Source of the DNA: Paracoccaceae bacterium
Lineage (GTDB): Bacteria > Pseudomonadota > Alphaproteobacteria > Rhodobacterales > Rhodobacteraceae
Direction of reading: 5' to 3'
Assembly: GCA_027489355.1 (NCBI GenBank)
Contig: JAIXZY010000049.1
Coordinates: 124,001 to 188,000, forward strand
Length of the DNA stretch: 64,000 nucleotides
Below the pieces are notes generated by a model. It had not been told where the DNA came from. It did not search any database and was given only the letters and a program-made list of their open reading frames with translations. Below, in pieces: positions 1 through 64,000 of this stretch; positions within the stretch are counted from its first letter, which is position 1; every line of letters starts with the position of its first letter. The position numbers were made by a program, and so were the translations under genes.

Positions 1-537
1 GAGCGGGTGGCCCACGCGGCAGCAGACGACGTTGCGCGCGGGCAGGATCGCGGTGAAGGCCAGCCCCTCCGGCTCTCCCGACGCGCCGAGCGGGACGACG
101 CCCAGGTCAAGCTGATCGGCGCGCAGGCCAAGGCCCACTTCCGTCAGGTTGCCGTAGCTTTGCTGGAAGTCCACGTCCGGATGCTGGTTCTGGAAGGACG
201 CAATGATCCGGCTGATCATGGCGTCCATGAAGAAGGGCACGCCGCCGACGCGGACGAGGCCCCGCGTTCCGCGCAACAGGCTTTGGACCGCCTCGGTCGC
301 GCGGCGGCTTTCCACCAGGATCCGGCGGCCGTGCGCGGCCAGCTGCATCCCCAGCGGCGTCGCTTGCAGCGGGCGGCGGTCGCGGATGAAGAGGGGCTTG
401 CCCACCCGCGCCTCAAGCTGCGCGAGCGACCGGGACAGGGCGGGTTGCGACAGCCCCAACGCCGCCGCGCCCTTGCTGACGCTGCCTGCGTCGACCACGG
501 CGGAAAGCTGGATCAGGTGCGACTCGGAGAGCTTCAT
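1..537 (-). CDS. LysR-family transcriptional regulator (3' part missing at left edge)
   Basis: Translating the minus strand from the ATG at 537 gives 179 open codons that run off the left edge, so the C-terminal end is outside the window. Residues 3-60 are a classic LysR winged helix-turn-helix: SVSKGAAALGLSQPALSRSL at about 19-38, then a LEARVGKPLF stretch. The effector-binding domain starts near residue 92 (GLVRVGGVPFF). The gene is divergent from the aromatic ring-cleavage operon that begins at 624, the usual arrangement for a LysR activator of a catabolic operon. Its role as regulator of that operon is inferred from position; the effector is unknown but is probably a pathway substrate or ring-cleavage product. 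No frameshift is visible. Confidence 0.9.
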   Translation of the reverse strand, partial: MKLSESHLIQLSAVVDAGSVSKGAAALGLSQPALSRSLAQLEARVGKPLFIRDRRPLQATPLGMQLAAHGRRILVESRRATEAVQSLLRGTRGLVRVGGVPFFMDAMISRIIASFQNQHPDVDFQQSYGNLTEVGLGLRADQLDLGVVPLGASGEPEGLAFTAILPARNVVCCRVGHPL

Positions 538-623
538 AACGGAATGGTATATTGATCTTTTCAGAAGTCATTAGCCACGACGCTTCCGTCTCGTACCTTC
601 GATGCCAAGAGGGGGAGGACAGG
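538..623. promoter_or_regulatory. Divergent control region between LysR gene and catabolic operon
   Basis: This 86-bp gap separates two divergent starts and is richer in A+T than the genes around it (a TATATTGATCTTTTC stretch lies at about 549-563). It should hold the promoter of the catabolic operon and the LysR sites, but I could not pick out one convincing T-N11-A dyad. The operon's ribosome binding site is the GGGGGAGGA just before 624. Confidence 0.45.
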
Positions 624-1493
624 ATGGACGGGCATCGCTCGGGTTCCAGCGGACAGGATGGCACGGCCGAGCAGCGGCAACGCCTTGCCGCGCTGCCTCC
701 GGGGCGTCTGGGCGATGCGGTGCGGATGATCCTGGACCATGCCTATGACGTGGTGGCGCGGCTTCAGCCCTCGGCCGAGGAGCTGGACGCGCTGGTGCAG
801 TTCCTGACGGACGTGGGTTATGCGACCGACGCGCGCCGGCAGGAATGGGTGTTGCTGGCCGATGTGCTGGGGTTGACCGATGCGGTGATGGCGGGCGTGG
901 GGCCGGGGAACAGCCGCGCCACCCCGTCGACCCTGCCGGGGCCGTTCTACCGCGCCGACGCGCCGGCGCTGGCCATGGGCGCGAACCTGTGCCGGGGCGG
1001 CGCGGGCCAGCCCCTGGTGGTCACGGGTCTTGTGACCGGCCCCGAGGGCGACCCCCTGGCCGGGGCCGAGGTCGAGGTCTGGCACGCCAATGCCGAGGGC
1101 CGTTACGAAAACCAGGACCCGGACAACCAGCCAGAGCACAACCTTCGCGGCCGCTTCACCGCGAACGACGAGGGCCGCTTCCATTTCCGCAGCATCCGCC
1201 CGGCCGGCTATTCGCTGCCCGATGACGGCCCCGTGGGCCAGCTTGCGCGCCGGATCGGCCTGTCGCTGGACCGGCCGGCCCATATCCACTTCGCGGTTTC
1301 CGCGCCCGGCCATCAGCGGCTGGTGACCTCGATCTTCGACGGCAGCGACCCGGCCATCGGCCGCGACGCGCTGTTTTCCGTCAAGCCCGGCCTGATCGGC
1401 GACTTTCGTCCCGAGAAGTCCGGGGTCTCGCTCTCGGTCGTCCTGGTCCTGGACCGCGACGCCGCTTCGCAACGCAGTTCAGAGGAAGGATGA
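624..1493 (+). CDS. Intradiol ring-cleavage dioxygenase (hydroxyquinol/catechol 1,2-dioxygenase family)
   Basis: A 289-residue non-heme Fe(III) dioxygenase that cleaves an aromatic ring between two adjacent hydroxyls. The start at 624 is chosen because a strong GGGGGAGGA site precedes it; the frame is open upstream to 552 without a better site. An N-terminal helical dimerisation domain (about 25-100) is followed by GPFYRADAP (106-114) and the beta-sandwich catalytic domain. The four iron ligands are present: Tyr161 (in GRYENQD), Tyr196 (GYSLPDDGP), His220 and His222 (RPAHIHF). The PDDGPVG motif resembles hydroxyquinol 1,2-dioxygenases more than catechol enzymes. It is a paralogue of the gene at 11280. 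Its stop region overlaps the next gene, so translation is probably coupled. Exact substrate is inferred. Confidence 0.88.
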   Translation: MDGHRSGSSGQDGTAEQRQRLAALPPGRLGDAVRMILDHAYDVVARLQPSAEELDALVQFLTDVGYATDARRQEWVLLADVLGLTDAVMAGVGPGNSRATPSTLPGPFYRADAPALAMGANLCRGGAGQPLVVTGLVTGPEGDPLAGAEVEVWHANAEGRYENQDPDNQPEHNLRGRFTANDEGRFHFRSIRPAGYSLPDDGPVGQLARRIGLSLDRPAHIHFAVSAPGHQRLVTSIFDGSDPAIGRDALFSVKPGLIGDFRPEKSGVSLSVVLVLDRDAASQRSSEEG

Positions 1494-1498
1494 CGTTC

Positions 1499-2455
1499 AT
1501 GGCCCTTGTCTCCGGCTATCACCACCTGACGATGAGCACGCACGGCGTGCAGGAGGACTACGACTTCTACACCAAAGCGCTGGGGCTTTACTCGGTCAAG
1601 CGCACGGTGCTGTTCGACGGCGTGCTGCCGGTCTACCACCTGTACTATGGGTCGAAGAACGGGGACGCGTCGACGATCATCACCACGTTCCCGTTCAAGA
1701 AGCCGGGGGTCTATGGCCGGCGCGGGACGAACCAGACCCGCACGATCATGCAGGCGATTCCGGTGGGGTCGGCGGACTACTGGGTTGACCGGCTGAACAA
1801 GCACGGCATCCCGGCCACCAAGGGCGACCGCTTCGGCCTGACCCGCGTGATGTTCGCCCACCCCTGCGGCATCCCGCATGAGCTGGTCGAGAACCCGGGC
1901 GACATGCGCAAATCGATCGCCAACCCGGCGCAGGGTGTGTCCGAGGCGCATGGGATCAAGGGCATCTACGGCGGCGCCGTCGCGGTGATGGATGCAGCCG
2001 CGATGGAGGAGTTCCTGGACATCGGGATGCAGTTCCGCCGGGAAGGCGCCGACGACAAGGGCAGCATGTGGGTCGTCCCGCAGAACGACGGGCTGCGCTC
2101 GGTCATCGAGATCATCACCGACCGCGACAGCCCGCAGGGGACCTGGACGCTGGCGGGGGGGACGGTCCATCACCTCGCCTTCAACACCGAGACCGAGGAA
2201 AACCAGATCGCGCTCAAGGCCCGGCTGGAGGGGATGGGCTATACCGACGTCTCGGAACAGAAGGATCGCAACTACTTCAAGTCGATGTACATGCGCTCGC
2301 CCGGCGGGGCGCTGTTCGAGCTGGCCTGGACGGTCCCCGAGGGCTGGGCCAAGGACGAACCGGCCGATGCCATCGGCCAGAGCCTCGTCTTCCCGCCGTG
2401 GTTCGAGGATCGCCGCGCCGAGATGGAAGCGGGCCTGGAACCGGCGAACTTCTGA
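1499..2455 (+). CDS. VOC-fold extradiol ring-cleaving dioxygenase (PcpA/MhqO-like)
   Basis: A 318-residue two-domain glyoxalase/vicinal-oxygen-chelate protein, the size of PcpA and of Bacillus MhqO/MhqE, Fe(II) enzymes that open hydroquinone rings. The likely ligands are a histidine in GYHHLTM (His8 or His9), one in GTVHHLAF (His224 or His225) and Glu274 in ALFELAW, matching the family's His-His-Glu triad. The ATG at 1499 is preferred because GAGGAAGG ends 9 nt upstream; an ATG at 1490 overlaps the previous stop and sits too close to that site. The next gene, a serine hydrolase, starts on its stop codon. The family suggests a (substituted) hydroquinone substrate giving a maleylacetate-type product; which one is not visible. 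Confidence 0.85.
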   Translation: MALVSGYHHLTMSTHGVQEDYDFYTKALGLYSVKRTVLFDGVLPVYHLYYGSKNGDASTIITTFPFKKPGVYGRRGTNQTRTIMQAIPVGSADYWVDRLNKHGIPATKGDRFGLTRVMFAHPCGIPHELVENPGDMRKSIANPAQGVSEAHGIKGIYGGAVAVMDAAAMEEFLDIGMQFRREGADDKGSMWVVPQNDGLRSVIEIITDRDSPQGTWTLAGGTVHHLAFNTETEENQIALKARLEGMGYTDVSEQKDRNYFKSMYMRSPGGALFELAWTVPEGWAKDEPADAIGQSLVFPPWFEDRRAEMEAGLEPANF

Positions 2456-3114
2456 TGCCGGGCGTGGCGGACATCCTGTTCCGGGGCGTGGAGCCGGCCA
2501 AGGCGAAGGTGCTGTGCGTCTTCGTCCACGGCCGGGGCCAGTCGCCCGAGGAGATGGAGGCGGCGGTGATCCGTCCCCTGTCCGCCCGCGACGTTGCCTG
2601 TGCGCTGCCGAGGGCCGGGGACAAGACCTGGTACAACGCCCGCGCCGTCGATCCGCTGACGGATACGACGCGGGCGGAATTGGCGGCCTCGCTGGAGGGG
2701 CTGGCATCGGCCGTTGCGGACCTGCGCGGCAAGGCACCCGGCCTGCCGTTGGTTCTCGGAGGGTTCAGCCAGGGCGCCTGCCTGTCGCTGGAGCACGCCT
2801 TCACGGGTCACGCGGCCCCGGACGCGGTGGTTGCCTTCACCGGCTGCCGGGTGGGCGTGACGACCGACGACCGGCCCGCCGCTCTGCCATCGGGGCTGCC
2901 GGTCTACCTGAGCGCCGGCAGCGCCGACCCGTGGATCCCGGTTTCGGCCTTTGCCGAGACCGCGGCCGCCCTTGGCCTCGCCGAAGCCCGCCTGCGCTGC
3001 GATGTTTTCCCCGCCCGGCCCCATGAGGTCTCGGACGCCGAGATCGCCCTCTTCGACAGCATCCTTTCCGACCTTGCCGCCGGGAATTCGCCCCGGATGG
3101 AGGCCCCCCGATGA
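2455..3114 (+). CDS. Phospholipase/carboxylesterase-family serine hydrolase (MhqD-like)
   Basis: A 219-residue alpha/beta hydrolase. The oxyanion-hole segment FVHGRG lies at 23-28, the nucleophile Ser105 is in GGFSQG, Asp158 is in GSADPW and His190 in ARPHE, giving a complete triad in the usual order. The start ATG overlaps the TGA of the dioxygenase (ATGA-type coupling). A VOC dioxygenase next to this hydrolase type recalls the MhqE-MhqD and MhqO pairs of Bacillus hydroquinone resistance, so it may hydrolyse an ester or acyl intermediate from ring cleavage. It has no signal peptide and is cytoplasmic. It overlaps the reductase gene by 4 bp. Confidence 0.82.
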   Translation: MPGVADILFRGVEPAKAKVLCVFVHGRGQSPEEMEAAVIRPLSARDVACALPRAGDKTWYNARAVDPLTDTTRAELAASLEGLASAVADLRGKAPGLPLVLGGFSQGACLSLEHAFTGHAAPDAVVAFTGCRVGVTTDDRPAALPSGLPVYLSAGSADPWIPVSAFAETAAALGLAEARLRCDVFPARPHEVSDAEIALFDSILSDLAAGNSPRMEAPR

Positions 3115-4169
3115 CCCGCCCCTTCACCTTCCCTGGCCTGACCACCCGCGTCGTTTTCGGCCACGGGACGCTGGCACAGGTCCCCGACGAAGTCGCGCGG
3201 CTGGGCCATTCCCGCGCTTTGGTCCTGTCCACCCCGCACCAGAAGGCCGAGGCAGAGGCTCTGGCCGCAACGCTTGGCGACAAGGCCGCAGGCGTCTTTG
3301 CCGGGGCCGCGATGCACACGCCGGTCGAAGTGACGGAGGAGGCCGTTGCGGCCTTCCGCGGGGCGCAGGCGAATTGCGTCGTCTCGCTGGGTGGCGGCTC
3401 CACCACCGGCCTCGGCAAGGCCATCGCTGTCCGCACCGGGGCCGATCAGGTGGTGATCCCGACGACCTATGCCGGGTCCGAGATGACCGACATTCTGGGC
3501 GAAACGGCAGCAGGCGAAAAGACCACCCGCCGCGACCCCGCGATCCGGCCCGAGGTCGTCGTGTACGACGTCGACCTGACGCTGACCCTGCCGGTGGGTC
3601 TGACCGTGACCTCGGCCCTGAACGCCATCGCCCATGCGATGGAGGCGCTTTACGCCCCCGACCGCAACCCGGTGATCGAAGCGATGGTCCGCGAGGCGCT
3701 CCCCGCCTTCCGCGATGCTTTGCCCGCGCTGGCGCAGGACCCGCAGGACCGCGAAGCGCGTTCCGGCGCGCTCTATGCCGCCTGGTGCTGCTCGACCGCG
3801 CTTGGCTATGTCTCGATGGCTCTGCACCACAAGCTGGCCCATGTCTTGGGCGGCAGCTTCGGCCTGCCCCATGCGGAAACGCACGCGGTCCTCCTGCCCC
3901 ACACCACCGCCTACAACGAAGCCGCCGTCGGGGACCTGCTCAAACCCATCGCCCAGACTTTCGGCGGCACGGCGGGCGCGGGTCTCTGGCACTTCGCCAA
4001 GTCCGTTGGCGCGCCTTTGCGGCTGGCGGACCTGGGCCTTACCGAGCCCGACCTCGACCGAGCGGCTGAGATCGCGACGAAGAATCCTTACGAAAATCCG
4101 CGCCCCGTCAGCCGGGTCGGTATCCGGCAGCTCTTGCAACAGGCCTACGACGGGCATTGCCCAACCTGA
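3111..4169 (+). CDS. Maleylacetate reductase (iron-type alcohol dehydrogenase fold)
   Basis: A 352-residue enzyme that reduces maleylacetate to 3-oxoadipate with NAD(P)H. The nucleotide-binding loop is SLGGGSTTGLGKAIA (92-106), followed by the family segment TTYAGSEMTDILGE (118-131). Conserved histidines appear in HHKLAHVLGG and GLPHAETHAV (239-260), where metal-dependent relatives bind iron; maleylacetate reductases often work without metal. Length matches the family. The gene begins on the last bases of the hydrolase (ATGA overlap). Its presence says that the ring-cleavage product is maleylacetate or a substituted form, linking both the hydroxyquinol-type and hydroquinone-type dioxygenases of the operon. 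Confidence 0.9.
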   Translation: MTRPFTFPGLTTRVVFGHGTLAQVPDEVARLGHSRALVLSTPHQKAEAEALAATLGDKAAGVFAGAAMHTPVEVTEEAVAAFRGAQANCVVSLGGGSTTGLGKAIAVRTGADQVVIPTTYAGSEMTDILGETAAGEKTTRRDPAIRPEVVVYDVDLTLTLPVGLTVTSALNAIAHAMEALYAPDRNPVIEAMVREALPAFRDALPALAQDPQDREARSGALYAAWCCSTALGYVSMALHHKLAHVLGGSFGLPHAETHAVLLPHTTAYNEAAVGDLLKPIAQTFGGTAGAGLWHFAKSVGAPLRLADLGLTEPDLDRAAEIATKNPYENPRPVSRVGIRQLLQQAYDGHCPT

Positions 4170-4207
4170 GGGACGGCAAGCCTGAATCAACACTGGGAGG
4201 ACCAACG

Positions 4208-5482
4208 ATGATTACCAGACGCAAGCTTCTGAAATCCGGCGCCGCCACTGGCCTCGCGCTCGCCACGCCGGGCCTTTTCGCGCCCGCCATCGCGCAAGGG
4301 GCCAAGATCCGCATCGGCTATGTCAGCCCGCAGTCCGGCCCGCTCGCCGGTTTCGCGGAAAGCGACGCCTACAACATCGAGGCGTTCCTCGCGACCGAGG
4401 TCGGCCAGAACTTCGAGGTGATCGTCAAGGACAGCCAGTCCGATCCGAACCGCGCCGCGGCCGTCGCGAAGGAGTTGATCGTCGACGACGAGATCAACCT
4501 GATGGTCGTGGCTTCGACCCCCGAAACCACGAACCCCGTCGCCACCACCTGCGAGGCGGAAGGGATGCCCGTCATCTCGACGAAGGCGCCCTGGCAGCCC
4601 TGGTTCATCGGCCAGCAGGGCAACCCCGGCGACCCGGCCAGCTGGAAGCCCTTCAACTACGCCTTCCACTATTTCTGGGGGCTGGAGGACGTGATCGCCG
4701 TCTTCCTGAACATGTGGAACCAGATCGAGACCAACAAGCAGGTCGGGGGCCTCTTCCCCAACGACGGCGACGGCAATGCCTGGGGAGACCCGAACGTCGG
4801 CGTCGGCCCCGGCTTCGCGGCGCAGGGCTACACACTGACCGATCCGGGCCGCTACCAGAACCTGAACGACGATTTCTCGGCCCAGATCAACGCCTTCAAG
4901 GCCGCCGCCTGCGAGATTGTGACCGGAGTGGTGATCCCGCCCGACTTCACGACCTTCCGAAACCAAGCGCTCCAGCAGGGCTACAATCCGAAGATCATCA
5001 CTGTGGCGAAGGCCATCCTCTTCCCGCAATCGGTCGAGGCCCTGGGCGAGGCCGGGCACAACCTGTCCTCGGAGGTCTGGTGGTCGAACACCCACCCGTT
5101 CAAGTCCTCGCTGACCGGCCAATCGGCCGCAGAGCTTGCGGCGGACTACACGGCGAAGTCGGGCCGCCCCTGGACCCAGCCCATCGGCTTTGTCCATTCG
5201 CTGTTCGAGGTCGCGTCGAACGTGATGGGCCGGGTGTCAGACGTGACCGACGCCGATGCCGTGGCCGCCGCCATCGCCGCCACCGATCTCGACACGATGG
5301 TCGGCAAGATCGCCTGGAACGGCGAGGACGTGCCGGATTTCGCCAAGCAGAACGTCACCAAGACGCCCCTCGTGGGCGGCCAGTGGCGGCGGAAGGAGGA
5401 CGGGACCTTCGACCTCGTCATCGTCGACAACCAGACCGCCCCGGCCATTCCGACCGGCGGCAAGATGGAGGCGTTGGCCTGA
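4208..5482 (+). CDS. Branched-chain-amino-acid-type ABC transporter substrate-binding protein
   Basis: A 424-residue periplasmic binding protein of the LivJ/type-I fold (Peripla_BP_6). The start at 4208 has a GGGAGG site 7 nt upstream; the frame is open further upstream but without a signal sequence. The N-terminus carries a twin-arginine-like motif (TRRKLLK) and a hydrophobic Ala-rich stretch ending in PAIAQ, so Tat export is plausible. The mature protein starts with KIRIGYVSPQSGPLAG. Such proteins often bind aromatic acids or amides rather than amino acids when encoded in aromatic operons; here it is followed by two ATPases and two permeases. A strong hairpin follows the stop codon. The ligand is unknown. 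Confidence 0.9.
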   Translation: MITRRKLLKSGAATGLALATPGLFAPAIAQGAKIRIGYVSPQSGPLAGFAESDAYNIEAFLATEVGQNFEVIVKDSQSDPNRAAAVAKELIVDDEINLMVVASTPETTNPVATTCEAEGMPVISTKAPWQPWFIGQQGNPGDPASWKPFNYAFHYFWGLEDVIAVFLNMWNQIETNKQVGGLFPNDGDGNAWGDPNVGVGPGFAAQGYTLTDPGRYQNLNDDFSAQINAFKAAACEIVTGVVIPPDFTTFRNQALQQGYNPKIITVAKAILFPQSVEALGEAGHNLSSEVWWSNTHPFKSSLTGQSAAELAADYTAKSGRPWTQPIGFVHSLFEVASNVMGRVSDVTDADAVAAAIAATDLDTMVGKIAWNGEDVPDFAKQNVTKTPLVGGQWRRKEDGTFDLVIVDNQTAPAIPTGGKMEALA

Positions 5483-5488
5483 TCCTTC

Positions 5489-5515
5489 GCGGCCCCCGTC
5501 CCCAGCGGGGGCCGC
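5489..5515 (+). terminator. Intercistronic hairpin after the binding-protein gene
   Basis: Perfect 10-bp stem (GCGGCCCCCG / CGGGGGCCGC) with a 7-nt loop, 6 bp after the binding-protein stop and 20 bp before the first ATPase gene. It has no T-run. In ABC operons such structures usually stabilise or partly terminate mRNA so that binding protein exceeds membrane components; that role is inferred. Confidence 0.7.
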
Positions 5516-5534
5516 AGCCCTGGCCCGTTAACGC

Positions 5535-6257
5535 ATGACCGACGTCCTGACCCTTTCCCACGTCTCGAAAAGCTTCGGCGCCCTCAAGGTGACCGATGAC
5601 GTGTCCTTTGCCGTGCCCAAGGGTCAGGCGCTTGGCATCATCGGCCCGAACGGCGCGGGGAAATCGACGCTCTTCAACCTGGTCACCGGCAATTTCCTGC
5701 CCGACGCCGGACAGATCACGCTTCTTGGTCGCGACGTGACCCGCACTCCCGCTATGGAACGGGTGCGAATGGGGGTCGGCCGCAGCTTCCAGATCCCGCA
5801 GCCCTTCGAGGGGCTGACTGTGTTCGAAAACCTCCTCACCGCCGCCGCCTACGGGCAGGGCAAGCGCGAGGCCGAGGTGCAGGACGCCTGCGTCGCGATC
5901 CTGAAGGACACCGAGCTTCTGGCGAAAGCCAACCAGCTGGCCGGAACCCTGTCGCTCCTTGATCGCAAGCGGCTGGAACTGGCGCGCGCAATGGCGACGG
6001 GGCCGGAGCTTCTGCTTCTGGACGAAATTGCCGGCGGCCTGACCGAGGGCGAATGTCAGGCGCTTGTCGCCACGATCAGAGGACTGCACGCCCAAGGGGT
6101 GACGATCATCTGGATCGAACATGTCCTGCACGCCCTGACCTCGGTGGTCGAGCGCCTGCTGGTGCTGGACTTCGGCCGCGTCATCGGCATCGGCGACCCC
6201 GACCAGATCATGGCCTCGAAGGAAGTCCGCGAGATCTACCTTGGGATGGAGGTCTGA
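5535..6257 (+). CDS. ABC transporter ATPase, LivG type
   Basis: A 240-residue ATPase, one of two that energise the LivHM-like importer. Walker A is GPNGAGKST (about residues 37-45), the Q-loop region follows with SFQIPQPFEG, and Walker B is LLLLDEIAGG. The signature, normally LSGGQ, is degenerate here (LSLLDRKRLELARA), a form seen in LivG-type proteins of aromatic-compound importers. The switch histidine is in IWIEHVLHAL. The next ATPase begins immediately after its stop codon. Confidence 0.9.
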   Translation: MTDVLTLSHVSKSFGALKVTDDVSFAVPKGQALGIIGPNGAGKSTLFNLVTGNFLPDAGQITLLGRDVTRTPAMERVRMGVGRSFQIPQPFEGLTVFENLLTAAAYGQGKREAEVQDACVAILKDTELLAKANQLAGTLSLLDRKRLELARAMATGPELLLLDEIAGGLTEGECQALVATIRGLHAQGVTIIWIEHVLHALTSVVERLLVLDFGRVIGIGDPDQIMASKEVREIYLGMEV

Positions 6258-6965
6258 ATGGCGTTTCTGTCCACCCACGGCCTCACCGCGCAATACGGGC
6301 AGTTCAAGGCCCTGTTCGGCGTCGACCTGCATGTCAACCCGGGCGAATGCGTCGCGATCATCGGCGCGAACGGGGCGGGCAAGACCACACTCATGCGGTC
6401 GATCACCGGAGTATTGCGGAACGCCCCCGAGATGATCCGCCTGGGCGACACCCCCATCGGCGCGCTGCCCGCCGACCAGATCCTGAAGCGCGGGATCGCG
6501 ATGGTTCCCGAGGGCCGCAAGCTCTTCCCCTCGCTCAGCGTCGAAGAGAACCTCCTGATCGGCGGGCAGGTCCGCAAAGGCTCGGGCCGCTGGTCGCTTG
6601 ACGAAATCTACGGCCTCTTCCCCATTCTGAAAGAGCGTCGTCACTCCCCCGGGACGGCGCTGTCGGGTGGCCAGCAGCAGATGGTCGCCATCGGCCGCGC
6701 GCTCATGTCGAACCCTGAACTGCTTCTCTGCGACGAGATCAGCCTGGGCCTCGCCCCCGTGGTGATCCGCGACATCTACGCCGCCCTCCCGGCGATCCGC
6801 GCCACCGGCGCCGCCGTCATCGTCGTGGAACAGGACATCACCCGCGCCCTTTCTGTCGCCGACCGCGTCTACTGCATGATGGAGGGCCGCGTCACCCTCA
6901 CTGCCCCGGCAAAGGAAGTCACGCGTGAGGCCATCCATGCCGCCTATTTCGGGGCTGCTGCATGA
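6258..6965 (+). CDS. ABC transporter ATPase, LivF type
   Basis: A 235-residue second ATPase of the importer. Walker A is GANGAGKTTLM, the signature is a canonical LSGGQQQMVAIGRAL, Walker B is LLLCDEISLGL, and the segment AMVPEGRKLFPSL is typical of LivF. Its ATG follows directly on the TGA of the LivG-type gene, so the two are translationally coupled. It is separated from the first permease by 153 bp of repeat-like sequence, the largest break inside the operon. Confidence 0.9.
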   Translation: MAFLSTHGLTAQYGQFKALFGVDLHVNPGECVAIIGANGAGKTTLMRSITGVLRNAPEMIRLGDTPIGALPADQILKRGIAMVPEGRKLFPSLSVEENLLIGGQVRKGSGRWSLDEIYGLFPILKERRHSPGTALSGGQQQMVAIGRALMSNPELLLCDEISLGLAPVVIRDIYAALPAIRATGAAVIVVEQDITRALSVADRVYCMMEGRVTLTAPAKEVTREAIHAAYFGAAA

Positions 6966-7118
6966 CCGGCCTTTCCCTTCTGCAAATATCCTCTGGGGGT
7001 TTGGGGGGCGAAGCGCCCCCATCGCCCGAGCCGGTTGGCGCTCGCGCCAGAGGCGAGACAAAAGGCTTGCGCCGCAAGGCGCTCAATCTGGAAACCGTCC
7101 CCACCCGCGAGGCGCGCG
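6966..7118. repeat. Repeat-like intercistronic insert with hairpins
   Basis: The gap between the second ATPase and first permease genes holds CTTCTGCAAATATCC (about 6979-6990, reverse orientation of the GGATATTTG motif also found near 39600 and 43640). It is followed by a hairpin GGGGGCG-AAG-CGCCCCC (7004-7020), a small GGCGC/GCGCC dyad (7037-7048) and a CTTGCG/CGCAAG dyad near 7065-7077. A reading frame crosses it from 7035 into the permease, but its composition and lack of a ribosome site argue against coding. It resembles dispersed extragenic palindromic elements of Rhodobacterales. Confidence 0.6.
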
Positions 7119-7982
7119 ATGATCTGGCTTGACGTCCTCGTCCAGGGCATCCTTCTCGGCGGGCTCTACGCGCTTTTCGCCGCGGGCCTCAGCCTCGTCT
7201 TCGGCATCATGCGGCTCGTGAACCTCGCCCACGGCGACCTGATCGTCTTTGCGGCTTTCGCGATCCTTCTGATCACCGCGACGCTCGGCCTCAACCCCTT
7301 CCTCGCCGCGCTTCTTGCCGCGCCGCTGATGTTCGCCGTGGGCTGGGCGCTGCAACGCTTCGTGCTGAACCGCGTGCTCGGGAAGGACATCCTGCCGCCG
7401 CTCCTTGTCACCTTCGGCCTTTCCGTCGCGCTGCAGAACGGCATGCTCGAGGTCTTCTCGGCCGACAGCCAGCGCCTGTCCGTGGGTGCGCTGGAAAGCG
7501 CCTCGATCAACCTCGGCATCGTCACGGTGGGCACCCTGCCGCTTCTCACCTTCGCCAGCGCCGTCGCCGCGATCTTCCTGCTGAACCGGATCTTCTACAC
7601 CACCGCCCTCGGCCGCGCCTTCCGGGCCGTGTCCGATGACCCGACCACGGCGAGCCTGATGGGCCTCAATCCCAAATCCGTCTTCGCCATCGCCACCGGC
7701 CTTGCGATGGTCATCGTGACCCTCGCCGCGCTTTACCTCGGCATGCGGGCGAACTTCGACCCCTCCATCGGCCCCGCGCGCCTCCTCTATGCCTTTCAGG
7801 CTGTCATCATCGGCGGTCTCGGTTCCCTCTGGGGCACCCTCGCCGGAGGCGCCATCATCGGCGTCGCCCAGACTTTCGGCGCGCAGATCAATCCGGAGTG
7901 GCAGATCCTGGCAGGCCACATCGCCTTCCTGGTCGTCCTGTTGATCCGGCCGCGCGGCCTCTTCCCCAGGGCGGTGGACTGA
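7119..7982 (+). CDS. ABC transporter permease, LivH type
   Basis: A 287-residue inner-membrane permease with about eight hydrophobic segments. The start at 7119 (MIWLDVLVQG) is preferred over upstream in-frame codons because it gives the family's normal N-terminus (LLGGLYALFAAGLSLVFG follows at once). The EAA-like LivH segment with GRAFRAVSDD and the ending LLIRPRGLFPR are characteristic. It pairs with the LivM-type permease that begins 2 bp after its stop. Together they form the channel for the aromatic or related substrate captured by the binding protein at 4208. Confidence 0.9.
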   Translation: MIWLDVLVQGILLGGLYALFAAGLSLVFGIMRLVNLAHGDLIVFAAFAILLITATLGLNPFLAALLAAPLMFAVGWALQRFVLNRVLGKDILPPLLVTFGLSVALQNGMLEVFSADSQRLSVGALESASINLGIVTVGTLPLLTFASAVAAIFLLNRIFYTTALGRAFRAVSDDPTTASLMGLNPKSVFAIATGLAMVIVTLAALYLGMRANFDPSIGPARLLYAFQAVIIGGLGSLWGTLAGGAIIGVAQTFGAQINPEWQILAGHIAFLVVLLIRPRGLFPRAVD

Positions 7983-7983
7983 G

Positions 7984-9033
7984 ATGCACCAGGTCACCAC
8001 CCGCACCCGCGCCTCGACCATCGCCGGCATCGCCGCGCTGGCACTGATCGCCGTCGGCCTGATCCTGCCCGCCTTCGCGCCGCGCAGCCTGATCCAGGAC
8101 CTGTTCTTCATCCTGACCATGCTGACGCTCGCCCAGCTCTGGAACCTGATCGCAGGGTTCGGCGGCATGGTCAGCGTTGGCCAGCAGGCCTTCGTGGGCA
8201 TCGGCGCCTACGCGATGTTCGCGGGCGTCATCCTGATGGGCTGGGACCCAGTCCCCGCCATCCTCCTCGGAGGTCTCGCGGCCTTCCTCCTCGCCATCCC
8301 GATGGCCTTCTTCGCCTTCCGCCTGGCCGGGGCCTACTTCGCCATCGGCACCTGGGTTATCGCCGAAGTCACCCGCCTGGTCATTGCCCAGTGGAAAACC
8401 CTCGGCGGCGGCACCGGCACCTCTCTCCCGCGTGAAGCCACCTCTGACATCATCGGCGTCGAGACCATCGCTAACCTCTTCGGACTCCGCGACGCCGCCG
8501 CCCGCGATGTGCTGGCATACTGGCTGGCCCTCGGACTAGCCGTCGCCACGATGGCCGCGATCTACGCGCTTCTGCGCTCTCGCACCGGGCTAGCCCTTGC
8601 CGCCGTCCGCGACAACGACAACGCCGCCCGGTCCGTGGGTGTGGACGCGCGCCGGGTGAAGTGGATCGTCTTCCTCGCCGCCGCCACCATGACCGGCCTG
8701 GTCGGCGCGCTGATCTACGTCCAGACCGCCCGCATCTCGCCGGACGCGGCCTTCAGCGTCACCAACTGGACCGCCTACGTGATCTTCATTGCTGTCATCG
8801 GCGGGATCGGGCGGCTGGAAGGGCCAATCCTGGGCGTCCTGGTCTTCTGGGGCCTGCAGACCGCCTTCGCCGACTACGGCAGCTGGTATCTCCTGGCGCT
8901 TGGAGTGCTGGCCATTGCGACCATGCTGTTCGCGCCGCGCGGTCTCTGGGGGCTGATCCATGACCGCACGGGCCTGTCCCTGTTCCCGGTGCAACGCCGC
9001 CTGATCCTCATCGACGAAAGGAGCAAGCCATGA
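7984..9033 (+). CDS. ABC transporter permease, LivM type
   Basis: A 349-residue permease with about ten hydrophobic segments. The LivM hallmark QLWNLIAGFGGMVSVGQQAF is near residues 50-69, and RSRTGLALAAVRDNDNAARS is the coupling loop to the ATPase. The C-terminus FAPRGLWGLI is typical. It starts just after the LivH-type gene and overlaps the following NTF2-like gene by 4 bp, which ties that small protein to the same transcript. Confidence 0.9.
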   Translation: MHQVTTRTRASTIAGIAALALIAVGLILPAFAPRSLIQDLFFILTMLTLAQLWNLIAGFGGMVSVGQQAFVGIGAYAMFAGVILMGWDPVPAILLGGLAAFLLAIPMAFFAFRLAGAYFAIGTWVIAEVTRLVIAQWKTLGGGTGTSLPREATSDIIGVETIANLFGLRDAAARDVLAYWLALGLAVATMAAIYALLRSRTGLALAAVRDNDNAARSVGVDARRVKWIVFLAAATMTGLVGALIYVQTARISPDAAFSVTNWTAYVIFIAVIGGIGRLEGPILGVLVFWGLQTAFADYGSWYLLALGVLAIATMLFAPRGLWGLIHDRTGLSLFPVQRRLILIDERSKP

Positions 9034-9473
9034 CCGACGAAGACCGCAAGTCCATTGCCATCAGCTACCTCAAGTCGCTTGACGCGGGCGGCGTATCGCC
9101 CACCACGGGACTTGGCCTTTTCGACCACTTCTCCGACGATGCCGAGGTCTTCTTCCCGAAATGGGGCGTGGCCCGGGGAAAGGAGGAGGTCATCCGGATG
9201 TCCTCTGACGTGGGCGGAACGCTGAAGTCGATCAAGCACCATTACGACGGGTTCACCTGGTACATGACCGGCACCGACAGCTTTGCCGTCGAAGGGACCA
9301 GCGAGGGCGAGCACCGCGACGGACCCTGGATGGCCGACCAGCCCAAGTGGGGCGCGGGCCGCTGGTGCGACTGTTTCACGGTGAAGAACGGCAAGATCAC
9401 CCGGCTCTTCATCTACCTCGACCCGGATTACGCCGGGAAAGACACTACGCGCTACGGCTGGATCACAGCCTAG
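9030..9473 (+). CDS. NTF2-like/SnoaL-fold protein
   Basis: A 147-residue soluble protein with the cone-shaped NTF2-like pattern: an N-terminal helix (SIAISYLKSLDAGG), a FDHFSDDAEVFFPKWG segment, a mid-region YDGFTWYMTGTDSFAVEG and the final strands WCDCFTVKNGKITRLFIYLD. Members act as small isomerases, hydrolases or ligand binders and are annotated widely without function. It overlaps the LivM-type gene by 4 bp and precedes the flavin hydroxylase, so it probably handles an intermediate of the same pathway. No catalytic assignment can be made from sequence alone. Confidence 0.75.
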   Translation: MTDEDRKSIAISYLKSLDAGGVSPTTGLGLFDHFSDDAEVFFPKWGVARGKEEVIRMSSDVGGTLKSIKHHYDGFTWYMTGTDSFAVEGTSEGEHRDGPWMADQPKWGAGRWCDCFTVKNGKITRLFIYLDPDYAGKDTTRYGWITA

Positions 9474-9481
9474 GACCTTGC

Positions 9482-9503
9482 GGCCGGGGGAAGCCTCCCG
9501 GCC
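9482..9503 (+). terminator. Intercistronic hairpin before the flavin hydroxylase gene
   Basis: GGCCGGGGG-AAG-CCTCCCGGCC forms a 9-bp stem with one G-T pair, just after the stop at 9473 and ahead of the AAGGGAGGAAAG ribosome site of the gene at 9524. It has no T-run, so it is more likely a partial terminator or mRNA-stability element inside the operon. Confidence 0.5.
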
Positions 9504-9523
9504 CGACCTGAAGGGAGGAAAGA

Positions 9524-11278
9524 ATGACTGCCGACATCACCACCGACGTGCTCATCATCGGGACCGGGCCTGCGGGCTCGGCCACGGCGGCGCTGCTCGC
9601 CTCGTACGGGGTCGAGACGCTGGTGGTGAACCGCTATCGATGGCTGGCGAACACGCCCCGCGCCCACATCACCAACCAGCGCACGATGGAGGTCCTGCGC
9701 GACCTTGGCCCCGAGGTCGAGGCCGAGGCGATGCTGCACGCCACCCATCAGGACCTGATGGGGAACAACGTGTTCTGCGTTTCCCTGGCCGGTGAGGAAC
9801 TGGGCCGGATGCAGTCTTGGGGAACCTCTCCCGAAAGCAAGGCCCGTCATCTGCGCGCTTCCCCGTGCGAGATGAACGACCTGCCACAGACCTTCATGGA
9901 GCCGATCCTGTTCAAGACCGCCTGCGCACGCGGGGCGCAGAGCCGGATGAGCACGGAATACCTGAGCCATGTCCAGGACGCCGACGGCGTGACGACGACC
10001 TGCCGCGACCGGCTGACCGGCAAGGACTTCACCGTGCGGTCGAAGTACCTGGTAGGTGCGGATGGCGGCAACTCGCTGGTGGCCGAACACGCGGGCCTGC
10101 CGTTCGAGGGCAAGATGGGCGTCGGCGGGTCGATGAACATCCTCTTCCGCGCCGACCTGTCGCGCTATGTGTCGCATCGCCCCTCGGTCCTCTACTGGGT
10201 CATGCAGCCCGGGGCCGACGTGGGCGGCATCGGGATGGGTCTGGTGCGGATGGTCCGGCCCTGGAACGAATGGCTGATCGTCTGGGGCTACGACATCAAC
10301 CAGCCCGCCCCCTTGGTGGATGCGACAATGGCGACGCAGGTCGCGCGCCAGCTCGTCGGTGTCCCGGATCTGGAGATCGAGCTTCTGGGTGCAAACACCT
10401 GGACGGTGAACAACTGCTTCGCGACCCATATGCAGTCGGGCCGGGTCTTCATCATGGGCGACGCCGCGCACCGGCATCCGCCGTCGAATGGACTTGGTTC
10501 GAATACGTCAATCCAGGACGGCTTCAACCTGGCCTGGAAACTTGCTGCGGTCGTAAAAGGTCAAGCGACGCCCCAGCTTCTGGACAGCTATTCGACCGAA
10601 CGCGCGCCGGTGGCGCGGCAGATCGTCACCCGCGCCAACAAGTCCATCGCGGAGTTCGGTCCGATCTTCGAGGCTTTGGGGATGGACGGCGGCGTCGACC
10701 ACGACCGGATCGAACGCAGCATGGCCGCGCGCTGCGATGCAACCGAAGCCGGAGAGAAGCAGCGCGAGGCACTTCGCCGCGCTATCGACGCGAAGGTCTA
10801 CGAATTCGACTGCCACGGGGTCGAGATGAACCAGCGCTACGCCTCGGGCGCGGTGGTCAGCGACGGGACCACCGCTTTGGCAGGCGAGAACATGGAGCTG
10901 TACTATCACCCCACCACCGCGCCCGGCGCGCGGCTGCCGCATGCCTGGGTCTATGACAGGGCAGGGGGGAAGCATTCGACGCTGGACCTTTGCGGCAAGG
11001 GCCAGTTCACGATCCTGACCGGGATCGGCGGCGAGGGCTGGGTCAAGGCCGCCGAGGCCGCCGGAAAGGCGCTTGGCTTGCCGGTCCGCGCCGTCACCAT
11101 CGGGCCGCGCGCGGATTACGAGGATCATGTCGGCGACTGGCACAAGGTCCGCGAAATCCGTGACGCGGGCTGCATCCTTGTCCGACCCGACCACCACGTT
11201 GCCTGGCGCAGCCAGACGGCATCCTCCGACCCGGAGGGCGATCTTACCCGCGCCCTTCGCCAGATCCTGGGGCATTGA
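9524..11278 (+). CDS. FAD-dependent phenol hydroxylase (TfdB/PheA-type aromatic monooxygenase)
   Basis: A 584-residue single-component flavoprotein monooxygenase, the length of TfdB (2,4-dichlorophenol 6-monooxygenase). The FAD-binding GxGxxG is IIGTGPAGSATAA (near residue 10), the DG motif is VGADGGNSLV and the second FAD motif is GDAAHRHPPSNGLGSN followed by QDGFNLAWKLA. A C-terminal thioredoxin-like domain (KGQFTILTGIGG onward) is present, as in this family. It should add a hydroxyl to a phenol with NAD(P)H and O2. Standing just before a hydroxyquinol dioxygenase, it probably makes a trihydroxybenzene from a resorcinol or hydroquinone-like compound. Perfect ribosome site GGGAGGAAAG upstream. 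Confidence 0.88.
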   Translation: MTADITTDVLIIGTGPAGSATAALLASYGVETLVVNRYRWLANTPRAHITNQRTMEVLRDLGPEVEAEAMLHATHQDLMGNNVFCVSLAGEELGRMQSWGTSPESKARHLRASPCEMNDLPQTFMEPILFKTACARGAQSRMSTEYLSHVQDADGVTTTCRDRLTGKDFTVRSKYLVGADGGNSLVAEHAGLPFEGKMGVGGSMNILFRADLSRYVSHRPSVLYWVMQPGADVGGIGMGLVRMVRPWNEWLIVWGYDINQPAPLVDATMATQVARQLVGVPDLEIELLGANTWTVNNCFATHMQSGRVFIMGDAAHRHPPSNGLGSNTSIQDGFNLAWKLAAVVKGQATPQLLDSYSTERAPVARQIVTRANKSIAEFGPIFEALGMDGGVDHDRIERSMAARCDATEAGEKQREALRRAIDAKVYEFDCHGVEMNQRYASGAVVSDGTTALAGENMELYYHPTTAPGARLPHAWVYDRAGGKHSTLDLCGKGQFTILTGIGGEGWVKAAEAAGKALGLPVRAVTIGPRADYEDHVGDWHKVREIRDAGCILVRPDHHVAWRSQTASSDPEGDLTRALRQILGH

Positions 11279-11279
11279 C

Positions 11280-12152
11280 ATGACCGAACAAGGGTTCTTC
11301 ACCGAAGCCACCTCGGCCGAGGTTGTGATCAGTCGCAACGCCAAGGCTAAGGATGCTCGCCTGGCCGAGATCATGGCGATCCTGACCAAGCATCTCCACG
11401 CCGCCGTGAAGGAAATCGAGCCGACGGAATCCGAATGGTTCCAGGCGATCCAGTTCCTGACCGCCACTGGCCACAAGTGCACCGACTGGCGGCAGGAGTT
11501 CATCCTGCTGTCCGACGTCCTGGGCGTGTCGATGCTGGTCGACGCGATCAACAACCGCAAACCCTCGGGCGCGTCCGAGTCCACCGTCCTTGGCCCCTTC
11601 CACGTCGCCGATGCGCCGGAATTGCCGATGGGGTCGGACATCTGCCTCGACCAGAAGGGCGAGCCGATGCTGGTGCGCGGCACGATCCGCTCGACCAACG
11701 GGACGCCGCTTGCAAATGCCAAGATCGACGTCTGGCAGGCCAACGACGAAGGCTTCTACGACGTCCAACAGAAAGGCATCCAGCCCGACTTCAACCTGCG
11801 CGGGGTGTTCCGCACAGGGGCGGATGGCAGCTACTGGTTCAAGGGCGTGAAGCCCAAGTTCTACCCGATCCCGGACGATGGCCCCGTGGGAAAGCTTCTG
11901 GCGGCGCTTGGCCGCCACCCCTTCCGCCCGGCGCACCTGCACTACATCATCGAGGCCCCGGCCCATGCCCGGCTCGTCACCCATATTTTCGACCCCGACG
12001 ATCCCTACATCGCCTCGGACGCTGTCTTCGGAGTGAAGGAAAGCCTTCTGGCGAAGTTCGACCGGATCACCGACCCGGCCGAGATCGCGATGGCGGGTTT
12101 CGACAAGCCCTTCTTCCTGGTGGAACACGACTTCATTCTCGCGCCCCAATGA
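11280..12152 (+). CDS. Hydroxyquinol 1,2-dioxygenase-type intradiol dioxygenase
   Basis: A 290-residue Fe(III) intradiol dioxygenase. The start at 11280 is 1 nt past the hydroxylase stop; a longer open frame upstream lies inside that gene. The N-terminal dimerisation helices cover about 25-95 and GPFHVADAPELP is at 105-116. Iron ligands are Tyr160 (EGFYDV), Tyr195 (FYPIPDDGP), His219 and His221 (RPAHLHY), spaced exactly as in the paralogue at 624. The FYPIPDDGPVG motif is typical of hydroxyquinol 1,2-dioxygenases, which give maleylacetate, the substrate of the reductase at 3111. The stop overlaps the start of the next gene (ATGA). Confidence 0.9.
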   Translation: MTEQGFFTEATSAEVVISRNAKAKDARLAEIMAILTKHLHAAVKEIEPTESEWFQAIQFLTATGHKCTDWRQEFILLSDVLGVSMLVDAINNRKPSGASESTVLGPFHVADAPELPMGSDICLDQKGEPMLVRGTIRSTNGTPLANAKIDVWQANDEGFYDVQQKGIQPDFNLRGVFRTGADGSYWFKGVKPKFYPIPDDGPVGKLLAALGRHPFRPAHLHYIIEAPAHARLVTHIFDPDDPYIASDAVFGVKESLLAKFDRITDPAEIAMAGFDKPFFLVEHDFILAPQ

Positions 12153-12970
12153 CCAAGCCCTGCATCATCTGTGTCGCCATCACCGGCTCGCTGCCGAAGA
12201 AGGCCGACAACCCGGCCGTGCCGATCACCGTCTCGGAACAGGTCGAATCCACCCATGAGGCCTTCGAGGCAGGGGCAACCATCGTGCATGCGCATGTCCG
12301 CAACGACGACGAAACCCCGTCCTCGGACCCGGAAAAGTTCGCCCGGCTGATGGAAGGCGTGCGCAAGCATTGCCCGGGGATGATCGTCCAGTTCTCGACC
12401 GGGGGGCGGTCCGGCGCGGGCAAGGCGCGGGGCGGGATGCTGCCCTTGCGGCCGGACATGGCCTCGCTGTCGGTCGGGTCGAACAACTTCCCGACCCGCG
12501 TCTACGAGAACCCGCCCGACCTGGTGGACTGGCTGGCGTCCGAGATGCTGGCCTACGACGTCAAGCCCGAGATCGAGTGCTTCGACCTGTCCCACATCCA
12601 CCAGGCCGCTGCCATGCAGCGCGACGGGCGGCTGAAGGCGCCCGCCTACGTGCAGTTCGTCATGGGCGTGAAGAACGCCATGCCGGCCGACCGGGACGTC
12701 TTCGACTATTACATCCGCACGGTGGAACGGCTGTTGCCGGGGTCGGAGTGGTGCGCGGCGGGGATCGGCCCGCACCAGATCACGCTGAACGAATGGTCGG
12801 TCGCGGCTGGCGGCCATGCCCGCACGGGGCTGGAGGACAACGTCCGACTGGACCGCAGCACGCTTGCGCCTTCGAACGCGGCGCTGGTCCGGCGGGTCGT
12901 GGAGATCTGCGAAAGACATCAGCGCCCGGTCGCCACGGTCGCTGAGGCGCGCGGGCTTCTGGGCCTGTAG
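12149..12970 (+). CDS. Beta-keto acid cleavage enzyme (BKACE, DUF849)
   Basis: A 273-residue TIM-barrel Zn enzyme of the 3-keto-5-aminohexanoate cleavage family. Family members condense a beta-keto acid with acetyl-CoA to give acetoacetate and a new acyl-CoA. The predicted Zn ligands are present: His47 and His49 in VHAHVR, and Glu229 in RTGLEDN. The family segment AAGIGPHQITLNEW lies at 203-216. The start overlaps the hydroxyquinol dioxygenase stop, so it is part of the pathway. The natural beta-keto acid here would be 3-oxoadipate from maleylacetate reductase, giving succinyl-CoA and acetoacetate; this substrate is inferred from context. Confidence 0.88.
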   Translation: MTKPCIICVAITGSLPKKADNPAVPITVSEQVESTHEAFEAGATIVHAHVRNDDETPSSDPEKFARLMEGVRKHCPGMIVQFSTGGRSGAGKARGGMLPLRPDMASLSVGSNNFPTRVYENPPDLVDWLASEMLAYDVKPEIECFDLSHIHQAAAMQRDGRLKAPAYVQFVMGVKNAMPADRDVFDYYIRTVERLLPGSEWCAAGIGPHQITLNEWSVAAGGHARTGLEDNVRLDRSTLAPSNAALVRRVVEICERHQRPVATVAEARGLLGL

Positions 12971-13063
12971 CAGCGGCGGCTACTGGGCTTTTCATCCCGG
13001 CCCGAAGGCCATAGATCGTTCGGGCCTGCCCGGACCCGCGCCCGGGCCGTTCCCGGAGGCGTG

Positions 13064-15676
13064 ATGCCCTACGCTTTACCCCCGTCGCCGCACAGTCTGT
13101 CGGCCGCGCGATGCCTGCAGGCGGTGGAAAGCCGCGAAACCGGATTGAGCGCCGATGAAGCCGGGCGGCGCCTGGCCGAGGTCGGCCCAAACCGGTTGCC
13201 GGTCACGCGGCCAAAAGGGCCGCTGAGGCGTTTTCTGGGCCAGTTCGGCAATGTCCTGGTCCTGGTCCTGCTTGCGGCGGCCCTCGTCACCGGGGCCCTG
13301 GGACACGCGGTCGATACGGCGGTGATCCTTGCCGTGGTCCTGGTCAACGCAGCGATCGGCTTCCTGCAGGAGGGCAAGGCCGAAGCGGCGATGGCGGCGA
13401 TCCGTCAGTTGCTGGCGCCGCGTGCCGCGGTCCTCCGCGACGGGCGGCGCTTGACCGTCGATGCGGCGGATCTTGTGCCGGGCGACATCGTGCTGCTTGA
13501 AGCGGGGGACAGGATCCCCGCAGACCTGCGCCTGATCGAAGCGCGCAACCTTTCCGCGGAGGAGGCGATCCTGACGGGGGAATCCGTCCCGGTGGAGAAA
13601 TCGGTGGCGGAGGTTGCTGCCCAAGCCGCAATCGGGGATCGGCGCTCGATGCTGTGGTCCGGGACCCTGGTCACGCAGGGGACCGCCCGTGGCGTCGTGG
13701 TTGCAACCGGACGTGCAACCGAGATCGGCCGGATCGGCGGCCTTCTCGCGACGGTCGATGAACTTGCGACCCCCCTTGTCGCGCAGATCGACCGCTTCGG
13801 ACGCCGGCTTTCGCTGGTGATCCTTGCCGCCTCGGCCGGCTTGCTGGCCTACGGGCACTACGCCGGTCATCTGGCTTTCGCCGATCTGTTCATGGCCGTG
13901 GTCGGTGTGGCCGTCGCGGCGATCCCCGAAGGATTGCCCGCGGTGATGACGATCACATTGGCCCTGGGCGTGCAGTCGATGGCACGGCGCAATGCCATCG
14001 TGCGGCGGCTTCCGGCGATCGAGGCCATCGGCTCGATCTCGGTGATCTGCACCGACAAGACCGGCACACTGACCCGCAACGAGATGGTGGTGGTGGCGGC
14101 CGAAACACCCGAGGGCCGCTTCCGCATCGGCGGCGAAGGCTATGCGCCCGTGGGTGAAGTCATGCCTGCGGGCGATCTTGCGCGGCTTGGTCAGGCTGCG
14201 GCACTGTGCAACGACGCGCGGCTGCATGAGACGGATGGACAGTGGCGGGTGGAGGGCGACCCGATGGAGGGGGCCCTGCTGGCCTTCGCCCGCAAGGTCG
14301 GCGCCGATCCCGCCGGGCCGCGGCTGGACAGCATTCCCTTCGACAGCCGGCACCGCTTCATGGCGGTTCTGAGCGAAAGTCCGGCCGGTCGCAGGATCCA
14401 GGTCAAGGGTGCCCCCGAACGGGTCTTGCGGATGTGCGGCGACGTGGACGGCCACCACTGGCACCACCGGGCCGAAGCCCTGGCGCGCAAAGGCCTGCGG
14501 GTGCTTGCCTTCGCCGAACGCGAGGAGAGCGGAGAGGCGATCGACCACGGGATGCTGGACGGCAACCTGCGTTTCCTGGGACTGCTCGGCCTGATCGACC
14601 CGCCCCGGCCCGAGGCAGTGGCGGCCGTAGCCGAGTGTCATGCGGCAGGAATCCGGGTGAAGATGATCACCGGGGACCATGCGGGAACCGCGCAGGCCAT
14701 CGCGGTCGAGATCGGGCTTCAGCATCCGCATCGGGTGCTGACCGGCGCGGACATCGACGCGCTGGACGACGAGGCCCTTTCCCGCGAGGTGCTTGCGGCC
14801 GACGTCTTCGCCCGCACCAGCCCCGAGCACAAGCTGCGTCTGGTCACCGCCTTGCAGGCGCAGGGGCTGTCGGTCGCGATGACGGGAGACGGAGTGAACG
14901 ACGCCCCCGCGCTGAAGCGGGCGGATGCGGGCGTGGCGATGGGCCTGAAGGGGTCAGAGGCGGCGAAAGAGGCGGCGGACCTCGTGCTGGTCGACGACAA
15001 CTTCGCCTCGATCGTCGCGGCGGTGCGCAAGGGGCGGACAGTCTGGGACAACCTGCAGAAGGTCATCAGCTTCGAACTGCCGACCAACGCGGGCGAGGCC
15101 TTGACCGTGGCGGTGGCCCTGCTGCTTGGCTACGCCCTGCCGATCACGGCGGTCCAGATCCTGTGGGTGAACCTGATCACCGGCATCACGCTGGGCCTTG
15201 CGCTGGCCTTCGAACCGACCGAGGCCGGGACGATGACGCGCCCGCCACGGCCTCGGGATGCGCCGATTCTGACCGGCGTCCTGATTTGGCATGTGGCTCT
15301 GGTCTCTACGCTGTTCGTCGCGGCGGTATTCGGCGTCTTTCTTTACGCGCTGGAGCAGGGGCATTCGCTGGCACTTGCGCAGACCCTGGCGATGAACACC
15401 CTGGTCGTGCTGGAGATCTTTCACCTGTTCTTTGTCCGCAACCTGCACGGCACGTCCCTGACCTGGGCGGCGGTGCGCGGAACGCCTGTGGTCTGGGTGG
15501 TGGTGCTGACGATCACCGCTGCGCAACTGGCGGTCACCTACCTGCCCCTGGTCCAAAGGCTTCTTGGAACCGCGGCGGTGCCCCTGAAGGAGGGGATGCT
15601 GATCCTTGGCGTCGGGGTTCTGTTCTTCGCTGTCGTCGAAATCGAAAAGCGGGTCCGGCTGGCCCTGTCCCGATGA
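13064..15676 (+). CDS. P2-type cation-transporting ATPase (Ca2+-ATPase-like)
   Basis: An 870-residue P-type ATPase. An N-terminal cation-ATPase domain (LSADEAGRRLAEVGPNRL) is followed by the actuator motif LTGESVPVEK, the ion-pathway PEGLP motif (AVAAIPEGLPAV), the phosphorylation motif with Asp331 in CTDKTGTLT, the hinge TGDGVNDAPALKRAD and about six C-terminal membrane helices. PEGLP plus six C-terminal helices place it in the SERCA/PMCA-like P2 group, so Ca2+ or Mn2+ export is likely, with Na+/K+ as alternatives. A GTG at 13061 directly precedes the ATG used here; GGAGG lies 4 nt before the ATG. It stands alone between the catabolic operon and katG. Confidence 0.9.
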   Translation: MPYALPPSPHSLSAARCLQAVESRETGLSADEAGRRLAEVGPNRLPVTRPKGPLRRFLGQFGNVLVLVLLAAALVTGALGHAVDTAVILAVVLVNAAIGFLQEGKAEAAMAAIRQLLAPRAAVLRDGRRLTVDAADLVPGDIVLLEAGDRIPADLRLIEARNLSAEEAILTGESVPVEKSVAEVAAQAAIGDRRSMLWSGTLVTQGTARGVVVATGRATEIGRIGGLLATVDELATPLVAQIDRFGRRLSLVILAASAGLLAYGHYAGHLAFADLFMAVVGVAVAAIPEGLPAVMTITLALGVQSMARRNAIVRRLPAIEAIGSISVICTDKTGTLTRNEMVVVAAETPEGRFRIGGEGYAPVGEVMPAGDLARLGQAAALCNDARLHETDGQWRVEGDPMEGALLAFARKVGADPAGPRLDSIPFDSRHRFMAVLSESPAGRRIQVKGAPERVLRMCGDVDGHHWHHRAEALARKGLRVLAFAEREESGEAIDHGMLDGNLRFLGLLGLIDPPRPEAVAAVAECHAAGIRVKMITGDHAGTAQAIAVEIGLQHPHRVLTGADIDALDDEALSREVLAADVFARTSPEHKLRLVTALQAQGLSVAMTGDGVNDAPALKRADAGVAMGLKGSEAAKEAADLVLVDDNFASIVAAVRKGRTVWDNLQKVISFELPTNAGEALTVAVALLLGYALPITAVQILWVNLITGITLGLALAFEPTEAGTMTRPPRPRDAPILTGVLIWHVALVSTLFVAAVFGVFLYALEQGHSLALAQTLAMNTLVVLEIFHLFFVRNLHGTSLTWAAVRGTPVVWVVVLTITAAQLAVTYLPLVQRLLGTAAVPLKEGMLILGVGVLFFAVVEIEKRVRLALSR

Positions 15677-15680
15677 CGAA

Positions 15681-15705
15681 CGGCCCGGGAGAAGCTCCCG
15701 GGCCG
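15681..15705. terminator. Bidirectional hairpin between cation ATPase and katG
   Basis: An 11-bp perfect stem CGGCCCGGGAG / CTCCCGGGCCG with an AAG loop lies between the convergent stops at 15676 and 15741. There is no clear T-run on either strand, but position and stability fit a shared terminator. Confidence 0.7.
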
Positions 15706-15740
15706 CCGCCACTGACACTCGTCCTACTGGGTAAACCCGA

Positions 15741-18041
<2,301 letters not shown>

Positions 18042-18061
18042 CGTCGCGATATGTAGAGCCT

Positions 18062-18952
18062 ATGATAAAGCTGACCCTCAAACATCTGCGCTATTTCGAC
18101 GCACTGGCCCGCCACCGCCATTTCGGACGCGCGGCCGAGGCGTCTTCGATCTCGCAGCCTGCGCTTTCGCTGCAGGTGAAGGAACTGGAAGACATTCTGG
18201 GCGCCCCCCTGGTGGAAAGGGGGGCGCGGCAGATCAGCCTGACCGCCCTGGGCGAGGAGTTTGCGGTGCGGGCGCGCGATGTGCTGCGCGCGGTGGATGA
18301 GCTTGGGGTCCTGGCACGGGCTTCGACGGGACCCTTGTCCGGGCGGCTGCGGCTGGGCGTGATTCCGACGGTGGCGCCTTATCTGCTGCCCCGGCTGATG
18401 CGCGAAGTGTCCGGCCGGTTCCCGGATCTCGACCTTCGCCCGCGCGAGGCTGTGACGCCGCGGCTTCTGCGTGACCTGGGCGAGGGGCGGCTGGACCTTG
18501 CGCTGCTGGCGCTTCCGGTGTCCGAGCCGTCCCTGGTGGAACACCTGCTTCTGGAAGAGGAGTTCCTGCTGGTCCGCCCCGATTCCGCAGAGAGCGATCC
18601 GGTGCCGGCCCCCGACGACCTGCGCCAGATGCCGCTGCTCCTTCTGGAAGAGGGTCACTGCTTCCGCGATCAGGCCATTGCGGTCTGCAAGCTGTCACCC
18701 GGCTTGTCCGGCGACATCATGGAAGGCTCGTCGCTGGCGACGCTGGTGCAGATGGTGGGGGCCGGGATCGGCGTCACGCTGATCCCGGAGATGGCGGCAA
18801 GGGTCGAGGGGCGCTCGGCCCCGGTGGTGCTGGATCGCCTGCCCGAGCCACGGCCCAGCCGGACGATCGGACTGGTCTGGCGGCGGTCGAACCCGTTGTC
18901 CGACCGCTTCGCCGATCTGGCCGAGGGCCTCCGCGCGGCGCTGGCGGCCTGA
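18062..18952 (+). CDS. oxyR: Peroxide-sensing LysR regulator OxyR
   Basis: A 296-residue LysR regulator. The helix-turn-helix lies at about 18-45 (FGRAAEASSISQPALSLQVK) and the effector domain begins near 93. The redox pair is intact: Cys200 in EEGHCFRDQ and Cys209 nine residues later, the same spacing as Cys199-Cys208 of E. coli OxyR. It should oxidise to a disulfide in the presence of H2O2 and activate katG, which is divergently transcribed next to it. The ATG at 18062 gives the normal N-terminus MIKLTLKHLRYF. It ends 3 bp before the stop of the convergent dipeptidase gene. Confidence 0.95.
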   Translation: MIKLTLKHLRYFDALARHRHFGRAAEASSISQPALSLQVKELEDILGAPLVERGARQISLTALGEEFAVRARDVLRAVDELGVLARASTGPLSGRLRLGVIPTVAPYLLPRLMREVSGRFPDLDLRPREAVTPRLLRDLGEGRLDLALLALPVSEPSLVEHLLLEEEFLLVRPDSAESDPVPAPDDLRQMPLLLLEEGHCFRDQAIAVCKLSPGLSGDIMEGSSLATLVQMVGAGIGVTLIPEMAARVEGRSAPVVLDRLPEPRPSRTIGLVWRRSNPLSDRFADLAEGLRAALAA

Positions 18953-18955
18953 GCG

Positions 18956-20023
18956 TCACGCCCCCCAGGTCCGCTCCAGCAGGCGCAGCCAGTTGCCGTG
19001 CGCGATCTTCCGGATCAGCGCATCGCCCAGACCCATTTCGCGCATCGCGCCGATCAGGACCGGCAGGCCTTCGACCCCGCCGATGTCCTTGGGCGTCGTC
19101 GCGCCGTCATAGTCCGAGCCGATTCCCACGCAATCCTCGCCCGCCGTCTTCAGCATGTGCTCGATGTGCCGCTTCACCGGGTCCAGCGTCATGTCCGGGC
19201 TTTTCCGGCCGTCGGGGCGCAGGAAACCGGTGGCGAAGTTCAGACCGGCCATGCCGCCGGTGTCGCGGATGGCGTTGAGCTGCCGGTCCGACAGGTTCCG
19301 GCTCGAGGGCGTCACCGCATGGGCATTGGAATGGGTCGCCACCAGCGGAGCGTCGGACAGTTTCGCCACGTCCCAGAACCCGGCCTCGTTCAGGTGCGAC
19401 AGGTCCACCATGATCTTCAGCGCATTGCATTCGCGGACCAGCGCCTTGCCCAGATCGGTCAGCCCCGGCCCGGTGTCGCCGGTCGAGGGATAGCGGAACG
19501 GCACGCCGTGGCCGAAAATGGTCGGACGGCTCCAGACCGGCCCAAGCGAGCGGAGCCCCGCCGCGTGGAACAGGTGCAGCGCATCAAGGTTTGCGCCGAT
19601 GGGTTCCGCGCCCTCGAAATGCAGGATCCCCGCCACCACGCCTTCCGCCATCGCCGCGCGGATCTCGGCCGCGGTCCGGCACCAGCGGAAACGGCCGCCG
19701 GACACGCGCTCCATCCACATGAGGTGGCCCAGCATCTCGACCGCGACCGGCTGGGCGGCTGCGGCCTCGATCAGCTCGGGCAGGGGCAGGTCGTAGGGCG
19801 GCTTGTCCATCATCGCGTCGTAGTCGGTGAAATCCGCCGTCTCGGGCGAGGGGATGTAGACCGCGAAGAACCCGCCCGCGAAGCCCGAGGAGAGCATCCG
19901 CGGCAGGTCGAGATGGCCCGCGCCCTCGCCCTCGAGCCAGAGTTTCGCGCGGTTGGTACCGGCGGCGGCGATCTTCAGGACGATGTCGTTGTGGCCGTCG
20001 AAGACCGGGACGAGGTTGGACAT
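18956..20023 (-). CDS. Membrane (renal-type) dipeptidase, peptidase family M19
   Basis: A 355-residue Zn dipeptidase. The start at 20023 gives the family N-terminus PVFDGHNDIVLK, whose His and Asp are the first Zn ligands; a longer open frame extends to 20158 but looks non-coding. Other metal segments are HFEGAEPIG (bridging Glu), VDLSHLNEAGFWD and ATHSNAHAVTPSSRNLSD, and GIGSDYDGA lies near the C-terminus. No signal peptide is seen, so it is probably cytoplasmic despite the family name. It would hydrolyse dipeptides, perhaps including D-residue ones. It is convergent with oxyR and divergent from the small gene at 20142. Confidence 0.93.
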   Translation of the reverse strand: MSNLVPVFDGHNDIVLKIAAAGTNRAKLWLEGEGAGHLDLPRMLSSGFAGGFFAVYIPSPETADFTDYDAMMDKPPYDLPLPELIEAAAAQPVAVEMLGHLMWMERVSGGRFRWCRTAAEIRAAMAEGVVAGILHFEGAEPIGANLDALHLFHAAGLRSLGPVWSRPTIFGHGVPFRYPSTGDTGPGLTDLGKALVRECNALKIMVDLSHLNEAGFWDVAKLSDAPLVATHSNAHAVTPSSRNLSDRQLNAIRDTGGMAGLNFATGFLRPDGRKSPDMTLDPVKRHIEHMLKTAGEDCVGIGSDYDGATTPKDIGGVEGLPVLIGAMREMGLGDALIRKIAHGNWLRLLERTWGA

Positions 20024-20141
20024 GATGACTTCCAGAGTTGCGTTGCGCCCCCACTCTTTCCGCGAAGTCTTGCCAAGGCAAGCCGCCTGCGCCGCTTTGC
20101 CCGGTTGACGTGGCCGCCGCGAAGTGCCTAAGGCTTGGGCC

Positions 20142-20504
20142 ATGCTGGCCCGTGTCATGCATCTTCGCCAGATCGTGCTTCTGGCCGTCCTGACCCTCGC
20201 GCTGGTCGCGACCGGGTTTGCGCATCGTGCTCCCAGTGCGGACGAGCCGACCCTTGCCGCGATGACAGCGGCCGGGGCAAGTCTGGCCGATCTCTGCGGC
20301 GAACTGGGTCAGCCGGGCCGTCATGCCGATCCACTGTGCCAGGCCTGCCAGATTGCCGGCGGGGCCGATCTGCCGCCCCCCGCCGGTGCCATTGTTCCGG
20401 CCGATCTCGCGCTTGTTGCCGCAAGTCCCGCGCCGCGCGAAAACCGCCGTGTCGCCAAGGTTCTCGACCCTGCGCGCACGCCCCAGGGTCCGCCGCTGGC
20501 CTGA
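20142..20504 (+). CDS. Small exported Cys-containing protein (DUF2946-like), unknown function
   Basis: About 120 residues with an N-terminal hydrophobic signal or anchor (RQIVLLAVLTLALVATGFAH) and a short motif HADPLCQACQIAGG, then a Pro/Ala-rich tail. The pattern (N-terminal helix, CxxC next to His, Pro-rich end) is like DUF2946 proteins, often found beside copper-handling genes. The PCu(A)C copper chaperone gene follows 112 bp downstream, which supports a metal link, but no activity can be assigned. The start is uncertain: GTG 20124, ATG 20142 and ATG 20157 are all in frame, none with a strong ribosome site. Confidence 0.6.
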   Translation: MLARVMHLRQIVLLAVLTLALVATGFAHRAPSADEPTLAAMTAAGASLADLCGELGQPGRHADPLCQACQIAGGADLPPPAGAIVPADLALVAASPAPRENRRVAKVLDPARTPQGPPLA

Positions 20505-20616
20505 CCGCCGGCCGTCTGGCGCGGCCCGTCCTTCTTCCTGAGCAGTACGAGTCCGGGGCGCAGATGGCCAGCGGACCGTGTCACAACCCATTGATGTCCC
20601 GAAAGGACTTTCCGAA

Positions 20617-21132
20617 ATGAAACGTTTCCTCTCTCTTGCTGCTGCCGTGATCCTTGCCACGCCCCTCTGGGCGCACGAGATCGTCTCGGGTGATCTCCAG
20701 ATCATCCATCCGCACATTCCCCAGCCCGCCGCCACCGCCAAGGCGGCCGGCGGGTTCATGGCGATCGTCAACACCGGCACCGAGGCCGACCGGCTGATCG
20801 GCGTCGAAAGCGAGATCGCCGCAAAGTCCGAAGTGCATGAAAGCAAGGTCGATGCGAATGGCGTCGGCACCATGACCCATGTCGATTCACTGGAAATCCC
20901 CCCGGGCGAGACGGTCAGCCTGGAACGCGGCGGCTACCACATCATGTTCATGGGGCTGACCGGCAAGCTGACCGAGGGCGAGACGCACAAGGGCACGCTG
21001 ATCTTCGAGAAGGCGGGGCGCGTGGAGATCGAGTTCCAGATCGACCCGCCGACGGGCATGGACGGGATGGATCATTCGATGATGGGCGAAGGGATGGACC
21101 ATTCCATGATGGACCACGGGACCAACGACTAG
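20617..21132 (+). CDS. PCu(A)C-type periplasmic copper chaperone
   Basis: A 171-residue exported protein with signal peptide MKRFLSLAAAVILATPLWA cleaved before HEIVSGD. The DUF461/PCu(A)C fold is recognisable from PAATAKAAGGFMAIVNTG, the SEVHESKVDANGVGTM segment and GGYHIMFMGL, which supply the His and Met residues that bind Cu(I). The C-terminus adds a Met/His-rich tail with repeated MDHSMM units (from about residue 148) that could bind more copper. Such proteins deliver copper to cytochrome oxidase. The ATG at 20617 is chosen because the signal peptide begins there. A small DUF2946-like gene precedes it. Confidence 0.9.
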   Translation: MKRFLSLAAAVILATPLWAHEIVSGDLQIIHPHIPQPAATAKAAGGFMAIVNTGTEADRLIGVESEIAAKSEVHESKVDANGVGTMTHVDSLEIPPGETVSLERGGYHIMFMGLTGKLTEGETHKGTLIFEKAGRVEIEFQIDPPTGMDGMDHSMMGEGMDHSMMDHGTND

Positions 21133-21182
21133 TTGCGCGACCGGGCGCGGCGGCCCAGCATCCTGGTCGAAAGGGGAAGGAC

Positions 21183-21680
21183 ATGCCCGATCTTCCACCG
21201 GACAAGCCGCTGCGCCCGGACCAGGTTGCGCTTGACCACGATCCGGCGGTGACGGCAGACGCCGCCCGGCTTGGCTTCATCGGCCGCCTGCGGACCCCCT
21301 GGAGCCGGGGAAACTGCCCGAAGAACCTGCGCGAGGCGCGCGAGTTGGGCGGCAGATTCCGGGTCGAGGTCGATCCGGAGTTTCGTCCTGCCCTCAGGGG
21401 CTTGCAGGCCGGGCAAGCAGTGATCCTGCTCTACTGGACGGGGCAGGCGCGGCGCGACACGCTCGTGCTGTGCCCTCCGCATCGCGAGGAGCCGACCGGG
21501 GTCTTCGCGCTCCGCTCGCCCAGTCGACCGAACCCGATTGCCATCGGCGTGGTCCGCATTCTGTTGCTGGATGCCGCCGCGGGCCGGCTGGAGGTTGACG
21601 CACTGGACGCTTACGACGAAACGCCGCTGCTGGACATCAAGCCCTGGCTGCCTTCGGTAGACGTGCCGCCTGCTACCTGA
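21183..21680 (+). CDS. TrmO/TsaA-like tRNA (t6A37) methyltransferase family protein
   Basis: A 165-residue protein of the UPF0066/TsaA beta-barrel SAM-dependent methyltransferase family. The core motifs are LGFIGRLRTPWSRGNCPKN near the N-terminus, GVFALRSPSRPNPIAIGVV (about residues 106-124) and LDAYDETPLLDIKPW near the end, all hallmarks of the family. E. coli TrmO N6-methylates t6A37 in tRNA-Thr; this is a short form without the C-terminal extension. An AAGGGGAAGG site precedes the ATG. The exact RNA substrate is not shown by sequence. Confidence 0.85.
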   Translation: MPDLPPDKPLRPDQVALDHDPAVTADAARLGFIGRLRTPWSRGNCPKNLREARELGGRFRVEVDPEFRPALRGLQAGQAVILLYWTGQARRDTLVLCPPHREEPTGVFALRSPSRPNPIAIGVVRILLLDAAAGRLEVDALDAYDETPLLDIKPWLPSVDVPPAT

Positions 21681-21738
21681 TTTACCCCCGCGAAAAGCTG
21701 CGCTAAACCCGTGTCCGAGAGCTAGCGGCAGGACAAAA

Positions 21739-22947
21739 ATGCAGGGATTTCAGACCGAACCGAAACACGCCGCCTATGACGTGGTGATCATCGGCGGGGC
21801 GATAATGGGGTCATCGACCGCCTGGTGGCTGACGCGGATGGGCTTCACGGGCCGGGTGCTGGTGGTCGAGCGTGATCCCTCCTATGAAAAGGCGGCGTCG
21901 AGCCTGTCGTTTTCGTGTATCCGGCAGCAGTTCTCGACCGAGCTGAACATCCGCATTTCGCAGTTCGGAGCGGATTTCGTGCAGTCACTGCGGGCCCAGA
22001 TGGGCGGTGACGATCGCGTACCGGAGCTGAAGATCCAGAACTTCGGATACCTCTATCTCGCGGACCATGAAGACTTCGCTGACGTTCTGCGCGCCAACCA
22101 CAAGGTGCAGGCAGCTGCCGGCGCGGGAACGCGTCTGCTGACGCCGGAAGAGATCAAGACCGAATTCCCATTCATGATGGTCGACGACCTGGTGCTCGGC
22201 AGTCTGAACACCCGGGACGAGGGCTATTTCGACGGCTCGACCGTCTTTGACTGGTTCCGCCGCAAGTCCCGCGAGGCGGGCGTGCAATATGTGGCGGACG
22301 AGGTGGTCGGGCTGGATGTCCGGGGCAGCCAAGTGACTGGGATCACGCTGAAATCTGGTCGGACGATCGGCTGCGGGACCGTGGTCAACGCCGCCGGGAC
22401 GCGGGGGGCGAAGGTGGCGGCGATGGCCGGGATCGCGATCCCGATCGAGCCGCGGAAGCGGTACAACTGGGTGATTCAGGCGGAAACCCCACTGGACCGG
22501 CCCCTTCCGCTGGTCATCGATCCTTCGGGCGCCTTCGTGCGCGAGGTCGGCGGGGGGACTTACATGGCGGGGGGGCATGCCGATGTCGACCCCGCCGTGG
22601 ATTTCGACGATTTCGCAATGGATTACGGGCTGTGGATGGACAAGATCTGGCCCTATATCGCCACGCGCATTCCCGCCTTCGAGGCGGTCAAGGTGATCAG
22701 CGAGTGGGCCGGGCAGTACGATTACAACACGCTTGACCAGAATGCGATCACGGGGCCGCATCCCGAAATCGGCAATTTCCTGTTCCTGAACGGTTTTTCA
22801 GGGCACGGGCTGCAGCAATCGCCCGCAATGGGACGGGCGACGGCCGAGCTGATCGTTCATGGCGGCTACCGCACCTTGGACATGTCCGAGTTCCACTACG
22901 CCCGTGTCGCCGAGGGGCGGGCGCTGGTGGAGGGGGCGATCATCTAG
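21739..22947 (+). CDS. FAD-dependent oxidoreductase, DAO (D-amino-acid oxidase) family
   Basis: A 402-residue flavoenzyme. The dinucleotide-binding motif is DVVIIGGAIMGSSTAWW at residues 14-30. A second conserved region, VVNAAGTRGAKVAAMAGI, and the C-terminal FLNGFSGHGLQQSPAMGRATAEL are typical of sarcosine/dimethylglycine-oxidase-like DAO proteins. It would oxidise an amine or N-methyl amino acid, but no substrate can be named. It stands alone and is convergent, with a 7-bp gap, with a small membrane-protein gene. Confidence 0.88.
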   Translation: MQGFQTEPKHAAYDVVIIGGAIMGSSTAWWLTRMGFTGRVLVVERDPSYEKAASSLSFSCIRQQFSTELNIRISQFGADFVQSLRAQMGGDDRVPELKIQNFGYLYLADHEDFADVLRANHKVQAAAGAGTRLLTPEEIKTEFPFMMVDDLVLGSLNTRDEGYFDGSTVFDWFRRKSREAGVQYVADEVVGLDVRGSQVTGITLKSGRTIGCGTVVNAAGTRGAKVAAMAGIAIPIEPRKRYNWVIQAETPLDRPLPLVIDPSGAFVREVGGGTYMAGGHADVDPAVDFDDFAMDYGLWMDKIWPYIATRIPAFEAVKVISEWAGQYDYNTLDQNAITGPHPEIGNFLFLNGFSGHGLQQSPAMGRATAELIVHGGYRTLDMSEFHYARVAEGRALVEGAII

Positions 22948-22954
22948 GGGCGGT

Positions 22955-23110
22955 CTACTCGGTCGCGATGAGGGCGGTGGGGGACTGGACCGAGATCAAG
23001 TCCTTGGGTGCAAAGACGAAAACCAGCACTCCACCATAAACGGCAAGGAACAGGGCGACGGCGGCGTAGGTTCTGAAAGAGCGCGGACGCGTTTGCAGGG
23101 CCTGGGTCAT
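22955..23110 (-). CDS. Small single-span membrane protein, unknown function
   Basis: A 51-residue open frame with an AGGAGAA site 6 nt before the ATG at 23110. It has a basic N-terminus (QTRPRSFRTY), one hydrophobic helix (AAVALFLAVYGGVLVFVFA) and a short polar tail. Longer in-frame starts upstream lack a ribosome site. The helix and the good translation signal make it likely to be real. No family is recognised. Confidence 0.55.
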   Translation of the reverse strand: MTQALQTRPRSFRTYAAVALFLAVYGGVLVFVFAPKDLISVQSPTALIATE

Positions 23111-23537
23111 CTCGAGTTCTCCTGACATGGCAGCAAGTCGGGGGCAGCGACTCGGGGTTGATGGCGGGACATTAGCACCGTTCCGGGCGATCTGCCTCCC
23201 CAAGTTTCAACGGTCGGCGGAAAATTGTTCCAAAGATTGGCCTGTGTGGGCAAATTTTCATCTACACCGGGGTCTATTCTGCGGCTGCACACGAACCTTT
23301 TTCTGCATTTTCAGGACGCCGAGGTCTGAAGGGGAATTAACGATTCGCTCGGTCGCGTATTCTGCCGGCAAGTGCTTGGGAAGGTTGCATTAACGGCTTG
23401 TGGCAGTCAGCCCCAAAACGTCTGGCAGTCCGTTTTCCTAGCGTATGGGACTTGTCCATACGCTTGCTAGTTGCGCGGGCCGTCGATCAGCCCCGCACGG
23501 CAGCGGCTTTCTGCGCCTGCACGATGGCGGAAAACTG
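23111..23537. other. 427-bp intergenic region with inverted repeat
   Basis: No convincing gene is seen between the small membrane protein and the 3' end of metG. The composition is A+T-richer than the neighbours (e.g. AAATTTTCATC, GGGGAATTAACG). A clear dyad AGCGTATGG-N7-CCATACGCT lies at 23440-23464, and two similar TGGCAGTC units lie at about 23402 and 23423. It should contain the promoter of the small minus-strand gene; a small RNA is possible but not demonstrable. Confidence 0.5.
23440..23464. repeat. Inverted repeat AGCGTATGG-N7-CCATACGCT
   Basis: Nine-base perfect arms with a 7-nt spacer, about 75 bp past the metG stop on the metG strand. It could be a weak terminator for metG or a protein-binding site. 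No T-run follows. Confidence 0.5.
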
Positions 23538-25256
23538 CTAGCTCCTCACGCCGGAGAAGCGGGCTTGCCAGTCGGCACGCTCTTCGTCGGTGATCTTGCG
23601 GAACAGGTTTTCCGGCACCTCGAAGGAATGGCCGGGGGCAAGGGTGCGGATCGCGGCATGGATGTCCGAGGGCCAGGTCCAGTCCTCTGATCCCACGGCC
23701 TTCATCATCGCCGCCGAGGCGTCCGGGATGAAGGGCGAGGACAGGATGGCGTAGACCCGGATCAGGTTCAGCGCGAGGCGGATGATGGCCTGGGCCTGCT
23801 CTGGCTCGGTCTTGACGACGGACCACGGCGCGGCGGATTGCAGGTATTCGTTGCCGATGACCCAGATCGCGCGCAGCTCGGCCGCGGCCTTGCGGACCTC
23901 CATGTCCTGCATGAACTTCGTGTAGTCGGCGATGCGGGTGCCGAGGTCGGCGATGAGCGCGGTCTCCAGCGGGCCGAAGGTGCCGCCCGCGGGGACGTCG
24001 GTGCCGAACTTGGACACGGCGAACTTGGTCACGCGGGAGACGAGGTTGCCGAGGACGTCGGCCAGGTCCTTGTTCACGCTGGTCTGGAAGTTTTCCCAGG
24101 TGAATTCCGAGTCGCTCGACTCGGGCGCGTGCGACAGCAGCCACCAGCGCCAGTAGTCCGACGGCAGGATCGACAGTGCCTGGTCCATGAAGACACCCCG
24201 GCCCTGAGAGGTCGAGAACTGGCCGCCGTCATAGTTCAGGTAGTTGAAGGACTTGAGGTAGTCGACCAGCTTCCACGGCTCACCGCTTCCCAAGATGGTG
24301 GCCGGGAACGACAGGGTGTGGAAGGGGACGTTGTCCTTGCCCATGAACTGGTAATAGGTCACGTCGGACGCGCCCTTGTCGGTGCGCCACCAGCGTTCCC
24401 ACGCCTCGTCGCCAAGCCCGTTCGCATCGGCCCATTCGGCCGTCCCGGCGATGTATTCGATGGGGGCGTCGAACCAGACGTAGAAGACCTTGCCTTCCAT
24501 CCCCGGCCAGGGCTGGTCGCCCTTCTTGACCGGAATGCCCCAGTAGAGGTCGCGGGTGATCCCCCGGTCCTGCAGCCCGTCCCCGTCGTTCAGCCATTTC
24601 TTGGCGATCGAGGTGGTCAGGATCGGCCAGTCCTTTTTCGAGTCGATCCAGGCCTCCAGCTTGTCCTTCAGCGCGCGCTGCTTGAGGTAGAGGTGCTTCG
24701 TCTCGCGGACCTCCAGGTTGGTCGAGCCGGAGATCGAGGAGCGCGGGTTGATCAGGTCGGTCGGGTCCAGCTGCTTGGTGCAGTTCTCGCACTGGTCGCC
24801 GCGTGCCGATTCATAGCCGCAGTTCGGGCAGGTGCCGGTGATGTAGCGGTCGGGCAGGAAGCGATTGTCGTCGATGGAGAAGACCTGCTTTTCCGACACT
24901 TCCGCGATCAGGCCGTTCACGGCGAGTTTCCCGGCAAAATGCTGGGTCAGCTTGTGGTTCCGCTGGCTGGACGACCGGCCGAAATGGTCGAAGGACAGAC
25001 GGAACCCCTTGGCGATGTCGGCCTGCACCTGGTGCATCTCGGCGCAGTATTCTTCCACCGGTTTCCCGGCCTTGGCGGCGGCAAGCTCGGCTGGCGTGCC
25101 GTGTTCGTCGGTGGCGCAGATGAACATCACCTCATGCCCCATCGCGCGGTTGAAGCGGGCGAAGAGGTCGGCGGGAAGCTGCGAGCCGACCAGGTTCCCA
25201 AGGTGCTTGATCCCGTTGATATAGGGAATGGCCGAGGTGATGAGGATGCGTGCCAT
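23538..25256 (-). CDS. metG: Methionyl-tRNA synthetase
   Basis: A 572-residue class I aminoacyl-tRNA synthetase that charges tRNA-Met. The N-terminus [18 protein letters not shown] contains the HIGH-type motif (here KHLGN). A Zn knuckle C-x2-C-x9-C-x2-C is present ([17 protein letters not shown]). The region corresponding to KMSKS reads [13 protein letters not shown], so the second Lys is replaced by Thr. The catalytic core and anticodon-binding helical domain are complete, with no C-terminal tRNA-binding extension. Large antisense open frames over this gene are shadows. Confidence 0.96.
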
Positions 25257-25319
25257 GTCTGCGCCTTCGCTTGAGTCCGGCGATTGCTTAGCCCAAGCGT
25301 GGGAAAAGGGCCAGCGGCG

Positions 25320-25859
25320 CTAGGGGCGGCCCTTAATCATCCGGGTGAGGGTGCCGTCGCCCTCCATCTCGCGCTTGAAGGCGCCAAGCATGTGGATCGT
25401 GACCAGCGCCATGAGGAGCTTGGTCAGAATGTCGTGCAGCCGAAACCAGTAGGCCTCACCGTCTTCCGAGGCTTCGACAAGCGGCGGGACGGTCCAGCGG
25501 TCGGCAATCATCACGTCGATGCCGGTGGCGGAACTGCCCGCCCAGCCGGAAAGCGGAATGGCGATGAGCAGGCCGTAGATCGCCCAGTGCGCGGCGCGGG
25601 CAGCCCAGAAGGCGGCGTTGCGGGGTCCAAGCGGAACGGGGGGCGGGCTTGTGACGTGCCAGGCGATGCGGACCAGGATCAGGGCCAGGATGCCGAAGCC
25701 GATGGTCTTGTGCAGCCCGTAGAGCCAGAGATTCGCCAGCCCCGGCTCCATGTCGGCGATGCGCAGGCCTAGGGCCAGCTGGCCGACGACGAGAAGCATC
25801 ATGGACCAGTGGAGGACGCGGGTGACGAGGCCGAACTCGGCAGGGCCATTTCTCAGCAT
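25320..25859 (-). CDS. Cytochrome b561 family membrane protein
   Basis: A 179-residue protein with four hydrophobic helices. Candidate heme-ligating histidines are in VTRVLHWSMML (helix 1), LYGLHKTIGFG (helix 2), AARAAHWAIY (helix 3) and LVTIHMLGAF (helix 4), the pattern of bacterial diheme b561 proteins that carry electrons from quinol. The gene begins 1 bp after the YceI-family gene stop, a pairing (yceI-cybB) common in Proteobacteria. Confidence 0.9.
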   Translation of the reverse strand: MLRNGPAEFGLVTRVLHWSMMLLVVGQLALGLRIADMEPGLANLWLYGLHKTIGFGILALILVRIAWHVTSPPPVPLGPRNAAFWAARAAHWAIYGLLIAIPLSGWAGSSATGIDVMIADRWTVPPLVEASEDGEAYWFRLHDILTKLLMALVTIHMLGAFKREMEGDGTLTRMIKGRP

Positions 25860-25860
25860 G

Positions 25861-26430
25861 TCAGCCCTGGGCGTCGATCTCTGCGGTGATCAGGATGCGG
25901 ACCTCGTCTCCTACCATGTCGGCCCAGCCGGTCGCGCCGAAGTCCGAGCGATTGACGCGGCCGGACAGCCTGACGGTGAGATGGTCGAGGTCGGTGGCAG
26001 TGCTCCCCGCGGGGCGGAAGAGCTGGGCGGTCAGAGTGACCTCTTTGGTCACGCCGCGGATGGTGAGGTTGCCGGTGACCTTGGCCGTGTCGCCCGCGCC
26101 TTCAACCGAGGTGGAGGTGAAGGTCATCCGGGGGTGCTGTCTGGCGGCCAGCACCTTTGGGCCTTTCAGCGCCTGGGCGGCGAAGGGGAAGCTTGCTGTG
26201 GCTCCGGTCACGTCCAGTGCCACGTCGACCGTGCAATTGGCGACATTGGCGAAGTCGAGCCGGAGGTCAGCCTTCTGAAGCGGGATCGCGCCCGTGATCT
26301 TGTCGGGGCCGAAATCCGTCTCGAACGCGACGGTCGAGTTCGCGGAGTCCATAGCATAGTCGGTGGTGGCTGCCCTGGCCGTGCCAAGCGGCATGAGGAG
26401 GGCAAGGGCAAGGATGGCAAGCCGGCGCAT
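25861..26430 (-). CDS. YceI-family periplasmic lipid-binding protein
   Basis: A 189-residue exported protein. The signal peptide is MRRLAILALALLMPLGTARA. The lipocalin-like beta-barrel shows the family repeats: ANSTVAFETDF, DVALDVTGATASFPF, KVLAARQHPRMTFTSTSV, VTGNLTIRGVTKEVTL and SGRVNRSDFGATGW. Family members bind isoprenoid quinones or polyisoprenoids in the periplasm. Its coupling to a cytochrome b561 gene downstream supports a quinone or redox role. Confidence 0.92.
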   Translation of the reverse strand: MRRLAILALALLMPLGTARAATTDYAMDSANSTVAFETDFGPDKITGAIPLQKADLRLDFANVANCTVDVALDVTGATASFPFAAQALKGPKVLAARQHPRMTFTSTSVEGAGDTAKVTGNLTIRGVTKEVTLTAQLFRPAGSTATDLDHLTVRLSGRVNRSDFGATGWADMVGDEVRILITAEIDAQG

Positions 26431-26505
26431 GGGGAATCCCTCCGGTGCTGGTCCTCTTGAAGGGTAGCACCGGGGGGCGGTTTGGCAAACTCAAGCCCGC
26501 GTGCG

Positions 26506-27258
26506 CTATTGGGCGCAGTAGGCCCCGTCGACCAGGTGGTAGGACCCGGTAATGAAGCTGGCCCGGTCCGAGAGCAGGTATTGCGTGAGATCCGCGACTT
26601 CCTCGGCGCGACCGAGGCGGCCGATCGGATGGGCGGCAACGAGCGCCTCTTTCGCGCCGGGGGGCAGGGCGGACAGAAGCGGCGTGTCGATGAAGGCCGG
26701 ACCGATGGCGCTCACCCGGATGTTCTTCGACGAATATTCCAGCGCGACGGTCTTGGTCAGCCCCACCACGGCATGTTTTGCTGCCACATAGGCGCCGGAA
26801 TTCGCAAAGCCGACCGAGCCCAGGATAGAGGCGATGTTGACGATGGCACCGCCGCCGGCCTTCAGCATCTGGGGGAGGGCGAAGTGCATCCCGTAGAAGA
26901 CCGAGTTCAGGTTGACGCCGATCACCCGGTGCCAGCCGTCCAGCGGGTAGTCCCCGGTCGCCGCCTGCGCCCCGCCGATCCCGGCGTTGTTGACCAGAAG
27001 CTGCAAGCCGCCACCCCAATCGGCGGCCTCGGCCACCAGGCGTTCCACGGTGGGGGCGTCGGACACATCGCCCTCCGCCGCCCGGGCCGTGCCGCCTGCG
27101 CTGGTGATCAGGGCGGCCACGCGTTCGGCCGCGTCGAGTTTCAGGTCCTGCACAAGGACCTTCGCGCCGCTGGCCGCCAGGCCCTTGGCAATGGCCTCGC
27201 CGATGCCCGAGCCCGCGCCAGTGACGAGAGCGGTCTTGCCGGTGAAGGTGATCTGCAT
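26506..27258 (-). CDS. Short-chain dehydrogenase/reductase (SDR)
   Basis: A 250-residue classical SDR. The cofactor motif is TGAGSGIG (about residues 13-20), the NAG motif is LLVNNAGIGG, and the catalytic set is Ser in NIASILGS with Tyr and Lys in GAYVAAKHAV. Asp after the second strand (LVQDLKLD) suggests NAD rather than NADP. The start at 27258 has AGGAGAG upstream; a frame open to 27726 reads through the neighbour and is not coding. Substrate unknown. Confidence 0.92.
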   Translation of the reverse strand: MQITFTGKTALVTGAGSGIGEAIAKGLAASGAKVLVQDLKLDAAERVAALITSAGGTARAAEGDVSDAPTVERLVAEAADWGGGLQLLVNNAGIGGAQAATGDYPLDGWHRVIGVNLNSVFYGMHFALPQMLKAGGGAIVNIASILGSVGFANSGAYVAAKHAVVGLTKTVALEYSSKNIRVSAIGPAFIDTPLLSALPPGAKEALVAAHPIGRLGRAEEVADLTQYLLSDRASFITGSYHLVDGAYCAQ

Positions 27259-27328
27259 GGGGTCTCTCCTTGGTGGGTCGGCGGTAAGGATAGGGGCCCT
27301 GTGACAGGCGGCCATGATCCGGATCAAG

Positions 27329-27967
27329 TCAGGCGTCGGGCAGGGGGCGCGGCTCCAGCTCCTCGTCCTTTGGGCGGGTGTGCAGCGTCCAGCTGGCCGG
27401 GGGCAGAAGCCGCGCGCGCAGGCGGGTGAGGGTGAAGCTTTCTTCCTCGGCCCACAGAAGCGCGCGGCTGGGGGCGGGGGCCATGTGCCAGCGGCTTTCC
27501 ACCCCCTGCGCCCCGCCCTGGCCGGGCAGCAGCACCAGCCCCAGGGGCGGGATCGCCCCGTCGCGCCGGGCGGCCTCGGCCCCCGTTTCGGCCGCCAGGT
27601 GCAGCCGCCGGGTGGGCGTAAGCGCGGGGGGCGAGAGAAGCTCGGCGATGACCAGCGGGGCCGCGCCCGAACGGAGCGATTCTTCGGCCGCCCAGAGCAG
27701 GCTTTCATCGCGCGGGGCCTGCACAAGGATCAGGCGCGCGGGATCGGCCAGGGGTTGCAGGCCGGCGGCGTTCAGCCGTTCGGGCGTCCAGCCGGGCCGG
27801 ATCCAGATGACCGGACCCTGACACTTGCCCATGATCCGCGCGGCCAGCATGAGCCGCGAGGGGCCGCACAGCTCATGCACGCGACCGCGTTGCAGGGTCA
27901 GTTCGCCCGCCAGCGATTGCAGCGCCTGGGGCTGGCGCGGGGCTTGGTGATGGATCGGCAGACTCAT
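27329..27967 (-). CDS. ImuA-like (RecA-fold-related) protein
   Basis: A 212-residue protein resembling ImuA, the RecA/SulA-like partner of the ImuB-DnaE2 mutagenesis system: GRVHELCGPSRLMLAARIMG near the N-terminus, WIRPGWTPERLNAAGL, then ILVQAPRDESLLWAAEESLRSGAAPLVIAEL. The ATP-binding P-loop is not intact (GPSRLML in place of GxxxxGKT), as in ImuA relatives. No imuB or dnaE2 lies near it in this window. It may be a stand-alone paralogue. The gene is divergent from the aldo-keto reductase at 28065. Confidence 0.75.
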   Translation of the reverse strand: MSLPIHHQAPRQPQALQSLAGELTLQRGRVHELCGPSRLMLAARIMGKCQGPVIWIRPGWTPERLNAAGLQPLADPARLILVQAPRDESLLWAAEESLRSGAAPLVIAELLSPPALTPTRRLHLAAETGAEAARRDGAIPPLGLVLLPGQGGAQGVESRWHMAPAPSRALLWAEEESFTLTRLRARLLPPASWTLHTRPKDEELEPRPLPDA

Positions 27968-28064
27968 GTCGAAAAGCTATCGTGTTCGCGCAATGTTCTC
28001 AAGCGCGGGCCTTTGCCCGACCCGCGATCCGGCCTAGTTTGCCTGCGACAAGAAGGAGTTCCCG

Positions 28065-29105
<1,041 letters not shown>

Positions 29106-29162
29106 CGGGACTTGCGGCGCGGGGCGGATCAAGGCACTTGTGAGCCGGAACCGGAGAGCCCG

Positions 29163-29714
29163 ATGTCCCGCCTGTCGCTTGTCGCCGTCCTTGTCTGTGC
29201 AGCGGGTCTGCTGACGGCCTGTCAGGCAGCCCTTCCGGGCAAGAAGACCTCGGACGTCACGCCGAACGCCGTCGCGGGCGATCCGATCGAGGTCACCACG
29301 CTGGACGCGCCCCCAGGGGCGGCGCCTGCAGCCGCGCCGGTCCCGCCCGCAGGTGAGGCGGGCGGAACCGAAACCGCTGCCGCCCAGCCGGCTCCGGCCG
29401 CCCCGGCCGCAGAACCGGCAGCCGAGGCCGTGGCCCCCGCGCCCAAGCCCGATCTGACCGAGACCCCGGTCACCCCGAAGTCCGAGATGCAACTGGCCTG
29501 CGAAAAGAAGAAGGGCCGCTGGGTCAAGGTGAAGGGCGAGTTGCGGGCCTGCGTGTTCCAGACCCGGGACTCCGGCAAGCGGTGCGAGCGGGAAAGCCAG
29601 TGCGAAAGCGTCTGCCTTGCGCGGTCAGGCACCTGCGCGCCGCTGAAGCCGCTTTATGGCTGCAACGAGATCCTGCAGGACAACGGGGCGCGGGTGACGC
29701 AGTGCATCGAATAG
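29163..29714 (+). CDS. Cys-rich lipoprotein, unknown function
   Basis: A 183-residue predicted lipoprotein with lipobox GLLTAC at about residues 15-20. A long Ala/Pro-rich, low-complexity linker (residues 40-110) tethers a compact C-terminal domain of about 70 residues containing eight cysteines (ACEKKKGRW, RACVF, KRCERESQCESVC, GTCAP, YGCNE, QCIE), which probably form four disulfides in the periplasm. No named family is recognised. Its end overlaps by 13 bp the start of the lipocalin-like lipoprotein gene. Confidence 0.78.
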   Translation: MSRLSLVAVLVCAAGLLTACQAALPGKKTSDVTPNAVAGDPIEVTTLDAPPGAAPAAAPVPPAGEAGGTETAAAQPAPAAPAAEPAAEAVAPAPKPDLTETPVTPKSEMQLACEKKKGRWVKVKGELRACVFQTRDSGKRCERESQCESVCLARSGTCAPLKPLYGCNEILQDNGARVTQCIE

Positions 29715-30190
29715 CCGTGCTCATCGCCTTCGTGCTGGCCGGATGCGCCGCGAAAGCGCCCTCGCCGTCGGCGTTCCGGGCCGCGGACGCTCCGATCTGG
29801 TCGGCGGCGGCCTTCCAGTCGGCCCCGGTCGCGGGAACCTGGCGGCAGGTGGCAGATTTCCGCAGTGCGGGCAGCTGCGAGGCGGGCGCGGTCGAGATCG
29901 TGCCGGAGGGACAGGCCCTGCGGCTGCGCGGGACGCTCTGCCTGGCCGGGAAGCCGCAAGCCGTCTCGGGCCTCGCGCCGCTCGTCGGCCCGGGACGGCT
30001 ACGCGTCGGGAATGAGGAGTGGTGGGTGATCTGGGTCGATGTCGGCTACCGCACGCTGGCCATCGGCACGCCTTCGGGCCGGTTCGGCATCATCCTCGAC
30101 CGGGGCGCGATCCCCGCCGACCGGCTGAACGCGGCGCGGGAGATCTTCGATTTCAACGGCTACCGGACCGAGGCGCTGACCGCGCTTTAG
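29702..30190 (+). CDS. Lipocalin-like lipoprotein
   Basis: A 162-residue predicted lipoprotein starting at a GTG (29702) inside the end of the previous gene; this start puts a signal peptide with lipobox FVLAGC at the N-terminus. The mature part has a lipocalin-type GTWRQVADF segment, a disulfide-capable pair of Cys (GSCEAGA and GTLCLAG), and the strands WWVIWVDVGYRTLAIGTPSG and FGIILDRG followed by a short helix. Bacterial lipocalins bind lipids at the outer membrane. Assignment rests on the GxW motif and the overall pattern. The ATG at 29582 further upstream belongs to a shadow frame. Confidence 0.72.
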   Translation: MHRIAVLIAFVLAGCAAKAPSPSAFRAADAPIWSAAAFQSAPVAGTWRQVADFRSAGSCEAGAVEIVPEGQALRLRGTLCLAGKPQAVSGLAPLVGPGRLRVGNEEWWVIWVDVGYRTLAIGTPSGRFGIILDRGAIPADRLNAAREIFDFNGYRTEALTAL

Positions 30191-31044
30191 CGCACCCGCT
30201 CCAGCAGCCCCGCCAGGTGGGCGACCATGTCGCGCGCGCCGACCTCTGCCTCGCGGACCAGAAGGTCGAAATGCTGGGTGATCGTCTCGACCCGGGCGCT
30301 GTCGCGGAACGCAAGGTAGTGCCTGCCAAGGTAGATCACGGCGAGCAGAGGGCCGAACACGGTGACCGGGGCCGAGAAGAGCTTGCGCGCGTCGAAGAGG
30401 CAAAGCCGCAGCGACGGGTAGAGCTGTTCGCACAGCGCCATCAGGTGCCGCAGCTGCTGATGGCGAGTTTCGGGCGGCAACCCCTCGTAGTAGCCAGATC
30501 CGGTCGCGAAGGCGGTCAGCTCGTGCAGGGGCAGCGCGATCTCGTAATCGGACCCCGCACCACGCATCCATTTCAGCCGGTCCTCGAAGGCGCCGATGGC
30601 CTGTTCGGCGGTGCGGCCAAGCTGCGGCTCGTATTCCCATTCCACCACGGCGCGGGTCTTCAGCATGTCGGGCAGCGTCGCGGGGACATGGCGGATCTTG
30701 TAGCCCGCGGCCTCCTGGTGCCAGGCGAAGATCCGTTCGTCGATCAGCGCCCGGGGCGCCTCGGTCAGGGAAAGCGAGGCGGCAAGCAGGTCGGCCAGCG
30801 GTTCGGGGCGGCCCGACAGGCCGAGAAGCCAGTCCGCGCTGATCCCCAGTGCACGGGCGCAATCAGCGGCCAGCTGCGCGTTGGGCATCCGGGTGCCGTC
30901 CTGCAACAGCGCCGAGATGGTCGAGCGGTCGACCCCGGTCTGCCGCGCGAGTTCTGCCTGGCTCATCTTCCGTGCCGCCATTGCCTCGGCCAGGCGGGTG
31001 CGGAACTGGGGAGCGCGGTCGCGTTTGTCGATTTTTTCCATCAT
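30187..31044 (-). CDS. XRE-family transcriptional regulator
   Basis: A 285-residue regulator with an N-terminal Cro/CI helix-turn-helix (MSQAELARQTGVDRSTISAL, about residues 25-44) and a longer C-terminal domain rich in Trp, His and Tyr that may bind a ligand. MMEKIDKRD at 31044 is the most plausible start. It is divergent from the fatty acid desaturase gene across about 110 bp, so it may control that gene in response to a lipid or temperature cue; this is inferred. Its 3' end overlaps the lipoprotein gene by 4 bp. Confidence 0.82.
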   Translation of the reverse strand: MMEKIDKRDRAPQFRTRLAEAMAARKMSQAELARQTGVDRSTISALLQDGTRMPNAQLAADCARALGISADWLLGLSGRPEPLADLLAASLSLTEAPRALIDERIFAWHQEAAGYKIRHVPATLPDMLKTRAVVEWEYEPQLGRTAEQAIGAFEDRLKWMRGAGSDYEIALPLHELTAFATGSGYYEGLPPETRHQQLRHLMALCEQLYPSLRLCLFDARKLFSAPVTVFGPLLAVIYLGRHYLAFRDSARVETITQHFDLLVREAEVGARDMVAHLAGLLERVR

Positions 31045-31151
31045 CCGATGATTTTCCAGAACGACTGCGGAGAAAAGTTTACAATATCCCGAATTCCTGT
31101 CCGTCGGTGGATTTGCTACTGTCACAGAAACGTTACGAGCCGAGCAGCATC
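31045..31151. promoter_or_regulatory. Divergent control region between XRE regulator and desaturase
   Basis: An A+T-rich gap (GATGATTTTCCAGAACG, AAAAGTTTACAATATCC) between divergent starts. It should contain both promoters and any operator of the XRE protein. The precise desaturase start is uncertain, so the boundary may shift by up to 45 bp. Confidence 0.45.
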
Positions 31152-32156
31152 TTGCAGACCGAGACCCGGGCCGTCGAATGGCCCACCCTGATCGTCTTCC
31201 TGGCAACCTACAGCCTCTGGGTCCTGGCGACCACCTGGCTTTGGTCCTTCTCTCCCCCCCTTGCGATCCTTGCCGCAGGATTGGCGGTGGCGCAGTTCTC
31301 GTCACTCTCGCACGAGGTTCTGCACGGCCATCCGTTCCGGTCGCAATGGGCGTCCGAGGCGCTGGTCTTTCCGGGCCTTACGATCTTTGTGCCCTACCTG
31401 CGCTTCAAGGACACGCATCTGCAGCACCATTTCGACCCGGCGCTGACCGACCCTTACGACGACCCGGAATCGAATTACTGCGACCCTGCGGTGTGGGCCC
31501 GGCTGTCATCCGTGGCGAGGCTGATCCTGCGGTTCAACAACACCCTGGTCGGTCGGGTGCTGATCGGGCCGGTCGTCTCGACGGTGACGTTTCTGGCGAT
31601 GGACTGGTGCCTGGCGCGCGACGGCAATCGGCGGGTCATCCTGGGCTGGGCGCTGCATGCGGTGGGGGTCGCGCTGGTGCTGGTCTGGCTGATCGCCGTG
31701 GGCCAGATGCCTGTCTGGGCCTACCTCATCGCGGTCTACGTCAGCATGAGCCTGCTGAAGATCCGCACCTTCCTGGAGCATCGTGCCCATGACCAGGCCC
31801 GCGCGCGGACTGTCATCATCGAAAGCCGCGGGCCGCTGAGCCTTCTGTTCCTGAACAACAATTTCCACGTCGTGCACCACATGCACCCGGCCGTTCCCTG
31901 GTATCGGCTGCCTGGGCTGTATTTCGGCAACCGCGACCACTACCAGCGCCGGAACGAGGGCTACGTCTACCGCAGCTATGTCGATATTTTCCGACAGTTC
32001 CTGTTCCGCGCCAAGGACCCGGTGCCCCATCCGATCTGGCCGGTCGACAAGGGCGGAGCCCTGGGGACCGGCGCGCTAGACCAGCCGCCGGAATTGCGGG
32101 GTGGTGCCGGAATTGTCGAAGAACGGCACGCCGGGCTGGTCGTGGCCCGCCACTAG
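31152..32156 (+). CDS. Membrane fatty acid desaturase
   Basis: A roughly 334-residue integral-membrane di-iron desaturase. The three His boxes are HEVLHGH, HLQHH and HHMHP (VVHHMHPAVPWYRLP), separated by hydrophobic segments. It probably inserts a double bond into acyl chains of membrane lipids. No ATG is available near the expected N-terminus: in-frame candidates are GTG 31107 and TTG 31152, and the latter gives the family-like MQTETRAVEWPTL. The last 27 codons overlap the 3' end of the convergent Nudix gene by 81 bp. The XRE regulator next door may control it. Confidence 0.85.
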   Translation: MQTETRAVEWPTLIVFLATYSLWVLATTWLWSFSPPLAILAAGLAVAQFSSLSHEVLHGHPFRSQWASEALVFPGLTIFVPYLRFKDTHLQHHFDPALTDPYDDPESNYCDPAVWARLSSVARLILRFNNTLVGRVLIGPVVSTVTFLAMDWCLARDGNRRVILGWALHAVGVALVLVWLIAVGQMPVWAYLIAVYVSMSLLKIRTFLEHRAHDQARARTVIIESRGPLSLLFLNNNFHVVHHMHPAVPWYRLPGLYFGNRDHYQRRNEGYVYRSYVDIFRQFLFRAKDPVPHPIWPVDKGGALGTGALDQPPELRGGAGIVEERHAGLVVARH

Positions 32157-32687
32157 CGCCGCGACCTCGGCCAGCACGACCTCGGTGATGAAGGGCAGGT
32201 CCAGGGCGCGGGCCTCGGGCAGGGGCAGCCAGCGCAGATGCTGAAGCTCGCCCGACGCCAGGGTGAAATCTTCGCGGTTGTCATCCAGGCTGTCGGCATG
32301 GGCCAGCAGGAAACGTGCGTCGAACCGGCGGCTGCGGCCCGGCGGCGTGATCGCGCGGAAGATGAACCGCAAGGACGGATGCTCCATCCCCGCCAGGTTG
32401 AGGCCCGTCTCCTCGGTCAGTTCGCGCAGGGCCGTGGCGACCAGAGTTTCCGGCTGAGGGGCGTCCGGCGGGACCATCAGCGTCAGGCGCCGGGTGCAAT
32501 CTGCGGTAAGAAAGCCGGAACGGGCGGCGGCCGCGTCCTCGGCATCGACCCGGCCGCCGGGAAATACGAACTTCGACGGCATGAACACCGCCCCCTCGCC
32601 GCGCTGGCCCATAAGAACCTGCGGCCCGTCGACGCTTTCGCGCCAGAGGACCACGGTCGCGGCGGAACGGATCGGTTCGTCAGTCAT
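32076..32687 (-). CDS. Nudix hydrolase
   Basis: A 203-residue Nudix-fold protein. The REUxEE half of the Nudix box is intact (ALRELTEETGL), but the Gly-containing half (FPGGRVDAED) is displaced by about 30 residues, a split arrangement seen in NUDT19-like and some CoA-pyrophosphatase-related proteins. A nucleoside-diphosphate-linked substrate is likely but unspecified. The start MTDEP at 32687 overlaps the DUF983 gene stop by 8 bp, so both are co-transcribed. Its 3' end overlaps the desaturase gene. Confidence 0.88.
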   Translation of the reverse strand: MTDEPIRSAATVVLWRESVDGPQVLMGQRGEGAVFMPSKFVFPGGRVDAEDAAAARSGFLTADCTRRLTLMVPPDAPQPETLVATALRELTEETGLNLAGMEHPSLRFIFRAITPPGRSRRFDARFLLAHADSLDDNREDFTLASGELQHLRWLPLPEARALDLPFITEVVLAEVAALVAGHDQPGVPFFDNSGTTPQFRRLV

Positions 32688-33087
32688 GCGGACGCGCGCC
32701 GAACCCATGCATCCGGTTGGCCCATTGCAGGGCGACCAGCGCCCCCTTGAGCCTTGGCAACAGATACAGCGACAGGGCCACCGTGCCGATGGTGAAGCCC
32801 ACCGCCATCACCAGCGGCTCGGGCCGCCACTTGGTATAGGTGAACAGCAGGATCGGGGCGAGCAGGTGGCCCACGATCAGGATGGTCATGTAGGCCGGCC
32901 CGTCGTCGGCGCGGTGATGGTGCAGCTCTTCGCCGCAGACCGGGCAGTTGTCGCGCACCTTGAGATAGCCGCGCAACATCGGTCCCGCACCGCAGTTCGG
33001 GCAGCGCCGCCGCCAGCCGCGCAGCACGGCGGGCTTCCAGGGGCGCTCCTGTTGGTCGGTCATGGGGGTCGTTTCGGTCATGGTCAT
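32680..33087 (-). CDS. DUF983 family membrane protein with zinc knuckles
   Basis: A 135-residue protein of the DUF983 family. It has two CxxC pairs (RCPNCGAG and NCPVCGEE) that probably bind Zn, a His-rich LHHHRADDGP stretch, and two C-terminal hydrophobic helices. Members often lie near cytochrome oxidase genes, but none is here. The ATG at 33087 is used; 33081 and 33063 are also in frame. Function unknown. Confidence 0.85.
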   Translation of the reverse strand: MTMTETTPMTDQQERPWKPAVLRGWRRRCPNCGAGPMLRGYLKVRDNCPVCGEELHHHRADDGPAYMTILIVGHLLAPILLFTYTKWRPEPLVMAVGFTIGTVALSLYLLPRLKGALVALQWANRMHGFGARPHD

Positions 33088-33270
33088 GAGAGTGTCCTGC
33101 GCAGCGGGCGCGTTTGGCAAGGGCCTTACATAGCGACTGGGTCAGCGGTTTCACAGGGGAAAGACCGGCCTGTGCCCAGATGTCGCAAGAACCTGCGACG
33201 GAAAGCGGACGGTGGCGCGTGTGACAGGCAGAAGGGTCGGAAATGCCGGCCTGGAACACAGGAGAAGAAG

Positions 33271-33813
33271 ATGTCTGCATCGAAGAAATCCGCAATCGTT
33301 GCCTTGGCCCTGCTGGGTGCCGTGGCCGCTTCGGCCGCGATGGCTGACAAGAGCGGGATGGGAATGGGCGGCATGGGAATGGGCGGGATGGGAATGGGCG
33401 GCATGGGAATGGGCGGCGAAGGCGGGGGCGCGATGCTGACCCAGATGTTCGACGCCGTCGACACGGACAAGGACGGAAAGGTGACGCTGGCCGAACTGCA
33501 GGCGCACCGCAAGGCCGAGTTCGCCTCTGCCGACACCAATGGTGACGGCGCGCTGAGCGCCGAGGAACTGTCGGCCCACATGCTGGCCCGGATGCAGGCC
33601 CAGATGGCCGAGCGGAGCCAGGCGATGCTGGACAACATGGACAACGACGGCAACGGCTCGCTCTCTGAAGACGAGATGGGCCAGGGTCCGGGAGAGCGTC
33701 ACTTTGCCCGGATCGACACCGACAACGACGGCGCGATCTCGAAGGTCGAGGCCGAAGGCGCGATGCAGCACCGCAATAAGCGCGGCCACGGCTGGGGCAT
33801 GGGCGACAACTGA
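33271..33813 (+). CDS. Exported EF-hand calcium-binding protein
   Basis: A 180-residue exported protein. A signal peptide (KKSAIVALALLGAVAASAAMA) is followed by a Gly/Met repeat encoded by four 15-bp tandem units, then up to four EF-hand loops of the DxDxDG type: DTDKDGKVTLAE, DTNGDGALSAEE, DNDGNGSLSEDE and DTDNDGAISKVE. It should bind Ca2+ in the periplasm. A GGAGAAG site precedes the ATG at 33271. The ECF sigma factor gene follows 39 bp downstream, so they may form one stress-response locus. Confidence 0.92.
   Translation: MSASKKSAIVALALLGAVAASAAMADKSGMGMGGMGMGGMGMGGMGMGGEGGGAMLTQMFDAVDTDKDGKVTLAELQAHRKAEFASADTNGDGALSAEELSAHMLARMQAQMAERSQAMLDNMDNDGNGSLSEDEMGQGPGERHFARIDTDNDGAISKVEAEGAMQHRNKRGHGWGMGDN
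33355..33414 (+). repeat. Four 15-bp tandem repeats in the EF-hand gene
   Basis: Four in-frame copies of GG(G/C)ATGGGAATGGGC encode a repeated GMGMG peptide. Copies alternate only at one base (G or C). In-frame units could expand or contract without destroying the gene. Confidence 0.85.
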
Positions 33814-33852
33814 GCCTTTGCGGCCTGGCCGCCCAGCCGCTAAGCAGTCGGG

Positions 33853-34461
33853 ATGACGATGGCCTTCGACGCGCATGGGGATGTCTCGGACGAGGCGCTG
33901 ATGGTGCTCTATGCCAACGGCGACCGCCACGCCGCGCTGGCCCTGACCCGACGGGTCACACCGCGGGTCCTTTCCTATGCCGCGCGGTTGCTGGGCGGCG
34001 ACCGGGCCGAGGCCGAGGACGTGGCGCAAGAGACGATGCTGCGTCTGTGGAAGATCGCGCCCGACTGGCGGCAGGGTGAAACCAAGGTGACGACCTGGGC
34101 CTACCGGGTCGCCACCAACCTGTGCATCGACCGGCAGCGCGCCCGCGGCCGCAGGCGGCAGATGGCGCTGGACGACGCGCCCGAGGTCGCGGATGCCGCA
34201 CCAGGGGCCGAGGGCCGGTTGCAGGACGCGGGCAGGATGGCCGCCCTTGAGGCCGCGCTGAGGGAGCTTCCCGACCGGCAGCGGCAGGCGGTCGTCCTGC
34301 GCCACCTGGAAGGGATGACGAACCCCGAGATTGCGGCGATCATGGAGATCGGGGTGGAAGCGGTGGAAAGCCTGACCGCGCGCGGCAAGCGGTCGCTCTC
34401 GGCGATCCTGTCGGGCCGGAAGGCGGACCTGGGCTATGAGGATGACGGCGATGCAGGATGA
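33853..34461 (+). CDS. ECF-family RNA polymerase sigma factor
   Basis: A 202-residue sigma-70 family protein with region 2 (LGGDRAEAEDVAQETMLRLWK, about 48-68), a TWAYRVATNLCIDRQRAR segment and region 4 (LRELPDRQRQAVVLRHLEGMTNPEIAAIMEIG). It would direct transcription of an extracytoplasmic stress regulon. The genes after it encode a small membrane protein and a periplasmic metal-sensor-like protein, the usual place of anti-sigma components. Homologues near such sensors are linked to metal or oxidative stress. An alternative ATG lies at 33859. Confidence 0.92.
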   Translation: MTMAFDAHGDVSDEALMVLYANGDRHAALALTRRVTPRVLSYAARLLGGDRAEAEDVAQETMLRLWKIAPDWRQGETKVTTWAYRVATNLCIDRQRARGRRRQMALDDAPEVADAAPGAEGRLQDAGRMAALEAALRELPDRQRQAVVLRHLEGMTNPEIAAIMEIGVEAVESLTARGKRSLSAILSGRKADLGYEDDGDAG

Positions 34462-34780
34462 CGATCTCGACCGCCTGCTGGCAGCGGCAGCGCAGCGGCC
34501 CATAGTGCCGTCCGAGGCGCTGATGGAGCGCGTGCTGGAGGATGCGCTGCGGCTGCAGCCAGTCACGCCGCGCCCGTCGGTGCGGCCGCGGCCGGGTCTG
34601 ATCGCGCGTCTGGCCGGTCTTTTGGGCGGGGCGCCGGCGCTGGCCGGGCTCGGCACGGCGGCGGTGTTCGGGCTGGTGCTTGGCTATTACAGTCCGACGA
34701 CGCTGGATTATCTTACCGGCACCACCACGGATACGGCGGAATTCTTCCCCGAAGCCGATTTTCTGACGACGGAAGGCTGA
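34451..34780 (+). CDS. Small single-span membrane protein, putative anti-sigma partner
   Basis: A 109-residue protein with a basic Pro/Arg segment (RPSVRPRPG) followed by one hydrophobic helix (ALAGLGTAAVFGLVLGYY) and an acidic C-terminal end. It overlaps the sigma gene by 11 bp and precedes the metal-sensor gene by 1 bp. Topology and position suggest a role in controlling the sigma factor, but no anti-sigma motif (such as a zinc HxxxCxxC) is visible. GAGG lies 8 nt before the start at 34451. Confidence 0.72.
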   Translation: MQDDDLDRLLAAAAQRPIVPSEALMERVLEDALRLQPVTPRPSVRPRPGLIARLAGLLGGAPALAGLGTAAVFGLVLGYYSPTTLDYLTGTTTDTAEFFPEADFLTTEG

Positions 34781-34781
34781 G

Positions 34782-35261
34782 ATGACCGAACCGACCCCAC
34801 AGGCTCCCGTGTCCCCGACGACCCCACGCGGGGTGAAGATCGCGCTCACGATTTCGGTCGCGCTGAACCTGGCCGTTGCCGGCCTTGCCGTTGGCGCCTG
34901 GCTCGGCGGCGGCCACCGCGACATGCCCCGCGACATGTCCTTCGGCCCCTTCAGCGAGGCGCTGGACGATACCGACCGCCGCGAGATCCGCCGGGCGCTG
35001 ATGGACCGGCTGGGAGAATTCCGCGCCGACCGGGCCGCCGCGCGGGAGGAGTTCGAGACCCTGCTGGCAACCTTGCGGGCCGACCCCTTCGATCCCGCTG
35101 CGATGAAGGCCGCGCTGACCGCAATCGAGACGCGCAACGCCGACCGGCTCGAGCTTGGGCGAAGCCTGATCGAGACCCGGCTGATCGAAATGTCGTCCGA
35201 AGATCGCCGGCACTTTGCCGACCGACTGGAAAAGGGCCTGCGCCGAGGCGGGCGTGACTAG
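34782..35261 (+). CDS. Periplasmic heavy-metal-sensor-like protein (CnrX/Spy-like)
   Basis: A 159-residue protein with an N-terminal anchor (VKIALTISVALNLAVAGLAVGAWLGG) and a helical periplasmic domain (EALDDTDRREIRRALMDRLGEFRADRAAAREEFETLLATL and onward). This is the layout of CnrX and Spy/CpxP relatives that sense metal or envelope stress. No strong His/Met metal site is visible besides a GHRDMPRDM segment just after the anchor. It lies behind the ECF sigma and its putative partner, so it may tune that sigma factor. Its stop codon shares a CTAG with the convergent cyclase gene. Confidence 0.82.
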   Translation: MTEPTPQAPVSPTTPRGVKIALTISVALNLAVAGLAVGAWLGGGHRDMPRDMSFGPFSEALDDTDRREIRRALMDRLGEFRADRAAAREEFETLLATLRADPFDPAAMKAALTAIETRNADRLELGRSLIETRLIEMSSEDRRHFADRLEKGLRRGGRD

Positions 35262-36631
35262 GCCGCCGACCGCCGGTAGGTGACCTGATTGCGCCCCGCG
35301 CCCTTGGATTCCAGCAAGGCGAGGTCGGCCTGTTCGACAAGGCCCTCGATCGCATAGCTGTCCTCGCCCGCCATCCCTGCCACAGCCACGCCGATCGAGA
35401 CGGTGACCCGCAGCTCTTCGCCCGAGTGCAGGCGGATCGGCTGGTCGTCCATCACCTGGCACAGCCGTTCCGCCACGCGGCGGGCCACGGTCATGCAGCT
35501 TTGCGGCAGGATCGCCAGGAACTCCTCGCCGCCGATGCGTGCCAGCACGTCGGTCTCGCGGAGGTTCGCGGTCAAGCGGCGCGCCACCTCGACCAGCACC
35601 TGGTCGCCCGCCGCATGACCATGCTGGTCGTTGACCTGCTTGAAGCGGTCGAGGTCCATCACCATCACCGCGAACTGGCTGCCCTCGGCCCGGGCGCGGG
35701 CGGCGATGGCCTGCAGTTGGGGCGCGGCGCAGCGGCGGTTGTAAAGCCCGGTAAGCGGGTCGCGCATCGCCATCCGCAGCCCGTCCTGCATCCGCGCCCG
35801 CCTCCGGTCGGACTGGCGTTTGCGCCGCAAGAGGCCACGGGTGCGCAGCGCCAGCTCCTCGGCCGTGACTCCCGGACCGACGGCATCGTCCGCGCCCAGG
35901 TCAAAGGCCATCGCGGCCTCGTCCCCCTCGCCGGCCGGTCCGACCACGCAGACCGCGGCATGGCGGGTGGCCTGGTGGCTTTTCAGCTCGGACAGAAGGC
36001 GCAGCGTGCCAGAGGGATTGCGGCCGTCGTCGTGCAGGATGAACACCTCGGGGATCGCCGCGCCGACCGCCAGGTCGGCCAAGGCCTCGCGCCGCGACAT
36101 CATCACCAGCCGGTCGCGCACCTGCGCCCCAAGGCCGGACCACAGCGGGTTGGCCGGGTCCGACCCCACGACCGCGATGACGCCTTGCGGGTCGAAGCCG
36201 ACGGGTGCCTCGGCCAGGCCGGCGATGGCCAGTCCCTCGCTTGCCGGAAACTCGCTTTCCGCTTTCACCCGCAGCAGGTTGCGCAGCCGCGCCAGCATCA
36301 CCCGTTCATTGGCCGGGCGGTCCATCACGTCGTCCGCCCCGGCCGCGAAGGCGGCAAGACGTTCCTCGGCCGTCCCGCTGGCGGTCAGTGCGATCACCGG
36401 CACGTCCCGGCTGACGGGATCGCGGCGCAAGCGTCGCAGCACCTCAAGCCCCGAGATGTCGGGCAGGCCCAGATCCAGCAGCACAAGATCCGGCCGCTCT
36501 TCCCGGGCAAGGTCGAGGCAGGCGGCCCCTTCGGCCGCGGGAATGGCGTCGTAGAAGGCCGCCGCAAGTCGCGCCTGCTGCACGATCCGGTTCGCCGCCA
36601 CGTCGTCAACGATGAGAATCCGTGCGCTCAT
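35258..36631 (-). CDS. PleD-like response regulator with diguanylate cyclase
   Basis: A 457-residue protein with REC (residues 1-125, phospho-acceptor Asp53 in LLDLGLP), a second receiver-like domain (about 150-265, with a HDDG sequence at the acceptor place) and a GGDEF cyclase (290-457). The active site reads GGEEF (367-371). An RxxD product-inhibition site (RETD, 358-361) lies exactly five residues before it, so c-di-GMP feedback is expected. The REC-REC-GGDEF order is that of PleD, which controls attachment and cell-cycle polarity in Caulobacter. It starts at 36631 (MSARILIVDD); a frame open to 36796 is not used. Confidence 0.93.
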   Translation of the reverse strand: MSARILIVDDVAANRIVQQARLAAAFYDAIPAAEGAACLDLAREERPDLVLLDLGLPDISGLEVLRRLRRDPVSRDVPVIALTASGTAEERLAAFAAGADDVMDRPANERVMLARLRNLLRVKAESEFPASEGLAIAGLAEAPVGFDPQGVIAVVGSDPANPLWSGLGAQVRDRLVMMSRREALADLAVGAAIPEVFILHDDGRNPSGTLRLLSELKSHQATRHAAVCVVGPAGEGDEAAMAFDLGADDAVGPGVTAEELALRTRGLLRRKRQSDRRRARMQDGLRMAMRDPLTGLYNRRCAAPQLQAIAARARAEGSQFAVMVMDLDRFKQVNDQHGHAAGDQVLVEVARRLTANLRETDVLARIGGEEFLAILPQSCMTVARRVAERLCQVMDDQPIRLHSGEELRVTVSIGVAVAGMAGEDSYAIEGLVEQADLALLESKGAGRNQVTYRRSAA

Positions 36632-36764
36632 CTTGCGAAGCCGTCTTTTCATTCCACCTGTTGTGGACAAATCTTCGGCCGAGAAGGTTAACAAAGTCTT
36701 TCCAACAGTGGCCGCCGCGCACATTTCTGCCCGGTGCCACCGGAAGGAAACGAAAGAGAGAACA

Positions 36765-37043
36765 ATGCAACCCGAAGTTGCGCAAGTCCTGGCCATCCAG
36801 GCGCTGGGATGGATCGCCGCCGATGACGAGATCTTCCCGCAGTTCCTGGCCTCGACCGGGGCCAGCCTGGGGGACCTGCGCGCAAGGGCGGCAGATACCG
36901 AGTTTCTGGCGGCGGTGCTGGATTTCCTGATGCTGGACGACAGATGGGTTGTTGCCTTCTGTGACGCGGGCGGCCATGCCTACACCGCCCCCCAGTCCGC
37001 GCGCGCGGCGCTTCCCGGCGGGGCAGAGCTGCACTGGACCTGA
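36765..37043 (+). CDS. DUF3572 family protein
   Basis: A 92-residue cytoplasmic protein of the alphaproteobacterial DUF3572 family: ALGWIAADDEIFPQFLASTG, then DLRARAADTEFLAAVLDFLM, then a DDRWVVAFCDAGG strand. Function unknown. It is divergent from the PleD-like gene and 11 bp upstream of the HAD phosphatase gene, so the two are probably co-transcribed. GGAAGG and AGAGAG precede the ATG at 36765. Confidence 0.88.
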   Translation: MQPEVAQVLAIQALGWIAADDEIFPQFLASTGASLGDLRARAADTEFLAAVLDFLMLDDRWVVAFCDAGGHAYTAPQSARAALPGGAELHWT

Positions 37044-37054
37044 AGGGCGCAAAG

Positions 37055-37747
37055 ATGATTGACGGTCTGTTGTTCGACAAGGACGGGACGCTGTTCGATT
37101 TCCGGATCAGCTGGGGCAACTGGGCGCGGACATTCCTGACGCGCATCGCCGACGACGCGGGCCATGCCCGGCGCCTGGGCCGCGCGATCGGGTATGATCT
37201 GGACAGTGGGACCTTCGCGCCCGACAGCCCGGTGATCGCGGCCACCGCTGCCGACATCGCCGCTGCCCTCGCGCCCCACCTGCCTGGCACCTCGGTCGAG
37301 GATCTGACCGACCGCATCGATGCCAGTGCGGGCCAGGCGCCGATGTCCGAGGCCGTCCCGCTGCGCCCGCTGCTTTCTGCATTGCGCGAGCGCGGGTTGC
37401 GGCTGGGCGTGGCGACCAACGACTCCGAGGTTCCGGCGCGGCAGCATCTGGCGAACCACGGCATCACCGACTGTTTCGATTTCATCTCGGGCTATGATTC
37501 GGGTCATGGCGCGAAACCGGGGCCGGGCATGTGCCTCGCCTTCGCCCGGCAGCTGGGGCTGGAACCGGCGCGGGTGGCGATGGTGGGCGATAGCCGCCAT
37601 GATCTCGAGGCCGGCCGGGCAGCCGGCATGCGCACGGTCGCGGTGCTGACCGGGATCGCGAAACGCGAGGATCTGGCGCCCCATGCCGATGTGGTCCTGA
37701 CCGACATTGGCGCGCTTCCCGACTGGCTTTCGGGCCTTCGGACCTGA
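37055..37747 (+). CDS. HAD-family phosphatase (phosphoglycolate phosphatase-like)
   Basis: A 230-residue haloacid-dehalogenase-type hydrolase. Motif I is FDKDGTLFDF (Asp8 nucleophile and Asp10), motif II has Thr in GVATNDSEV, the motif III Lys is in GAKPGPGMC and motif IV is MVGDSRHDLEAGRAAG. A helical cap (residues 15-80) follows motif I. Phosphoglycolate is the family's usual substrate but others are possible. It follows DUF3572 in an operon. Confidence 0.92.
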   Translation: MIDGLLFDKDGTLFDFRISWGNWARTFLTRIADDAGHARRLGRAIGYDLDSGTFAPDSPVIAATAADIAAALAPHLPGTSVEDLTDRIDASAGQAPMSEAVPLRPLLSALRERGLRLGVATNDSEVPARQHLANHGITDCFDFISGYDSGHGAKPGPGMCLAFARQLGLEPARVAMVGDSRHDLEAGRAAGMRTVAVLTGIAKREDLAPHADVVLTDIGALPDWLSGLRT

Positions 37748-37852
37748 ATTCCCGCGCTCAAGCGCGAAAAACGACCAGTTCACGTCGCAAATCCGGTGCT
37801 CAGACCGGGCCGGCATCCGTCATCTTCGCCCTGAGTGCCAAGGAGGGTGACC

Positions 37853-39409
37853 ATGACCGATGAACCAGCCCGGAGAAAGCGTGCCGGTGGGCGGGCGGGG
37901 ATGAAGGTCCGCGCGGGCTCGGCGGTGATCGACCAGATGCCCTGGCGGATCCCGGTGAACCCCGACGCCCCCATCGAGCCGCTGGATGCCGAGGGCGTGC
38001 AGCGCATCCACAAGACGGCGATGCGCATCCTGCGCGATATCGGGATCGAGTTCCTGAACCCCGAGGCGGTGGAGCATCTTCGGAAAGCGGGCTGCATCGT
38101 GAACGGAACCAACGTCCGGATGGACGAGGACTTCGTGATGGAAATGGTCGCCCGCGCGCCCGAGACCTTCACGATCACGCCGCGGAATCCCGAGCGCGAG
38201 CTGATCATGGGCGGCAAGCACATGCTGTTCGTGAACGTGAGTTCGCCGCCGAACGCCTGGGACATGGAACGCGGAAAGCGGTCGGGCGATTTCGAGACGT
38301 TCAAGGAATTCATGAAGCTGACGCAGTATTTCAACTGCATCCACATTGCCGGGGGCTACCCGGTGGAGCCGGTGGACATCCACGCCTCGGTCCGGCACCT
38401 GGATTGCCTCTACGAGAAGCTCACGCTGACCGACAAGGTCGTCCACGCCTACTCCCTGGGGGCCGAGCGGGTCGAGGACGTGATGGAGATGGTCCGCATC
38501 GCGGGCGGGCTGACGGAGGAGGAGTTTCAGGCGAAGCCTCGGCTTTACACCAACATCAACTCGGTCTCGCCCCTGAAGCACGACTATCCGATGCTGGACG
38601 GGGCGATGAGGATGGCGAAGCGGGGACAGCCGGTGGTGGTGACGCCCTTCACGCTGGCGGGGGCTATGGGGCCGGTCACGATGTCGGGGGCGGTGGCGCT
38701 GTCGATTGCCGAGGCTTTGGCGGCGGTGGCGCTGCTGGAATACATTGCTCCCGGCTGTCCGGTCGCGATCGGGACCTTCACCTCGAACGTCGACATGAAG
38801 TCGGGGGCTCCGGCCTTCGGGACGCCGGAATACATGCGGGCGACGCAGATGACGGGGCAACTGGTGCGGTTCTATGGCGTGCCGATGCGGGCTTCCGGCG
38901 TCTGCGCGGCGAACGTGCCGGATGGGCAGGCGATGTGGGAGACGTCGAACTCGCTCTGGTCGGCGGTGCAGAGCCGGACCAACATGGTCTACCACGCGGC
39001 GGGCTGGCTGGAGGGCGGACTGATCGCGAGCCCGGAGAAGTTCATCATGGACTGCGAGGTCCTGCAGATGATCCAGCGTTACTTCGAGGAGGTCACCTTC
39101 GCGACGCGGGACGAGGACCTGGCCTTCGACGCGATCAGGGAGGTGGGGGCCGGGGGCCACTACTTCGGCATCCAGCACACCCAGGACCGCTATCAGCAGG
39201 CCTTCTACCAGCCCTTCGTGTCGGACTGGCGGAACTATGAGGCCTGGGCTGCGGACGGGTCGGTCTGGACGGTTGAGCGGGCGCATCGGATCTACCGGCA
39301 GATCCTGGCGGAGTTCGAGGCGCCGGAGATGAACGGAGACCACCTGGAGGAGCTGCGCCGCTTCGTAGCGCGGCGGAAGCAGGAGGGCGGGGCGCCCACC
39401 GACTTCTGA
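37853..39409 (+). CDS. MttB-like trimethylamine/betaine methyltransferase family protein
   Basis: A 518-residue protein of the COG5598/MttB family. Markers are RNPERELIMGGKHMLFVNVSSPP, HIAGGYPVEPVDIHASV, VTPFTLAGAMGPVTMSGA and NVPDGQAMWETSNSLWSAVQS. Like other non-methanogen members it has no in-frame TAG, so no pyrrolysine. Those studied demethylate quaternary amines such as glycine betaine onto a corrinoid protein. No corrinoid protein gene lies beside it here. The ATG at 37853 has AAGGAGGGTGACC just upstream. A TMAO- or betaine-type substrate is inferred. A 0.75-kb gene-free region follows. Confidence 0.85.
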   Translation: MTDEPARRKRAGGRAGMKVRAGSAVIDQMPWRIPVNPDAPIEPLDAEGVQRIHKTAMRILRDIGIEFLNPEAVEHLRKAGCIVNGTNVRMDEDFVMEMVARAPETFTITPRNPERELIMGGKHMLFVNVSSPPNAWDMERGKRSGDFETFKEFMKLTQYFNCIHIAGGYPVEPVDIHASVRHLDCLYEKLTLTDKVVHAYSLGAERVEDVMEMVRIAGGLTEEEFQAKPRLYTNINSVSPLKHDYPMLDGAMRMAKRGQPVVVTPFTLAGAMGPVTMSGAVALSIAEALAAVALLEYIAPGCPVAIGTFTSNVDMKSGAPAFGTPEYMRATQMTGQLVRFYGVPMRASGVCAANVPDGQAMWETSNSLWSAVQSRTNMVYHAAGWLEGGLIASPEKFIMDCEVLQMIQRYFEEVTFATRDEDLAFDAIREVGAGGHYFGIQHTQDRYQQAFYQPFVSDWRNYEAWAADGSVWTVERAHRIYRQILAEFEAPEMNGDHLEELRRFVARRKQEGGAPTDF

Positions 39410-39492
39410 TCTGTCCACGGTGGACATTACGAGATCCTTCCTTGAAAACAAGGGTTTGGTCGCGGGCGTTAGGAATCTGTCAACTTTTGCGC

Positions 39493-39535
39493 AGGGTGGG
39501 CCAACCTGCGCCTTCGGCGCAGAACGGCCCACCCT
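39493..39535. repeat. Nested palindromic element AGGGTGGGCC...GGCCCACCCT
   Basis: Outer arms 39493-39502 and 39526-39535 are perfect 10-bp complements. Inside a symmetric AAC/AAC internal loop, a second stem CTGCGCC / GGCGCAG (39506-39512 and 39516-39522) encloses a TTC loop. It resembles a REP-like extragenic element of Rhodobacterales. Confidence 0.75.
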
Positions 39536-39585
39536 ACGCGGGCTTCGGTCCTGCAAGCCGGGGGTGCCCAGGATCGGCCGCGGAT

Positions 39586-39610
39586 GCCTCCGGCGGGGAT
39601 ATTTGGGGAA
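39586..39610 (+). repeat. Dispersed repeat copy (GCCTCCGGCGGGGATATTTGGG)
   Basis: Reads GCCTCCGGCGGGGATATTTG then GGGAA. A near-identical copy lies at 43627-43650 and a degenerate one in reverse orientation at about 6977-6995. All copies are intergenic or intercistronic. Confidence 0.65.
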
Positions 39611-40155
39611 GGGAAAGCCGCCGGATGGTGGTTCGGCCCCGCGCTGCTGAGCCGGGAGAGTGCGGGGGCCTTGGGTGCGGGCGTTCCCGAGTGGCCTTTC
39701 GGCCGCGGACTGCCGATGGCTTGGGTCAGGCGGTCAGGATTGCCGCATCGCGTGGGACCATGCGGGCGCGGTGCCTCTGCCTGCCATTCGTGCGGCATGT
39801 AGGGCGGTCCGGGCGGGTCTTTTCGCCAAGGGTAGGCTGGCCGCTGACTGGTCGTGTCCGGTGGGCCGGGCAGGGCGGGTCCGGGCGAGGGGCTGCGTGT
39901 CGCGGCCCAGGTGCGGCGGCGGAGTGGCCTGGCACGCTGGGTTGGGACGCGAGGCGCAGACTGCGGCGGGTGGCGCCGCTCCGCCCTTCTGGCGGACGGC
40001 AGGAACGGCAGGGTCGGGCCACACCCTGTCGGCGCGGGAGGCCGGCGGCGGATCGTGGGTCGGAGGCGCTGGGAGCGGCGGCGTCAGGACCTGCGGCAGC
40101 AACCGCGCGGGCGGACGATGCCCGCGTCGGGCGTTTCGGTCGGGCGCGGCGGGCC

Positions 40156-40626
40156 TCAGTCGATCGCCATCTCGTCGAGCTTTGCATAGACCTGGTCCAT
40201 GCCATCGGTCATGCCGGTGGCGATGGCGGCGGCGCGGGCTTCAGCCGAGTCGTAGCGCATCACCATCGTCATCCGGGTGCCTGTCCCGCGGGGCGTGAGG
40301 TCGGTGGTGATGCGGGCGGACATGGCGGGGTCGCCGTTGAAGTGCTCGACATGGGTGATGTGATGGGGCGCGCTGATCTCCAGCACGGGTCCGGAGAAGA
40401 AGAAGGAAGTGCCGTCCGGGCCTTGCCATTCGAAGTGGAAGCTGCCGCCGGGGCGAGGGTCGAACTCGCACCGCGTCATCGGGTGCCCATCGACGGCCAT
40501 CCACTGGCGGATGAGCGCGGGTTCGGTCAGGGCGCGCCAGACCTTTGCGGGCGGATGGGCGAAGTCGCGGCGCAGGACGATGTCGGTATCGCCGTCGAGG
40601 ACGGTTTGCAGCTGGTCGAGGGACAT
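40156..40626 (-). CDS. SRPBCC/AHSA1-domain protein
   Basis: A 156-residue START/AHSA1-fold protein: IVLRRDFAHPPAKVWRALTEP at the N-terminus, then CEFDPRPGGSFHFEW and a C-terminal GMTDGMDQVYAKLDEM helix. Members bind small hydrophobic ligands; they are very often encoded with an ArsR regulator, as here, and may sequester or sense its effector. The ATG overlaps the ArsR stop (ATGA) and GGAAAGG precedes it. No catalytic activity can be named. Confidence 0.88.
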   Translation of the reverse strand: MSLDQLQTVLDGDTDIVLRRDFAHPPAKVWRALTEPALIRQWMAVDGHPMTRCEFDPRPGGSFHFEWQGPDGTSFFFSGPVLEISAPHHITHVEHFNGDPAMSARITTDLTPRGTGTRMTMVMRYDSAEARAAAIATGMTDGMDQVYAKLDEMAID

Positions 40627-40970
40627 CAGGGGTTCCTTTCCGGGGAGGGGGGATCGTCGGGCAGGCTGTCGAGGACGGCGTCGAGGCGCTGGAACTGGGT
40701 CTCCCACAGCGCGCGGTACTGGCCGAGCCAGTCCCAGAGTTGCGCCATCGTGTCGGGTTTCAGGCGGCGCGGGCGGGAGGTGCCTGCGATGCGGGTCTCG
40801 ATCAGGCCCGCGTCCTCCAGCACCCTGAGGTGGCGGCTGATCGCGGGTTGGCTGATCGCGAAGGGGCGGGCGAGGTCATGGACCGTGGCCTCGCCCTCCG
40901 CCAGCCGGGCGAGGATGGCGCGGCGGGTGGGGTCGGCGAGGGCGGCGAAGGGCGCGTCGAGGTCCGGCAT
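40626..40970 (-). CDS. ArsR-family transcriptional repressor
   Basis: A 114-residue winged-helix repressor. Markers are ALADPTRRAILARLAEGEATVHDL, AISQPAISRHLRVLEDAGL and a SRPRRLKPD wing. It has no Cys metal-binding motif (no ELCVCDL), so it is not an arsenic or zinc sensor but belongs to the subgroup fused by operon to AHSA1 proteins. ATG 40970 is used; a TTG 12 nt upstream is an alternative. It should repress its own operon through the palindrome at 40988-40998. Confidence 0.88.
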   Translation of the reverse strand: MPDLDAPFAALADPTRRAILARLAEGEATVHDLARPFAISQPAISRHLRVLEDAGLIETRIAGTSRPRRLKPDTMAQLWDWLGQYRALWETQFQRLDAVLDSLPDDPPSPERNP

Positions 40971-40987
40971 GGGGAAATCCAATATTT

Positions 40988-40998
40988 AACGAATCGTT
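40988..40998. promoter_or_regulatory. Candidate ArsR operator AACGA-A-TCGTT
   Basis: Perfect 5-bp dyad around one base in an A+T-rich patch (TATTTAACGAATCGTTTATATAAC) 17 bp upstream of the ArsR start. Typical place for autoregulation; binding is inferred. Confidence 0.5.
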
Positions 40999-41154
40999 TA
41001 TATAACAAATTCGACAACAAAGATAGGCTTCCCTGCGCTTCGTTGGCTCCCGCAGGCGGAGACCCGCCTTCACCGGGCCGTGCCTTGACCTTTCGGCCCC
41101 TGTCGCAGAAGTTGCCGGGCACTCAAGGAAGGCCCGGTCGGGGCGAAAAGGCAG

Positions 41155-42441
41155 ATGGCAAAGAGCACGCGCCCCTTCTCGGGCTTCGAATTCATGATCG
41201 CCTGGCGCTACCTGCGCGCTCGGCGGGCCGAGGGCGGCGTCTCGGTCATGACCTGGATCAGCCTGATCGGGATCACGCTGGCGGTCTTTGCGCTGATCCT
41301 GACGCTGGCGGTCCGGGCAGGGTTCCGGGCCGAGTTCGTGGACACGATCCTTGGGGCCAACGCGCATGTCACGGTCTATTCCAGTGGTGTGGTGGGGGCG
41401 GACGGGCAGATGATCCGCGGCTTTACCGAGCCGGATGCGATGGCCGCGGCGATCGCCAAGGTGCCGGGCGTGACGCGGGCGGCGCCCTTGATCAAGGGCA
41501 AGCTGATGGTGTCGGACGGCGAGGACACCACGGGGGCCGAGGTCTACGGGATGCTGCCGAAGGATTTCGCGTCCATCCCGCGGATCGGGGCGGGGTCGGA
41601 CGCGATCGGGGATCTGGCGCGGTTTCCCGAAGGCATCGCGCTGGGATCAGGCGTTGCGCGGGAGTTGGGGGTCACGGTGGGCGACCGGGTGCGGCTGATC
41701 GCGCCCGGCGGTGTCAAGACGGCGATGGGAACGACGCCGAGGGTCAAGGCCTATGAGGTCGTCTACATCTTCACCGCCGGGCGCTACGACATCGACACGA
41801 CGCGGATCTACATGCCCTTTGTCGAGGCGCAGAGCTTCTTCAACAAGGAGGGGCAGGCCGACGAGATCGAGGTGATGGTCGAGAAGCCGGACGAGATCGA
41901 GAGCTATGGCAATGCGATCCTGCAGGCGGCGGGGCCGACGGGGATGCTTTGGACCTGGAAGGACAGTTCGGGCGCGTTCCTGCGGGCCCTGGACATCGAG
42001 GACAACGTGATGTTCGTCATCCTGTCGGTGCTGGTGCTGATCGCGGCGATGAACATCGTGTCGGGCCTGATCATGCTGGTGAAGAACAAGGGCCGCGACA
42101 TCGGCATCCTGCGGACGATGGGGCTGACCGAGGGGTCGGTCCTGCGGGTGTTCTTCATCTGCGGGGCGTTCACGGGGCTGGTGGGCACGGTGGCGGGGGT
42201 GGCGCTGGGCTGTGTCACCGCGCTGAACATCGACCAGATCATGAGCTTCATCAACTGGGTGAACGGGGCCGAGGTCTGGGATCCGTCGATCCGGGGTATC
42301 TATTCGCTGCCCGCCAAGCTGCAGCTTGGCGATGTGCTGTCGGCGGTGGCGCTGTCGCTGGGACTGTCCTTCATCGTCACCTTCTTCCCGGCCCGGCGCG
42401 CGGCGCGGATGAACCCGGTGGAGGCGCTGCGCTATGAGTGA
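41155..42441 (+). CDS. Lipoprotein-releasing ABC permease (LolC/LolE/LolF type)
   Basis: A 428-residue inner-membrane permease of the Lol system, which extracts mature lipoproteins from the inner membrane. The N-terminus [26 protein letters not shown] and first helix are followed by a large periplasmic domain and three C-terminal helices ([21 protein letters not shown], then [15 protein letters not shown], then [13 protein letters not shown]). The last residues [11 protein letters not shown] are typical. A single permease gene next to lolD suggests a LolF-like hybrid arrangement rather than LolC plus LolE. It overlaps lolD by 8 bp. Confidence 0.92.
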
Positions 42442-43108
42442 GATGCTGCGGCTGGACGGGGTCGAGAAGGGCTACAACCGGGGCAAGCCGTCCGAGGTGA
42501 TCGTTCTGCGCGGGGCATCGCTGACGGTGGCGCGGGGCGAGGTCGTGGCTCTGGTGGCCCCAAGCGGGGCGGGGAAGTCGACGCTTCTGCACATCGCGGG
42601 GCTGCTGGACGTGCCGGACAGCGGGACGGTGCAGCTGGACGGGCGCGAGATGGGGGGGCTGTCGGACCGCGCGCGGACGGAGGCGCGGCGGGATGAGGTG
42701 GGGTTCATCTACCAGTTCCACCATCTCTTGCCCGAGTTCACGGCGCTGGAGAATGTGGTGATCCCGCAGCTTGCGAACGGCGTGGCCAGGGCCGAGGCCG
42801 AAGCGCGGGGGATGGAGCTTCTGGGCAAGGTTGGCGTGGGCGCGCGGGCAGGGCACCGGCCGGAGGCGCTGTCGGGGGGCGAGCAGCAGCGGGTGGCCTT
42901 CTGCCGGGCGCTGGCGAACCGGCCGAAGCTTCTGCTGGCGGACGAACCCACGGGGAACCTGGACCCCGGAACCTCGGACCAGGTGTTCGGGGTGCTGATG
43001 GAGCTGGTGCGGTCGACCGGGCTGTCGGCGCTGATCGCCACGCACAATCTGGAGCTGGCGGCGCGGATGGACCGGGTGGTACGCTTGACCGCGGGGCGGG
43101 TGGAATGA
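42434..43108 (+). CDS. lolD: Lipoprotein-releasing ABC ATPase LolD
   Basis: A 224-residue ATPase that powers lipoprotein release. Walker A is APSGAGKST (unusual Ala instead of Gly at the first place), the Q-loop region is [19 protein letters not shown], the signature is [15 protein letters not shown] and Walker B is [12 protein letters not shown]. The QFHHLLPEF sequence is a LolD marker. It overlaps the permease gene and is followed by a cytochrome c gene. Confidence 0.95.
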
Positions 43109-43119
43109 GGAGACCTGGA

Positions 43120-43524
43120 ATGCGTTGGGGATGGATCGTGCTGCCGCTGGCGCTGGCGGCCTGCGTCGAGAAGGAGAAGGTCCCGACGGGTGCCGAGGAT
43201 TTCGCCAGCTTCTGTTCGGCCTGCCACGGGCTTTCGGGCAAGGGCGACGGGGCGATGGCGGCCGAGCTGGGCCGCAAGCCGGCGAACCTGACGCAGCTTT
43301 CGGCGAAGAACGGCGGTGCCTTTCCCGGCACAAGGGTGATGGCGAAGATCTGGGGCTATACCGGCGTTGCTCCGGGCCGTCAGGACAGCGCGTCGCCGAT
43401 GCCGGAGTTCGGGCCGCTTCTGCAGGGCGACCTGGTGCCCTATGACGGCGGCGACGGCATCGCCACCCCGACGCCGGTCCGGCTGGTGCAGATCGCGGAA
43501 TACCTGAAGAGCCTGCAGAAGTAG
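43120..43524 (+). CDS. Cytochrome c lipoprotein
   Basis: A 134-residue predicted lipoprotein with lipobox LALAAC and one heme site CSACH (about residues 33-37). The axial Met is probably in SASPMPEFGPL. The ATG at 43120 has AGGAG 7 nt upstream; an ATG at 43105 overlaps the lolD stop. It is class I-like in size. Behind LolCD it may itself be a cargo of the exporter, anchored to a membrane and donating or accepting electrons. Partner unknown. Confidence 0.88.
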   Translation: MRWGWIVLPLALAACVEKEKVPTGAEDFASFCSACHGLSGKGDGAMAAELGRKPANLTQLSAKNGGAFPGTRVMAKIWGYTGVAPGRQDSASPMPEFGPLLQGDLVPYDGGDGIATPTPVRLVQIAEYLKSLQK

Positions 43525-43531
43525 GAACCTT

Positions 43532-43548
43532 GCCGCAAGCGGTGCGGC
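43532..43548 (+). terminator. Hairpin after lolD-cytochrome operon
   Basis: GCCGCA/TGCGGC 6-bp stem with AGCGG loop, followed by TTCTG, 7 bp after the cytochrome c stop. A possible terminator, weak. Confidence 0.45.
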
Positions 43549-43626
43549 TTCTGCCACCTTGCGCTTTTTGGCAGCGGTCGGCGAAGGCCGCGGGTCGGCA
43601 GGCCGCGGTTCCCGGGGCAGACCGGG

Positions 43627-43650
43627 GCCTCCGGCGGGAGTATTTGGGAA
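43627..43650 (+). repeat. Dispersed repeat copy (GCCTCCGGCGGGAGTATTTGGGAA)
   Basis: Differs from the copy at 39586-39610 by GGAGT in place of GGGGAT around the shared TATTTGGG. It also lies in a gene-free block. Confidence 0.6.
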
Positions 43651-44254
43651 AAGAGCAAGCTGCGGGCGGGTCGATCATCCTGCGATCTGTCGACCTGGCT
43701 GGCGGCGGTGCGTGGGTTCCGAGGCAGCGGCGTCGCGCGAACGAAGCGGTTTCCTGTCTGCGGTTCCGGGCGCGGGCCGGTTTCGTATGGTGTTGGCCTT
43801 CGGCTGGTTTCGGGAGTGGTTTCCCTTCCGGGTCAGGGGTGGATTATGTCGGCCCGGACGCCGGGGGCGGTGATTTCAGGCACCGACGACAGTGCGTCCG
43901 TTCCTGGACGATGCCTGTGTCGGCGGGTGGATGGGGCGGGCAGCTCCGTCGTCGCTCCTGTGGGAAAACGGGTTTGCCCCGGAAGACGCCTCGGCTCGGG
44001 TCAGGACTGCGGTTTGCGGGCCAGGCGGGTTGGGGTCCAGCGCGCAACAGACTTGTTGCGGAGGGGGATGCACGGTCGATCCTGCAGCCAACTCGGCCGC
44101 GCGAAGGTCTGCACGATCGCGTATGGCTGGGCCGCTCCGTTCGGGACCAAAAGGCTGATGTGGGAGTGTAGGCCCGCCCCCTGCCGGTCGGATCGAGGAA
44201 CGGAGACTGATGGCATGCGCGGGTCGGGCGGTTGCTTCGCGCGCCCGGTGGGGA

Positions 44255-44704
44255 CTAGGTCGGCGGGCGGATGTATCGGACGAAGGGCGTGGCCTGGCCC
44301 ACCCGGTCGTACAGCTGGCGGGCCTGCCGGTTGAAGTCCTGCGTCAGCCAGTAGACCGAAGGCGTCCCGGCCGCGTCGGCCGCGGCATAGACCGCCTCGA
44401 TCAGGGCGCGGCCGAGGCCGGTGCCGCGGGCCTTGGGCGACACGAACAGGTCCTGCAGGTAGCAGACCTCCTCGATCTTCCAGCAATGCCGGTGGAAGAG
44501 ATAGTGCGCGAGGCCGAGGAGCTGTCCGTCCTCTTCCGCCACCAGAGCCGAGAAGTCGCGAGGGTCCGGGCCGAGGAGACGGGCGAAGGTGGAGGCGTAG
44601 ACCTCGGGGGGGACCGAGGTCTGGTAGAACTCGAGATAGCCGGTCCAGAGATCGCGCCACTGGTCGTGGTCGGTTTCGCGAAGGGGGCGGATGGTGGCGG
44701 GCAT
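44255..44704 (-). CDS. GNAT-family N-acetyltransferase
   Basis: A 149-residue GNAT protein: ATIRPLRETDHDQWRDLW at the N-terminus, LQDLFVSPKARGTGLGRALIEAVYAAA with the acetyl-CoA pyrophosphate loop (RGTGLGR), then WLTQDFNRQARQLYDRVG. The substrate is not predictable. It has a gene-free region 3' of it and the DUF4153 gene divergent 5'. Confidence 0.92.
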   Translation of the reverse strand: MPATIRPLRETDHDQWRDLWTGYLEFYQTSVPPEVYASTFARLLGPDPRDFSALVAEEDGQLLGLAHYLFHRHCWKIEEVCYLQDLFVSPKARGTGLGRALIEAVYAAADAAGTPSVYWLTQDFNRQARQLYDRVGQATPFVRYIRPPT

Positions 44705-44831
44705 GGCGGTCCTTTCCGACGGGTCGGGTCCAGCCTGCCGAATGCGTTAAGACTTGGCAACCGGCGGGAAATCCTGACTATGCGCGCCACCGCCTGGACG
44801 CATAAGGGCGGGTCGGAACCGGGAGACACAG

Positions 44832-46553
44832 ATGGCTGGCCAGATAGCGGCGCGGATCGAGCTTGCCGTGACGGGAGCATTGGGCGGCGCCGCGCTGTGG
44901 GCCGCAATCGAGGCGATGTCGCAGGACCGGATCGCCGCCTTCCCGGCGCTGGCGCTGATCGTGTTCCTCTGCACCGCCTTCGGCGGAATGATGGCGATGG
45001 CGGGGCCGATCGGGCTGCGGCGCGCGGTGCCAAGGGCGGTCGCGCTGGGGCTTCTGGTCGGCGCGCTGGTCTGGCTGACCGGGCTGCGCTACGCCGAGGT
45101 GGGGGATTTCGCGCGGGGGGTGATCCCGGCGCTGGCGGCGTTCACCGTCGCGACGCTGCCCTTGCCCTTCCTGATCGCGCAGGCGCGTGGGCGGTGGAAC
45201 GACTATCCCGTCCTGTTCATGGAAGCCTGGTCCATCGCGATGCGCTTTGCCGCCGCGGGGGCGTTCACGGGGCTGGTCTGGCTGGTTCTGTACCTGTCGG
45301 ACGCGCTGTTGCAGATCGTCGGGATCGGTCTGATCGGGGCGCTTTTGCACGAGGAGCTGGTCACGCTGACGCTGGCCGGCGCGATCTTCGGCCTGGGGAT
45401 GGCGGTGATCCACGATCTTGCGGATTTCCTTTCCCCCTATGTGGTCCTGCGGGTGTTCCGGCTGTTCCTGCCGGTGGTCCTTGCGGTCATGGCGGTCTTT
45501 CTGCTGGCGCTACCGTTCCGCGGCCTGGACGGGCTGGCCGGGGACCTGTCGCCCGCGACCGTGCTGCTGGCCATGGTGGCCGGAGGCATTGCCCTGATCT
45601 CGATCGCCATCGACCAGACCGATGCCGAGGCGACGCACAGCCCGCTTCTGGTCCGCTGCGCGCAGGGCCTTGCGCTGATCCTGCCGGTGGCGGCGGGGCT
45701 GGCGCTTTGGGCGATCTGGCTGCGCGTGGCCGAGCGCGGCTGGTCGCCCGAGCGGATATTCGTCGTGCTGGTCGCCGCCACGGGGCTGGTCTACGGGCTG
45801 GTCTATGCCGTCGCGGTCCTGCGCGGCGCGGGCTGGATGGAGCGAATCCGGCAGGGGAACATCCGCATCGCGCTGGGGATCTGCGTGCTGGCCGCGCTGT
45901 GGCTGACGCCGGTGCTGAACGCCGAGCGGATCTCGGCCGCAAGCCAGCTGGCGCGGGTAGAGGCAGAGGGGCCGGAGGCGCTGGACCCGGTCGCGCTGCG
46001 CGGCTGGGGCAAGCCCGGGGGCGAGGTACTGGCGGTGCTTGAGGCGCGCGCGAAGGAGCCGGGGCAGGAGGCGCTGGCCGCGGCGCTTGCCGGCGAGGGG
46101 GGCGCCGCCGAAAGCGACCGTCCGTCGCTGGCGGCAGAGCTTGCGGTGGTGCTTCCGGTGCAGCCGGCCTCGGCCACGGGGATGCGGGACGTGATCCTGG
46201 GCGCTGCCGAGGAGTACCAGCTGCAGGACTGGCTGGGCGCCTGCGGCAGCGGTCCGGACGGCGCCGCGCCGGGTTGTCTTCTGGTGGTGGCCGACCTTCT
46301 GCCCTTGCGCCCCGGCGAGGAGGCGATGCTGTTCCTGCAGCGCAGCGTGGATTACACCGAGATCGGCGGGCTCTACCTGGACGACGGTGGCAGGGTGCTC
46401 TGGCGGCCGGCGGCGCACCCGGACGGGCGCTACATCACCCCGGCCGAGGCCGCTGCGCTGCTGCGGCAGTACCAGGAGGCCCCGCCCCCTGTCACCGCGG
46501 CCGAGCTGAACCAGCTGGGGACGGGAGACGGCGCGCTGGTCCTTCTGCCATGA
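44832..46553 (+). CDS. DUF4153 domain membrane protein
   Basis: A 573-residue integral-membrane protein with about eleven hydrophobic helices up to residue 390, then a soluble C-terminal domain rich in Ala/Glu (EGPEALDPVALRGWGKPG and onward). The DUF4153 pattern fits (WNDYPVLFMEAWSIAMRFAAAGAFTGLVWLVLYLS with DALLQIVGI). Function unknown. The GGGAGACACAG before the ATG is a good ribosome site. It precedes the H-NOX-like gene by 62 bp. Confidence 0.82.
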   Translation: MAGQIAARIELAVTGALGGAALWAAIEAMSQDRIAAFPALALIVFLCTAFGGMMAMAGPIGLRRAVPRAVALGLLVGALVWLTGLRYAEVGDFARGVIPALAAFTVATLPLPFLIAQARGRWNDYPVLFMEAWSIAMRFAAAGAFTGLVWLVLYLSDALLQIVGIGLIGALLHEELVTLTLAGAIFGLGMAVIHDLADFLSPYVVLRVFRLFLPVVLAVMAVFLLALPFRGLDGLAGDLSPATVLLAMVAGGIALISIAIDQTDAEATHSPLLVRCAQGLALILPVAAGLALWAIWLRVAERGWSPERIFVVLVAATGLVYGLVYAVAVLRGAGWMERIRQGNIRIALGICVLAALWLTPVLNAERISAASQLARVEAEGPEALDPVALRGWGKPGGEVLAVLEARAKEPGQEALAAALAGEGGAAESDRPSLAAELAVVLPVQPASATGMRDVILGAAEEYQLQDWLGACGSGPDGAAPGCLLVVADLLPLRPGEEAMLFLQRSVDYTEIGGLYLDDGGRVLWRPAAHPDGRYITPAEAAALLRQYQEAPPPVTAAELNQLGTGDGALVLLP

Positions 46554-46615
46554 CGCAGAGGTTTCGTTAACCGATGCGGGATAGTGTCGTCCGGGAAACC
46601 GTCCTGGGGTCCGAG

Positions 46616-47191
46616 ATGGATGCGCTGCTGCTGCGGTCCTTGCAAAGCTACGTGATCGATACCTTCGGCCCGGACCGCTGGCAGGCGGTGTGCCGCCGGG
46701 CCGAGCTTGCGGTCAGCACCTTCGAGCCGATGCTGCATTACGACCTGGGCACCGCGGACCGCATCGCCCAGGTCGCGGCCGAGGTTCTGGGCCGTCCCGT
46801 TGACGCGATCTGGGAGGATGTGGGGATTCACCTGGTCACCCATCCCGACCGGGAAGGCATCCGCCGCCTGTTGCGGTTCGGCGGCGTCTCTTTTGCCGAC
46901 TTCCTGCATTCGCTTGAGGAGTTGCCGGGCCGCGCCCGGCTGGCGCTGCCCGATCTGGATGTGCCCGAGGTCACGCTGGACGAACTGGGCGAGGACCGGT
47001 TCGAACTGCGCTGCCAGTCGCCATTGCGGGCCACGCAGCGGGTGCTGATCGGTCTCCTGCTGGCGATGGCCGACGACTATGGCGCGCTGTGCGTGATCTC
47101 GGCCGAGGCGGGGGATTGCACCTCGATTGCCGTGCTGGACCGTGGCCATGCCAAGGGGCGGCGGTTCGACCTTGCGGTGCCGGAGGGTTAG
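46616..47191 (+). CDS. H-NOX-like (heme-NO-binding fold) sensor protein without proximal His
   Basis: A 191-residue protein of the HNOB/H-NOX fold: MDALLLRSLQSYVIDTFGPDRW at the start, then FLHSLEELPGRARLALPDL, where canonical members have the proximal heme His after the LxxL stretch (about residue 102-105). Here that position is Pro104. The YxSxR heme-propionate motif also appears degenerate (CQSPLRA). ATG 46616 gives the family N-terminus; an upstream ATG at 46574 is in frame. The following gene has the HNOBA-GGDEF architecture, so this is probably its sensor. It may bind heme differently, another ligand, or none; His98 is a possible alternative. Confidence 0.78.
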   Translation: MDALLLRSLQSYVIDTFGPDRWQAVCRRAELAVSTFEPMLHYDLGTADRIAQVAAEVLGRPVDAIWEDVGIHLVTHPDREGIRRLLRFGGVSFADFLHSLEELPGRARLALPDLDVPEVTLDELGEDRFELRCQSPLRATQRVLIGLLLAMADDYGALCVISAEAGDCTSIAVLDRGHAKGRRFDLAVPEG

Positions 47192-47193
47192 GG

Positions 47194-48195
47194 ATGCGAG
47201 CAGACCGCCCCGACCAAAGGATCGAGATGGACAGCGGCGCGCTGGCGCATTTCATGCCGATGCACCTCTTGCTGGACAGCGAGGGACGCGCGCTGAGCTA
47301 CGGGCCGACGCTTGCACGCGTCCTGCAGGACGCGGCGCGTTCCGGCGCGCTGTTCGAGGAGCTGTACGAGGTGCGCTCGCCCGGCGGCGCGGTGACGATT
47401 GACGAAGTTCTGGCGCGGGGCGGTCACCGCTTTCGGCTGATGCCGCGGAACGGGCTGCGCGCGGGCCTGCGGGGGCTGGGACTGCGCCTGCCGGGCTCGG
47501 GGGCGGTTCTGGTGAACCTGTCCTTCGGTATCGACCTGACCACGGCGGTGCGCGAACTGGCGCTGACCGATGCGGACTTCGCCGCGACCGATCTGGCGAT
47601 GGAGCTGCTGTACATGGCGGAGGCCAACGCGGCCGTCACGCGTGAGCTGCGGGGGCTGAACCTGCGACTGGAAGGCGCGCGGATCGCGGCCGAGGAAGAG
47701 GCGCTGACCGATCCGTTGACCGGCCTGCGCAACCGACGGGCGGCAGACCTGGTGCTTGACCGGCTGTGCAGCGCGCGGGCGGGTTTCGGGCTGCTGCACA
47801 TGGACCTCGACTACTTCAAGGCGGTGAACGACGAGCTGGGCCACGCCGCCGGCGACTTCGTGCTGGAGACGGTGGGACGCATCCTGCGGGACCAGCTTCG
47901 CGCCGAGGATTGCGCGGCGCGGGTTGGGGGCGACGAATTCGTGATCATCGTGGCGAACCGCACTGACCCCAGGACGCTGCAGGCCATCGCCGAACGCATC
48001 ATCGCCCGCATCTCGCAACCGATGGAGTTCGAGGGGCGGATCTGCCGGGTCTCGGCCAGCATCGGGATTGTCCGGTCCACCGACCTTGCGCTGCCCGAGC
48101 CGCCGCAGCTTCTGGCCGCCGCGGACCGGGCGCTTTACGCGGCAAAGCACGCGGGCCGGGGGCGGGCGGTGCTGCTGGCCCCGACCGGAGAGTGA
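47194..48195 (+). CDS. HNOBA-GGDEF diguanylate cyclase
   Basis: A 333-residue protein. Residues 15-150 form an H-NOX-associated PAS-like domain (HFMPMHLLLDSEGRALSYGPTLARVL, as in the beta subunit of soluble guanylate cyclase), followed by a coiled coil (AVTRELRGLNLRLEGARIAAEEEAL) and a GGDEF cyclase with active site GGDEF at 245-249. An inhibitory RxxD (RAED, 236-239) lies five residues before it. It would make c-di-GMP under control of the upstream H-NOX-like protein, which ends 2 bp before its ATG. GGAGG precedes the start. Confidence 0.9.
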   Translation: MRADRPDQRIEMDSGALAHFMPMHLLLDSEGRALSYGPTLARVLQDAARSGALFEELYEVRSPGGAVTIDEVLARGGHRFRLMPRNGLRAGLRGLGLRLPGSGAVLVNLSFGIDLTTAVRELALTDADFAATDLAMELLYMAEANAAVTRELRGLNLRLEGARIAAEEEALTDPLTGLRNRRAADLVLDRLCSARAGFGLLHMDLDYFKAVNDELGHAAGDFVLETVGRILRDQLRAEDCAARVGGDEFVIIVANRTDPRTLQAIAERIIARISQPMEFEGRICRVSASIGIVRSTDLALPEPPQLLAAADRALYAAKHAGRGRAVLLAPTGE

Positions 48196-48219
48196 CCCTG
48201 CCGGAGAGCGGAAGCCGCG

Positions 48220-49257
48220 CTAGGCGACCGGCAGCAGCCAGAGCGCCTCGGGCGGGAGGGAGACGGTCACCTCGGCTCCCACGCTCAGGCTCGTGGCCTC
48301 ATCCGGGGTGGTCAGCGCCTGAAGGGTGACACCTTGGGCGGTCAGTGTCACCCGGGTCTGCGTGCCAAGGAAGGTCACTGCGTCGATCCGCGCGGACACC
48401 GGGTTCGGTCCGGGACGAAGGCGCAGCGCCTCGGAGCGGATGGTCAGGACATGTGCCCCCTCGGGCGCGCCGGGGGGAAGGGTCAATGCGCCAAGCGCCG
48501 CATGGAACTGCCCGCTTTCGGATCGACCGGGCAGGAAGTTCGTCCCGCCGAAGAAGCGCGCCACCGCTTGCGAAGCGGGGCGGCGGTAGAAGTCCTGCGG
48601 CGGGCCGTGCTGCGCAAGCCGGCCATCGAGCATCAGCGCAATGCGGTCGGCAAGGGCAACCGCTTCGGACTGGTCATGGGTGACGACCACCGTGGTAATC
48701 CCGGTTTCCTGCTGAAGCGTGCGGATGAGAGCGCGCATCTCGTCCCGGAGGCCGGGGTCGAGGCTGGACAGGGGTTCGTCCAGGAGAAGGACTCGGGGTT
48801 GCAGGACCAGCGCCCGGGCGAGGGCCGCGCGCTGCTGCTGGCCACCGGACAGGGCCGAGGGGCGGCGGTCGCCAAGTCCGTCGAGGCGGACACGGGCCAG
48901 CATGTCCTGCGCGCGGGCCGCGATCTCGGCCGGGGGCAGGTGGCGCATCCGCAGGCCGAAGCCGACGTTCTGGGCCACGGTCAGATGTGGAAAGAGAAGC
49001 GGATTCTGGAACACCATCGCCACTCCGCGCCGTTCCGGGGGCAGGGGGGTGATGGGGCTGCCGTCCAGCGTGACCTCGCCCGTGTCGGGGGTCAGAAGGC
49101 CCGCGATCAGCTTCATCGTCGTGGTCTTACCGCAGCCCGAGGGACCGAGCAGCGCGGTCAGGCTGCCGCTGGCGACGGTGAGGTCAAGGCCGTGGACGGC
49201 GGCTTGGCCGGCTCCGGGGTAGCTTTTGCGCAGGCCGTGCAGGGCAAGTGTCGTCAT
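48220..49257 (-). CDS. ABC importer ATPase (spermidine/thiamine/YnjD type)
   Basis: A 345-residue ATPase with Walker A GPSGCGKTTT, signature LSGGQQQRAALARALVLQPR and Walker B LLLDEPLSSLD, then a C-terminal TOBE-like regulatory domain (LTIRSEALRLRPGPNPVSARIDAVTFLGTQTRVT). It is the last gene of a four-gene importer operon and overlaps the upstream permease gene by 4 bp. A closely related set is the YnjBCD/ThiBPQ-like group. The start at 49257 is used; the frame is open further upstream inside the permease. Confidence 0.92.
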   Translation of the reverse strand: MTTLALHGLRKSYPGAGQAAVHGLDLTVASGSLTALLGPSGCGKTTTMKLIAGLLTPDTGEVTLDGSPITPLPPERRGVAMVFQNPLLFPHLTVAQNVGFGLRMRHLPPAEIAARAQDMLARVRLDGLGDRRPSALSGGQQQRAALARALVLQPRVLLLDEPLSSLDPGLRDEMRALIRTLQQETGITTVVVTHDQSEAVALADRIALMLDGRLAQHGPPQDFYRRPASQAVARFFGGTNFLPGRSESGQFHAALGALTLPPGAPEGAHVLTIRSEALRLRPGPNPVSARIDAVTFLGTQTRVTLTAQGVTLQALTTPDEATSLSVGAEVTVSLPPEALWLLPVA

Positions 49258-50057
49258 GGCCGCGCTCCCGAGACCAGGGCGGTGTTGCGGCCGGTGATCT
49301 GCCGGGCGGTGAGCGCAAGGATCAGAAGGCCGGGCAGGATGTAAAGCAGCGCAATGGCCGCGGTCAGGTCGTTCCGGCCCGCGGCGGCGAAGCCGTAGAG
49401 AAGCAGCGGCAGGGTCTGTACCCGGCCGCCGCCGACGGCGAGGGTGAGCAGGTATTGCGACCAGGACACGAGGAAGGAGAAGAGCGCGGCGGTCAACAGG
49501 CCGGGCAGGATCGCGGGGAGCGTCACCGTCCGGAACGCCTGCCACGGCGTCGCGCCCAGCGTGCGGGCCTGCTGTTCATACGTCGGGTCGAAGCGCGAGA
49601 AGACGGCGGCGAGGACCAGCGTCATGTAGGGCAGGACCGGGACGAGATGGGCGAGGATTACCCCCGCGACCGTCCCGGCAAGGCCCGCGCGCAAGAGGAT
49701 GCCATGCAGGCCGAAGACCACGGCGATGCCCGGCAGGATCGCCGGCGCGAGCAGGAGCAGGACGACGAGACCCCGGCCGCGGAAGCGGTAGAGGCCAAGC
49801 GCGCGCCCTGCGGGCAGGCCCACCAGCGCGGCGATCAGCGTGGTGGCGGTGGCGATCAGGGTGGTGATGCCGAAGCTTTCCAGCACGCCCGACTGCGGCG
49901 AAAGGGCATAGGCCCATGCCGTGGTGGAGAGCTCGGCCGGCAGGATGTCCGGAAAGCGCCAGCCCTGCGCCAGCGACCAGACTGCCAGCGGCAAGAGCGG
50001 CAGGATCAGGAAGGCCATCAGCGCCAGCGCGGCGAGGGTCCGCAGGCTAGTCGACAT
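49254..50057 (-). CDS. ABC importer permease (second)
   Basis: A 267-residue permease with about six helices and the EAA-type cytoplasmic loop (ARTLGATPWQAFRTVTLPAILPG). The first helix is LALMAFLILPLLPLAVWSL. It overlaps the first permease gene by 11 bp, so the two are co-translated. In E. coli YnjC these two halves are one fused protein; here they are separate genes. Ligand unknown. Confidence 0.9.
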   Translation of the reverse strand: MSTSLRTLAALALMAFLILPLLPLAVWSLAQGWRFPDILPAELSTTAWAYALSPQSGVLESFGITTLIATATTLIAALVGLPAGRALGLYRFRGRGLVVLLLLAPAILPGIAVVFGLHGILLRAGLAGTVAGVILAHLVPVLPYMTLVLAAVFSRFDPTYEQQARTLGATPWQAFRTVTLPAILPGLLTAALFSFLVSWSQYLLTLAVGGGRVQTLPLLLYGFAAAGRNDLTAAIALLYILPGLLILALTARQITGRNTALVSGARP

Positions 50058-50904
50058 GGCGGGACCGGGCAGCGCGGGCATAAAGCGCAAGCAGGACCAG
50101 ACCGATTCCGGCGATGAGGACGGCCATCGCCATCGCCTCGGGCCGGGCGGCAAGGTCGGTGTCGTTCGCTGCTTGCCAGGCCAGGACCGGCAGCGCCTTC
50201 GGAGCATGGGCGCCCAGGATGAGCGGGACCTCGTAAGCGCCGAAGGCAAAGGCGAAGACCAGCGCCGAGGCCGCCATCAGTCCCGGCAGCATCAGGGGCA
50301 GCAGGACATGCGCGAAGGCCTGCCAGCGCGTGGCCCCCAGCGTGCGTGCGGTGGCCTCGTGATCCTCGCCCAGGGCCTGGAGGTTCGCCAGCAGGATCAG
50401 TGTGATGAAGGGCAGCTCTTTCCAGACGTAAAGCAGGATGATGCCGATGGCCCAGGGGTCCTGGGTCAGCGCCGGGAAGTCCTGCGGCCCGGCGATCAGG
50501 CCCGCGGCCTTGGCAAGGCGGGCGAAGCTGCCGGATTGCGAGACGAGGTAGAGCATGCCGATGGCGCCGACGATGTGCGGGACCGTCAGGTTCAGCTGGA
50601 TCAGGAAGCTGACGAGCGCACGGCCGGGGAAGCTTTGACGCAAGAGAAGCGCCGCCGCCATCGCGAGCAGGGCAGCGATCGCGGTCGAGGCCGTGGCGAT
50701 CCAGAGCGAGAGGCCAAGCGACCGCAGGAACCCCGGCGCGGTCAAGACGGCGGTATAGGCGGCAAGGTCGGGTTCGGTCAGGCCAAGCGCGGGCATGTAG
50801 CGGAAGGACCGCAAGAGCGTGAGCCCAAGCCCGGTCAGGAAAAGCCCGCCCAGCACCAGAAGCGCGGGGGCGAGCATCAGGGCGATACGGCTGCGGTCGG
50901 TCAC
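50047..50904 (-). CDS. ABC importer permease (first)
   Basis: A 285-residue permease: N-terminal helix IALMLAPALLVLGGLFLTGL, the periplasmic FRYMPALGLTEPDLAAYTAVL segment, and the EAA loop ARTLGATRWQAFAHVLLPLMLPG. It follows the binding-protein gene by 72 bp. It forms a heterodimeric channel with the permease at 49254-50057. Confidence 0.9.
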   Translation of the reverse strand: MTDRSRIALMLAPALLVLGGLFLTGLGLTLLRSFRYMPALGLTEPDLAAYTAVLTAPGFLRSLGLSLWIATASTAIAALLAMAAALLLRQSFPGRALVSFLIQLNLTVPHIVGAIGMLYLVSQSGSFARLAKAAGLIAGPQDFPALTQDPWAIGIILLYVWKELPFITLILLANLQALGEDHEATARTLGATRWQAFAHVLLPLMLPGLMAASALVFAFAFGAYEVPLILGAHAPKALPVLAWQAANDTDLAARPEAMAMAVLIAGIGLVLLALYARAARSRHVD

Positions 50905-50976
50905 CTTGGGGCCTTTCGGACAGAGGGCGGCAGAGTGCGCGACAGCGGGCCGACAGGCAAGCGACGCCGCAGGGCG

Positions 50977-52191
50977 TCAGTTGCCGACGGTCTCCATCCA
51001 GCCCTTTTCGATGGCGGTCAGCCAGTCGGCCTGCAGCTCTGGCAGCGCGGCCTTCGCAAGCTCGGACGCGGGGATAACCGAGGGGTGCGTCTTGATCGCG
51101 GCGAAGCCCGACTGCACCTCGGGCGCGGTGCGGGCGATCTCGATGGCGGGGGCGGCGCCCCAGACCTCGGTCTTGGCCTTTTCCAGCTGCGCCTCACCCG
51201 ACAGGAGCAGGTTCTGCACCACCATCGCGGCGGCCTTGTTGGGCGAGTTGAACGGGATCAGCGTGTAGTTGGTATTGCCAATGGTGCCGTCGGACAGGCC
51301 AAAGGACCGCGTCGTGTCCGGCCAGGTGCCGGCCTCGACGGCCAGCCCGAACTGCGCGGGGTCGTAGTTGAAGCTGAAGTCGACCTCACCATTGGCGAAA
51401 AGCTCGTTCAGTTGGGTGACCGTGGTGGGGTAGGTAGCACCCTCGCGCCAGAGGGAGGGCTCGATCTCGTTCAGGATCGCCCAGGTCTTTGCGGAAACCT
51501 CGTCGAATTTCGCCTGGTCGAAGGGGCCGAGCAGGCTGTCCGGCCCGCCCGCGGCATGGATGAAGACGTGACGCAGGAAAGCCGAGCCGGTGAAGTCGGG
51601 CGGCGCGGGATAGGTGAAGCGGCCGGGGTTGGCCTTGATCCAGTCCAGGAGCGCGGCCATGTCCGCCGGAGGCTCGGGCGTTTTGGCGCTGTCGTGGGCG
51701 AAGGCGAACTGGACGGTGTTCCACGGGACCTCGCAGCCATCGACCGGGACGCCGAAGTCGTTGGCGACGGCGGGGTTGTCCCAGTTGACGAGGCCGTCGT
51801 TCGGCAGCATCGCCGTATAGCCGCAGAAGGCGAGGTCGGCCTGTTTCATCGAGCGGAAGTTCTCGCCGTTGATCCAGATGAGATCGACGGACCCCGCGTC
51901 GGTCACGCCGGCCTCTTTCTCGGTCAGGACCTGGTTCACGATGTCGGCGGCGTCGGTGATCGGGACGCGGTTCAGCGTGATGTCGTAGTCGGCCTTGAGC
52001 CTTTCGGCGACGTAGCCGTCGACATAGGCGTTGATCGTGTCGGAGCCGCCCCACATGAACCAGTTCACCGTGCCGCCGCGCGCCTGGTCGACCACCTGCT
52101 CCCAGGTCATGCCCTTCAGCGCATCGCCGTCGGAGGTGTCGGCCAGGGCGGCGGCGGACAGAAGCAGAAGCGCGGCAAGGGAACGAAACAT
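50977..52191 (-). CDS. ABC importer substrate-binding protein (YnjB-like)
   Basis: A 404-residue periplasmic protein with signal peptide MFRSLAALLLLSAAALA. The mature chain has WEQVVDQARGGTVNWFMWGGSD (the type-II binding fold N-lobe start) and VDLIWINGENFRSMKQADL, both recognisable in YnjB-like proteins. Start 52191 is chosen for the signal peptide and GGAG site; a frame open to 52221 is not used. The solute is not known for this family. It is the first gene of the importer operon. Confidence 0.88.
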   Translation of the reverse strand: MFRSLAALLLLSAAALADTSDGDALKGMTWEQVVDQARGGTVNWFMWGGSDTINAYVDGYVAERLKADYDITLNRVPITDAADIVNQVLTEKEAGVTDAGSVDLIWINGENFRSMKQADLAFCGYTAMLPNDGLVNWDNPAVANDFGVPVDGCEVPWNTVQFAFAHDSAKTPEPPADMAALLDWIKANPGRFTYPAPPDFTGSAFLRHVFIHAAGGPDSLLGPFDQAKFDEVSAKTWAILNEIEPSLWREGATYPTTVTQLNELFANGEVDFSFNYDPAQFGLAVEAGTWPDTTRSFGLSDGTIGNTNYTLIPFNSPNKAAAMVVQNLLLSGEAQLEKAKTEVWGAAPAIEIARTAPEVQSGFAAIKTHPSVIPASELAKAALPELQADWLTAIEKGWMETVGN

Positions 52192-52279
52192 GGGAACTCC
52201 GGGATCGGGACTGGCGCCCATGAACCCGATAACCGCATGAAATGCCAGTCACAGGCGCGTTGGCGGATTGTAACGGAGG

Positions 52280-52354
52280 TGGCAGCCCGTAGGGGAGTCG
52301 AACCCCTCTTACCTGGTTGAAAACCAGGTGTCCTAACCGATAGACGAACGGGCC
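52280..52354 (-). tRNA. tRNA-Glu (UUC)
   Basis: On the minus strand this folds as a full cloverleaf: acceptor GGCCCGT/ACGGGCT, anticodon stem CCTGG/CCAGG with loop TTTTCAA (anticodon TTC), T-arm AGGGG TTCGACT CCCCT and encoded CCA. It is identical over 75 nt to the copy at 55250. Confidence 0.95.
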
Positions 52355-52530
52355 ACTGACGCGCCTGTTACAGGGGCGCGCGGGCGGGCGCAAGGGGTTG
52401 CAGAAGCGGGTTGCGCTGGATCAATGTCAGGCGCGGTCCATTCTGCAAGACCTGCCTCGGCGGTCGGCCAGTGGCTTCGTCCGCCCCGGCCACTTGCGAA
52501 AGCTACCACGGACAGAGACAGGACTGCGCG

Positions 52531-54336
52531 ATGCCGAAAAAAGCCGAGAAACTGCCTCATCCGCTGCCGGTTCCGATCGCGGCGCCCGTGTCGGTCGCAC
52601 CGGTCGCGCAGCCGACCGGACCCCAGGCCGAGCATCGCTATCAGACGCTTGACCGGGGCCTGCGCGCGGCCATCGCGCGGCGGACGGGTGGGGTGTCGAC
52701 CCATGCCTTCCTCAGCGCCTGGGCCGACTGGGCCTTTCACATGGCGGGGTCGCCGGGGCGTCAGCTGGAACTGGCGGAACATGCGGTCCAGAACGCGCAG
52801 AAGCTGGTGTCGCATGCCCTGCGGCTGGACCCCGAGGCACCTCCGCCCTTCGCTCCAAAGCCCTATGACCACCGCTTCGACGCCCCGGCCTGGGCGGCCC
52901 CGCCCTTTGCGCTGTGGCAGCAGGGATTCCTGGCGGTGCAGGACTGGTGGGACCGCGCGACAGATCACCTGCGCGGCCTGCGCCCCGAGGACGCCGACCG
53001 CGTCCGCTTCATGGCGCGGCAGACGCTGGACGTGGTCTCGCCCTCGAACTTCCCCGCGACGAACCCCGAGATTCTGGCCGCGACGCTGAAGACCGGGGGC
53101 CGCAACCTGACCCAGGGCGCCACCCATTTCGCGCAGGACATGATGAAGCTTGCAACCGGCGCGCACGACCCGATGCCCGAGGGGTTCCGGCTGGGCGAAA
53201 CCCTGGCCTGCACGCCGGGCACGGTGGTCCTGCGCACGGACCTGTTCGAACTGATCCAGTATGCGCCGCAGACCCCGAAGGTCGAGGCCGAGCCGATCCT
53301 GATCGTCCCGGCCTGGATCATGAAGTACTACATTCTGGACCTGTCGCCGCAGAACTCTCTGGTCAACTACCTGGTCGGGCAGGGGTTCACGGTCTTCATG
53401 ATCTCGTGGTGCAACCCGGGTGCGGACCAGGCCGATCTGTCGCTGGAAACCTATCGCCGCGATGGGGTGATGGCTGCGCTGAACGCTGTCGGGAAGATCG
53501 TCCCGGAGCGCAAGGTCCATGCCATCGGCTATTGCCTGGGGGGCACGATCCTGGCCATCGCGGCAGCGACCATGGCGCGGGACGGAGACGACCGGCTGGC
53601 GAGCCTGTCGCTTCTGGCCGCTCAGGTCGATTTTGCCGAGGCGGGAGAGCTTCTCCTGTTCGTCGACGAAAGCCAGGTCGCCTTCCTGGAAGACATGATG
53701 TGGGACCAGGGCTATCTGGACCGACCGCAGATGGCGCGGACCTTCTCGACCATCCGGTCCGAGGACCTGATCTGGTCGCGCGCGGTCCGCCGCTATTTCC
53801 TGGGCGCGGAAGAGGCGCTGTCGGACATGGACGTCTGGGTCATGGACACCACCCGGATGCCGGCGCGGATGCATTCGGAATATCTGCGCGGGCTGTTCCT
53901 GGAAAACCGGTTGACCGCAGGCCGCTTCGCCGTCGAAGGCAGCGTGATCGCGCTGAAGGACATCGCCGCGCCGATGTTCGTGGTGGCGACCGAGAAGGAC
54001 CACATCGCGCCGTGGAAATCGGTCTACAAGACGCAGCTTTTCACCGATGGCGACCTGACATTCCTGCTGACCAGCGGCGGGCACAACAGCGGCATCGTCA
54101 ATCCGCCGGGCCATCCCCGCAGCCGCTTCCGCTGGACGCATCGCCCGGCCGGGGCGCATTACCTTGGCCCGGAGGAATGGCCGGACCGGGCGACATCGGC
54201 CCAGGGGTCCTGGTGGCCGGCCTGGAAGGACTGGCTGCGGTCGCAGGGCAGCGGTCAGGCCGATCCGCCGCCCACCGGGGCAAGGAGCCTGCCTCCCCTT
54301 GGACCCGCGCCGGGGACCTATGTCTTCCAGACCTGA
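52531..54336 (+). CDS. phaC: Class I polyhydroxyalkanoate synthase PhaC
   Basis: A 601-residue PHA synthase that polymerises (R)-3-hydroxyacyl-CoA. The N-terminal domain contains FPATNPEILAATLKTGGRNL; the lipase-box-like active site is GYCLGG with nucleophile Cys335; the rest of the triad is Asp in KDHIAPWKS and His in SGGHNSGIVNPPGH. ATG 52531 is preceded by CAGGACTG; a frame open to 52411 is not needed. phaA, phaB and phaE-type partners are absent from this window. It lies between two identical tRNA-Glu genes. Confidence 0.97.
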   Translation: MPKKAEKLPHPLPVPIAAPVSVAPVAQPTGPQAEHRYQTLDRGLRAAIARRTGGVSTHAFLSAWADWAFHMAGSPGRQLELAEHAVQNAQKLVSHALRLDPEAPPPFAPKPYDHRFDAPAWAAPPFALWQQGFLAVQDWWDRATDHLRGLRPEDADRVRFMARQTLDVVSPSNFPATNPEILAATLKTGGRNLTQGATHFAQDMMKLATGAHDPMPEGFRLGETLACTPGTVVLRTDLFELIQYAPQTPKVEAEPILIVPAWIMKYYILDLSPQNSLVNYLVGQGFTVFMISWCNPGADQADLSLETYRRDGVMAALNAVGKIVPERKVHAIGYCLGGTILAIAAATMARDGDDRLASLSLLAAQVDFAEAGELLLFVDESQVAFLEDMMWDQGYLDRPQMARTFSTIRSEDLIWSRAVRRYFLGAEEALSDMDVWVMDTTRMPARMHSEYLRGLFLENRLTAGRFAVEGSVIALKDIAAPMFVVATEKDHIAPWKSVYKTQLFTDGDLTFLLTSGGHNSGIVNPPGHPRSRFRWTHRPAGAHYLGPEEWPDRATSAQGSWWPAWKDWLRSQGSGQADPPPTGARSLPPLGPAPGTYVFQT

Positions 54337-54342
54337 CCGGCC

Positions 54343-55143
54343 TTAGCCGTCGATCTTGGCACCCATGATCGCGATGGCCTGCTGATAGACCTTCGCGGCG
54401 TTCCATTCCTTGATGACCGCAAAGTTCGGCTCCCCTTCCTGGTAGCCCTTGCCGGGCTTCCAGCCCTTCTGGCGCAGGTAATTCGCCGTGGTCGCAAGCG
54501 CGTCGGCCTGGTTGTAAAGGTCGATCTGTCCGTCGCCGTTGCCATCGACGCCGTACTTGTACGCGTTGCCCGGCAGGAACTGGGTGTGACCCAGCTCTCC
54601 ATGCTTGGCGCCGACGGTGCTGGGAGAGATCATACCCTTGTCCACCATCTTCAGCGCCCCGATCAGGTGCGGGCGGAAGAAGTCGGACCGGCGGCAGTCA
54701 TAGGTCAGCGTGGCGATGGCCGAGACGACGTTCGTGTCGCCCATGAAGCCGCCAAAGCCCGTCTCCATCCCATGAATCGCGATGAGCACGCCCGCCGGCA
54801 CGCCATAGGCGGCTTCGAGGCTGGCATAGAAGTCCGGGTTCTTCGCCTTGCGGCTGCGGCCCTGGGAGACGATGGTGTCGGCACCCCGGACGTTCAGGAA
54901 CTTTTCCAGGCTGTACTTGAAGCTTTTCTGGTTGCGGTCGGCCCCGATGGTCGCCTTGGAATACGAGGTCGCCATCAACGCGTCGATCCCGCGCTTGCCG
55001 ACGCCCTCGGCCTGGGCTTCGGCGGCCATCTCGGATTTCCAGGCTTCATACTTGCCGCCGGTATCGCTGCACGAGGCAGCGTGCGAGGCAAAGGGCAGGG
55101 CGATCAGCAGGGCGGCAGTGGAAATGCGGGACAGAAAGCTCAC
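54343..55143 (-). CDS. Lytic murein transglycosylase (MltB/Slt35-like)
   Basis: A 266-residue exported transglycosylase that cleaves the glycan strands of peptidoglycan. GTG 55143 is preferred because it opens a clean signal peptide ISTAALLIALPFASHA. The catalytic Glu is in HGMETGFGGF and an EF-hand-like Ca2+ site is in DGNGDGQIDLYNQ, as in E. coli Slt35. A TTG at 55161 is in frame but has no ribosome site. It is convergent with phaC, 6 bp apart. Confidence 0.9.
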   Translation of the reverse strand: MSFLSRISTAALLIALPFASHAASCSDTGGKYEAWKSEMAAEAQAEGVGKRGIDALMATSYSKATIGADRNQKSFKYSLEKFLNVRGADTIVSQGRSRKAKNPDFYASLEAAYGVPAGVLIAIHGMETGFGGFMGDTNVVSAIATLTYDCRRSDFFRPHLIGALKMVDKGMISPSTVGAKHGELGHTQFLPGNAYKYGVDGNGDGQIDLYNQADALATTANYLRQKGWKPGKGYQEGEPNFAVIKEWNAAKVYQQAIAIMGAKIDG

Positions 55144-55249
55144 GGTCAGGCACCTGTGCAAGGAATTTTCGCCAATCTATTGAAGGGGCGAGAACAATCA
55201 AGCACGCCTTTGTGAGGCGGCGCGATGCAGCACTGACAAGTTGGTGAAG

Positions 55250-55324
55250 TGGCAGCCCGTAGGGGAGTCGAACCCCTCTTACCTGGTTGAAAACCAGGTG
55301 TCCTAACCGATAGACGAACGGGCC
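55250..55324 (-). tRNA. tRNA-Glu (UUC), second identical copy
   Basis: Same 75-nt sequence as the copy at 52280-52354, also on the minus strand. Flanks beyond the tRNA do not match. The pair brackets phaC and the transglycosylase gene as direct repeats. Confidence 0.95.
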
Positions 55325-55385
55325 GCGCTTTCGGTGGGCGGTGTGTAGAATCTGCGCGGGGGTTCCGCAAGAGGAAAAATGCGCC

Positions 55386-57125
55386 TTACGCCGGTGCCGC
55401 GTCGTCGAGGCGCAGTTGCACCCGGGTGCGACCGTTCCAGTGGTTCAGCTCCAGCTTGCCGGCCAGGTGAAAACGCCGGTGACCGGCGGTTTCAAGGGTC
55501 GCGCCGAGGGGGCCGTCGAAGGCTCCGAAGGCGATGCAGTCCAGCGCCGGACCGGCTCCGTCGGTGACCGCGATCTTCAGGTGGCTTTCCCCGATGCGGC
55601 GGCAGGCGACGGCGGCGTTGGCGAAGGCGAAGCGCGGGGCGGGGGCGGCCTGGCCGAAGGGACCGGCGTTCTCGATCTCTTCGACCAGCGCGACGGTGGC
55701 GGCCGAAGTCGCCAGCAGCCCGTCGATCCGCAGGTCGCGCGGGCCGGCGGCCCCCGCGCCCTGGCGGGCCAGAAGCTCGCTAAGCCGCGCCATCGCAGGC
55801 TCCAACTGGGCGCGGGTCAGGGTCAGACCGGCGGCCATCTTGTGTCCGCCGCCCTTCTGGATCAACCCTTCGGCGGCGATGCGCTGGATCGCGGCGCCAA
55901 GGTCCACGCCGGGGATCGACCGGGCCGACCCCTTGCCGATGTCGCCCTCGAAGCCGATGACGACCGAGGGGCGGTTCGCGGCCTCTTTCAGCCGGGCCGC
56001 GACGATGCCGACGACGCCCGGATGCCAGCCCTCGTCCGCGGCCCAGACGAGCGCGCCGTCCAGCCCGCGCGCCTCGGCCTGGGCGAGGGCCTCTTCGCGG
56101 ACACGTTCGGTGATCTCGCGGCGTTCGGTGTTCAGCTGGTCCAGCCGGGCGGCGATGCGCGCGGCCTCCATCTCGTCGGCGGTGGCCAGAAGCCGCGCGC
56201 CAAGGTCGGCCTGGCCGATCCGGCCGCCGGCGTTGACGCGCGGACCCAGGAGAAAGCCCAGGGCGTAGCAGGTGGGTGCCTGGTCCATCCGCGCGACATC
56301 GGCCAGCGCGCGAAGGCCTGGGCGGTCGCGGCGGGCCATCACCTTCAGGCCCTGGCGGACGAAGGCCCGGTTGACTCCGGTCAGGGGGGCCACGTCGGCC
56401 ACGGTGGCAAGCGCCACGAGGTCGAGAAGGGCCATCAGGTCCGGCCCCTGGGCGCCCTGCTGCTTCAGGCGGCGATTCGCCTCGACAAGGAGGAGGAAGA
56501 CTACCCCCGCCGCGCAGAGATGGGCCAGCGCCCCGTCCTCGTCCTGGCGGTTCGGGTTCACCACCGCCAGCGCCTGCGGCAGGGTTTCCAGCGCGAGGTG
56601 GTGGTCAAGGATGACCACGTCGGCGCCCTTGGCGGCGGCGATGGGCTCGTGGGACAGGGTGCCGCAGTCGACGCAAAGGATCAGGTCATGCGCGGCGGCG
56701 AGAGCTGACATCGCCGGGACGTTGGGGCCGTAGCCTTCGTCGATGCGGTCGGGGATGTAGAGCGTCGCGGGAAGGCCGAAGTGGCGGAGCCAGGTGAGGA
56801 GGAGCGCGGCGGAGGAGCCGCCGTCGACGTCGTAGTCGGCGAAGATCGCGATCCGCTCGCGCCCCGAGACGGCGCGGAGAAGACGGTCGGCTGCGGGGGC
56901 CATGTCCCGCAGGGTGAGCGGGTCGGGAAGGAGGTCGCGCAGGGCCGGGGCCAGGAAGCCGGGCGCGGCCTCGGCGGTGACGCCGCGGGCGGTGAGGATG
57001 CGGCAGAGGGGAAGCGAGAGGCGCGTCTGCTGGGCCATCCCCTGCGCCAGACGGTCGGTGGCGTCGTCCGGGCCGACCCAGCGGCGGCCGGTGAGGGAGG
57101 AGGCGACGTTCAGGAAGGCGCTCAT
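55386..57125 (-). CDS. recJ: Single-stranded-DNA-specific exonuclease RecJ
   Basis: A 579-residue 5'-3' ssDNA exonuclease of the DHH superfamily. Motif I is FADYDVDGGSSAAL, motif III is VDCGTLSHEP, motif IV is ILDHHLALE, and the DHHA1 domain contains GGGHKMAAGLTL. An OB-fold region at the C-terminus completes the core. Start 57125 (MSAFLNVASS) is used. Acts in mismatch repair and recombination. It follows a tRNA-Glu gene and ends near it. Confidence 0.96.
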   Translation of the reverse strand: MSAFLNVASSLTGRRWVGPDDATDRLAQGMAQQTRLSLPLCRILTARGVTAEAAPGFLAPALRDLLPDPLTLRDMAPAADRLLRAVSGRERIAIFADYDVDGGSSAALLLTWLRHFGLPATLYIPDRIDEGYGPNVPAMSALAAAHDLILCVDCGTLSHEPIAAAKGADVVILDHHLALETLPQALAVVNPNRQDEDGALAHLCAAGVVFLLLVEANRRLKQQGAQGPDLMALLDLVALATVADVAPLTGVNRAFVRQGLKVMARRDRPGLRALADVARMDQAPTCYALGFLLGPRVNAGGRIGQADLGARLLATADEMEAARIAARLDQLNTERREITERVREEALAQAEARGLDGALVWAADEGWHPGVVGIVAARLKEAANRPSVVIGFEGDIGKGSARSIPGVDLGAAIQRIAAEGLIQKGGGHKMAAGLTLTRAQLEPAMARLSELLARQGAGAAGPRDLRIDGLLATSAATVALVEEIENAGPFGQAAPAPRFAFANAAVACRRIGESHLKIAVTDGAGPALDCIAFGAFDGPLGATLETAGHRRFHLAGKLELNHWNGRTRVQLRLDDAAPA

Positions 57126-57301
57126 GCGGAAGGGGTGCCGCAAAGGACGGATGTGCGCAAGGGGGGCGGAGCGGCCGCGCGTGGACAGATTGTCCGGGCG
57201 CGTGGAATCAAGGGGTTGGCCGCGGACGTTTACCCCGTGTTGGGGATGGTCTGCGCCGGAGGGTGCGCATTCGCGCGCCAGATGCCGGGGCGGACGGGTC
57301 G

Positions 57302-57772
57302 TCAGGGGGCGACGACCTTCATCACGAAGCCGCCCGTCGGTTCGCCGGCGCCGAAGGGACCCGGAACGTCATTGGCGACGGGGGGCAGCGACTTGAGGTA
57401 GCCGGCGATGGCAAGCGCATCCTCGTCGGTCAGCGCGGCGTAGCCCATCCAGGGCATGGCCGGGGCAAGATGGCTGCCATCGGGACGGACGCCGGTGCGG
57501 ATGGCGGTGGCGATTTCGGCCTCGGTCCAGCCGGCAAGGCCGGTCGCGTCGGGCGTCAGGTTCGGGCCGTAGAAGGTGCCGAGGCCGGGGATCTCGAAGC
57601 CGACGTCCGAGCCGCCAAGGAAGCGGGACATGTCGGGCTGGCCGAGGAAATGGCCGGGCGTGTGGCAGTCGGTGCAGCCCATGATCGTGGTGAGATACTT
57701 GCCCCGGTCGGTGCCTTCGGCCTGGGCAGCAAGCGGCAGGAGGGCGATGAGGAGGGGCGCGAAGCGGGTCAT
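57302..57772 (-). CDS. Periplasmic cytochrome c
   Basis: A 156-residue exported class I-like cytochrome c. Signal peptide MTRFAPLLIALLPLAAQA; heme site CTDCH at about residues 33-37; likely axial Met in PAMPWMGYAALTDED. It ends GGFVMKVVAP. Start 57772 is the simplest; ATG 57784 is in frame. It is upstream of recJ on the same strand with a 176-bp gap, and follows the cupin gene by 50 bp. Partner oxidoreductase unknown. Confidence 0.9.
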   Translation of the reverse strand: MTRFAPLLIALLPLAAQAEGTDRGKYLTTIMGCTDCHTPGHFLGQPDMSRFLGGSDVGFEIPGLGTFYGPNLTPDATGLAGWTEAEIATAIRTGVRPDGSHLAPAMPWMGYAALTDEDALAIAGYLKSLPPVANDVPGPFGAGEPTGGFVMKVVAP

Positions 57773-57822
57773 GGCGGGCTCCATTGCAAAAGGGGCGCCC
57801 GGGATCTCCGGGCGCGGCAGGG

Positions 57823-58281
57823 TCAGGCGGCTTCGGCCGCGTCGAAGACGAAGCGGATGTTGAACTGTTCGCCGATCTGGCAAATCCGCTCGGGCGTCGG
57901 GTTCGCCTCACGGGCGACGGCGGGGAAGAAGCCCTCGAACCCGCCGGGGGTCATCACGACCATCAGGCGGCCGGTGGTCTGGCCGATGTTCTGGAAGCGA
58001 TGCACCGATCCGCGCGGGACGCAGATCACGCTGCCCGCGCCAAGCTCCACCCGGGCGCCGTTGCACCAGAAGGCGAAGGTGCCCTCGATAACGCGGAAGA
58101 ATTCCTCTTCCTTTTCATGGACATGGAAGGGGGGGCCTTCCCCTGCGGGAACCTCGGCCTCGAAGCAGCCGAGGCTCCCGCCGGTCTGCTCCGCGGTAAT
58201 GCGGATGATGTGGCGGCCGAAGGCGAGGGCTTCCGTCCCGGCGTCGGCGGTGGAAAAGGCAGCCTGGGTAAAAAGGGTCAT
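57823..58281 (-). CDS. Cupin-domain protein
   Basis: A 152-residue single-domain cupin. Motif 1 is HVHEKEEEFFRVIEG and motif 2 is VPRGSVHRFQN; three His and one Glu are present for a metal site. It could be a dioxygenase, isomerase or ligand-binding protein. It is divergent from a LysR regulator gene, which probably controls it. Start 58281. Confidence 0.88.
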   Translation of the reverse strand: MTLFTQAAFSTADAGTEALAFGRHIIRITAEQTGGSLGCFEAEVPAGEGPPFHVHEKEEEFFRVIEGTFAFWCNGARVELGAGSVICVPRGSVHRFQNIGQTTGRLMVVMTPGGFEGFFPAVAREANPTPERICQIGEQFNIRFVFDAAEAA

Positions 58282-58351
58282 GTCTGTCTCCTGATGAAAT
58301 AACCGTTGCGAAACCGCTTTGGTGGCGGTGGTATAGTGGCAATTGGTCGCA

Positions 58352-58363
58352 GGGATAAATCCC
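58352..58363. promoter_or_regulatory. Candidate LysR operator GGGAT-AA-ATCCC
   Basis: Perfect 5-bp dyad with 2-bp spacer, 36 bp before the LysR start and 71 bp before the cupin start. It fits a LysR binding site (ATAAAT core). Function inferred. Confidence 0.45.
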
Positions 58364-58398
58364 GTGGACCTTGCAGCATTGTCTGGATGATTTGACGA

Positions 58399-59313
58399 AT
58401 GAAGACGGTAGATCCCCTGCACGGGCTGGCCGCGTTTCTGGCCGTGGCCGAGCGTGAAAGTTTCACCGCGGCTGCGGCGGCGCTGGGGCTGACGCGGGCC
58501 ACGGTCAGCGCGCAGGTGGCCGAGCTGGAGGCGCGGCTGGGGGTGCGGCTTCTGCACCGCTCGACCCGGAGCGTGCGGTTGACCCCGGCGGGCGTGGCCT
58601 TCCGCGAGCGGCTGGCCGATCTGCCGGGACGCATGGCCGAGGCGGAGCGCGCCGCCCGGGCCGAGCAGACCGCACCTGAAGGGCGGCTGCGGGTGACGGC
58701 GCCGCCGGATCTGGCGATGCGCTTCCTGGTGCCCTGGGTGGCGGAGTTCCTGTCGGCGCATCCGGGCATTTCCATCGAGATGGAACTGTCGAACGCGCCG
58801 CGGAACCTGATCGAAAGCCATTTCGACCTGGCGATCCGGGGGACGCTGGACGTCGGGCCGAACCTGATCACCCGGGCGCTGGGGCGTTCGCGTCTATACA
58901 CCTGTGCCCGGGATGACTATCTCGCGCGGCGGGGGGTGCCGGAGGGTCCGCTGGACCTGGTCGGCCATGACCTGCTGCATTTCTCAGGCCTGCGGCAGGG
59001 GCGGAGCTGGACCTATCTGCGGGGCGAGGAGCGGGTGGATGTGCCGATCTCGCCCCGGCTGGAGCTGTCGGACGGCTGGGCGCTGCGCGCGGCGGCGCTG
59101 GAGGGCGTGGGGGTCGTGCAGCTGCCGGCCTTCATCATCGGCCACGACCTGCGCGAGGGGCGGCTGGTGCCGATCCTGACCGGCTGGCGGGGGCGGCCGG
59201 TACCGCTGCATGCGGTTTATCCGGACAACCGGCTGATCGCGGCGCGGGTGCGGACCTTCGTGGGGTTCCTTGCGGCGAAGGCGAAGGCCGAGGCCGACCT
59301 TCAGTCGGGTTAG
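58399..59313 (+). CDS. LysR-family transcriptional regulator
   Basis: A 304-residue LysR protein. Helix-turn-helix at 22-45 (FTAAAAALGLTRATVSAQV), then an effector domain starting near 93 (PEGRLRVTAPPDLAMRFLVPW), of the subgroup that resembles regulators with a DLAIRGT and RLYTCARDDY signature. It is divergent from the cupin gene and probably regulates it. No covalent or metal-sensing Cys pair is present. Confidence 0.9.
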   Translation: MKTVDPLHGLAAFLAVAERESFTAAAAALGLTRATVSAQVAELEARLGVRLLHRSTRSVRLTPAGVAFRERLADLPGRMAEAERAARAEQTAPEGRLRVTAPPDLAMRFLVPWVAEFLSAHPGISIEMELSNAPRNLIESHFDLAIRGTLDVGPNLITRALGRSRLYTCARDDYLARRGVPEGPLDLVGHDLLHFSGLRQGRSWTYLRGEERVDVPISPRLELSDGWALRAAALEGVGVVQLPAFIIGHDLREGRLVPILTGWRGRPVPLHAVYPDNRLIAARVRTFVGFLAAKAKAEADLQSG

Positions 59314-60275
59314 CGGACCGGGGTCTTGTAGGTCATCCGGCGGACCGAGCCGGTCTTGGACCGCATCAGCAGCGTTTCCAGCGTGACCCAGCCGGGTTCG
59401 CGCTTGATGCCGGCCAGAAGCGAGCCGTTGGTAACGCCGGTGGCCGAGAAGATCACATCGGACCGCACCAGGTCGTCGCGGGTGTAGACGCGGTCGAAGT
59501 TGGTGATGCCGGCCTTGCGGGCGCGGGCCTTCTCGTCCTCGTTGCGGAAGAGGAGCTTGCCGTAGAACTGGCCGCCCATGCATTTCAGCGCGGCCGCGGC
59601 AAGGACGCCTTCCGGCGCGCCGCCCGAGCCCATGTACATGTCGATGTCGGTGATGTCGGGCTCGGCGCAGTGCATGACGCCGGCGACGTCGCCGTCGGTG
59701 ATCAGACGGATCGCGGCGCCGGTCGAGCGGATCTCGGCGATCATGTCCTCATGCCGGGGGCGGTCGAGGACACAGACGGTGATGTCCTCGGTCGAGCAGC
59801 CCTTGGCGGCGGCAAGGGCCGAGACCCGTTCCGAGGGCGACATGGCCAGCGTGACGGTGCCGGGCTTGAAGCCGGGGCCGATGGCAAGCTTTTCCATGTA
59901 GACGTCAGGGGCGTGCAGCATCGAGCCGCGCGGAGCCATTGCGATCACGGTCAGCGCGTTGGGCATGTCCTTGGCGGTCAGCGTGGTGCCTTCCAGCGGG
60001 TCCAGCGCAATGTCCACCTCGGGGCCATTGCCGGTGCCCACTTCCTCGCCGATGTAAAGCATCGGGGCTTCGTCGCGCTCACCCTCGCCGATGACGACGA
60101 CGCCCTTGATGTCGAGGAGGTTTAGCTGGTCGCGCATGGCGTTGACGGCGGCCTGGTCGGCGGCCTTCTCGTCCCCGCGTCCGATCAGGCGGGCCGAGGC
60201 TAGCGCGGCCGCCTCGGAGACGCGGCCGAGGCCGAGGGACAGGAGGCGGTCCTGGAATTGCAGCTTGTCAGACAT
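59310..60275 (-). CDS. glpX: Class II fructose-1,6-bisphosphatase GlpX
   Basis: A 321-residue lithium-sensitive, Mn/Mg-dependent phosphatase of gluconeogenesis. Key motifs are VVIGEGERDEAPMLYIGE, DIALDPLEGTT (metal and phosphate site), ITDGDVAGVMH and SGGAPEGVLAAAALKCMGGQ. Length matches. It is downstream of hom on the same strand with an 82-bp gap. Confidence 0.96.
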   Translation of the reverse strand: MSDKLQFQDRLLSLGLGRVSEAAALASARLIGRGDEKAADQAAVNAMRDQLNLLDIKGVVVIGEGERDEAPMLYIGEEVGTGNGPEVDIALDPLEGTTLTAKDMPNALTVIAMAPRGSMLHAPDVYMEKLAIGPGFKPGTVTLAMSPSERVSALAAAKGCSTEDITVCVLDRPRHEDMIAEIRSTGAAIRLITDGDVAGVMHCAEPDITDIDMYMGSGGAPEGVLAAAALKCMGGQFYGKLLFRNEDEKARARKAGITNFDRVYTRDDLVRSDVIFSATGVTNGSLLAGIKREPGWVTLETLLMRSKTGSVRRMTYKTPVR

Positions 60276-60357
60276 GGGTCCCCCCCGGGGTGTTCGCGCG
60301 GCTTTTTCCCCGTGTAGCGGGGGGTTAGTCTTGCTTCAAGCGTGGTGACGCTAACGG

Positions 60358-61647
60358 TCAGACTTCCTCGATGCGGATCGCGACGGGGTTGCCCACCAGA
60401 ACCCCGGTCGCGGCGAAGCGGGTCATGGCATGGGCGACGTCGTCGGGGGCGGCCTTGTGGGTGACGATCAGCACCGGCGCGTTGGCGCCCTGGTGGCCGT
60501 ACTGGCGCATCTGGTCGATGGAGACGCCGGCATCGCCGAGGCAGGTGGCGATCTTCGCCAGCGCGCCGGGTTTGTCGAGGAGCGTCATGCGCAAGTAGTA
60601 GGGCGCCGGGGTGGCGGATCTCGCGGGTTGGGCGGCGGCGAGCGTCGTGGCGGGCTGGCCGAAGGTGGGCAAGCGGAAGCCGCGGGCGATGTCGATCACG
60701 TCAGCCATGACGGCACTGGCGGTGGGCCCCATCCCGGCACCGGGGCCGCGCAGCACGATCTGGCCGACCGAGTCGCCTTCCAGGACGACCATGTTGGTGC
60801 CGCCCTGCAGCTGGCCCAAGGGGCTGTCGGCGGGGACGAGGCAGGGGGTCATGCGCTGTTCCAGCCCGCGGCCGGTCATTTGTGCCACGCCAAGAAGCTT
60901 GATGCGGTAGCCCATGTCCTCGGCCAGGCGAATGTCGTCGATGGACACGTTGCCGATGCCTTCCAGTTCCACGGCGTCGAAGGCGACCCTGGTGCCGAAG
61001 GCGATGGAGGCGAGGAGCGACAGCTTGTGGCCCGCGTCGATGCCGCCCACGTCGAGGTTCGGGTCTGCCTCCAGATAGCCAAGCTGGCGGGCTTCCTCGA
61101 ACACCGTCTCGTAGGGCAGGTTCTCGTTTTGCATCCGGGTGAGGATATAGTTGCAGGAGCCGTTCATCACGCCCATGACGCGCTTCATGCGGTTGCCGGC
61201 GAGGCCCTCGGTCAGGGCCTTGATCACGGGGATGCCGCCCGCGACGGCAGCCTCGAAGCGGAGGGCGAGGTTCGCGGCTTCGGCCTGTTCGGCCAGGGCC
61301 TGACCGTGGTGGGCAAGAAGCGCCTTGTTGGCGGTCACGACATGCTTTCCTGCGGCGAGCGCGGCTTCGGTCGCGTTCTTCGCGGCGCCTTCGTGGCCGC
61401 CCATCACCTCGACGAAGACGTCGATGTCGGCGCGCTTGGCCAGGGCCACGGGGTCGGTTTCCCACGCATAGGCGGAGAGGTCTGCATCGCGGTTCTTCGT
61501 GCGGTCGCGGGCCGAAACTGCGGTGATGGTGACAGGACGGCCAGCACGGGCAGAGATCAGCTCGGCATGGGCCTGGACGATCTTGACGACACCGATGCCG
61601 ACGGTCCCGAGACCGGCAAGACCAAGACGCAGGGGGGCGGCGGACAT
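60358..61647 (-). CDS. hom: Homoserine dehydrogenase
   Basis: A 429-residue NAD(P)H-dependent enzyme at the branch to threonine and methionine. The Rossmann motif is LGLAGLGTVGIGVVK, the substrate segment is VMNGSCNYILTRMQ, the metal or catalytic region is GYLEADPNLDVGGIDAGHKL, and a C-terminal ACT domain (YLRMTLLDKPGALAKIATCLGD) allows threonine feedback. glpX follows downstream on the same strand. Confidence 0.97.
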   Translation of the reverse strand: MSAAPLRLGLAGLGTVGIGVVKIVQAHAELISARAGRPVTITAVSARDRTKNRDADLSAYAWETDPVALAKRADIDVFVEVMGGHEGAAKNATEAALAAGKHVVTANKALLAHHGQALAEQAEAANLALRFEAAVAGGIPVIKALTEGLAGNRMKRVMGVMNGSCNYILTRMQNENLPYETVFEEARQLGYLEADPNLDVGGIDAGHKLSLLASIAFGTRVAFDAVELEGIGNVSIDDIRLAEDMGYRIKLLGVAQMTGRGLEQRMTPCLVPADSPLGQLQGGTNMVVLEGDSVGQIVLRGPGAGMGPTASAVMADVIDIARGFRLPTFGQPATTLAAAQPARSATPAPYYLRMTLLDKPGALAKIATCLGDAGVSIDQMRQYGHQGANAPVLIVTHKAAPDDVAHAMTRFAATGVLVGNPVAIRIEEV

Positions 61648-61712
61648 CGGAGAACCTCAGGCAGTTAAGGGCTGCAGACTGTTAGCCGGAAGCCCCGGCG
61701 GGTGCAACGCCG

Positions 61713-61946
61713 TCAAGGGCTTGGCGCGGCGGCGGTGATTGCGGCGGCACGCGCCTTGAGCCGTGCGGCCCGGGCGGCAAGCGCCGGGCCGGGATCGGCG
61801 GTCATGGTGCCGGCCTGAGCCAGAAGCTCGTCGACGGGCAGAAGTTCCGGCGGCGGGCCGGTATCGGGACCAAGCGCGGCCATCTCGGGGAAGGGGGCGC
61901 AGGCGGCAGGGGCCGCGAGGGCAAGAAGGACGAGGAGACGGCGCAT
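61713..61946 (-). CDS. Small putative lipoprotein
   Basis: A 77-residue open frame with a signal sequence ending in a lipobox-like PAAC, then an Ala/Pro/Leu-rich tail containing an ELLPVDELLAQAG helix. No family recognised. It lies between hom and the pilin genes. The lipobox is imperfect (Pro at -3), so secretion or coding is not certain. Confidence 0.5.
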   Translation of the reverse strand: MRRLLVLLALAAPAACAPFPEMAALGPDTGPPPELLPVDELLAQAGTMTADPGPALAARAARLKARAAAITAAAPSP

Positions 61947-62013
61947 GACGGGACCCGCTGTGACGCACCAAGGCTATCCCCGGATTGCGCCGGGGAAAAG
62001 CCGTCTTGGGCTG

Positions 62014-62616
62014 TCAGGTGCAGGTCGTCGTGCCTTCCAGGCAAAGCCGGCGATGACGCGGCCTGGTCACGATGAACTGGCCATAGGTGCCATCATCGAC
62101 CCCGATCAGCAAGCCGGCGAGGACAGTCTTCATCTGCGTCTTGAAGGCTACCTCGGTTTCCAGCACGAAGACGCTTTCGCCATCGTTCAGCGTCGGCACC
62201 TTGGTGCCTTTCCAGGCCTGGACCTCGGTCTCGGTGAGCGGAGTGGCCTTGCCCGCCTTGCTGTTGGGCGAGAAGGAAAACAGCAGCTTGTACTTGCCGG
62301 TGGCGGCCACGTACTGGATGCTGGTGATCCTCATCTTGACCGGATGGCCGCCGGGGGTGAGGAAGTCCATGATGTTCTGCAGGCCGTTGGCATAGTTCAG
62401 CGAGATCGTGTCACGCTGGCGGGACAGCAGGTCGGCGATGCCGTAGGCGGCCTTCTGCGTCACGTTGATGGTGCGGAAGACGTCCCAGTAGATGAACATC
62501 GCGACCATCGCCCAGATCAGCAGCGGCAGCATGATCAGGCTTTCGGCAAGGATAAGGCCATCCTCGTCGCGCAGGAAGGTGGCAAAGCGGTGTCGAAGCT
62601 GGCGCATGGCGGTCAT
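62014..62616 (-). CDS. TadE-like minor pseudopilin
   Basis: A 200-residue protein with a TadE-type N-terminus: LRDEDGLILAESLIMLPLLIWAMVAMF, in which Glu and the hydrophobic helix are the pseudopilin processing and anchor region. The rest is a globular domain with Cys near the end (RRLCLEGTTTCT). It overlaps the next TadE gene by 4 bp (ATGA) and belongs to a Tad/Flp secretion-pilus operon extending past the right edge. Confidence 0.88.
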   Translation of the reverse strand: MTAMRQLRHRFATFLRDEDGLILAESLIMLPLLIWAMVAMFIYWDVFRTINVTQKAAYGIADLLSRQRDTISLNYANGLQNIMDFLTPGGHPVKMRITSIQYVAATGKYKLLFSFSPNSKAGKATPLTETEVQAWKGTKVPTLNDGESVFVLETEVAFKTQMKTVLAGLLIGVDDGTYGQFIVTRPRHRRLCLEGTTTCT

Positions 62617-63155
62617 CCCGGCTCGTTCACGAAGACGGACGTGACTTGCATGATGTAGGAGCCATCGGCTTCCGTCGGCATCTTCAGGCTGACGGCGGTC
62701 GTCGGAAACATCGGCTTTTCCTTGAGGCAGATCCGCATCAGCATGATGTCGTTGTCGGTCCCGTAGGCAAATTCGTTGGCTGGCGGCTCGGAGGTGTTGA
62801 TGTCCTGGACCTTGTCGACGCAGGTCTTGGGCGGCGCGGCCATCGTGAAGGTCCCGGTGTTCACCGGCTGCATCCAGATCTTCATGTTGTTCATGCAGGT
62901 GGGGACCGAGCCGATCAGCATCCCCTCGCGGCAGATCGTCTGCTTCAGGACCTGGTGCGTCGGCTTGTCGATGATGCCAAGCCGCACGTCCCGCACGACC
63001 ATGTCGACCGCCCGGTCCAACATGACGTAACGCGCCATGTACATGCTGCTTTCGAAAGAGGCCGTGAAGACCAGAAACAGGATCGGGAAGACCAGCACGA
63101 ATTCGATCGCGGCCTCTCCCGAGTCTTCGGTCAGGAAACGGCGCAGCGCAGTCAT
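62613..63155 (-). CDS. TadE-family minor pilin
   Basis: A 180-residue protein of the TadE family: FLTEDSGEAAIEFVLVFPILFLVFTASFE is the prepilin-like N-terminal signal and helix (G before the cleaved chain, Glu5-like residue). A Cys-rich globular part follows. It overlaps the TadG gene by 4 bp and the other TadE-like gene by 4 bp. Confidence 0.9.
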   Translation of the reverse strand: MTALRRFLTEDSGEAAIEFVLVFPILFLVFTASFESSMYMARYVMLDRAVDMVVRDVRLGIIDKPTHQVLKQTICREGMLIGSVPTCMNNMKIWMQPVNTGTFTMAAPPKTCVDKVQDINTSEPPANEFAYGTDNDIMLMRICLKEKPMFPTTAVSLKMPTEADGSYIMQVTSVFVNEPG

Positions 63156-64000
63156 TGCGTGAGCCTCAGTTCCGAGATCAGCACGGCGATCTGTTCGAAG
63201 ACGCTGGTCAGCTCGTCGCCCGTCTTGACCTTGTAGTAGTAGCCCGTGCCCGGCGAGGAGCAGTTCTTGACCGGCGCTTCGACCACGGCGTCACCGAGGA
63301 TGATGCCGAAGATCTCGAACCCGGCCGACTTCGCCGCCGTGCAGTTCTGGTCCAGCAGCGCGTCCATGTTGGGTTCGCTGACCAGGTAGTTCGTTACGAA
63401 GGTGTTGTAGACGGTCGTATAGTCCAGCGTGCCGCTCACGCCCGAGCGCATGTAAAGCTGCCGGATCATCCAGTCGACGGTGACATAGCGCCAGACCTCG
63501 CTCCAGTCGAGCTGGCGAACGGTGCCGCTGCCGGTCCAGCTGGGCGTGCCCTTCCACGACAGGGGATCGCAGGCGCCCGTGATCTTGGTTCCCGTGCCGG
63601 CCCCCTCGGCGTCCGAGTTCCGCTTCTGCGCCACCGAAGTCGCCTTCAGGTGGGGAATGAAGTACTCGCGGTCCGCGGCCAGCGTCCAGCCCGAGCAGGT
63701 CCGAGTGGTGTTGGGCATGAAGGGCCGCGTCCCGCCCGTCAGCGCGGTGCCGCCCGAGGTGTAGCGGATCGCGAACTTGCCGTCGGCCCCACGGTAGATC
63801 GGCGAAAGGCCGGTCTTGTAATTGTAGACGTGGGTCGACGACACGTGATCGCCGTCCGTCATCAGCACGATGATCTTGCGGGTGTCGTTGTCGTTGTTGT
63901 TGGAGGGCCGTCCGGCCATCGCGGGTTCCGAGCCGCGCAGAGCGGTGTAGATGTCGCGGGCCGACTGGTCGATCAGCGCCGTGCCCCAGCGCATCCCCAC
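63152..64000 (-). CDS. TadG-like pilus protein with VWA features (5' part missing at right edge)
   Basis: A TadG-type protein whose C-terminal 282 codons are in the window; the N-terminus lies beyond 64000, and the apparent GTG there is only an internal codon. A von Willebrand factor A-like core is visible (DNDTRKIIVLMTDGDHVSS carries the MIDAS-type DxSxS-like region), followed by CGSPG-like and Cys segments and the end LISELRLTQ. It is the first of three overlapping genes of a Tad-type pilus. Confidence 0.85.
   Translation of the reverse strand: MGMRWGTALIDQSARDIYTALRGSEPAMAGRPSNNNDNDTRKIIVLMTDGDHVSSTHVYNYKTGLSPIYRGADGKFAIRYTSGGTALTGGTRPFMPNTTRTCSGWTLAADREYFIPHLKATSVAQKRNSDAEGAGTGTKITGACDPLSWKGTPSWTGSGTVRQLDWSEVWRYVTVDWMIRQLYMRSGVSGTLDYTTVYNTFVTNYLVSEPNMDALLDQNCTAAKSAGFEIFGIILGDAVVEAPVKNCSSPGTGYYYKVKTGDELTSVFEQIAVLISELRLTQ

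Follow-up and report, generated by a model that had tools for sequence, protein, structure and literature searches.

This locus raises a question that a 2022 review (PMC8738867) puts in general terms: how does an H-NOX protein without a heme ligand sense NO or anything else? The window (the whole 64 000-nucleotide stretch of DNA that was analysed) contains a gene for an H-NOX-like protein in which proline replaces the proximal heme histidine, followed by a gene for an HNOBA-GGDEF diguanylate cyclase. The review (Lee-Lopez and Yukl 2022; PMC8738867) describes, in a sequence network at E<1e-47, a very large fifth cluster of H-NOX proteins, seeded by the H-NOX protein of Paracoccus denitrificans, in which the proximal His is found in <10% of the members, mostly with Pro instead, and in which there is no conserved Cys; it also asks how these group 5 proteins sense anything. 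The Pro-for-His substitution is therefore already in print, and the window protein joins a group for which a description exists. What is added here is the pairing of the two genes in 134 of 138 genomes, the purifying selection on the H-NOX gene and a conserved TTAA box upstream of it.

The gene pair and its products

The two ORFs lie head to tail on the same strand, the H-NOX-like one first. The first (46616–47191, +) encodes a protein of 191 aa, which is of the group 5 type and lacks the proximal His; the second (47194–48195, +) encodes the 333-aa cyclase and starts 2 bases past the H-NOX stop codon. The ORF at 46616–47191 was the single HNOB gene found when the genome that contains the window was searched. 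We prefer the start at 46616 over an in-frame ATG at 46574, because its column holds ATG or GTG in 59 of the 61 listed relatives (in one of the two others the contig ends there) and because the distance from the conserved TTAA box to this start is about 50 bases.

The sequence-only reading had proposed an H-NOX fold, and this is confirmed. The window protein matches the Pfam family HNOB with an E-value of 2.2e-19 (70.4 bits; the cut-off is 25.5), a family that is matched by every protein of alignment A1 (60 in all, counting that of the window). The AlphaFold2 model made from the 60 A1 rows (pLDDT 87.6, pTM 0.84) has Nostoc H-NOX (2o09) as its best solved Foldseek match (TM 0.78/0.81, E = 5.6e-11), followed by sGC beta and other bacterial H-NOX proteins. 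The window protein has this fold in common with the heme-binding H-NOX proteins (e.g. those of Nostoc, Shewanella and Caldanaerobacter) and with sGC beta. The alpha subunits of sGC carry a heme-less H-NOX domain beside a PAS domain, where it serves in regulation; that domain, however, is part of the cyclase chain, unlike the separate protein of the window, and its structural match to our model is only weak (8hbe_A, TM 0.49 by Foldseek).

The partner was likewise read correctly as an HNOBA-GGDEF protein with an intact active site and RxxD site. Its GGDEF domain is matched at 2.2e-38 (Pfam). The HNOBA match of the window cyclase taken alone (E = 0.0099, 15.8 bits) is under the Pfam cut-off of 23.4, but in alignment A2 (57 proteins, counting that of the window) 54 match HNOBA with an E-value of at most 0.1, the best being 6.7e-13. 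From the order of strands and helices in the model, the PAS-like HNOBA region spans about residues 14–111 (47233–47526, +); the secondary structure of the model also places a 36-residue linker helix (residues 135–170; 47596–47703, +) between HNOBA and GGDEF. The product-inhibition site RxxD reads RAED (residues 236–239; 47899–47910, +), with its R and D found in 184 out of 187 rows, and the active-site motif GGDEF (residues 245–249; 47926–47940, +) is found in 185 out of 187 rows. The AlphaFold2 model of the cyclase (pLDDT 88.0) consists of a PAS-like domain, a helix and a GGDEF domain, and the arrangement of these domains means little because the pTM is just 0.57. Foldseek ranks PAS-GGDEF-EAL proteins highest for this model and human sGC beta lower, and the whole-chain rmsd is large for all of them.

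The two genes are rarely found apart. Among 198 sampled genomes of the family, an H-NOX search found matches in 136 (in G004 the match is a canonical protein), and a search with the HNOBA region likewise found 136; comparing the two listings by hand, we found either gene in 138 genomes and both genes in 134. H-NOX is found alone in two genomes (the canonical protein of G004, and a fragment at a contig edge in G030) and HNOBA alone in two others (a 24-residue fragment at a contig edge in G028, and a match at a contig edge in G111). When loci are counted (some are repeats of one genome), a cyclase match lies at most 200 bases away on the same strand in 186 out of 199. The remaining 13 loci, which count against a reading based on pairing, have the cyclase further off on the same strand (nine loci), on the other strand (one locus) or without a match in the stretch examined (three loci). 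The pair in the window appears to be a Rhodobacteraceae-type hnoX-dgc operon.

The H-NOX gene is under purifying selection: its dN/dS is 0.15–0.28 in comparisons with eight relatives. A sequencing error or a pseudogene as the source of the proline codon was rejected as unlikely, because all four CCN codons are used at the proximal position among the 148 relatives with Pro and because of these low dN/dS values. We also rejected the idea that the proline is an oddity of one genome, as 148 of the 186 group 5 rows have it.

The surroundings of the pair are as follows. A 573-aa ORF with long hydrophobic stretches (44832–46553, +) ends 62 bases before the hnoX start and matches no Pfam family at E 1 or at E 0.01. 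On the other side, ABC transporter genes (48220–52221, −) face the hnoX pair and encode an ATPase with a TOBE domain, two permeases and a solute-binding protein. Two more long ORFs, at 52333–54159 (−; 608 aa) and 42377–43678 (−; 433 aa), have no Pfam match at E 0.01 and may be in a non-coding frame. In another genome, Phaeobacter sp. G2, a plasmid of 120 kb carries the hnoX-dgc pair, which follows a gene of the trimethylamine methyltransferase family (locus L221).

The proximal position among group 5 relatives

Pro104 (codon CCG; 46925–46927, +; Pro118 in the numbering of the longer ORF) aligns to Nostoc His105, with no gap through the proximal helix and with the top HMMER posterior mark. The former propionate motif YxSxR, located by alignment to Nostoc H-NOX, reads C-Q-S-P-L (47012–47026, +): its Tyr and Arg are lost and its Ser is kept. 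The proline at the proximal position and the altered YxSxR motif were both part of the sequence-only reading, and both stand. That reading also considered that His98 (46907–46909, +) might prove to be the proximal ligand; this candidate is rejected, as His98 lies six residues before the proximal position and aligns to Nostoc Glu99.

Relatives were drawn from a family-wide search and from a scan of named genomes. Out of 190 distinct proteins, three poorly trimmed ones (L028, L133 and L196) and a canonical one (L198) were removed, leaving 186 group 5 rows. The proximal column contains Pro in 148 of these rows, His in 11, Asn in five, Ala in four, Gln in four and Arg in three; the rarer residues are Gly (three), Lys (two), Ser (two), Thr (two), Asp (one) and Glu (one). 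In other words, 175 out of 186 relatives have a residue other than His. The column is not fixed, because it ranks only 72nd of 176 in conservation. The Y, S and R of YxSxR are found all together in none of the 186 rows, and its Tyr is present in just one. These counts (Pro 148 and His 11 of 186) can be set beside the published description of group 5 (mostly Pro, <10% His, no conserved Cys; PMC8738867), from which the window's group shows no difference in the features compared, with a GGDEF gene alongside.

Several other columns are invariant or nearly so in the group 5 rows, namely Pro117 (which aligns to Pro118 of Nostoc H-NOX), Gly70, Gly146 and the RRLLRFGG and MADDYG stretches. Gly70 and Gly146 are also invariant in alignment A1, and they may correspond to the conserved glycine hinges described for group 5 H-NOX proteins. 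No column of the 186 rows has a near-invariant His: the column of His98 has His in 129 rows, the column of His76 in 105, and a third His-rich column in 128 (the window protein has Asp there). Just one column has Cys in more than 40% of the rows (105 out of 186; Cys133 in the window protein). The columns aligned to those Nostoc positions that we presume to form the hydrophobic pocket remain hydrophobic. Trp66 of the window protein is at the place of Nostoc Leu67, and 29 of the 186 rows have Trp there. The three old columns of the propionate motif now hold mainly small or hydrophobic residues, and they are variable (conservation ranks 108, 157 and 167 of 176).

The proximal His is present in Nostoc H-NOX and in 15 out of 15 non-group-5 proteins, and is absent from the window protein. 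These 15 proteins come from the class as a whole, where 18 of the 385 genomes searched have HNOB: out of the 18 loci that were new in this search, 15 are of other H-NOX types (all with His, and 14 of 15 with YxSxR) and the remaining three are Pro-type. An alignment search of the order found matches in 237 out of 292 genomes, a number that also includes canonical proteins (e.g. in G448). In the FastTree phylogeny (built without L056 and L081, which are both incomplete), group 5 and the canonical proteins are split with a local support of 98, in a tree that has weak support at half of its inner forks and in which long branches come together.

Two published relatives help to place the window protein. 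Kumar and Spiro (2017; PMC5588039, which cites Iyer 2003 and Plate and Marletta 2013) reported that the axial His is absent in P. denitrificans H-NOX and likewise in that of Rhodobacter sphaeroides. In P. denitrificans HnoX/DgcA (Pden_3719/Pden_3720) the proximal place is taken by Pro, as in the window protein, which is about 35% identical to HnoX; we scored this position in the homologue of strain HAMBI_2443, taken to be HnoX. The P. denitrificans hnoX gene overlaps a GGDEF gene (PMC5588039). A P. denitrificans hnoX mutant forms less biofilm and a mutant without both predicted cyclases forms excess biofilm (c-di-GMP acts against biofilm in this species); the biofilm responds to NO, and the authors propose an inhibition of DgcA by H-NOX, along with an effect of NO that can be independent of both proteins (PMC5588039). 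According to a 2025 paper (PMC12582929), c-di-GMP in P. denitrificans extracts is below detection, leaving the mechanism without support from direct quantitation.

The second relative, Dinoroseobacter shibae H-NOX (Dshi_2815) with Dgc1, is listed as a heme NO sensor inhibiting Dgc1 (PMC8846402), and the inhibition is reported to occur on NO binding (PMC7232146, PMC8846402). It belongs to the same group and the same kind of gene pair and has lost YxSxR too, but it has His at the proximal place, unlike Pro104 of the window protein. In our collection we take locus L175 to be Dshi_2815, as it is the one match in a genome that shares 8 kb at 100% with D. shibae DFL 12 plasmids. The original paper on this protein pair is reportedly that of Bedrunka (2018).

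A conserved box upstream of the pair

A conserved promoter-like box is found at 46566–46587 (+), consisting of GTTAACC (46566–46572) and TAGTGT (46582–46587). TTAA is found between −80 and −25 of the start in 163 out of 186 loci, mostly near −50, as compared with 66 out of 3384 control windows; these control windows are random draws from the loci and presumably mostly coding and GC-rich, so that TTAA is rare there. A stricter control with a slightly different motif gives TTAAC or GTTAA in 133 out of 186 upstream regions vs 358 out of 3720 shuffles. When the loci are aligned on TTAA, T, A and T are found at offsets 15, 16 and 20 in 92, 117 and 103 of the 163 loci, respectively.

TTAA half-sites are typical of CtrA, and the box is perhaps related to CtrA. 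Not one of the 186 upstream regions has the complete CtrA site TTAA-N7-TTAA, and an ordinary sigma-70 promoter was found nowhere within 46400–48400. In published work on relatives, mutants of the CtrA phosphorelay in D. shibae and Phaeobacter inhibens have lower levels of hnox and its dgc (PMC12363192, PMC7232146), and a list of CtrA-regulated genes includes rcc02629, the Rhodobacter capsulatus cyclase adjoining an HNOX homologue (PMC9143464).

What a Pro-type H-NOX protein may do

The explanation that we consider probable is that a heme-free H-NOX protein binds the HNOBA/PAS region of its partner cyclase and restrains it. The fold, the missing ligand and motif, the gene coupling, the selection and the intact cyclase motifs are directly supported by the data above. 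The H-NOX-like protein would fold without heme; this is most likely because it has neither the proximal His nor the propionate motif, and the absence of heme from the Pro-type protein is accordingly the likeliest reading of its sequence. It would then bind the HNOBA/PAS region of the neighbouring cyclase as a protein partner (we infer the contact through HNOBA), and when bound it would restrain the synthesis of c-di-GMP. That H-NOX acts against the cyclase is taken from relatives, and for the Pro type it is suggested by the mutant phenotypes of P. denitrificans; control of c-di-GMP by the window protein would follow by analogy with the same relatives. The sequence-only reading of the pair, as a possible heme-independent sensor in control of c-di-GMP, is supported in part. 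The input may be NO, sensed through some other chemistry, or a different ligand occupying the former heme pocket; or there may be none, with transcription setting the dose.

It is unlikely, in our judgement, that the Pro-type protein has kept both its heme and its sensing of NO, and works in the manner of D. shibae H-NOX as an inhibitor dependent on NO. Iron would then be held by another residue (Cys133 or His98 could perhaps do so, which counts against a heme-free protein), or the heme would be kept by the hydrophobic pocket alone, and the pocket columns are indeed hydrophobic and Pro117 (Nostoc Pro118) invariant. The loss of YxSxR alone is no proof of heme loss either, because D. shibae H-NOX lacks the motif and is listed as a heme sensor. 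The inhibition of Dgc1 with NO reported for that homologue (PMC7232146, PMC8846402) and the NO response of P. denitrificans biofilm (PMC5588039) are also what such a sensor would lead one to expect. But Pro-type proteins are without both the His ligand and the propionate motif, and no other His or Cys is near-invariant in the group, the best ones in the window protein being His98 (129 of 186) and Cys133 (105 of 186).

Two further proposals, both quite improbable in their specific forms, are sub-cases of the heme-free inhibitor favoured above; the confidences attached to the different explanations are therefore not additive to one. According to one of them, a different small ligand in the former heme pocket sets the inhibition of the cyclase. 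Purifying selection acts on the fold and on most of the sequence, the old propionate-motif columns are mainly small or hydrophobic, and a synthetic compound has been placed in Nostoc H-NOX, judging by the title of PDB 4iae. Against it, the three propionate-motif columns are variable, so that contact of these residues with a single conserved ligand is less likely, and the bulky Trp66 is near the old pocket, where Nostoc has Leu67. We presume that the compound of 4iae sits at the heme site. According to the other proposal, the H-NOX protein senses nothing and is an obligate subunit, which would act by its amount alone under CtrA-type transcription. This agrees with the TTAA box (163 of 186 loci; GTTAA/TTAAC in 133 of 186 vs 358 of 3720 shuffles), with the lower levels of hnox and dgc in CtrA-phosphorelay mutants (PMC12363192, PMC7232146) and with the near-strict pairing of H-NOX and cyclase. 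However, both genes are seemingly in one operon, therefore the ratio of H-NOX to cyclase would hardly change; TTAA-N7-TTAA is found in 0 of 186 upstream regions, and a response to NO is reported for the protein of D. shibae.

A heme-free inhibitor in the window could be part of a family-wide turn of the H-NOX fold from heme gas sensor to heme-free regulator, in which the ligand and the propionate motif were lost together early, the heme site was repacked, and heme sensing persisted or returned in a few His lineages (D. shibae among them); we regard this scenario as tentative, and rather doubtful. Position 149 (the old Ser of YxSxR) is Trp or His in 17 out of 38 rows without Pro at position 118 (the proximal position in the longer-ORF numbering) vs five out of 147 rows with Pro. 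The association has a Fisher p of 9e-10 uncorrected for ancestry and ranks 125 of 14706 column pairs; columns 41, 122 and 132 covary with 118 as strongly as 149 does or more, and just three independent pairs are found on supported branches. This covariation hints that the old heme site was repacked; it is strong before ancestry is considered and not established once it is. Parsimony on 185 rows gives nine changes for His and 26 for Pro, of which the starred branches force just one and three, respectively.

If the Pro-type proteins are indeed free of heme, the label 'heme NO-binding protein' would be misleading for most group 5 members. The His- and Pro-bearing members of this one group, with the same kind of cyclase, offer a simple comparison for the question of sensing. 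Both a canonical H-NOX protein (with His and YxSxR) and a Pro-type protein are present in one genome of the same family (G219; loci L209 and L217).
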